Shown here one piece after another: positions 1-34,402 of a stretch of 34,402 nucleotides of DNA. The notes under the pieces are model-generated. The model saw only the letters and a list, made by a program, of their open reading frames with translations, searched no databases and was not told where the DNA came from. Numbering within the stretch: the first letter of the stretch is position 1; every line of letters starts with the position of its first letter. Both the position numbers and the translations under genes were made by a program. The stretch comes from an uncultured Caulobacteraceae bacterium (GTDB taxonomy: Bacteria; Pseudomonadota; Alphaproteobacteria; Caulobacterales; Caulobacteraceae): the NCBI GenBank assembly GCA_903870555.1, contig CAIQDO010000174.1, positions 1 through 34,402 on the forward strand. The letters run 5' to 3'.

Positions 1-2
1 CC

Positions 3-683
3 ACCCAGAGCGAACTCCTCGCCGTCGTGGAGACTCTCAACGCCGATCCGGCCATCCACGGCATCCTGGTGCAGCTTCCCCTGCCGCCGCACCTCGACGC
101 CAACGGCATTCTCGAACGGCTCAATCCGGACAAGGATGTCGACGGCCTGACGATGGTCAACGCCGGCCGCCTGGCCAGCGGCATGGTGGCCCTGACCCCG
201 TGCACGCCGCTGGGCTGCCTGATCCTGTTGCGCGAAGCGCTCGGCGACCTGACCGGGCTTCGTGCGGTGGTCCTGGGGCGTTCGGTGCTGGTAGGCCGGC
301 CGGTGGCCGGGTTGCTCCTGGCCGACAACTGCACGGTGACCATCGCCCATTCCCGGACGCGAGATCTCCCCGGCCTGTGCCGGCAGGCCGATATCCTCGT
401 CGCCGCGGTCGGCCGCCCGGAAATGGTTCGCGGCGACTGGATCAAGCCTGGGGCCGCGGTGATCGACGTCGGCATCAACCGGGTTCCGTTCCGGGATCCG
501 GTCAAGGCTGCCGAGGGGCGCACCCGTGTGGTGGGCGACGTGGCCTACAAAGAGGCTCGGGGCGTGGCCGGCTGGCTGACGCCTGTTCCAGGCGGGGTGG
601 GGCCGATGACCGTGGCTTGCCTGCTGCGGAACACCCTGACCGCGGCGCGCCGCCTGGCCGGTATCGCGGAAGGACCGCCTTGA
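3..683 (+). CDS. folD: Bifunctional methylenetetrahydrofolate dehydrogenase / methenyltetrahydrofolate cyclohydrolase, 5'-truncated by the window edge
   Basis: Open frame from base 3: [31 protein letters not shown]...DKDVDGL...PCTPLGC...[17 protein letters not shown]...GDVAY...[19 protein letters not shown], all typical FolD motifs. Confidence 0.96.
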
Positions 684-1183
684 AGGCCCCAACCGCCGGC
701 AAGCGACGGAAATCCGTCGCTCGGCCGGAGGCGCGCGCCCAATATGCCGCTCTTCCCTATCGGGTCGAGCCAGACCTTGAAATCCTGCTCGTCACCTCGC
801 GCGAGACCGGCAGATGGGTGATTCCCAAGGGCTGGCCGATGAAGGGCAAGACCCGTCGCGAGGCGGCGGCTATCGAGGCGCTTGAGGAGGCCGGTGTCGA
901 GGGGCCGATGATCCGCAAGCCCGTCGGAGCCTATGACTATCTCAAGATCCTGCGGTCCGGTGAGAGCCAGCGGTGCCGGGTCACGGTCTTCGCCGTCGAG
1001 GTGACCGTCCAGCACGACACATGGCGGGAGCAGGACCAACGCAGCAGCCAGTGGTTCGATTGGGACGCGGCCGCGGCCGCCGTTCGCGAGCCGGGGCTAG
1101 GCCGCCTGATCCGCAAATTCGCCGTCGACGTGTCTTCGGGCCGCGCCCCCGCTCCGGTGTCCTTGGCGCCGCCGCCTGCCTAG
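680..1183 (+). CDS. NUDIX hydrolase
   Basis: Frame 2 protein [29 protein letters not shown]...[32 protein letters not shown] (Nudix box). TTG start overlaps the folD stop (TTGA), so the track's 200 start is probably too long. Confidence 0.9.
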
Positions 1184-1229
1184 AGCACGATGATTTTTGA
1201 CGGAACCGTCAAAAATGAATCGTGCTCTA
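1181..1229. repeat. Long imperfect palindrome (hairpin 1), possible REP-like element or bidirectional terminator
   Basis: TAGAGCACGAT-GATTTTTGACGG aa CCGTCAAAAATGAATCGTGCTCTA. Arms of about 23 nt pair with one gap and one mismatch. Confidence 0.85.
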
Positions 1230-1241
1230 ACTTCAAAAAGA

Positions 1242-1293
1242 TAGAGCCTGACTCAGCCTTTAGATCTGTTCCGTCTAAAGGCGTCAGGCTCTA
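1242..1293. repeat. Second long palindrome (hairpin 2), possible REP-like element or bidirectional terminator
   Basis: TAGAGCCTGAC(TCA)GCCTTTAGA - tctgttccg - TCTAAAGGCGTCAGGCTCTA. 20-bp stem with a 3-nt bulge. Confidence 0.85.
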
Positions 1294-1914
1294 GCCTGCG
1301 CCTTTCGCGTCCACCCAGACCACCAACTCGCCCAGCACCTTCGCCACCGACTGACTGAAGGCAGCGGCGATGCCGCGAAGCGAATTCGACGAGGCCGGGG
1401 TTTCCGCCATGAACAGGCGGTGACGATCGTCGGTCATATCGCCTCGCCGGATCAGGGCCGCGTAGGCTTCGACGACCACGGTCGGGGCGGCGGCCGGGCC
1501 GTGGTTGTATCGCGCCTCGAAGGTGCGGACGTCCACCTTAAGCGTATAGTCGGCGCCGCTCGGCTCTCCAGGCGCGAGCAGCCGTGCGGGGCCGCGATGA
1601 CGATCGAAGGCGGTGGTCATCGCGGCCTCGAACAGGCTTGAGGCCGAGGTCACCCAGCGCGAGCCGGCTATGAACGCGGCCTGGTCGCCGTCGACGGTCA
1701 GGATTCGGTCGCTCGCGGCCGCCCGCTCGAACGTCAGGGAGGCGGCGCGGACCGCGAACTGACCGCGGGCATCGGGCGTCGGGCCTTCTGGCGTCGAAGT
1801 CGCTGACGGAAGGCCGAACCGGTAAAGTTGGGCCGGCTTGGTTTTTGGCAGCAGGGAAATGCACCCCGACAGGCACAGGGCGGCCATGGCGGTCGCCGCG
1901 ATCCGGACTTTCAT
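1291..1914 (-). CDS. ABC-type transport auxiliary lipoprotein (PqiC/LptX-like component of an Mla/MCE system)
   Basis: Signal peptide plus lipobox MKVRIAATAMAALCLSGC; last gene of an MlaE-F-D operon; 4-bp overlap with the upstream MCE gene. Confidence 0.8.
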   Translation of the reverse strand: MKVRIAATAMAALCLSGCISLLPKTKPAQLYRFGLPSATSTPEGPTPDARGQFAVRAASLTFERAAASDRILTVDGDQAAFIAGSRWVTSASSLFEAAMTTAFDRHRGPARLLAPGEPSGADYTLKVDVRTFEARYNHGPAAAPTVVVEAYAALIRRGDMTDDRHRLFMAETPASSNSLRGIAAAFSQSVAKVLGELVVWVDAKGAG

Positions 1915-2849
1915 GGCTTGACCTCGATTTCCTTGGCTGCCGGCTTGCTCAGCACGCCGCGGGGATTGGTCTGGACGTCGCTCAGCACCTGATCCAGGTG
2001 ATCGGTCGCCTTTTGCAGGCTCTCCAAGGTGGAGGTGAGCTGCGGCAGGCTGGTGGTGGCGAAGGTTTCCGTCGGCCCTTCGAGCTTGGTCAGGGTCGTC
2101 CGCAGCGCCTTTGCCGCCTCCTGGATTTCGCTCGCGGCGGCGCTCATTTTGACGAAAGTCTGGTGGCCGTCGCCGTCGACCAGGTTCTGTCCGGACTTCG
2201 CCAGGGCGGTGAATTCGCGGGTGGCGTCATCGGCGTCCTGCAGTGTCTTCTGGGCGTCCGCGATGATCGACTTGCGCTCGCGAAGCTCGGCGGTGACCGC
2301 CTGGATGTCGCTCATGGTCGCGCCGAGAGTCTTGATGTTCTGATCCGAAAACAGACGGTTGATTCGGTCCAGGGCCTCGACCGTCCGCTGGACGACAAAG
2401 CCCCCGCCGGCCAGCAGATCGGACAGGGCGTCCCTCTGGCTCATCATCCGGGGAATCTGGCCCTCGGGGACGGTGTTCTTCAGCAGCGGTTTGGACGGCG
2501 TGCCCGCGGTAATCTGGATGTAGTTGACCCCGGTGATGCCCAAGGGCTCGAGCGTCGCGTAGGAATCGGCGCGGATCGGGACGTCGGAGGTGACTCGTGA
2601 CCGCGCCACCACCAACTGGGAATTCTGCGGATCGAGCGCGATACGGCTGACATCTCCGACCTTGATGCCGTTGAAATGGACTTCGCCGCCCTGGGCGAGG
2701 CCGCGCACCGGGCCTTGGAAGACAATGTCGTAGACGTCGTAGTCGCGGCTGAACTTGCGCCCCGCCAGCAGGACCACGAAGACGATCAGCCCCGTGACCA
2801 GAATTGCTGAAATCAGGCCGACGAGGAAGTAGTTGGCGTTGCGTTCCAT
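1911..2849 (-). CDS. MlaD-family (MCE domain) lipid transport substrate-binding protein
   Basis: MERNANYFLVGLISAILVTGLIVFVVLLAGRKF...YDIVFQGPVRGLAQGGEVHFNGIKVGDVSRIALDP: N-terminal TM followed by MCE domain. Confidence 0.92.
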   Translation of the reverse strand: MERNANYFLVGLISAILVTGLIVFVVLLAGRKFSRDYDVYDIVFQGPVRGLAQGGEVHFNGIKVGDVSRIALDPQNSQLVVARSRVTSDVPIRADSYATLEPLGITGVNYIQITAGTPSKPLLKNTVPEGQIPRMMSQRDALSDLLAGGGFVVQRTVEALDRINRLFSDQNIKTLGATMSDIQAVTAELRERKSIIADAQKTLQDADDATREFTALAKSGQNLVDGDGHQTFVKMSAAASEIQEAAKALRTTLTKLEGPTETFATTSLPQLTSTLESLQKATDHLDQVLSDVQTNPRGVLSKPAAKEIEVKP

Positions 2850-3667
2850 CAGCCAGCAGCCTCCGCGATTGCACGATCCCGTCCGCTCGACGCGGCGCGC
2901 CCGCGCGCGCCGTGGAAATAGGCCTGGATCCAGGGATGGTCGGATGTCTCAAGTTCGCGCACCGGGGCCATCGCCACCACCTTCTTGTCGGCGATGACCG
3001 CCACCTGATCAGTGATCTTGTACAGGCTGTCGAGGTCGTGCGTGATCATGAACACCGTCAGACGAAGGCCGTCCGACAACTCGTCGATCAGGGTGTCGAA
3101 GGCCGCCGCGCTGATCGGGTCGAGGCCGGAGGTCGGCTCGTCGAGGAAGAGCAGCTCCGGATCGAGCGCCAGGGCACGCGCCAGGCTGGCGCGCTTGATC
3201 ATCCCGCCCGACAGTTCGGAGGGTTTCAAGGCGCCTGACCCGGCGGGCAGGCCTGCCAGGGCGATCTTCAGGTCGGCCAGTTCGCCAATCTCGCGTCTTG
3301 AGAGGCGGCTGTGCTCGATCATCGGCGCCGAGACGTTTTCCTTCACCGTCAGGTTCGACCACAGGGCGCCTTGCTGGAAGAGCACGCCCCACCGTCGCTC
3401 GATCGCCGTCCATTGCCGTCGTTTGGCGTAGCGGATGTCCTGGCCGAAGATCTTGACCGAGCCCCCCTGCGGCTCCCTCAGGCCGATGATGGTGTTGAGG
3501 AGGACCGACTTTCCCGAACCCGATCCGCCGACCACGCCGACCACCTGTCCACGCGGTATCGTCAGGTCGAGGCCGTCGTGAACGACCTTGTCGCCGAACC
3601 GCGACACAAGGCCCCGAACCTCGATCGGGGGTTCTGCCTCGTTAAGAGGGGTGTCCTGTTCGCTCAT
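2849..3667 (-). CDS. MlaF-like ABC transporter ATP-binding protein
   Basis: MSEQDTPLNEAEPPIEVRGLVSRFGDKVVHDGLDLTIPRGQVVGVVGGSGSGKSVLLNTIIGL...LSGGMIKRASLARALALDPELLFLDEPTSGLDP. ATG at 3667 overlaps the upstream permease stop (ATGA). Confidence 0.93.
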   Translation of the reverse strand: MSEQDTPLNEAEPPIEVRGLVSRFGDKVVHDGLDLTIPRGQVVGVVGGSGSGKSVLLNTIIGLREPQGGSVKIFGQDIRYAKRRQWTAIERRWGVLFQQGALWSNLTVKENVSAPMIEHSRLSRREIGELADLKIALAGLPAGSGALKPSELSGGMIKRASLARALALDPELLFLDEPTSGLDPISAAAFDTLIDELSDGLRLTVFMITHDLDSLYKITDQVAVIADKKVVAMAPVRELETSDHPWIQAYFHGARGRAASSGRDRAIAEAAG

Positions 3668-4782
3668 ACGTTGAGCTTCATGTAGATCAGCGCGAACACC
3701 GCATCGATCAGGATCGCCGAGAAGATCGCCTGCACCACGGCCGACGTCACATGCCGGCCAAGCGATTCCACGTCGCCGCCGACATCGAGTCCCTGTTTGC
3801 AACCGATCGCCGCGATCACCACGGCCATCACCGGCGCCTTGGACATTCCCACCCAAAAGTGGGTGAGACCGACGTTATCGACCAGTCGCTGGAAGAACAC
3901 CGTTGGACTGAGATTGAGCACGGTGACGGTGACTAGCAGGCCGCCGGCCAGCCCGGCCAGGGTCGCCACGAACACAAGCAGCGGAATGGTCATCAGAAGG
4001 GCCAGGAAGCGCGGGAAGATCAAGGCGTCGAAGGGATCGACACCGAGCACCCGCATGGCGTCGATCTCCTGATTCATCTTCATCGAGCCGATCTCGGCGG
4101 CAAAGGACGAGGCCGACCGGCCCGCCAGCAGGAGGGCGGTTATCAGGACATTGAATTCCCGCAGCACCGAAATGCCGATCAGTTCGACGGCGAACACCTG
4201 GGCGCCGAACTGGCGCAGCAGATTGGCGCCGAGCAGGCCGACGACCGAGCCGATGAAAAACGTCGTGGTCGCGACGATGGGCAGGGCGTCCAGCCCGGCG
4301 CGCTCGGCCAGGGAGAATACCGCGATCCAGCGGATCTTGCGTGGGTTGGCCATCGCCCGGCCGATCGCCACCCATAGATGACCATTGAAAATGATCAGGT
4401 CGGCCAGGCTCGCGCCGAAGTCTACGACCCCACGGCCGATGCGATCGAACAGGTCGTAGAACGGTCGGCTGCGGCGGCGCCGGGCGGCGGGTTCGGCCTT
4501 GCTGGCGTCGGCGACCATCTTGAACAGGCGTTGGATTTCTGGCGGCGCCAGGATGCGGCTGTCATCGGTCGCGCCGCCGAGGGCCCGATGCACCTCATAG
4601 GCGCCAGAGGTGTCGAAACGCCCGGTTTGGCTCAGGTCGACCTTGCAGGTCTCTTTATCGGCGAGCGCCTTGCCGAGGCGTTGCGCGGCTCGGCCCATTT
4701 CCACGGCGGTCCAATCGCCGGTGAGGACGGCGACGACCCCTGCTTCCGATGTCTCGATACGGAAGTCGGCGGCCTGTGGCAT
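3664..4782 (-). CDS. MlaE-family permease with N-terminal STAS domain
   Basis: C-terminal MlaE permease (LPIVATTTFFIGSVVGLLGANLLRQFGAQVFAVELIGISVLREFNVLITALLLAGRSASSFAAEIGSMK) preceded by a STAS-like segment (FRIETSEAGVVAVLTGDWTAVEMGRAAQRL...VDLSQTGRFDTSGAYEVHRAL). Preferred start MPQAADFRIE at 4782. Confidence 0.92.
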   Translation of the reverse strand: MPQAADFRIETSEAGVVAVLTGDWTAVEMGRAAQRLGKALADKETCKVDLSQTGRFDTSGAYEVHRALGGATDDSRILAPPEIQRLFKMVADASKAEPAARRRRSRPFYDLFDRIGRGVVDFGASLADLIIFNGHLWVAIGRAMANPRKIRWIAVFSLAERAGLDALPIVATTTFFIGSVVGLLGANLLRQFGAQVFAVELIGISVLREFNVLITALLLAGRSASSFAAEIGSMKMNQEIDAMRVLGVDPFDALIFPRFLALLMTIPLLVFVATLAGLAGGLLVTVTVLNLSPTVFFQRLVDNVGLTHFWVGMSKAPVMAVVIAAIGCKQGLDVGGDVESLGRHVTSAVVQAIFSAILIDAVFALIYMKLNV

Positions 4783-4911
4783 GAGTCGTCGATATCCTGA
4801 AAACACCCCGTCCGCGTCCGATGGCTGTCGAACGCCAATAGAGGTCACCCTAGCAGAGCTTGGCGGCGCCGCCAAAGCATAGACGTGTGACGCGGTGAAA
4901 CGTTCCGCGCT

Positions 4912-6342
4912 TCAAATGACTCGGGGACGGGGGGCGTGGACGATGCGCAGTAGGTTGGCGGCGCCCGGCGCGCCCCTGGGCGGACCGGCCACGATCACCA
5001 CCCGCGCGCCAGCCGCCGCCAGGCCGAGATCAGCCGCCATATGGGCCGCTTCTTCGGTCATGGCCGTGATGTTGCGGGGCTGTTCGGCCACCCGAGGTTC
5101 AAGACCCCAGACGAGGCTGAGAGCCCGCGCCACCCGACTGTCGGGGGTGATGGCCAGGATCGTGTTGCCCGGCCTCTCCCGGGCCATCCTCCGGGCGGTC
5201 GCGCCGGTATTGGTATAGGCCACCAGGCAGGCGCTGGACCGGCCCTGGGCCGCGCGCACCGCCGCCGCGATCAACGCGTCGACGTCCTCGTCATCTTCGC
5301 GGTCGTTCTCGGCCCGCATCAGGCGGGGCCAGTTGGCGTCGGCCTCAACGCGCCGGATGATGGCGTCCATCATCGACACGGTTTCGCGAGGCCAGGCCCC
5401 CACCGCCGATTCGGCGGACAGCATCAGCGCATCCGCGCCTTCATAGACCCCGCCGGCCACGTCGGAGGCCTCGGCCCGGGTGGGGGAGGGATTGCTCGTC
5501 ATGGATTCAAGCATCTGGGTGGCGATGATCACCGGCACGCCGCGGCGACGGGCCGCCCGCACGATGGTCTTTTGCGCCACGGGCACCTCTTGCGGAGCCA
5601 GTTCCACCCCAAGGTCGCCCCGGGCCACCATCACGCCGTCGCTGACATCCAGGATTTCCTCGAGATTGCGCAGACCCGCGGGCTTCTCGATCTTGGCCAG
5701 GATCGCGGCCCTGCCGTTCACCAGGCGGCGAAGGTCGGCCATGTCCGCGGCGTGCTGCACGAACGACAGGGCCACCCAGTCGACCCCGATACGCAGGGCG
5801 AATTCCAGGTCGGCGCGGTCCTTGTCGGTGAGGGCGGGCACCGGAATGGTCACGCCGGGGACGGCGAGCCCCTTATGGTTGGACAGACGCTCGCCCGACA
5901 TCACCTCGCAGTCGGCGAAGCCGTCTCCCACGGAGACCACTCGCAGCCGTGTCTTGCCGTCGTCGAGAACGACGGAAACATCGGGCGCCAAGATCCTGAA
6001 GACTTCTGGGTGAGGCAACTGGACCCGGCGGGAATCGCCGGGCGTGGGATCGAGGTCGAGACGCAGCGCCTGGCCGGCGGCGATGGCGATCGAACCCTCT
6101 TGGAAATCTCCCAGCCGAAATTTCGGGCCCTGGAGATCCGCCAGCGCCGCGAGAGGCCTGCCTATCGCCGTTTCGGCGGCCCGGACGGCGGCGAGCGCCT
6201 CGGCGTGGGTTTCATGAGCGCCATGACTGAAGTTGAGGCGGAATACGTCCACTCCGCCCCGGGCGAGTTCAAGCACCATGGCCGGCGCGCGACTGGCCGG
6301 GCCGAGAGTGGCGACAATGCGGGTGCGACGTTGACGGATCAT
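4912..6342 (-). CDS. pyk: Pyruvate kinase
   Basis: MIRQRRTRIVATLGPASRAPAMVLELARGGVDVFRLNFSHG...ADLQGPKFRLGDF...KIEKPAGLRNLEEILDVSDGVMVARGDLGVE...TRAEASDVAGGVYEGADALMLSAESAVGAWP. Confidence 0.97.
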   Translation of the reverse strand: MIRQRRTRIVATLGPASRAPAMVLELARGGVDVFRLNFSHGAHETHAEALAAVRAAETAIGRPLAALADLQGPKFRLGDFQEGSIAIAAGQALRLDLDPTPGDSRRVQLPHPEVFRILAPDVSVVLDDGKTRLRVVSVGDGFADCEVMSGERLSNHKGLAVPGVTIPVPALTDKDRADLEFALRIGVDWVALSFVQHAADMADLRRLVNGRAAILAKIEKPAGLRNLEEILDVSDGVMVARGDLGVELAPQEVPVAQKTIVRAARRRGVPVIIATQMLESMTSNPSPTRAEASDVAGGVYEGADALMLSAESAVGAWPRETVSMMDAIIRRVEADANWPRLMRAENDREDDEDVDALIAAAVRAAQGRSSACLVAYTNTGATARRMARERPGNTILAITPDSRVARALSLVWGLEPRVAEQPRNITAMTEEAAHMAADLGLAAAGARVVIVAGPPRGAPGAANLLRIVHAPRPRVI

Positions 6343-6413
6343 GGGCGCGCCCTTAGCCCAAAAACGGGCTGGACACGAACCCGGTTCGCCTAAGGCCGAA
6401 CAGCAATTTCATC

Positions 6414-8687
6414 TCACGAAGCCAAGACCGCCCTCGCGGAGTCCAGTTTCTCGGTCAGGGCGTCGAGTGTCGCGGCGGTGCGGATGATGAACTCGGCCGC
6501 CTCGGCCCAGCGGCGGCTTTCGATCGCCTCGCGAATTCCTGGCAATGTCTTGGCGCCATAGCCGGTCAGCATTCCCGGCGCATAGAGCATGTGGCGATAC
6601 CAAGGCCGCCCCGGAAGGCCGCGAGAATCGATCAGTGCTTGCTCGGCGCCCTGCAGGATCGAATCGGCCCGCTCGGCCTTCACCGTGGAAACCGGAGCGG
6701 CGGCCGCGCTGTCGTAGGCCTGAGCGCTCAGTTTCAGCCGTCCAATCGCGGCGTCCAGCGGCGCGAAGTCGAGGGGCGGCGCCGCCACCTCGCGGTCGGG
6801 CGATCCGCTGGACTTGGTGGGATCGGCGGTCAAGGCGAAGGCCTTCTGATCGATCAGCCGGTTGATCGTCGTCGAGTGCTCTCGTGAGGTCCCGACGAGC
6901 GTCTTCAACGCCTCGGTCTGCGCCGCGACGGTGGCGGCCAGATCGCCGAACTGGAACGGCGCCAGGTCGGCGTTGGCGGACCGCAGCACCAGCCGTCCAG
7001 CCGTCTTGGCCAGGGTCACGCTGTAGGCGAACCCCGGGTCGCCGAAACGGGCGTAGTGTTCATAGGTGTCGTAGGCCGAATGGTAGACTCCGCCCGATTG
7101 GCCCTCGCCCTCGTAGCCGAAGTTGATTGAGGCGACCCCCAAATGCTGCACGAAAGGGGTGTAGTCGGAGCCGGACCCAAGATCCCCGACGGGAAGGTCG
7201 CCGCCGTCCCGGGCGATCCTGGCCTGCGCCTTCAGTTCGGCGCTGGCCTCGGGGGCCAGCGCCCTCACCTGGATCTCCGCGAGCGCACGGTCTCTGACGC
7301 TTCCGCCGGTCTCGGGGTCGGTCACGGCCCCGGCAGCCTCGTCGACAAGCTTGCGCAGGGAATAGCTGGCCTCGACGCTGAGCAGGCCACGATTGCTGCC
7401 GTCTGTGTTGAGGTAGACCACCGCCTTGGACTGCAGTTCCGTCGCATGGGTCTCGGCCCATTCCGTGGAGCCCAGCAGGCCCGGCTCCTCGCCGTCCCAG
7501 CTGGCGTAAACCAAGGTTCGAGCGGGCCGCCACCCCGTCTTGGCCAGGGCGCCGATCGACTTGGCCTCCTCCATCAGGGCGATCTGGCCCGACAGCGGAT
7601 CCTCCGCCCCGAACACCCAGCCGTCGCGGTGGTTGCCGCGAACCACCCATTTGTCGGGCTCGCGGGCGCCTTTCATCACGGCGATGACATCGTAGAGCGT
7701 TTTCTGATCCCAGTTGGACTCGACCATCAGCCGCGCCTTCGCCCCGGCGCCCCCGACATGGTAGGTGAAGGGCAGGGATCCGCGCCAGCTCCTGGGCGCG
7801 ACAGGCCCGTCGAGCGCGGCGAGGAAGTGCTGGGCGTCGCCCCAGGACACCGGCAGCACGGGGATTTTCAGGATGGTTTTGGCGTCGGCGATCGCAAGGC
7901 GCGGTGCGCCTGGAATGGAGCCGTAGCCAGGGGTTAGCGGGTCGCCCGGCTCAACGGGCAGGTCCTGAACGGAGCCGCGTTGCAGCCCGCGTTCCGGACG
8001 GAACGCGCCTGCCGGGTAGGCGTCGCCCGCCCCGTACCCGTCATCAGCCGGATCGGAATAGATGATGCAAGCAACCGCCCCGTGTTCCTGCGCCAGTTTC
8101 GGTTTCAGTCCGCGCCATCCCGCGCCGTAGCGGGCGATGACAATCTTGCCCTTCACGTCCAGGCCGAGACGCTGCAGCGCCTCGTAGTCGGCGGGCATGC
8201 CATAGTTGACGTAGATCAGCGGAGCGGTGACGTCGCCGTCGGCGGCGTAAGCCACATAGGCGGGCAGGCCACCAGCCTGGTGGGCGGAACTGTCGTCGCC
8301 CGCGACCGCCGGCTCGGTCAGAGTGGCGGCAAACGGTGACGCACCCAGCAATTCAAGGCGTTCGGCCTTCGGGGTCGGGTACAGCACGCTGAAGGTCTCG
8401 ATGTGGGCGTCCCAGCCCCAGGCCTTAAACTGGGCCAAGGTGTATTCGGCATTGGCCTTATCGTGCGGCGAGCCGACCTGGTTTGGCTCGGCCGCCATCA
8501 GCTTGAGGCGCTCACGAAGGGCGTCGGCCGACAGGCCCGAATCGAAACGCGCCTCTAGCGCCAGTTCCGCCGCCGCCGACGGCGCCGAGAAGCCGAGCAT
8601 GCGGGGCGCGTCGGCCCCGAAGGCGACCGATCCGATGGCCGAAGCCGCCACGCCGGCCAGCAGGCCCGCCACTGATCGAATCCGCAT
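6414..8687 (-). CDS. Secreted M28-family metallopeptidase with transferrin-receptor-like dimerisation domain (glutamate carboxypeptidase II / NAALADase-like)
   Basis: Signal peptide MRIRSVAGLLAGVAASAIGSVAFGADA; PA-domain region; VVRGNHRDGWVFGAEDPLSGQIALMEEAKSIG, YASWDGEEPGLLGSTEWAE, GSGSDYTPFVQHLGVASINFGYEGEGQSGGVYHSAYDTYEHYARFGDP. Start at 8687, not the track's 9311. Confidence 0.9.
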   Translation of the reverse strand: MRIRSVAGLLAGVAASAIGSVAFGADAPRMLGFSAPSAAAELALEARFDSGLSADALRERLKLMAAEPNQVGSPHDKANAEYTLAQFKAWGWDAHIETFSVLYPTPKAERLELLGASPFAATLTEPAVAGDDSSAHQAGGLPAYVAYAADGDVTAPLIYVNYGMPADYEALQRLGLDVKGKIVIARYGAGWRGLKPKLAQEHGAVACIIYSDPADDGYGAGDAYPAGAFRPERGLQRGSVQDLPVEPGDPLTPGYGSIPGAPRLAIADAKTILKIPVLPVSWGDAQHFLAALDGPVAPRSWRGSLPFTYHVGGAGAKARLMVESNWDQKTLYDVIAVMKGAREPDKWVVRGNHRDGWVFGAEDPLSGQIALMEEAKSIGALAKTGWRPARTLVYASWDGEEPGLLGSTEWAETHATELQSKAVVYLNTDGSNRGLLSVEASYSLRKLVDEAAGAVTDPETGGSVRDRALAEIQVRALAPEASAELKAQARIARDGGDLPVGDLGSGSDYTPFVQHLGVASINFGYEGEGQSGGVYHSAYDTYEHYARFGDPGFAYSVTLAKTAGRLVLRSANADLAPFQFGDLAATVAAQTEALKTLVGTSREHSTTINRLIDQKAFALTADPTKSSGSPDREVAAPPLDFAPLDAAIGRLKLSAQAYDSAAAAPVSTVKAERADSILQGAEQALIDSRGLPGRPWYRHMLYAPGMLTGYGAKTLPGIREAIESRRWAEAAEFIIRTAATLDALTEKLDSARAVLAS

Positions 8688-8894
8688 CGCCGTCTCCTCG
8701 CCACAACCAAACAGGCTGACAGCTAACACCCAGTCGCCGCGTCGCCAATTGTTCCTCTTCGGCCACTCAAAGGCGCCTTCCGCTTTCCATCGTTGCGTCA
8801 CTCGCCAGGACGCATTGCCCCAGCCGGGGTTTTTGTTGTAAGCGCCCCTCTCGCGAGCGGGTTGGGGCCCGGGGCGGCAGGGTGTGAGGCGTCG

Positions 8895-9323
8895 ATGCAA
8901 GAGTCGTCCACGGATTTGCGGGAAGCCGACTACGTTCCGTCGGAAGACGAGCCGTTCATGAACGAACGGCAACTGCAATTCTTCAAAAGAAAATTGCTTG
9001 ATTGGAAAGACGACATTCTGCGTGGGGCACGGGAAACCGTCAGCCACCTGCAGAAGGAAACCGAGAATCATCCAGATCTCGCTGACCGGGCGTCTTCGGA
9101 AACCGATCGGGCATTGGAGCTGCGCACGCGCGATCGCCAGCGAAAGCTGATTTCGAAGATCGACGAGGCTCTGAGGCGAATCGAGGAGCGCGACTATGGG
9201 TACTGCGAGGAAACCGGCGAGCCGATCGGCATCGCTCGTCTGATGGCACGGCCGATCGCCACGCTGGGGCTTGAGGCGCAGGAACGCCACGAGCGACGCG
9301 AACGCGTGCACCGGGACGACTGA
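8895..9323 (+). CDS. dksA: DksA/TraR-family RNA polymerase-binding transcription factor with a degenerate zinc finger
   Basis: MQESSTDLREADYVPSEDEPFMNERQLQFFKRKLLDWKDDILRGARETVSHLQKE...DLADRASSETDRALELRTRDRQRKLISKIDEALRRIEERDYGYCEETGEPIGIARLMARPIATLGLEAQERHERRER. Confidence 0.92.
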   Translation: MQESSTDLREADYVPSEDEPFMNERQLQFFKRKLLDWKDDILRGARETVSHLQKETENHPDLADRASSETDRALELRTRDRQRKLISKIDEALRRIEERDYGYCEETGEPIGIARLMARPIATLGLEAQERHERRERVHRDD

Positions 9324-9384
9324 ACCGGTCCCCGCCGCGAGGATCGGGTTTCCAAGGCCCGGCGTTCGCCGCTAAAGGCAACCC

Positions 9385-11043
9385 ATGTCAACTCGTCTCG
9401 TCATCGCGTCCGTTCAGGCCAATCCCACCGTCGGTGATATCTCCGGCAATGCGGCCCAGGCCCGTCGGCTCATTGGCGAAGCGGCCGCCCTGGGCGCCGA
9501 CATCGCCGTATTTCCCGAACTGTTCCTGATTGGCTACCCGCCGGAGGATCTGGCGCTGAAGCCCGCCGCCGTCCGGGCCTGCCAGGAGGCCCTTGCCGCC
9601 CTTGCCGCCGACACCGCTGGCGACTGCGCGGCCCTGATCACCACCCTATGGCCGGGCGCCGACGGACGGCCCCGCAACGCCGTGGCCCTGATCGAGGGCG
9701 GCGCGGTCAAAGGGGTGGCCTTCAAGGTGGATCTGCCCAACTACGGCGTGTTCGACGAGAAACGGATCTTCGTCGCTGGCGAGGCCAGCGGTGTGTTTGA
9801 GATCGCCGGGGTGCGCGTTGGCGTGCCGATCTGCGAGGATATCTGGGCGCCGGGCCCCTGCCGCCAGTTGAAGGCCGATGGCGCGGAGCTGCTGTTGGTT
9901 CCGAACGGCTCGCCATTCCGCCGCACCGCCGACGATGAGCGACTTGATGTGGCTCGGGCCAGAGTGGCCGAGACCGGCCTGCCGATGGTCTATGTCAATC
10001 AGGTCGGCGGCCAGGACGAACTGGTGTTCGACGGCGGCTCCTTCGCCCTCCAGGCCGACGGCGAATTGTGCATGAGTCAGCCGATGTTCGAGGCTGATCT
10101 CGCGCGGTCGGTTTGGGAAAAGACCGAGAGCGGCTGGCGTTGCATCGAGGCGCCGCTCGCGACATGGCCACGCGGTCCCGAGGAAATCTACCGCGCCATG
10201 GTGCTCGGGCTAGGCGACTATGTCCGCAAGTCGGGCTTCCCTGGCGTTCTGCTGGGGCTCTCCGGGGGCGTCGATTCCGCTCTGTCGATTGTGGTGGCCG
10301 CTGACGCTCTGGGCCCCGGGAACGTGCGGGCCTTCATGCTGCCCTCGCGCTACACCAGCCGCGACAGCCTTGAGGACGCCGAGGCCTGCGCTCGGGCGAT
10401 TGGCGTGAAGCTCGACGACATCGCCATCGCTCCGGCGGTGGCCGCATTCGAGACGATGCTGGCCCCCCAGTTCGCAGGCCGCGCGCCGGACATTACCGAG
10501 GAGAACATTCAGGCCCGCATCCGTGGGGTCACTCTGATGGCCCTGTCCAACAAGCTGGGCCTGATGCTGATGACCACCGGCAACAAGTCGGAAATGGCGG
10601 TCGGCTACGCCACACTCTATGGTGACATGTGCGGCGGCTATAACGTCCTTAAGGATGTCTACAAGGTCGATGTCTACGCCGTCTGTCGTTGGCGCAACGC
10701 CCACACGCCGGCTGGAGGCGCATCAGAACCTATTCCCGAACGCATTCTGACCAAAGCGCCCTCCGCCGAGTTGCGTCCGGACCAGACCGACCAGGACAGC
10801 CTGCCGCCCTACGACGTTCTCGACGCCATCCTGCATGGACTGGTGGAGGAAGAAGCCACGCTAGACGAGATCGTCGCTCGCGGCTTCGACGGGGCCACGG
10901 TCGAGCGGGTTCAGCGTTTGTTGTACGGCTCTGAATACAAGCGCCGCCAGGCCGCGCCGGGTGTTAAGATCGGCGGCAAGGCGTTCGGTCGCGACCGCCG
11001 CTATCCGCTGGTCAACCGATTTCGTGACAAGGTCGGCGGCTGA
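9385..11043 (+). CDS. nadE: NAD+ synthase (glutamine-hydrolysing)
   Basis: N-terminal nitrilase domain (VASVQANPTVGDISGN..., VFPELFLIGYPPEDL, GVPICEDIW) and C-terminal synthetase (GVLLGLSGGVDSALSIVVAADALGP, TTGNKSEMAVGYATLYGDMCGGYNVLKDVYK). Confidence 0.97.
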   Translation: MSTRLVIASVQANPTVGDISGNAAQARRLIGEAAALGADIAVFPELFLIGYPPEDLALKPAAVRACQEALAALAADTAGDCAALITTLWPGADGRPRNAVALIEGGAVKGVAFKVDLPNYGVFDEKRIFVAGEASGVFEIAGVRVGVPICEDIWAPGPCRQLKADGAELLLVPNGSPFRRTADDERLDVARARVAETGLPMVYVNQVGGQDELVFDGGSFALQADGELCMSQPMFEADLARSVWEKTESGWRCIEAPLATWPRGPEEIYRAMVLGLGDYVRKSGFPGVLLGLSGGVDSALSIVVAADALGPGNVRAFMLPSRYTSRDSLEDAEACARAIGVKLDDIAIAPAVAAFETMLAPQFAGRAPDITEENIQARIRGVTLMALSNKLGLMLMTTGNKSEMAVGYATLYGDMCGGYNVLKDVYKVDVYAVCRWRNAHTPAGGASEPIPERILTKAPSAELRPDQTDQDSLPPYDVLDAILHGLVEEEATLDEIVARGFDGATVERVQRLLYGSEYKRRQAAPGVKIGGKAFGRDRRYPLVNRFRDKVGG

Positions 11044-11061
11044 CCATAGGGCCGCCGCCAG

Positions 11062-11655
11062 TCAGGCGACGACCCGCATCACCGACGCGACCATGGGCCC
11101 AGCCGGCATGGCCCGCAGCGCCGGTATGGCGTCCTCGATTTTATCGACCGATCGCCAGCAGCTTTTGAATTCCTCCGGAACCAGCCTCACGGCGATGAAC
11201 TGCTCAAACAGCTCGAAAAGCGGTCGCCAGAAATCGTGCGGATTGTAGAACACGATCGGCTTGGCGTGCAGCCCGAGGCGACGCCACGACAGCAGTTCGA
11301 CCACCTCCTCCAGAGTGCCTATGGCGCCGGGCAGGACCACGAAGGCGTCAGCCTCCTCGAACATGCGGATCTTTCGTTCGTGCATGGAGTTGACGATCAC
11401 CGTCTCGATGGTGTCGAGAACGACTTCGCTGCTGGCCAGGAACTGGGGCATGATCCCCAACACGCGACCGCCAGCCGCGTGGGCGGCCCTGGCGCAGGCG
11501 CCCATCAGGCCGACGCCGCCGCCGCCGTAGACGAGGCGCAAATCCGCCGCGGCCAGGGCGACGCCCAGGTCCGCGGCGGCTTCCAGCCAGACGGGATCGG
11601 CCGCGTCGGACGAACCACAATAGACACAGATCGAGTCGATGGCTGGCGTCGACAT
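11062..11655 (-). CDS. TIGR00730/LOG-family Rossmann-fold protein (putative nucleotide 5'-monophosphate phosphoribohydrolase)
   Basis: MSTPAIDSICVYCGSSDAADPVWLEAAADLGVALAAADLRLVYGGGGVGLMGACARAAHAAGGRVLGIMPQFL...SMHERKIRMFEEADAFVVLPGAIGTLEEVVELLSWRRLGLHAKPIVFYN. Preferred ATG at 11655. Confidence 0.92.
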   Translation of the reverse strand: MSTPAIDSICVYCGSSDAADPVWLEAAADLGVALAAADLRLVYGGGGVGLMGACARAAHAAGGRVLGIMPQFLASSEVVLDTIETVIVNSMHERKIRMFEEADAFVVLPGAIGTLEEVVELLSWRRLGLHAKPIVFYNPHDFWRPLFELFEQFIAVRLVPEEFKSCWRSVDKIEDAIPALRAMPAGPMVASVMRVVA

Positions 11656-11754
11656 TCGTTGGAAACTCCCCAGATAGTGGCTTCGGACGATCAGGGATGT
11701 GCCATTGATCGAGTCGCGAACACCGTCTGGAAGGATTGCCCGATTAAGCGCGCC

Positions 11755-12555
11755 GTGAAAGCCATCATCATCATCGCTCTGACGGCGGCAACGCTCGGCG
11801 CCTGCCATCCAGGCAGTGTCGCCCTCCCGCCCGGCCAGGGGGCCCAGGCGGATAGTCCGCCCGAGGCCAAGGCCTATCGCGCGACGCCTTTGTTGCTTCA
11901 GGTCGCTTTCGAACCGGCCGGCCGGCTGCGCCTGACCGGTCTGGCCGCGGCTGGAGCGAAGGTCCGCCTGGCGTCGCCTGCCGGCCAACCCCTCTACGGC
12001 TTGGCCGACAGTCAGGGTCGGTGGCGTCTGGAGGTTTCCAGGCCGACGGAGCCGCGGCTATTCGGCCTGGCGATGGTCGACCAAGGCCGGGTCGTCCAGT
12101 CGGAAGGCTATGTGCTGATCACGCCAGCGGGGACGGCGGCGCAACTGCGCGCCGGCGCCGGAACCTTGGCGCTTGGCGCGCATGTGGTCGCGCCGGTGAT
12201 CGATGCGGTGGACTTCGACGCCAAGGGCGGAACCGTGGTGTCGGGTCGCGCCACGCCACACGCCGCGCTCGACCTGTTTGTCGACACCGTGCGCCAGTCT
12301 CGTGGCCACGCCGATGGCGACGGACGGTTCTCTCTGGCCCTGGATGAGCCGCAGACCTTCGCCGTTCATGTCCTTGAGGTCGTTGACGGCGCTCGCCGGG
12401 CCGTGGTCCAGCCGCGGCTGACGGTGGCTTCGCCGCTGGTCGGCAGTCCCTACCGGGCGACCGCCACGTCGGTCGGCTGGCGCATAGACTGGATAACGCC
12501 CGGTGGGGGCCAACAGACGACCTTGCTGATGGCTTCTCGGGAGGGCGCCGTTTGA
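11755..12555 (+). CDS. Predicted lipoprotein, upstream partner of an ATM1-type ABC exporter
   Basis: GTG start at 11755; signal peptide and lipobox VKAIIIIALTAATLGAC; repeated Ig/carboxypeptidase-regulatory-like segments (LTGLAAAGAKVRLASPAGQPLYGLADSQGRWRLEV, VVSGRATPHAALDLFVD...HADGDGRFSLAL). Stop overlaps the TTG start of the next gene. Confidence 0.75.
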   Translation: MKAIIIIALTAATLGACHPGSVALPPGQGAQADSPPEAKAYRATPLLLQVAFEPAGRLRLTGLAAAGAKVRLASPAGQPLYGLADSQGRWRLEVSRPTEPRLFGLAMVDQGRVVQSEGYVLITPAGTAAQLRAGAGTLALGAHVVAPVIDAVDFDAKGGTVVSGRATPHAALDLFVDTVRQSRGHADGDGRFSLALDEPQTFAVHVLEVVDGARRAVVQPRLTVASPLVGSPYRATATSVGWRIDWITPGGGQQTTLLMASREGAV

Positions 12556-14447
12556 CCTATCACCATGCCGCGACGCGTGGGACCGCGCCCCCGGCCACGA
12601 CCTCGGCCCAGACTGGCGTCGGCTTCTTCGCCTCCATGGCCGACCTGATCGCACTGGTCATGCGATCCCGCGCCCAGGGGCTCAAGACCCGCCTGGGCCT
12701 GGCCCTGGGTCTCGTTCTGCTGGGGAAATGGACCGGGGTTATCGGCCCTCTAATGATCTCCAGAGCCATCGACGCCCTAAACGCCCACCGCTCCGGTGGT
12801 CATCCGGTTTTCGTCGCCTTCGCGGGGCTCGCCATCGGCTATGTGTTGCTGCGCCTGGTGGCCAACGCGGCGCCCTATTTGCGGGACGCCATCTTCAACC
12901 CGGTATCGCAGATGGCCCTGGCCCAGTCGTCCATGGAAACCTTCGCCCACACTCTGTCGCTGTCGCTCAGTTTCCATCAGGGCAAGCAGTCAGGCGGCCT
13001 GGCGCGGATCATCGACCGCGGGTCCAGGTCCACCGATTTTCTTCTGCGTAGCGTGGTTCTTAATCTCGGCCCGACGGTCCTCGAGTTGTTGATGGCCGCC
13101 TATGTCCTGACCAGCCGATTCAACTGGCGTCTGGCCATCGTCGCGGTGGCCACCATCCTGCTCTATATCGCCTTCACCGTCGCGATTTCCAATTGGCGGA
13201 TCGGCCATCGTCGGACGCTCAACGACGCGGATTCCCGGGTCGCCGGCCTCGCTGTCGACGGCCTGATGAACTTCGAGACGATCAAGACCTTCGGGGCCGA
13301 GGGCCGGGTGGTCGACCACTACGAGACCGCCCTGGTCGACTACGCCAAGGCGAACATCCAATCGAATGGCTCGCTTCAGCTGCTCAACGGCGTTCAGGCG
13401 GTGGTGCTAAACATCGGCTTGGCCTTCATTACCCTGCTAGCCGGGACAGAAGTCCTCGCCGGCCGGATGAGCCTCGGTGGGGTCACCGCCTGCATCCTGA
13501 TCCTGCAACAGGTCTACGCTCCGCTGTTCAGCCTGGGCATGAACTACCGGGAGATCCGCCAGGCGTTCATCGATATGGAGCAGATGCTGGAGCTGCGCGC
13601 GCTGAAACCCGACATCGTCGATGTTCCCGGGGCCAAGCCCCTCCCACCAGCCTCAAACCGCGGCGCCGAACTGACTTTCGCCGGCGTCGGCTTTCAGCAC
13701 ACCGCCCGCAGCGTCGGACTCGACGAGGTGAGCTTCACCGCCCCACCTGGGACCACGGTGGCGCTGGTCGGCCCTTCTGGCGCGGGCAAGACGACCATCG
13801 TGCGATTGGCCCTGCGCCTGCTCGATCCCCAGAAGGGGGCGGTGTTGATCGACGGCATGGACCTGCGCCAGGTCACTCAGGAGTCTCTGCGCCGGGCGGT
13901 GGCTCTGGTTCCGCAGGACGTCGCTCTGTTCAACGACACGCTCGGCGCCAACATTGCCTTCGCCAATCCGGGCGCCGGCCTGGAGGCCGTCTGGGCCGCG
14001 GCCGAGGCGGCGGAGCTGGCGCCGTTCATCGACGGTTTGCCTCACAAGATGGACACCCGCGTCGGCGAACGGGGCCTGAAGCTTTCGGGCGGCGAGCGTC
14101 AGAGGGTGGGACTGGCCCGCGCCCTGCTGGCCAACCCTCGGCTGCTGATCCTTGACGAGGCCACAAGCGCCCTGGACGGGCCAACCGAGGCCGCCATTCA
14201 GGCCACGCTTCGTAAGGTCCGCACCGGACGCACGACCCTGGTGGTCGCGCACCGCCTGTCGACCATCGTCGACGCCGATCAGATCCTGGTTGTCCGCCGC
14301 GGGCGCATCGTCGAACGGGGCGGCCACGCCGAACTTCTGGAAAAGGGCGGGGAATACGCCGCGCTGTGGCGTCGGCAGACGAGGGGTCATGAAGCCCGTC
14401 CCCTGGCGTCGACCGCGAACTTCGCTAAACCCATCATCGAAACATAG
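12552..14447 (+). CDS. ABC transporter, fused permease/ATPase, ATM1 (heavy-metal / Fe-S-glutathione exporter) type
   Basis: N-terminal TM domain plus ATPase: VALVGPSGAGKTTIVRLALRLLDPQKGAVLIDGMDLRQVTQESLRRAVALVPQDVALFNDTLGANIAF...LSGGERQRVGLARALLANPRLLILDEATSALD. Confidence 0.92.
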   Translation: MTYHHAATRGTAPPATTSAQTGVGFFASMADLIALVMRSRAQGLKTRLGLALGLVLLGKWTGVIGPLMISRAIDALNAHRSGGHPVFVAFAGLAIGYVLLRLVANAAPYLRDAIFNPVSQMALAQSSMETFAHTLSLSLSFHQGKQSGGLARIIDRGSRSTDFLLRSVVLNLGPTVLELLMAAYVLTSRFNWRLAIVAVATILLYIAFTVAISNWRIGHRRTLNDADSRVAGLAVDGLMNFETIKTFGAEGRVVDHYETALVDYAKANIQSNGSLQLLNGVQAVVLNIGLAFITLLAGTEVLAGRMSLGGVTACILILQQVYAPLFSLGMNYREIRQAFIDMEQMLELRALKPDIVDVPGAKPLPPASNRGAELTFAGVGFQHTARSVGLDEVSFTAPPGTTVALVGPSGAGKTTIVRLALRLLDPQKGAVLIDGMDLRQVTQESLRRAVALVPQDVALFNDTLGANIAFANPGAGLEAVWAAAEAAELAPFIDGLPHKMDTRVGERGLKLSGGERQRVGLARALLANPRLLILDEATSALDGPTEAAIQATLRKVRTGRTTLVVAHRLSTIVDADQILVVRRGRIVERGGHAELLEKGGEYAALWRRQTRGHEARPLASTANFAKPIIET

Positions 14448-14464
14448 CCTAGGGAGCCAAGACG

Positions 14465-14905
14465 ATGCGTTATCTACACACCATGGTGCGGGTCGCGGAC
14501 CTGGACAAAGCCCTGGCGTTCTACTGCGCCGGCCTGGGTCTGCAGGAGGTGTCGCGCTTCGACAATCCCGCCGGCCGGTTCACCCTGGTGTTCCTGGCCG
14601 CGCCGGAAGACGTCGAGGCGGCTCGGGAAAAGCGCGCGCCAACCGTCGAACTGACCCACAACTGGGACCCAGAGGCCTATACGGGCGGTCGCAACTTCGG
14701 CCACCTGGCCTATCAGGTCGAAGACATCTATCAGACCTGCCAGCGGCTGATGGATCAGGGCGTGACGATCAACAGACCGCCCCGCGATGGTCACATGGCC
14801 TTCGTGCGCTCGCCTGAGGGAATCTCGGTCGAGCTGCTTCAAAAGGACGGCTCGCTTCCGTCGGCCGAACCCTGGGCGTCACTGCCCAACGTTGGGGTGT
14901 GGTGA
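14465..14905 (+). CDS. gloA: Lactoylglutathione lyase (glyoxalase I), VOC superfamily
   Basis: MRYLHTMVRVADLDKALAFYCAGLGLQEVSRFDNPAGRFTLVFLAAPED...ELTHNWDPEAYTGGRNFGHLAYQVEDIYQTCQRLMDQGVTINRPPRDGHMAFVRSPEGISVELLQ. Confidence 0.92.
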   Translation: MRYLHTMVRVADLDKALAFYCAGLGLQEVSRFDNPAGRFTLVFLAAPEDVEAAREKRAPTVELTHNWDPEAYTGGRNFGHLAYQVEDIYQTCQRLMDQGVTINRPPRDGHMAFVRSPEGISVELLQKDGSLPSAEPWASLPNVGVW

Positions 14906-15820
14906 CAGATCTCTAAGCCAGGACACCGCCGCCGCCACATAGGCCCGGTCGCGTGTCAGGGGCGAGACGTGGGTGGCGCCGGGCATGTCCAGCACCCACG
15001 CCCGCTGGGCTCGCGCCGCTGGGGCGATCTCGGCGGTTCGCCAGGCGGCGGCCAGAGCCGCCTTGGGGCGCAAGGATCCGTCGAGAACCACCACCGGGAT
15101 CGTCGGCGACACCGGGCCCAGTCGGCGCACCGCATCCAGGCCGGGAATGATCAGCCGGTCCTCGTCCCGCGCCGTCTTCAGGCAGGCCAGGCAGGAGAGG
15201 CCGTGGCGCTTGCGCGCCGCCGCGTCGGGCGACAGATCCATTTCCCGGGTGATCACGCCCGCAATGATCGGGCCGAGGCCCAGTCGCGCCGCCGTCACCG
15301 ACCGATCCGCCATCTGGCGCTCGGCCCGCAGGTCGGCGAGAGCGAGAGGCGAGTCGAGATCGTCGGCCCCCACGCCGTTGATGTAGACAAGCCCGGCGAC
15401 GCGACCCGGCCAAAGGGCGGCGAAGGCCTCGATATACAGGGTCCCATTGGAGTGGCCGACCAGGATCACGGGCGAGGTCTCGCCGATCTGATCGAGCAGG
15501 TCGCCGATCTCCCCGGCCTTGGTCAGCACGTCCTTCTCGCCCGGCCGTGGCGGTGATTCCCCCAGTCCCGCCCGGTCGAAGGCGCAGGCTCTCCCGTCCC
15601 GCGACAGATCATCGAGCACCCGGTTCCAATCAGCCGACGTACCGAACGCCCCAGCCTCCAGCACCGTCGTCGGCCGGTCGCTCGGCTCGCCGCGGCAGTC
15701 GACGTGAAGGGGGGGGAAGGGGGCTGGCGGCGTGGCGCCGAGCGTCGTTGCCGACCCAACCGCCGCGGCGAAGATCAGGGCGGCGATGGCGGACCGAGTT
15801 GTGGCGGCGGAACGGGGCAT
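14879..15820 (-). CDS. Alpha/beta hydrolase with signal peptide
   Basis: MPRSAATTRSAIAALIFAAAVGSATTLGA...TTVLEAGAFGTSADWNRVLDDLSRDGRACAFDRAGLGES...ILVGHSNGTLYIEAFAALWPGRVAGLVYINGV (GHSNG nucleophile elbow). Confidence 0.85.
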   Translation of the reverse strand: MPRSAATTRSAIAALIFAAAVGSATTLGATPPAPFPPLHVDCRGEPSDRPTTVLEAGAFGTSADWNRVLDDLSRDGRACAFDRAGLGESPPRPGEKDVLTKAGEIGDLLDQIGETSPVILVGHSNGTLYIEAFAALWPGRVAGLVYINGVGADDLDSPLALADLRAERQMADRSVTAARLGLGPIIAGVITREMDLSPDAAARKRHGLSCLACLKTARDEDRLIIPGLDAVRRLGPVSPTIPVVVLDGSLRPKAALAAAWRTAEIAPAARAQRAWVLDMPGATHVSPLTRDRAYVAAAVSWLRDLSPHPNVGQ

Positions 15821-15920
15821 GTCCCGTCTAGACCACATATATTTTGAAGGAATGTTGCTGGCCGCCAAGACCGAGCGAACCCACCCCGACGGGACGCCTG
15901 ACGATGATGGGTGGGAGCGA

Positions 15921-15996
15921 TGGCTCCCCGGGCAGGACTCGAACCTGCGACCCGGCGATTAACAGTCGCCTGCTCTACCAACTGAGCTACCGAGGA
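15921..15996 (-). tRNA. tRNA-Asn (GTT anticodon), copy 1, CCA encoded
   Basis: Reverse complement TCCTCGGTAGCTCAGTTGGTAGAGCAGGCGACTGTTAATCGCCGGGTCGCAGGTTCGAGTCCTGCCCGGGGAGCCA folds as a cloverleaf; anticodon loop CTGTTAA. Confidence 0.97.
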
Positions 15997-16020
15997 TCGG
16001 GCAATCGCCGAAGGACGCGG

Positions 16021-16049
16021 CTGATACGACGGTCGGCTCGGGTTGGCAA
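16021..16049 (-). promoter_or_regulatory. Predicted sigma-70-like promoter of tRNA-Asn copy 1
   Basis: Minus strand TTGCCA - 17 nt (ACCCGAGCCGACCGTCG) - TATCAG; same architecture conserved at copy 2. Confidence 0.5.
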
Positions 16050-16079
16050 GGCGCTCGACGCGGGCCGCCCACGCCCTCG

Positions 16080-17303
16080 TCAGATTCCCAGGATCATCTT
16101 GGCCATGATGTTGTGCTGGATCTCGTTGGAGCCGGCATAGATAGAGGTCTTGCGCTGGTTAAAGTACATCGGCGCGACCGTCGCGGCGTAGTCCGGGCCG
16201 GCGCGCGGGTCGTTCTTCTCGCCGGTCAGGCCGGCGAAGGTGTCCTCCACGAAAGGAGAGGCATAGGGGCCGACCACTTCCAGGGCCAGTTCGGTGATGG
16301 CCTGCTGCGCCTGACTGCCTTCCAGTTTCAGCATCGACGAAACCGGGCCCATGGCTTGGCCGGCGGCGCGCCCGGCGAACACCTTCAACTCCGTGGCGTT
16401 AAGTGTCTCCACCTTGATTTCCATGTCGGCCAGTTTCTTCCGGAAATCGGGGTCCCGCATCATCGCCCCGTCCTGACCGTCAAGCTCAAGTCGGGCGTAG
16501 CGCTTGACCGTATTGAGCTGGTGGGTAAGCCCCGGCGCATAGGCCCCGCCGCGTTCGAACTGCAGCAGGTACTTGGCGTAGGTCCAGCCCTGGCCCTCTT
16601 CGCCGATACGGTTGGACACCGGCACCCGCACGTCCTCGAAGAAAACCTGATTGACCTCCTGCGCTCCATCCTTGGGTCCATCCAGGGTCGGCAGGGAGCG
16701 GACGACGATGCCCGGCGTCTTCATGTCCAGCAGCAGGAACGAGATTCCCCGCTGTTTCTGCGGTTCCGACGAGGTGCGCACCAGGCAGAACATCCAATCG
16801 GCATACTGGGCGTAGGTGGTCCAGATCTTGGAGCCGTTCAAAACATAGTCGTCTCCGTCCCGCACCGCTTTCATTGACAGCGACGCCAGATCCGATCCCG
16901 AGCCAGGCTCCGAATATCCCTGGCACCACCAGACGTCGGCGTTGAGGATCTTCGGCAGATGCTGGGCCTTCTGCTCTGGCGTGCCGAAGGCCATGATTAC
17001 CGGGGCGCACATCTTCAGCCCCATGTTGGAGGTGGTCGGGGCGCCGGACAGGGCCATCTCCATGTCGAAGATGAACTTCTCGCTCTGGCTCCAGCCCGTG
17101 CCGCCATATTCGACCGGCCAGTCGGGTGCCAGCCAGCCCCGGGCGGCCAGGCGCTTGAACCAGCGGACCTGGGCCTCGCGGCCTATCGCGCTGGTCTTGG
17201 ACTGTGCCGAGCGGGCGCGCATGTCATCGTCGAACGCGCTGTCAATGAAAGCGCGAACCTCGTCGCGGAAGGCCAGATCCTCTGGGCTGAAGGCCAGGTC
17301 CAT
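16080..17303 (-). CDS. Acyl-CoA dehydrogenase family protein
   Basis: MDLAFSPEDLAFRDEVRAFIDSAFDDDMRA...WCQGYSEPGSGSDLASLSMKAVRDGDDYVLNGSKIWTTYAQYADWMFCLVRTS...QRKTSIYAGSNEIQHNIMAKMILGI. Confidence 0.95.
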   Translation of the reverse strand: MDLAFSPEDLAFRDEVRAFIDSAFDDDMRARSAQSKTSAIGREAQVRWFKRLAARGWLAPDWPVEYGGTGWSQSEKFIFDMEMALSGAPTTSNMGLKMCAPVIMAFGTPEQKAQHLPKILNADVWWCQGYSEPGSGSDLASLSMKAVRDGDDYVLNGSKIWTTYAQYADWMFCLVRTSSEPQKQRGISFLLLDMKTPGIVVRSLPTLDGPKDGAQEVNQVFFEDVRVPVSNRIGEEGQGWTYAKYLLQFERGGAYAPGLTHQLNTVKRYARLELDGQDGAMMRDPDFRKKLADMEIKVETLNATELKVFAGRAAGQAMGPVSSMLKLEGSQAQQAITELALEVVGPYASPFVEDTFAGLTGEKNDPRAGPDYAATVAPMYFNQRKTSIYAGSNEIQHNIMAKMILGI

Positions 17304-17429
17304 GGGTGCGTACCTCCGCTGCGTCGAACAGGTTCGCCGGCTCCAGGGCCGGACTTCCGCCCCATAGTGCCGCCCTCCGCCGTTCGCGCCAAGCGGTGAC
17401 TTGATGTTTTAGGTCATTCGGAGCCGCGA

Positions 17430-17505
17430 TGGCTCCCCGGGCAGGACTCGAACCTGCGACCCGGCGATTAACAGTCGCCTGCTCTACCAACTGAGCTACC
17501 GAGGA
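17430..17505 (-). tRNA. tRNA-Asn (GTT anticodon), copy 2, identical to copy 1
   Basis: 76-nt sequence identical to 15921-15996, same encoded CCA. Confidence 0.97.
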
Positions 17506-17529
17506 TCGGGCAATCGCCGAAGGACCGGG

Positions 17530-17558
17530 CTAATACGACGCGAGACTCGGGGCCGCAA
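17530..17558 (-). promoter_or_regulatory. Predicted sigma-70-like promoter of tRNA-Asn copy 2
   Basis: Minus strand TTGCGG - 17 nt (CCCCGAGTCTCGCGTCG) - TATTAG. Confidence 0.5.
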
Positions 17559-17699
17559 GCCGCCGTGACCGTTCGGCGCCAAATCTGTCGCAGACGGGGT
17601 AAATCCCCATGGAGGCGCTTGGCCTGGCCGGTGAGATCATGGTTCTAAAGGGCGGCGTCGAAGCTCTCTGCGTGGTGGGCGATTGAGGAGTTGTACGGA

Positions 17700-18797
17700 A
17701 TGAAACTGGTCGAACGGATCGCGGCCTCGACCTTGGCTCTCTGCGTCCTGGCCGGGCCCCTGGCGGCGGTTGCCGCAAGCAAAGGACTTGAGGGCGTGCC
17801 GCGCTTCGACCATGTGTTCGTCATCGTCGAGGAGAATAAGGAATACGACCAGATCGTCGCGGGCGTCGATGCGCCCAACATCGCCCGGCTGGCCAAGACC
17901 TATGGCGACGCCACCCGCTTCTATGGCGAAGTCCACCCCAGCGAAGCCAACTATGTCGCCCTGCTCGGCGGCGACACCTTCGGCATCCATGACGACGATC
18001 CCTTCTACTGCGCCCCACAGTCGAAGGACCCAACCTGCGCTTTGGCGGCCAGCGAGGCTGGCTATCCCGACCACACCGTCCACGCGCCGCATCTCGGCGA
18101 CCAACTCACCGCCGTCGGCCTGACCTGGAAGGGCTACTTCGAGAGTCTGCCGGAACCCGGCTCACTCGCCTATGTCGCCAGCGACCCGAAGTTTGACAAT
18201 TGCACACGCCTGACCGCCCTTTACGCCTCCAAGCATTCGGGTTTCGTCAACTTCGCTTCGGTTCAGACCGACCCCGATCGGGCGAAGCATCTGGTCGGCT
18301 TCGACCAGCTCGACGCCGATATCGCCGCCGAAAGGCTGCCCAGCTTCGCCCTGATCGTCCCCAACCAATGCAACGAAATGCATGGCCTGATCGGCGTCGG
18401 CGTCCCAGCCGATTGCATCGGATCGAACGTCGGGCCGCTGATCCGCCGTGGCGACGCCGTGGTCGGAAGGATCGTCGAACGTCTCCAGGCCACCCACGCT
18501 TGGCGTTCGCGGCGCAACATGGCCATCGTCATCACCTTCGACGAGGGCTCCGGTGGCGACCGCACCGGCTGCTGCGGCGTCACCCCGGCCGCCCGTTCCA
18601 ACTACGGCGGTGGCCACATCCCAACTCTCGTCATCACCAATCACGGGCCGAGAGGGCTCTCCGACGATACGCCCTATAACCACTATTCGCTGCTGCGCAC
18701 CCTCGAGGACGCCTTCGGCATTTCCGAGCACCTCGGCCACGCGGCCGAAGCCGCAAAGGGCGTCGCCCCGATGGTCAGGCTGTTCGGGGGCGGGTGA
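17700..18797 (+). CDS. Secreted phosphoesterase (acid phosphatase / phospholipase C-like, alkaline-phosphatase superfamily)
   Basis: Signal peptide MKLVERIAASTLALCVLAGPLAAVAAS; FDHVFVIVEENKEYDQIVAGVDAPNIARLAKTYGDATRFYGEVHPSEANYVALLGGDTFG; IVITFDEGSGGDRTGCCG. GAGG ribosome-binding site upstream of ATG 17700. Confidence 0.85.
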   Translation: MKLVERIAASTLALCVLAGPLAAVAASKGLEGVPRFDHVFVIVEENKEYDQIVAGVDAPNIARLAKTYGDATRFYGEVHPSEANYVALLGGDTFGIHDDDPFYCAPQSKDPTCALAASEAGYPDHTVHAPHLGDQLTAVGLTWKGYFESLPEPGSLAYVASDPKFDNCTRLTALYASKHSGFVNFASVQTDPDRAKHLVGFDQLDADIAAERLPSFALIVPNQCNEMHGLIGVGVPADCIGSNVGPLIRRGDAVVGRIVERLQATHAWRSRRNMAIVITFDEGSGGDRTGCCGVTPAARSNYGGGHIPTLVITNHGPRGLSDDTPYNHYSLLRTLEDAFGISEHLGHAAEAAKGVAPMVRLFGGG

Positions 18798-18929
18798 GCC
18801 GACGATCGCGGACCTCTCGCTCAATCGCGGCGGCGCACAATAATCTGTTGCATTTCTGACCCTTTTTCGCCTATTTTGAGCACCTGATGGGGCCAGGTGG
18901 GGCTCGTTATTCGTTTCGCGAGTCTAGCC

Positions 18930-19544
18930 ATGTCGTTCAAATCCGCCTTTCCCGCCATCCTTGCCGTCGCGGCCCTGGGCGTGTCCGGTCCGGCGGCGGC
19001 CGCCTTGGTGACCATTTCAGGCAGCGGCGTATGGGTGGATTCGGCGCCGCCCACCGCCTACAGCGCCCCAGACATGAGCTTCTCCTACTCGTTCCAGCTG
19101 CCAGCGACCTACTCGCCCGGCAATGACGCGCCCATACCCGGAACGCCCGACACCACCGGGCCGGATGTCGGGATTTCGACGGATTTCACCAACTTCAGCT
19201 ACACGCTCGGCGTCAACCCGGTCGTCGGCGTTCCAGATGACATCATCTTTTTCAGCCTCGCGTACGGCGGAGGCTTCGCCCTGGGTTTCCCGGACTATAC
19301 GGTGGAGTTCTACGGCCCGGTGGATATCGGTAGCAAGGGCACGATCACGCTTGGGACTTATTCGCTGCACCCCTACATCGTCGCCCAGAATGGGACCTAC
19401 GCGCCCGTGGATCAGGGCGCTGTGCCCAAAGTGACCTCCGTCGTTCCGGAACCAGCGGCGTGGTCGATCATGCTGGTCGGTTTCGGGCTGGCCGGCGGCG
19501 CCGTGCGTGGCGGTCGGCGGGCGAGGATGTCGCAAGCCGGTTGA
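18930..19544 (+). CDS. PEPxxWA-CTERM sorting-signal exported protein
   Basis: Signal peptide MSFKSAFPAILAVAALGVSGPAAAA and C-terminus VPEPAAWSIMLVGFGLAGGAVRGGRRARM (PEP motif, TM, Arg-rich tail). Confidence 0.88.
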   Translation: MSFKSAFPAILAVAALGVSGPAAAALVTISGSGVWVDSAPPTAYSAPDMSFSYSFQLPATYSPGNDAPIPGTPDTTGPDVGISTDFTNFSYTLGVNPVVGVPDDIIFFSLAYGGGFALGFPDYTVEFYGPVDIGSKGTITLGTYSLHPYIVAQNGTYAPVDQGAVPKVTSVVPEPAAWSIMLVGFGLAGGAVRGGRRARMSQAG

Positions 19545-19692
19545 CGCCCGCCCGAGCCGGCGCGACCGCGGTTTCCATACCCGTTGCACCTCAGAGAACG
19601 CCCGTTGGCCCCGGCTGACGGGCGTCTTCGCGCGGCGAGCCAACCGTCGCTCGCCGATCGCCAAGGCGTGAAAAATCAGAGGGTGGAAAATC

Positions 19693-19766
19693 TGGAGGCC
19701 TGACCGAGAATCGAACTCGGGTGCGCGGATTTGCAGTCCGCTGCGTCACCACTCCGCCATCAGGCC
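19693..19766 (-). tRNA. tRNA-Cys (GCA anticodon), CCA encoded
   Basis: Reverse complement GGCCTGATGGCGGAGTGGTGACGCAGCGGACTGCAAATCCGCGCACCCGAGTTCGATTCTCGGTCAGGCCTCCA; U discriminator as expected for tRNA-Cys. Confidence 0.96.
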
Positions 19767-19899
19767 GGGGAGGCGGGTTGCTAACAGAGGATGCGGCGCG
19801 GGGCAATCCGTCACGATCCTTGATTGCACGTCCCCTGATTGCGCCGGGCGGGCCGGCGGACCTATAAGCGGCCCATTCCCAGTTTCGGAAGGATCGACC

Positions 19900-20469
19900 A
19901 TGACCGTCAACTTCGCCGCCGAACGGTCCATCATGGTTGATAGCCAAGTCAGACCCCAGGACGTCACCGATCTGGCCATTCAGGACGCCATGCGCGCCGC
20001 GCCGCGCGAGTCCGTCGTTCCCGCCAGCAGGCAGTTGCTCGCCTATGCCGACGCCGAGGTGGAATACGCCCCCGGTCGCTGGATGCTGCGGCCCCGCGAT
20101 GCCGCCAAGCTTCTCCATGGCCTGCGTCCCCGTGTCGGCGAGGCCGCCCTCACCATCGCCTCGCCCTATTCCGCTCTGGTCCTGAAGACGATGGGCCTGA
20201 TGGTGACGGAATTCGACGGCGCGGACCTCAAGACCGTTTCCGGCAAGTGGCCGCTGATCGTCTGCGAAGGCGCCGTCAACGTCGTTCCCGCGTCCTGGCT
20301 GGAGGCGCTGGCGCCAGGCGGCCGACTCGGGGTGATCGAACGGACCGGGCGATCCGGCAGCGCCTTGTGCTATTCCCGGGCCGAGACAGGGGTCGGCGCC
20401 CGGTCGTTGTTCTCCTGCGCGCCGCCGTTCATGGCCGGGTTCGAGCCGGTGACAGCGTTCGTATTCTAG
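19900..20469 (+). CDS. Protein-L-isoaspartate O-methyltransferase (PCMT)-family protein, probably divergent/non-canonical
   Basis: MTVNFAAERSIMVDSQVRPQDVTDLAIQDAMRAAPRESVVPASRQLLAYADAEVEY...RWMLRPRDAAKLLHGL resembles the PCMT N-terminus; WPLIVCEGAVNVVPASWLEALAPGGRLGVIE resembles the PCMT C-terminal half. Confidence 0.82.
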   Translation: MTVNFAAERSIMVDSQVRPQDVTDLAIQDAMRAAPRESVVPASRQLLAYADAEVEYAPGRWMLRPRDAAKLLHGLRPRVGEAALTIASPYSALVLKTMGLMVTEFDGADLKTVSGKWPLIVCEGAVNVVPASWLEALAPGGRLGVIERTGRSGSALCYSRAETGVGARSLFSCAPPFMAGFEPVTAFVF

Positions 20470-20524
20470 ATCCCGGCGCGGCCACGGGCCGCTCCGTCCG
20501 CGCACCGGAAGGTCAGGCCGTTTC

Positions 20525-22009
20525 ATGAACGGGCGTCGCCGCACAGGGTTGCCGCTTCTGCTGGCCTCGGCGCTCTTGACTCCGGCGGTCCCGGCCCTCG
20601 CCGAGACCCTGGGGGAAGCCGTCGCCCTGGCGTACGAATCGAACCCCACACTGCAGGGCCAGAGGGCCAGCCTGCGGGCCCTGGACGAGACTATTGTTCA
20701 GGCCGAAGCGGGCTACAGACCGACCGCGAGCCTTCAGGCGACGGTGACGACCGACCGATACACCCAGAACGCCTTGGGACTGAATCGGCCAATTCCCGGG
20801 GTCAATATTCCTCCGGTCGTCGGCGAGACCCAGACCTCCGGGGCCGCCCTCAATCTCACCCAGCCGCTCTACACCGGCGGCCGGGTCGCCGCCGAGGTCG
20901 GCGCCGCCGAAGCGGCCATCCTGGCCGGTCGGGAGGCCCTGCGCGGCGTTGAGGAAACGGTGCTGCGCGACGTCATCACCGCCTATGCCGATGTCCGAAG
21001 GGATCAGCAGGACGTCACGATTCTTGAGGCCGACGTCGGCCTGTTGCTGGGCGAACTGGACGAGACCCGCGCGCGCTTCGGCGTTGGGGCCATCACCCGC
21101 ACCGATGTGGCCGCGACCGAGGCGCGCGTGGCCGCTTCACAGGCGCAGCTCGAGGCCGCCCGTGCTCAGCTGGGCGACAGTCGCGCCGCCTATGCCGCCC
21201 TGGTCGGACGCAATCCCGGCGCCCTCGCCCCGGAGCCGTCCCTGGCCCACGCCCTGCCGGCCAACCTGGACGACGCCTGCGAACGGGCCGAGCGCAACAG
21301 CCCGCTGATCCGTCGGGCCGATTTCACCGAGCGCTCAAGCGCCGCCAAGTTGGTTGGAGCCAAGACCCAGACCCGGCCCACCCTGTCCCTGCAGGCGACG
21401 CTTGGCTATTCCGGAGGGCAGTCGGGTTTCGCCTCGCCCTTCGCCAACTACAGCCACGACATCACCGCCAGCGCCGTGGCGAGCTTTCCGATCTTCACGG
21501 GCGGCATGACCTCGTCGCAGATCCGCCAAGCTGCGGAGACCAACAACGCCGACCGCATAGGCATAGAGGTGGCCCGTCGCCAGACGCTGTTGACCGTCGC
21601 CCAGGCCTGGAACGCGTTGAGGGGCGCCCGCGCCAGTCTGGCCGCCGACGAGGCACAGGTGACGGCGGCCAACATCGCTTTCGAGGGCTCACGACAGGAA
21701 GCTCGTGTCGGCCTGCGCTCGACGCTCGATGTGCTGATCGCGGAACAAAACCTTGCCGCCGCCCAACTCGCACTGACCGCCGCCCGCCATGACGAGTATG
21801 TCGCCGCCGCGGCGTTGCTCGGCGCCACCGGCGGTCTCTACGCCCAGGATTTGTCGCCGGACGCCACGCCCTACGATCCCAAGGTCAACCTGAGACGCGT
21901 CCAGCGAGCATGGCCCTGGTCGCCTTGGACGCCGGCCGTGGCGGCCATCGACGGAGCGGGGACGCCGCGCGCGCCGCCCTCGCCGCCGGGCGGCGCCGAC
22001 CATCGCTGA
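20525..22009 (+). CDS. TolC-family type I secretion outer-membrane protein (RsaF-like)
   Basis: Signal peptide; ETLGEAVALAYESNPTLQGQRASLRALDETIVQAEAGYRPTASLQATV...NLTQPLYTGGRVAAEVGAAEAAILAGREALRGVEETVLRDVITAYADVRRDQ...ARFGVGAITRTDVAATEARVAASQAQLEAARAQL. Confidence 0.93.
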   Translation: MNGRRRTGLPLLLASALLTPAVPALAETLGEAVALAYESNPTLQGQRASLRALDETIVQAEAGYRPTASLQATVTTDRYTQNALGLNRPIPGVNIPPVVGETQTSGAALNLTQPLYTGGRVAAEVGAAEAAILAGREALRGVEETVLRDVITAYADVRRDQQDVTILEADVGLLLGELDETRARFGVGAITRTDVAATEARVAASQAQLEAARAQLGDSRAAYAALVGRNPGALAPEPSLAHALPANLDDACERAERNSPLIRRADFTERSSAAKLVGAKTQTRPTLSLQATLGYSGGQSGFASPFANYSHDITASAVASFPIFTGGMTSSQIRQAAETNNADRIGIEVARRQTLLTVAQAWNALRGARASLAADEAQVTAANIAFEGSRQEARVGLRSTLDVLIAEQNLAAAQLALTAARHDEYVAAAALLGATGGLYAQDLSPDATPYDPKVNLRRVQRAWPWSPWTPAVAAIDGAGTPRAPPSPPGGADHR

Positions 22010-22097
22010 CGCGTCGCCTTGGCGCGGTTTGCGGGAACACCTCCAGGCGCGTATCTAGTCGAACGACCTCAGCGATCTGAAGAAACTGGCCCGCGCT

Positions 22098-22565
22098 ATG
22101 ACCGAAACCGATCTTCCCGAACCGAGCATGGAAGAGATTCTGGCCTCGATCCGCCGGATCATCTCCGAGGACGAGGCCTCCATCGCGGGCCCGTTCGACC
22201 TCGCCGCGCCGGCCGAACCGGACGATGATGTCCTGGTCCTCACCGAGCGCGCGCCACCCGAGCCCGCGACGTCCTATGCCGTTCCGCCGACGGTGCGCGA
22301 CCTCGCCGCCGACGTCGAGCCGATCGTCGCGCGTGAGACCGCCGCCGCAGCGTCCGACTCGTTCCAGAGGCTTTCGTTGGTCGTCGGCAACACCACCGCG
22401 AACGCCCACATGTCCGTCTCCGGCGCCGGACCGACCCTGGAGGATATCACCCGCGATCTGATGCGGCCGATGCTGCAGTCGTGGCTGGACGACAACCTGC
22501 CCGCCATCGTCCGCGCCCGGGTGGACGAAGAGGTCGAGCGCATCGCCCGCGGTCGAGTACGCTGA
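22098..22565 (+). CDS. popZ: PopZ-like polar organizing protein (DUF2497)
   Basis: N-terminal helix EPSMEEILASIRRIISEDEAS and C-terminal GPTLEDITRDLMRPMLQSWLDDNLPAIVRARVDEEVERIARGR match the conserved ends of PopZ; lies immediately upstream of valS. Confidence 0.9.
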   Translation: MTETDLPEPSMEEILASIRRIISEDEASIAGPFDLAAPAEPDDDVLVLTERAPPEPATSYAVPPTVRDLAADVEPIVARETAAAASDSFQRLSLVVGNTTANAHMSVSGAGPTLEDITRDLMRPMLQSWLDDNLPAIVRARVDEEVERIARGRVR

Positions 22566-22659
22566 TCCCCGCCATGCGCGCCGCCCTTCGCCTCTCTGCC
22601 TGACACGGGGCTCGCGACCCGATCAGAGTCCTTCCGATCCGCGTTCCGACGAAAAAGCC

Positions 22660-25320
22660 ATGCTTGAAAAAACCTTCGATCCCGCCCTCGCCGAACCGAG
22701 GCTCTACCGTCAATGGGAAGAATCCGGCGCTTTTGCTCCGATCGACGATCCTGCCGCCCCGCCATTCTCGATCGTCATCCCGCCGCCGAACGTCACTGGC
22801 TCGCTGCACATCGGCCACGCCCTCAACAACACCCTTCAGGACGTCCTTATTCGCCATGCCCGGATGAAGGGCATGGCCGCCCTGTGGCTGCCGGGCACCG
22901 ATCACGCCGGTATAGCCACCCAGATGGTTGTCGAGCGGCAGCTCGCCGCCGAGGGCAACATCAGCCGCCGCGATATGGGTCGCGAGGCCTTCGTCGAACG
23001 CATCTGGCAGTGGAAGGCCCGGTCGGGAGGAACCATCGTAAACCAGCTTCGCCGCCTGGGCGCCTCCTGCGACTGGAGCCGCGAGCGTTTCACGCTGGAC
23101 GACGGTCTGTCGGCGGCGGTTCGCCGGGTGTTCGTCACTCTGCACAAGCAGAAGCTGATCTATCGCGACAAGCGGCTGGTGAACTGGGACCCCCATTTCC
23201 AGACCGCCATCTCGGACCTTGAGGTCGAGCAGCGCGAGGTCGACGGCCACTACTGGCATCTGGCCTATCCGCTGGAGGATGGTTCGGGCGAGATCGTCGT
23301 CGCCACCACCCGGCCGGAGACAATGCTCGGCGACACCGCCGTCGCCGTCCACCCGACCGACGAGCGCTACAAGTCCCTGATCGGCAGATGCGTCCGCCTG
23401 CCGATCGTCGGGCGGCCGATCCCAATTATCGCCGACGACTACGCCGACCCAGAGAAGGGGTCGGGCGCGGTGAAGATCACCCCGGCCCACGATTTCAACG
23501 ATTTCAAGGTCGGGCAACGCCATCGCCTGCCGATGATCAACGTTCTCGACGCCCAGGCGCGGGTCAACGACAACGCCCCGGCAGAATACCGCGGTCTCGA
23601 CCGGTTCGAGGCGCGCAAACGTGTCGTCGCCGAGTTCGAGGCCCTCGGCCTGCTGCGCGGCGTCGAGCCGACTCGCCACGCCGTGCCCCATGGCGACCGT
23701 TCCGGCGCGGTGGTCGAGCCCTGGCTGACCGACCAGTGGTACGTCGACGCCAAGACCTTGGCCGGCCCGGCGATCGCCGCGGTCGAGCGCGGCGACACGG
23801 TGTTCGAGCCCAGGCACTGGGAGAAGACCTACTTCGAGTGGATGCGGAACATCGAGCCCTGGTGCGTGTCGCGCCAGCTGTGGTGGGGACACCGCATCCC
23901 GGCCTGGTACGGCCCCGACGGCCGGATCTTTGTCGCCGAGTCGGCGGAAGAGGCCCACGCCGCCGCCCACGAGGCCTATGGCCGCGACGAGGACCTGCGG
24001 CAGGACGACGACGTCCTCGACACCTGGTTCTCCTCGGCCCTGTGGCCGTTCTCGACCCTCGGCTGGCCGGCCAAGACGGAGGATCTGGCCCGGTTCTATC
24101 CGACCAACACCCTGGTCACCGGCTTCGACATCATCTTCTTCTGGGTCGCCCGGATGATGATGATGGGGCTTCACTTCACCGGCCAGGCGCCCTTCGAGCG
24201 CGTGTTCATCAACGCCCTTATCCGCGACGCGGAAGGGGCCAAGATGTCGAAGTCCAAGGGTAACGTGATGGACCCGTTGGAGCTGGTCGACCAGTACGGC
24301 GCCGACGCCCTGCGCTTCACCCTGACGGCCATGTCCGGCCAGGGCCGCGACATTCGCCTGTCGAAGCCGCGCATCGAGGGCTATCGCAACTTCGGCACCA
24401 AGCTGTGGAACGCCGCCCGCTTCTGCCAGATGAACGGTTGTGTTCCGGTCGAGGACTTCGACCCTGCCTCGGCTGTTCAGACCGTCAATCGGTGGGTGCG
24501 CGGCGAGACGCTGAAGGCGGCGCGCGAGGTGTCCGCCGCCATCGAAAGCTGCGCCTTCGACGACGCCGCCAACGCCCTCTACCGCTTCATCTGGAACCAG
24601 TTCTGCGACTGGTATGTCGAGTTCGCCAAGCCGATCCTCAACGGCGAGGATGTCGTCGCCCGCGATGAGACCGGGGCCATGGCCGCGTGGGCCCTGGACG
24701 TGATCCTGAAGCTGCTCCATCCGGTGTCGCCCTACATCACCGAGGAGCTGTGGGCCCAGACGGCGCCGGAGGGGCGACCGCGCGCCGGCCTGCTGATCAG
24801 CGCCGCCTGGCCGGACCTGCCCGACAGCTACGCCGATCCGGCGGCCGAGGCCGAGATCGGCCTGGTCATCGCCGCGGTCACCGAAGGACGCTCGGTCCGC
24901 GCCGAACTGAACGTGCCGCCAGGCGCCCGTCCGGACCTGTTCGTCTCCGAGGCGACCCCGGCCCAGCGTCAGGCCCTGGAGGCCAACGCCGCGGTTCTAG
25001 GCCATACCCTGCGAATCGGCGCGATGATGTTCGACGCGGTCGCCCCCGACGGGTCGGTGGCCTTCGTCGCCGGCGGCGTCACCCTGGCGTTGGACGTTCG
25101 CTCGGTGATCGACCTGCCGGCCGAACGCGCCCGCCTGACCAAGGAGATCGCCACCCACGGCGCCGACATCGACCGCACCGCCAAGAAGCTGGCCAACGCC
25201 GACTTCATCGGCCGCGCGCCGCCCGATGTGGTCGCCGAGAACCGCGAACGACTGGCGACGGCCGAGCAGACACGGTCACGACTGCAGGCGATCCTCGCGA
25301 AGCTGGAAGGGGTGGGCTAA
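22660..25320 (+). CDS. valS: Valyl-tRNA synthetase
   Basis: MLEKTFDPALAEPRLYRQWEESGAF...IPPPNVTGSLHIGHALNNTLQDVLIRHARMKG...ALWLPGTDHAGIATQ...DAEGAKMSKSKGNVMDPLELVDQYGADALRFTL. Confidence 0.98.
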   Translation: MLEKTFDPALAEPRLYRQWEESGAFAPIDDPAAPPFSIVIPPPNVTGSLHIGHALNNTLQDVLIRHARMKGMAALWLPGTDHAGIATQMVVERQLAAEGNISRRDMGREAFVERIWQWKARSGGTIVNQLRRLGASCDWSRERFTLDDGLSAAVRRVFVTLHKQKLIYRDKRLVNWDPHFQTAISDLEVEQREVDGHYWHLAYPLEDGSGEIVVATTRPETMLGDTAVAVHPTDERYKSLIGRCVRLPIVGRPIPIIADDYADPEKGSGAVKITPAHDFNDFKVGQRHRLPMINVLDAQARVNDNAPAEYRGLDRFEARKRVVAEFEALGLLRGVEPTRHAVPHGDRSGAVVEPWLTDQWYVDAKTLAGPAIAAVERGDTVFEPRHWEKTYFEWMRNIEPWCVSRQLWWGHRIPAWYGPDGRIFVAESAEEAHAAAHEAYGRDEDLRQDDDVLDTWFSSALWPFSTLGWPAKTEDLARFYPTNTLVTGFDIIFFWVARMMMMGLHFTGQAPFERVFINALIRDAEGAKMSKSKGNVMDPLELVDQYGADALRFTLTAMSGQGRDIRLSKPRIEGYRNFGTKLWNAARFCQMNGCVPVEDFDPASAVQTVNRWVRGETLKAAREVSAAIESCAFDDAANALYRFIWNQFCDWYVEFAKPILNGEDVVARDETGAMAAWALDVILKLLHPVSPYITEELWAQTAPEGRPRAGLLISAAWPDLPDSYADPAAEAEIGLVIAAVTEGRSVRAELNVPPGARPDLFVSEATPAQRQALEANAAVLGHTLRIGAMMFDAVAPDGSVAFVAGGVTLALDVRSVIDLPAERARLTKEIATHGADIDRTAKKLANADFIGRAPPDVVAENRERLATAEQTRSRLQAILAKLEGVG

Positions 25321-25919
25321 CGCCCCGGCCCGCCCGGAACCGCGTTCCATAGCGATATCACCCGCGTGTCGGCCTGGTCCGGGCTGATCGACAGCAGGCT
25401 CAGCGACGCGGTGGTGAGGGCGAAGCGGCGGCCGTCGGCGATTGGCAGGCCGATCCATCGCGCGGCGAGGGCGCTGCTGAACTGGCCGTGGGAGAACAGG
25501 GCGATGTTCCCGGTCAGCGCCGTCAATCGGCCGATCAGCCGGTCGGCGCGGGCCTCGACGTCGGCCGGTGTCTCGCCGCCGGGGGCGCCGTCGGCAAACA
25601 CGTTCCAGCCCGGACGGGTCACGCGGATTTCCGCCGAGGTGACGCCCTCGACTTGGCCATAGTCCCACTCGGCGAGATCGGGCTCGATCTCGGCCTGATC
25701 GCCCAGTCCGGCGAGGTCGCAGGTCCGCCGCGCGCGTTGGCGAGGACTGGTCAGCACCTTCGTGAAGGGCGCCGCCGTCAGCCAGGGCGCCAGGGCTCGG
25801 GCCTCGGTCTCGCCGGTGGGCGTCAGCGACAGGTCGGTGGTCCCGGTGTGCCGCCGCGACAGACTCCAGGCTGTCTGGCCATGGCGGATCAGCCACAGGC
25901 GCAAGCTTGGCGGCGTCAC
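25317..25919 (-). CDS. Histidine phosphatase family protein (phosphoglycerate mutase-like)
   Basis: LRLWLIRHGQTAWSLSRRHTGTTDLSLTPTGETEARALAPWL...VLTSPRQRARRTCDLAG...EWDYGQVEGVT...NIALFSHGQFSSALAARWIGLP (RHG motif). Confidence 0.93.
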   Translation of the reverse strand: MTPPSLRLWLIRHGQTAWSLSRRHTGTTDLSLTPTGETEARALAPWLTAAPFTKVLTSPRQRARRTCDLAGLGDQAEIEPDLAEWDYGQVEGVTSAEIRVTRPGWNVFADGAPGGETPADVEARADRLIGRLTALTGNIALFSHGQFSSALAARWIGLPIADGRRFALTTASLSLLSISPDQADTRVISLWNAVPGGPGR

Positions 25920-26950
25920 GCCGCGCGCTCCGCGGCGTCGTCATAACGACCCTGGATCGCCAGCCAGGCGCAACGGGCCCGGTGGAGCAGGGCCGTGCGC
26001 GCGGCGTCCACCCGTGAGGCTTCGCCGCGCCAGATGTCGAGGGCAGGATGCTGGATGGCCCGTCCGAAACTGCAGACCAGGGGCCAGGGCGCCTTGGCGC
26101 CGGGGGCCCGGGCCATGAGGTTGATGGCGTTCAGCCGGGCGTCCGCGTCGGGGCCTGATTGGCCGCCGGACAGGAACGCCACGCCAGCGATCGCCGCAGG
26201 CGCGCAATGCGACAGGGCGCGCAGGGTCGCCTTCGCCACCTCTTCGGCGGAGATCGGCTCGTGACGCGCCGCGCCGGGCAGCACCATGTTGGGTTTGAGG
26301 ATCACCGCTTCCAGCGCCACGCCCTGATGACGCAACTGTTCGAACACCGCGGCGAGGACCGTCTCGGTGATCTCGCCGCAACGCTCCAGGCTGTGGTCGC
26401 CGTCGCTCAGCACCTCGGGTTCGACGATCGGCACGAGTCCGGCCGCCTGGCAAAGGGCCGCATATCGGGCCAGGGCGTGGGCGTCGGCCTCGATGGCGGC
26501 TGCCGTCGGCAGGTCGCCGCCGATGACAAACACCGCTCGCCATTTGGCGAAGCGCGCCCCGCCCCGGGCATATTCGGCCAGGCGTTCGGCGAGGCGGTCG
26601 AGCCCCTCGGTGACGCTTTCGCCGGGATGGCCGGCCAGGGGCCTGGCGCCAGTGTCGACCTTGACGCCGACGATCAGCCCGGCCTGGATCATGGCCTCTG
26701 GAAAGGGAACGCCGGCCAGGGTCGTCTGGTGAAAGGTCTCGTCGAACAGGATCGCCCCGCTGATGTAGTCCGACAGGCCCGGGGCGCCGATGATCAGGTC
26801 GCGCCAGGCGCGGTGCGCCGCCTCGGTCAGTGGCGCGCCGATCGACTCGAAGCGGCTGTTCACGGTCGCCGTGCTCTCGTCCATCGCCAGCAGGCCGCGG
26901 CCCTCGGCCACCAAGGCATGGGCGGTCCTCGCCAGCCTGTGCAGGGTCAT
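25916..26950 (-). CDS. Class I fructose-bisphosphate aldolase
   Basis: [75 protein letters not shown]...[21 protein letters not shown]...[14 protein letters not shown]...LSGGQS. ATG at 26950 overlaps the upstream stop. Confidence 0.95.
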
Positions 26951-29340
26951 GTCGCGGCGCTCCAGGTCCAGTCGCGCACCTCCGGCAGATCCTCGCCATG
27001 GCGGCCGATATATTGCTTGTGGGCCGCCAGTCGGTCCTGCATCCGCTGCCGCAGATGCGCCCCGCGGGCGCCCAGCCCGCCGACCCGGTCGATGACGTCG
27101 ACGACCAGATGGAAGCGGTCGAGTCGGTTCTGCACCCGCATGTCGAAGGCGGTCGTCACCGTGCCTTCCTCGATATAGCCATGGACGTGCAGGTTCTGGT
27201 TGCGCCGCCGGTAGGTCAGGCGGTGGACCAGCGACGGATAGCCGTGGAAGGCGAACACGATCGGCTTGTCGGACGTGAACAGGCTGTCGTAGTCGGCGTC
27301 GCTGAGGCCGTGGGGGTGCTCGCTTGGCGACTGAAGCTTCATCAGGTCGACGACGTTGATCACCCGCATCGTCAGGTCCGGCAGGTGCTCGCGCAGGATC
27401 GTCGTCGCCGCCAGCAGCTCCAGCGTCGGAGTGTCGCCACAGCAGGCCAGCACCACGTCCGGGCCAGAGACGTCGTCGTTGCTGGCCCAGCCCCACAGCC
27501 CCAGCCCCTGGGCGCAGTGGGCCGCGGCCTCGTCGATCGTCAGCCATTGGGGCATGGGATGCTTGCCGGCGACGATGACATTCACATAGTGCCGGCTGCG
27601 CAGGCAGTGGTCGGCGGTCGACAGCAGGCAGTTGGCGTCCGGCGGCAGGTAGAGGCGCACCACATCGGCCTTCTTGTTGGCGACATGGTCGAGGAAGCCG
27701 GGATCCTGGTGGGTGAAGCCGTTCTGGTCCTGCTGCCAGACGTGGGACGACAGCAGGTAGTTCAGCGACGAGATCGGGGCGCGCCAAGGCAGTTCGCGCG
27801 TCACCTTCAGCCACTTGGCGTGCTGGCTGAACATCGAATCGACGATGCGGACGAAGCCCTCGTAGCAGTTGAACAGTCCGTGGCGGCCGGTCAGCAGATA
27901 GCCCTCCAGCCAGCCCTGGCACTGGTGCTCGCTGAGCATGCCGTCGAGCACGCGGCCGTCGGGGGCGAGGAATTCGTCGCCGGGAATCGTCTCGGCGTCC
28001 CACTGCCGGTCAGTGACCTCGAACACCTTGCCCAGCCGATTCGAAAGGGTTTCGTCCGGGCCGAGCAGGCGGAAGTTCCGCGACTCCGCGTTCAGGGCGA
28101 TGACGTCGCGCAGGAAGCCGCCGAGCACCGTGCAGTCCTGGTCCGCGACCGCGCCCGGGGCGCTCACCGCGATGCCGTAGCCGTGGTAGTCCGGCAGCCG
28201 CAGGTCGCGCAGCAGCAGGCCGCCGTTGGCGTGGGGATTGGCGCCCATCCGCCGGGGTCCGAGGGGGGCAAGATCACAGAGGTCGGGGACCAGCCGGCCC
28301 ATTTCGTCGAACAGCTCTTCGGGGCGATAGCTTTTCAGCCACGCCTCCAGCAGCGGCAGGTGGCCAGGGTGGGCGGCATCGACGACCACCGGCACCTGGT
28401 GGGCGCGGAACGTGCCCTCGATCTTCAGCCCGTCGACCACCTTCGGCCCGGTCCAGCCCTTGGGCGAACGCAGCACGATCATCGGCCATGCGGGACGCGA
28501 CCGGTCCCCCAGGTCGCGGGCGCGGGTCTGCATCGCCTGGATATCGGCGATCGCCCCGTCCAGCGCCCTGGCCATGGCCGCGTGCATCGTCGCCGGATCG
28601 TCGCCCTCGACGAACACCGGCGCCCAGCCGCAGCCGCGCAGGAATTGCGCGAGCTCGTCGTGAGGGATGCGCGCCAGCACCGCCGGATTGGCGATCTTAT
28701 AGCCGTTGAGGTGCAGGATCGGCAGCACCGCCCCGTCGGTGGCGGCGTCGAGGAACTTGTTGGAGTGCCAGGCGGTGGCCAGAGGTCCGGTCTCGGCCTC
28801 GCCGTCGCCGATGACGCAGGCGACGATCAGGCCAGGATTGTCGAAGACGGCCCCGAACGCATGGCTGAGACTGTAACCGAGCTCGCCTCCTTCGTGGATC
28901 GACCCGGGCGTGGTGGGACCGACATGGCTGGAGATGCCGCCGGGAAAGGAGAACTGCTTGAACAGGCGCTTCAGGCCCGCCTCGTCCCGGCTGATGTCGG
29001 GGAATATCTCGCTGTAGCTGCCCTCAAGGTAGGTGGCCGCCACCAGCGCCGGGCCGCCGTGGCCCGGGCCGGCGATGTAGATCATGTCCAGGTCGCCCGC
29101 GACGATCACCCGGTTGAGGTGGGCGTAGATGAAGGTCTGGCCGGGGGTGGTGCCCCAGTGGCCGATCACCCGCGGCTTGACATGGGCGAGCGTCAGGGGT
29201 TCGCGCAGCAGGGGGTTGTCGAGCAGATAGAGCTGCCCCACCGCCAGGTAGTTCGCCGCCCGCCACCAGGCGTCGATCCTGGCCAGGGCGGCCGCGTCGA
29301 GCGGCTCCGCGGCCTGGATGTCCATCGCGCCGTCGTCCAT
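26947..29340 (-). CDS. Phosphoketolase family protein (xylulose-5-phosphate / fructose-6-phosphate phosphoketolase)
   Basis: [57 protein letters not shown]...[110 protein letters not shown]. Confidence 0.97.
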
Positions 29341-29527
29341 CGCCTGCCGCTCCCGAGATCGACGCGCGATTCGCGACGTCAGGCCCCCAACGGCCCCGGC
29401 GGGCGGCGGTTCCAGGGTTTCGGGCGCGACCTGGCGGCGGCCTGTTTACAGGCGCGCCCGGCGCATGTTTCTAGCCTGCGCTCACCACGCGCCGTTCCAG
29501 GCGACCAAGACGATCAGGAAACGTCCC

Positions 29528-31288
29528 ATGACCGACCAACCCCAGGCTTCCGCCGCTCCCTGGCCCGCCATGTCGATCGCGCAGGCTCACGCCCTGCTGA
29601 CCGCGCCCGGGGCGCCGTTCGAGATGGACGAGGTCGTCATTCACGGCGTGCCGACGCGCGTCTGGAAGAACGCCCCGCCGACCCTGCGGTCGGTGGCCGA
29701 GATCGGCCGCGCTCACGGCGACCGCATCTTCCTGGTGCACGAGGACGAGCGGGTCAGCTTCGAGGCTTTCTTCCGCGCCACCGCCGCCTTCGCCCAGGCG
29801 CTGCGCGCCCAGGGCGTGGTCAAGGGCGACCGGGTGGCCATCATCATGCGTAACCTGCCGGAATGGCCGGTGGCCTTCTACGCCGCCGCCTCTCTGGGCG
29901 CGGTCATCACGCCGCTGAACGCCTGGTGGACCGGCCCCGAGCTCGAATACGGCCTCACCGACTCCGGCGCCAAGATCGTCATCACCGACGTCGAGCGGTT
30001 CGAGCGCATCGCGGAGCACTTGCACAACTGCCCCGATCTCCACCGCGTGTTCGTTTCCCGGATGATGGAGCACAACGGCAACCCGCTGGTGGTGAAGCTG
30101 GAGAGCGTCATCGGCGAGCCGGACAGCTGGGCGAGCCTGCCCGATCAGCCCCTGCCGGAGGCCGACATCGCCCCAGACGACGAGGCGACGATCTTTTACA
30201 CCTCGGGCACCACGGGAAAGCCGAAGGGCGCGCTCGCGACCCAGCGCAACATCAACTCCAACATCATGGCCGCCGGTTGCGCCGGCGCCCGCGCCTTCCT
30301 GCGCCGGGGCGAGGCCCCGCCGGCGCCCGATCCCGCCGCGCCGCAGCGAGGGACCCTGCTGTCGGTGCCGTTCTTCCACGCCACCGGCTGCTTCGCCATC
30401 CTCAACCCCAGCCTGGTGGCCGGCGGCAAGTTGGCGATGATGCGCCGCTGGGACCCGGTGCGAGCCTTCGAGCTGATCGAGCGCGAGCGGCTCAACTCGG
30501 CCGGCGGCGTGCCGACCATCGCCTGGCAGCTGATCGAGCACCCGCTGCGGAAGAACTACGACCTCTCCAGCCTGGAGAGCGTGGCCTACGGCGGCGCGCC
30601 CTCGGCCCCGGAGCTGGTGCGCAAGATCACCGAGACCTTCCCCAAGTCGCAGCCTGGCAACGGCTGGGGCATGACCGAGACCTCGGCCACGGCCACCACC
30701 CATGGCGCCGAGGATTACGCCAATCGCCCCGATTCCTGCGGTCCGGCCGTGCCGGTCACCGACCTGAAGATCATGACCGTCGAGGGCGACCGGGAACTGC
30801 CGATTGGCGAGGTCGGTGAACTGTGGTGCCGCGGCCCGCAGGTGGTGAAGGGCTACTGGAACAAGCCGGAAGCCACCGCCCAGACCTTCCACCAGGGCTG
30901 GGTCAAGACCGGCGACCTCGCCCGCCTGGACGAGGAAGGCTTCTGCTTCATCATCGACCGGGCCAAGGACATGCTGATCCGCGGCGGGGAGAACATCTAC
31001 TGCATTGAGGTGGAGAACGTTCTCTACGACCACCATGCGGTAATGGACGCGGCCCTGGTCGGCATTCCGCACAAGACCCTGGGCGAAGAGGCGGGGGCGG
31101 TGGTCACGCTGAAACCCGGCGCCACGGCCACCGAGGAGGAGCTGCGCGCCTTCGTCGCCGAGCGCCTGGCCGCCTTCAAGGTGCCGGTGAAGGTGATCTT
31201 CTGGCACGAGACCCTGCCGCGCAACGCCAACGGCAAGATCCTCAAGGCCGAATTGCGGAAGCTGTTCGAGGCGCCGGCGGCGGGGTAG
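29528..31288 (+). CDS. Acyl-CoA synthetase / class I adenylate-forming ligase
   Basis: MTDQPQASAAPWPAMSIAQAHALLTAPGAPFEMDEVVIHGVPTRVWKNAPPTLRSVAEIG...TIFYTSGTTGKPKGALATQRN...WGMTETSATATTH...KTGDLARLDEEGFCFIIDRAKDMLIRGGENIYCIEVENVLYDH...LPRNANGKILKAELR. ATG at 29528. Confidence 0.93.
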   Translation: MTDQPQASAAPWPAMSIAQAHALLTAPGAPFEMDEVVIHGVPTRVWKNAPPTLRSVAEIGRAHGDRIFLVHEDERVSFEAFFRATAAFAQALRAQGVVKGDRVAIIMRNLPEWPVAFYAAASLGAVITPLNAWWTGPELEYGLTDSGAKIVITDVERFERIAEHLHNCPDLHRVFVSRMMEHNGNPLVVKLESVIGEPDSWASLPDQPLPEADIAPDDEATIFYTSGTTGKPKGALATQRNINSNIMAAGCAGARAFLRRGEAPPAPDPAAPQRGTLLSVPFFHATGCFAILNPSLVAGGKLAMMRRWDPVRAFELIERERLNSAGGVPTIAWQLIEHPLRKNYDLSSLESVAYGGAPSAPELVRKITETFPKSQPGNGWGMTETSATATTHGAEDYANRPDSCGPAVPVTDLKIMTVEGDRELPIGEVGELWCRGPQVVKGYWNKPEATAQTFHQGWVKTGDLARLDEEGFCFIIDRAKDMLIRGGENIYCIEVENVLYDHHAVMDAALVGIPHKTLGEEAGAVVTLKPGATATEEELRAFVAERLAAFKVPVKVIFWHETLPRNANGKILKAELRKLFEAPAAG

Positions 31289-31562
31289 GGCGGGCCGTGG
31301 GCGGTTGAGGGGGAGATGGCGGGGTGTTTGCCGGGTGGCGAAGGGCCACTGGCGGGCGCCTTATGGGCGCTTGATGGGCGTGTTTGGGCGGCGTTCCGAA
31401 CACCGACCCAAAACACAACCTATTGTTCAAAAACGTCATTTCAATGAGGCGCGCCGCGCCTCGACTGAAAGGCCCGATGGGGTGAATTCACGATGGGAAA
31501 GAGCGATGACGAAAGTTGCATTATGCAATAAACCACCCTTCCTGTAAACCCGCCTGTCCGCC

Positions 31563-32336
31563 TCAGCCCAGATTCGGCCCGGTCAAGGCGAACAGCGCCC
31601 CCTGAGGATCGCGGGCGCGGAGGATCCAGCCGCCGCCGGGGACGGGGCTGGGACCGTCGAGCACGGCGCCGCCGGCCGCCTCGACCCGCGCCTTGGCGGC
31701 GGTGATGTCGTCGACGCGGAAGTAGTACAGCCACATCGGGCGCGGAACCGCGGCGCTGTTGAACATGCCGCCGATGTCGCCGCCGCCGTCGTTGAACAGC
31801 TGATAGGCGCCCATCGGCCCCATATCGACCGCGTCCGACGCCCGCCAACCCAGCTGCGCGCCGTAGAAATCCATCGCCGCGCGCCACTCGATGGTGTGCA
31901 ACTCGTTCCAGGCGCCGTGTCCGGGACGCTCCGGATCGAACGAGGGGCTTCGGCCCTCGCCGGTCGGCGCCATCACATAGAACAGCGCCCCTTGGGGATC
32001 GCTCACCAGGGCCATGCGCCCGACGCCTGGGATCGACCAGGGCGCCATGTGGACCGCGCCGCCGGCCGCCGTCAGGCTGGCCACGCTGGCGTCGACGTCC
32101 TCGACGTTGACATAGCCGGCCCACACCGGCGGCATGCCGGTTCCCGTCGTGTCCGGCGGGATCGCCATCAGCCCGCCGATCGTCTCGCCGGCAATCGACC
32201 ATTGCCGGTAGTCCTGGCCCGGCTGTCCGCTGGGGCCGGCAGACCAGCCGACCACCGCGCCGTAGAACACCGCCGCCGCCTCGACGTCGGTGGTCATCAG
32301 TTCGTACCAGATGAAATGACTGGGTTCGTTCGACAT
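31563..32336 (-). CDS. VOC family protein with two tandem glyoxalase/bleomycin-resistance-like domains
   Basis: MSNEPSHFIWYELMTTDVEAAAVFYGAVVGWSAGPSGQPGQDYRQWSIAGETIGGLMAIPP... and a second half GAWNELHTIEWRAAMDFYGAQLGWRASDAVDMGPMGAYQLFNDGGGDIGGMFN.... Confidence 0.9.
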   Translation of the reverse strand: MSNEPSHFIWYELMTTDVEAAAVFYGAVVGWSAGPSGQPGQDYRQWSIAGETIGGLMAIPPDTTGTGMPPVWAGYVNVEDVDASVASLTAAGGAVHMAPWSIPGVGRMALVSDPQGALFYVMAPTGEGRSPSFDPERPGHGAWNELHTIEWRAAMDFYGAQLGWRASDAVDMGPMGAYQLFNDGGGDIGGMFNSAAVPRPMWLYYFRVDDITAAKARVEAAGGAVLDGPSPVPGGGWILRARDPQGALFALTGPNLG

Positions 32337-32528
32337 CTCGGCTCTCCTCCCGCCCGGCCTCTTCCCCTAGGGCGGCGCCATGATGCCGCGATCGGCGGCC
32401 GAAATCACCCCCGCGTCATGATCGGTAATATCCTATGGCAGTGCAGGTGACGTCGGATGGGCGCGGCAATTGACACCCAGCGCTAAGTTGTAGAGCGTAA
32501 ACTCTCAGCCTTGGGGGAGGAGCTGGCG

Positions 32529-34402
32529 ATGGCGCGTCATCGGTCGCTGCAGCGGGCGATCCGGTCCCTCGTAGCTGGATTGGCGTGCCTTTGGGCCGCG
32601 CCATTGCTTGCCGCCCAGGTCATCACCGTCAACACCACGAGCCTGATCGTCGACGGCAATACCAGCAGTCCGCTTGCCCTGACGCTGAATCGCGGCGCCG
32701 ATCAGAAGATTTCTTTGCCGGAAGCCATCGCCGCAGCCAATCACGGCGGCAACGTGACGATTCATTTCCAGCTGCCTGCGGGAAGCCAGATCGTCCTGGC
32801 GGGGCCTTTGGAAATCACAGCGCCCCGCGTTGTGGTCGATGGCAGTTTGAACATCAGCGGCAAGCCTGGCGTCACGATACTAGGGCCGGACGGGCAGAAC
32901 AGCCTCCTGATCGGGGGCGCGGGCGATGCCGTGCAGAACCTGGCTGTTTCCGGCCTCGTCGTCGTGCCGCCGGCGGTCGGCGTACGGATCTCCAATTGCT
33001 ACATCGGACTCGCCGCAGACGGCGCGACCGCGCAAGGCCAGCACGTCAATGGGATCACCCTCCAAGATGTCCACGGCACGCTCATTCTTGCCAATGTGAT
33101 CGGGCACATCACCGCCGCCAACGGCGGTGTGAACAGAAACCTTTTCGGCATTGAGGCGGATGGAGGCGGCGACGCTCTCATCATCGGCAACTCTATCGGC
33201 GTCGACCGCAACGGCAATCAGATCCCCAACGATGTCGGCATCTGGCTGTCGGGTTCATCGAAGAACACGATCGGCGGCCCGCGCGCCGGGACCATCTGCG
33301 TCAGCCCCTGCAACCTGCTCAGTGGAAACGAGACCAACGCGATCATTATCGGCGGAGCCGGGAGCACCGCGAATGTCGTTGCAGGCAACTTTGTCGGCGT
33401 GCTGCCGACAGGGGTGACGGCGATGCCGAACGGCCGCGCGCGCGGCCTCTTTAATGCCCCTGCGATCGCCGTCGTCGACGGTGCGAACGGAAATCTCATC
33501 GGGGGCCTGCGTCTAAGCGCAACCTGCAGCGGCGCCTGCAATCTCATCTCCGGAAATGACGCCTCCGGCGTCATGGTCGCCGGCGCCGGCACGAACCTAA
33601 ACTCCATAACCGGTAACTTTGTCGGTACGACCGTAAGCGGCAAGGTGGCGCTCCCCAACCTGCTGCATGGCCTTGAGGTCGAGCAGGGAGCGACAGGCAC
33701 AACAGTCGGCGGAAACCGTACCGCGATGGCGTGCTCCGGCCCTTGTAACCTGGTGAGCGGGAACGGCGATTCAGGTGTCTTTGTCGCCAATGCCGGGACG
33801 ACCGGGGTGGTCGTAGCGGGGAATTTCATCGGAACGGATATTCTCGGCGCTGTCGCGCTGCCCAACCAGAACTTTGGTGTTGAAATCAATGGAGGTGCAA
33901 CGAAGGCCACGATCGGCGGCCCGCGCGCCACTCAATGCAGTCGAGCCTGCAACCTCATCAGCGGCAATCTGCGCAGCGGCATCTCGGCTTCCGGAGCGAA
34001 CGCCTCGATGTTCCTAACCGTGCGGGGGAATGTGATCGGCCTCGACGTCAGCGACGCCCATCCAATCCCCAACGGCGAAGCGGGGGTCACGGTGTCGAAT
34101 GGCGCGGCCGACGTTGTGCTCGGAGGCGACGCGCCGACGGGGGTATGCGCCTCGGTGTGCAACCACATCGCTTGGAACAGCAAGGGCGGCGCGGTCGTGC
34201 TGGGAGCCGCGACCCGGGCGAAGATCGTTGGCAACGCCATTCATGACAACGGAACCCTCGACATCGACCTCAACGGGGATGGCGTCACACCGGACATCGC
34301 GCCTGGTGGTGTCCAGCCCGGTCCCACGACCAATGAGGCCGTCGGTTTCCCCATGGGCGTGACCAGCACGGTCGATGGCGCCACCACGATTATTTCGGGA
34401 CA
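32529..34402 (+). CDS. Secreted right-handed parallel beta-helix repeat protein, 3'-truncated by the window edge; absent from the supplied ORF track
   Basis: Manual translation in frame 3 is open from ATG 32529 to the window end: MARHRSLQRAIRSLVAGLACLWAAPLLAAQVITVNTTSLIVDGN...ISLPEAIAAANHGGNVTIHFQLPAGSQIVLAGPLEI... followed by repeats such as TIGGPRA..C...CNLISGN..SGV.V.GAG......GNFVGT...G..ALPN....G. Confidence 0.9.
   Translation, partial: MARHRSLQRAIRSLVAGLACLWAAPLLAAQVITVNTTSLIVDGNTSSPLALTLNRGADQKISLPEAIAAANHGGNVTIHFQLPAGSQIVLAGPLEITAPRVVVDGSLNISGKPGVTILGPDGQNSLLIGGAGDAVQNLAVSGLVVVPPAVGVRISNCYIGLAADGATAQGQHVNGITLQDVHGTLILANVIGHITAANGGVNRNLFGIEADGGGDALIIGNSIGVDRNGNQIPNDVGIWLSGSSKNTIGGPRAGTICVSPCNLLSGNETNAIIIGGAGSTANVVAGNFVGVLPTGVTAMPNGRARGLFNAPAIAVVDGANGNLIGGLRLSATCSGACNLISGNDASGVMVAGAGTNLNSITGNFVGTTVSGKVALPNLLHGLEVEQGATGTTVGGNRTAMACSGPCNLVSGNGDSGVFVANAGTTGVVVAGNFIGTDILGAVALPNQNFGVEINGGATKATIGGPRATQCSRACNLISGNLRSGISASGANASMFLTVRGNVIGLDVSDAHPIPNGEAGVTVSNGAADVVLGGDAPTGVCASVCNHIAWNSKGGAVVLGAATRAKIVGNAIHDNGTLDIDLNGDGVTPDIAPGGVQPGPTTNEAVGFPMGVTSTVDGATTIISG

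Follow-up and report, generated by a model that had tools for sequence, protein, structure and literature searches.

Candidate C-x3-C disulfide staples in the enlarged loops of a predicted secreted bacterial beta-helix protein

There are few descriptions of beta-solenoids that are stabilised covalently, and the capping of solenoids by disulfides was called previously unrecognised in 2026 (PMC13288671). Fungal ice-nucleating solenoids are predicted to end in a C-x3-C disulfide (Cys968-Cys972), and reduction largely abolishes their activity (PMC13288671). The Chloromonas ice-binding protein is likewise a secreted beta-solenoid, and its predicted disulfides are grouped on the loop side (PMC4838330). 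In the fucoidan lyase FdlA, five Cys residues are stacked along a beta-helix (PMC9410043). A further group of secreted beta-helix proteins is characterized by a common bacterial repeat with the elements IGG, N-x-I-S-G-N and G-N-x-I-G-T-D. A profile of the repeats studied here matches this repeat in other Pseudomonadota, and by its repeat sequence the protein is assigned to this family, which consists of tandem units of approximately 60-70 amino acids.

The protein is encoded at the end of the window, i.e. the whole stretch of 34,402 nucleotides that was analyzed. It resembles the IGG / NxISGN / GNxIGTD proteins in repeat and predicted fold and carries an apparent export signal, but differs in one loop. 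In the relatives, this loop usually comprises 6 residues and is free of Cys (for example SGAGNG or DTTAAR), whereas in the window's protein it comprises 10-11 residues and contains C-x3-C in five of five units. Loops of the type C-x3-C-N[LV][IV]SGN are found at the equivalent place in the beta-helix proteins of two other genomes, G894 and G1095; in G894, however, only three of eight loops are of this kind, mixed with Cys-free ones. The likeness to the fungal proteins, which is taken from their description alone, is limited to a solenoid with a predicted C-x3-C disulfide, since their Cys residues are found at the solenoid ends only and not in each repeat. The Chloromonas protein has no periodic C-x3-C, and most of its predicted disulfides join distant Cys residues of different loops. 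FdlA contains single Cys residues inside the helix, without pairs or loop enlargement. The features of the gene are listed below; repeats were placed by profile match and alignment with relatives, and Cys loops by motif count, loop comparison and alignment.

32529..34402, + strand: gene of the predicted exported beta-helix protein; ATG at 32529, 624 amino acids, open to the contig end, C-terminus missing
32529..32615, + strand: putative signal peptide, about residues 1-29, MARHRSLQRAIRSLVAGLACLWAAPLLAA, read by eye from the sequence
32616..33263, + strand: N-terminal region with the first coils, which have no Cys loop; degenerate SLREA-like stretch KISLPEAIAAAN, lone C157; no Pfam or NCBIfam match
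33264..33491, + strand: repeat 1, two coils
33279..33311, + strand: Cys loop 1, PRAGTICVSPC
33492..33698, + strand: repeat 2
33507..33539, + strand: Cys loop 2, LRLSATCSGAC
33699..33905, + strand: repeat 3
33714..33746, + strand: Cys loop 3, NRTAMACSGPC
33906..34112, + strand: repeat 4
33921..33950, + strand: Cys loop 4, PRATQCSRAC
34113..34289, + strand: repeat 5, a degenerate unit with which the helix ends
34128..34160, + strand: Cys loop 5, DAPTGVCASVC
34290..34402, + strand: start of a putative post-helix region (DLNGDGVTPD...TTIISG), cut by the contig end and assigned from similarity to G894

In the translation of 32529-34402, the motif CxxxCN occurs at residues 257, 333, 402, 470 and 540, with spacings of 76, 69, 68 and 70 residues; the codons of the first Cys are located at 33297, 33525, 33732, 33936 and 34146. 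These positions and spacings agree exactly with those given in a sequence-only reading of the window, which had also noted recurring flanks; the elements IGG, N[LV][IV]SGN, GNF[VI]G and ALPN were found to recur here. In 20,000 shuffles of the protein, the mean number of motifs was 0.018 and the maximum 2, compared to the 5 observed. Ten of the 12 Cys residues of the precursor belong to the five pairs; the others are C20 in the putative signal peptide and the lone C157. An alignment of the units revealed an invariant Gly-Gly, both Cys residues, the following Asn and several Gly and Asn residues as conserved, and the identity of the other repeats to repeat 1 is 29-42%. Repeat 5 is degenerate (CASVCNHIAWN). 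A Cys-loop subtype was defined here by the presence of both Cys residues, directly before N[LV][IV]SGN, in a loop of at least 10 residues; all five loops of the protein are of this subtype, the fifth with the degenerate NHIAWN, as are five further loops in G894 and G1095. The lone C157 (window position 32997) is located in an early coil, in front of an x-IG stretch (ISNCYIG). Counterparts of this stretch (L169, L007) are VECSFIG and VRCSFVG in G894 and VLGCHIG in G252; the lone Cys of the early coil thus recurs even among distant relatives, independently of the paired Cys residues of the loops.

The N-terminus consists of a basic n-region, a hydrophobic core and an A-x-A end, as read by eye, and export of the protein is inferred from this signal peptide. 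After the helix, the protein of G894 contains a comparable type of sequence. With the C-terminus missing, an anchor, an autotransporter or an enzymatic domain would escape notice; a search for the C-terminus on other contigs yielded only a weak match interrupted by stops. The third-position GC content of the gene is 0.76, which is lower than that of seven of the eight other measured ORFs of the window (0.80-0.93), and neither 15 congeners nor 44 further relatives have the protein. Because of the low third-position GC content and the absence from the congeners, the gene may be a recent acquisition.

The protein has no match in Pfam or NCBIfam and no sequence relative in the PDB. In particular, it does not match PF13229 (Beta_helix), which is matched by two other proteins of the same genome. 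Structure prediction with AlphaFold from the single sequence (residues 30-624) yielded a pLDDT of 33. A second prediction was based on alignment A6, in which the five repeats are in register with L030, L078, L059, L071 and L049; the divergent L004 and L058 were left out, as an alignment including both lost the register in repeat 5. With A6, the pLDDT was 75.9 and the pTM 0.85. The protein is predicted to be a right-handed parallel beta-helix of stacked three-strand coils, the handedness being taken from PDB fold matches. The structures matched by the model belong to beta-helix proteins, among them polygalacturonase, AlgE4, DFA-IIIase, PfbA and tailspikes, with TM-scores of 0.12-0.51 and identities of 7-15%. 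The putative signal peptide, the pTM value and these matches support the proposal of an exported beta-helix, and the fold would suit secretion and a structural or adhesive role at the surface.

In the model, each unit of approximately 69 residues contains six predicted strands, in the order N-x-IGG, (Cys loop), N-L-I-S-G-N, G-V-x-V, x-x-I-x-G-N, F-V-G-T, G-L-E-V. A unit would thus comprise two coils, and not about three as assumed in the initial reading. The Cys pair sits in the loop between the IGG strand and the NLISGN strand, directly before the conserved Asn. Because this position recurs in every repeat, the pairs lie along one side of the helix, as had been anticipated. The model is least certain at the Cys loops and in the residues leading up to them, with pLDDT values under 50 for model residues 189-191, 258-262 and 327-330; these stretches coincide with loops 3, 4 and 5 or directly precede them.

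Opposite the additional residues of repeats 2-5, the relatives show gaps of 4-5 columns in alignment A6. At the position of repeat 1, the group of L030, L078 and L059 likewise has a long loop, which is Cys-free. At this loop, L025, from a genome of the window's class (G769), has a much larger insertion, GGTVYVDSSTGQANDPTGNKGTIVPPVLVTPPLGNLISGN, which lacks Cys; the loop therefore tolerates enlargement. Compared to Cys-free units, those with a Cys loop also tend toward a turn longer by about 2 residues between the G-V-x-V strand and the next one. This longer turn is possibly coupled to the Cys loop.

The repeat family as such is widespread in the order of G210, where it was found in 59 of 149 genomes with up to 23 matches per genome. 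In the window's own class, it was detected in two of 386 genomes, including that of the window. The contigs L030, L078, L049 and L059 from a viral collection encode close relatives of the helix, which are in register over the five repeats, as is the helix of the additional contig L071. In L030, LVIVD repeats (PF08309) are located upstream of the helix, the start resembles that of a lipoprotein, and there is a borderline match to PF13229; by its sequence, this contig looks bacterial rather than viral. Despite the abundance of the family in the order of G210, the member from G894 has no match in Pfam-A or NCBIfam.

The Cys loop is rare. A pattern search of 399 genomes of the phylum gave no verified other case (one match in G322 was set aside), and the same pattern identified two genuine cases, G894 and G1095, among the 378 genomes of the order of G894, which belongs to the same phylum as the window but lies outside its class. 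Pattern matches in G923 and G1239 were dropped, the reasons being an in-frame stop and an unrelated ORF. Plasmids and phages gave no match in protein searches, and no Cys-loop relative emerged from viral contigs that were scanned with the whole protein, the profile of the Cys loop and a GC-rich pattern for it. In what was searched, the loop is thus known from three proteins only. A scan of genome contigs returned only L004, which lacks Cys pairs; because this genome-wide scan used peptides of the whole protein, the true spread of the Cys loop is probably underestimated.

The Cys loops of G894 are CNNSC, CSGPC and CTGAC, those of G1095 are CNRSC and CSKAC. In the eight surveyed loops of the G894 protein, the order is none, both Cys, both Cys, none, none, and then none, both Cys, none, so that one Cys loop stands isolated, with a Cys-free loop on either side. 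G1095 has two consecutive Cys loops in a fragmentary frame. Outside the loop, the Cys units of G894 and G1095 are somewhat nearer to the window's units (37% vs 29% identity, p = 0.003, with few and non-independent units). This difference hints that the Cys units share an ancestor and did not arise several times.

The check for joint conservation of both cysteines that had been proposed with the motif was carried out on 111 distinct loops. Both Cys residues are present in 10, a single Cys in 0, and neither in 101. A length of at least 10 residues was found for 10 of the 10 loops with both Cys residues and for 9 of the 101 Cys-free loops (p about 2e-9, for repeats that are not independent). From the strict pairing and the coupling to the enlarged loop it follows that the two Cys residues act as one unit. 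The isolated Cys loop of G894 indicates that a pair requires no adjacent pair, which argues against a disulfide ladder between repeats or a shared metal site and for one disulfide per loop. Furthermore, with a rise of 4.8 A per coil of a beta-solenoid (PMC4838330), successive Cys loops, being two coils apart, are separated by about 9.6 A, and a direct disulfide between equivalent positions is therefore out of reach. The genome of the window encodes DsbB. Given the pairing, the isolated loop, the two-coil spacing and DsbB of the host, one disulfide per loop is the simplest reading. Each Cys loop is thus probably closed by its own C-x3-C disulfide, which would act as a stabilising staple. Once the protein has been exported and oxidised by the Dsb system, the two Cys residues of a loop would bond together and turn the loop into an independent, small closed ring that would be rigid and shielded against proteases or against fraying. 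With a Cys loop in every second coil, these staples would align along one edge of the rod without being linked to each other. A precedent is the C-x3-C disulfide predicted in the fungal solenoids (PMC13288671). It counts against such a staple that disulfide loops are more often longer than a C-x3-C ring, that model confidence is low at the loops, and that the loop is carried by three proteins only, within which the repeats are not independent.

Alternatively, the pair might be packed in the loop as free thiols, buried or exposed. There are precedents for this arrangement: FdlA contains an internal ladder of cysteines (PMC9410043), and in knotted solenoid proteins conserved adjacent Cys pairs are unbonded in crystal structures (PMC13123833), which also speaks against the staple. 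The cysteines of FdlA are, however, single residues inside the helix and not loop pairs, and independent thiols would need neither the strict pairing, with no single Cys in 111 loops, nor the coupling to an enlarged loop. Free thiols are therefore unlikely. Somewhat less likely still is a ladder in which neighbouring loops are cross-bonded from the second Cys of one to the first Cys of the next and the rod is stitched along its edge. Five pairs at the same position in consecutive units would fit a ladder, and so would the Chloromonas protein, whose predicted disulfides cross-link loops on one side of the solenoid (PMC4838330). In addition to the lone Cys loop of G894, the distance between adjacent loops, which is beyond usual Cys CA-CA distances, argues against it, and one Cys would stay free at each end. 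Very little credence is given to the binding of a metal ion or other ligand by each pair, alone or with the next loop. Two thiols with three residues in between would be a plausible partial metal site, but the pair is accompanied by no conserved His, Asp or third Cys, the isolated loop of G894 has no second pair, and an exported protein in a cell with DsbB tends to the oxidised state. The initial suggestion of a ladder of disulfides or metal sites is thus not supported.

Similarly improbable is the proposal that the one-per-loop staples form an evolved, modular, redox-controlled array, in which stapled repeats would be added or removed as a cassette and extracellular reduction would change binding or cleavage at one edge of the rod. 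The least credit is given to an enlarged loop that belongs to a ligand-binding or catalytic surface and is merely shaped by the Cys residues: the best PDB fold matches do include the carbohydrate-active polygalacturonase, AlgE4 and DFA-IIIase and the adhesin PfbA, but such matches come with the fold in general, at 7-15% identity and TM-scores no higher than 0.51, the repeats have no conserved acidic or basic catalytic set, and the non-Cys residues of the loop vary. Heme c attachment was rejected, as the pair is not followed by a His as in CxxCH, except by chance in repeat 5 (CNH). Twin-CX3C proteins consist of two facing helices; this identity was likewise rejected, as each loop here has one CX3C in a beta-structure.

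So far, the Cys loops tell little about the biology of the bacterium. Rather than a new kind of system, the Cys-loop helix represents a rare and apparently undescribed variant within a widespread family of secreted repeat proteins. If the staple reading is true, one C-x3-C staple per repeat, together with relatives in which stapled and Cys-free units are mixed, would provide a system for measuring the contribution of a staple per coil, and a stapled rod would aid the design of stable solenoids.
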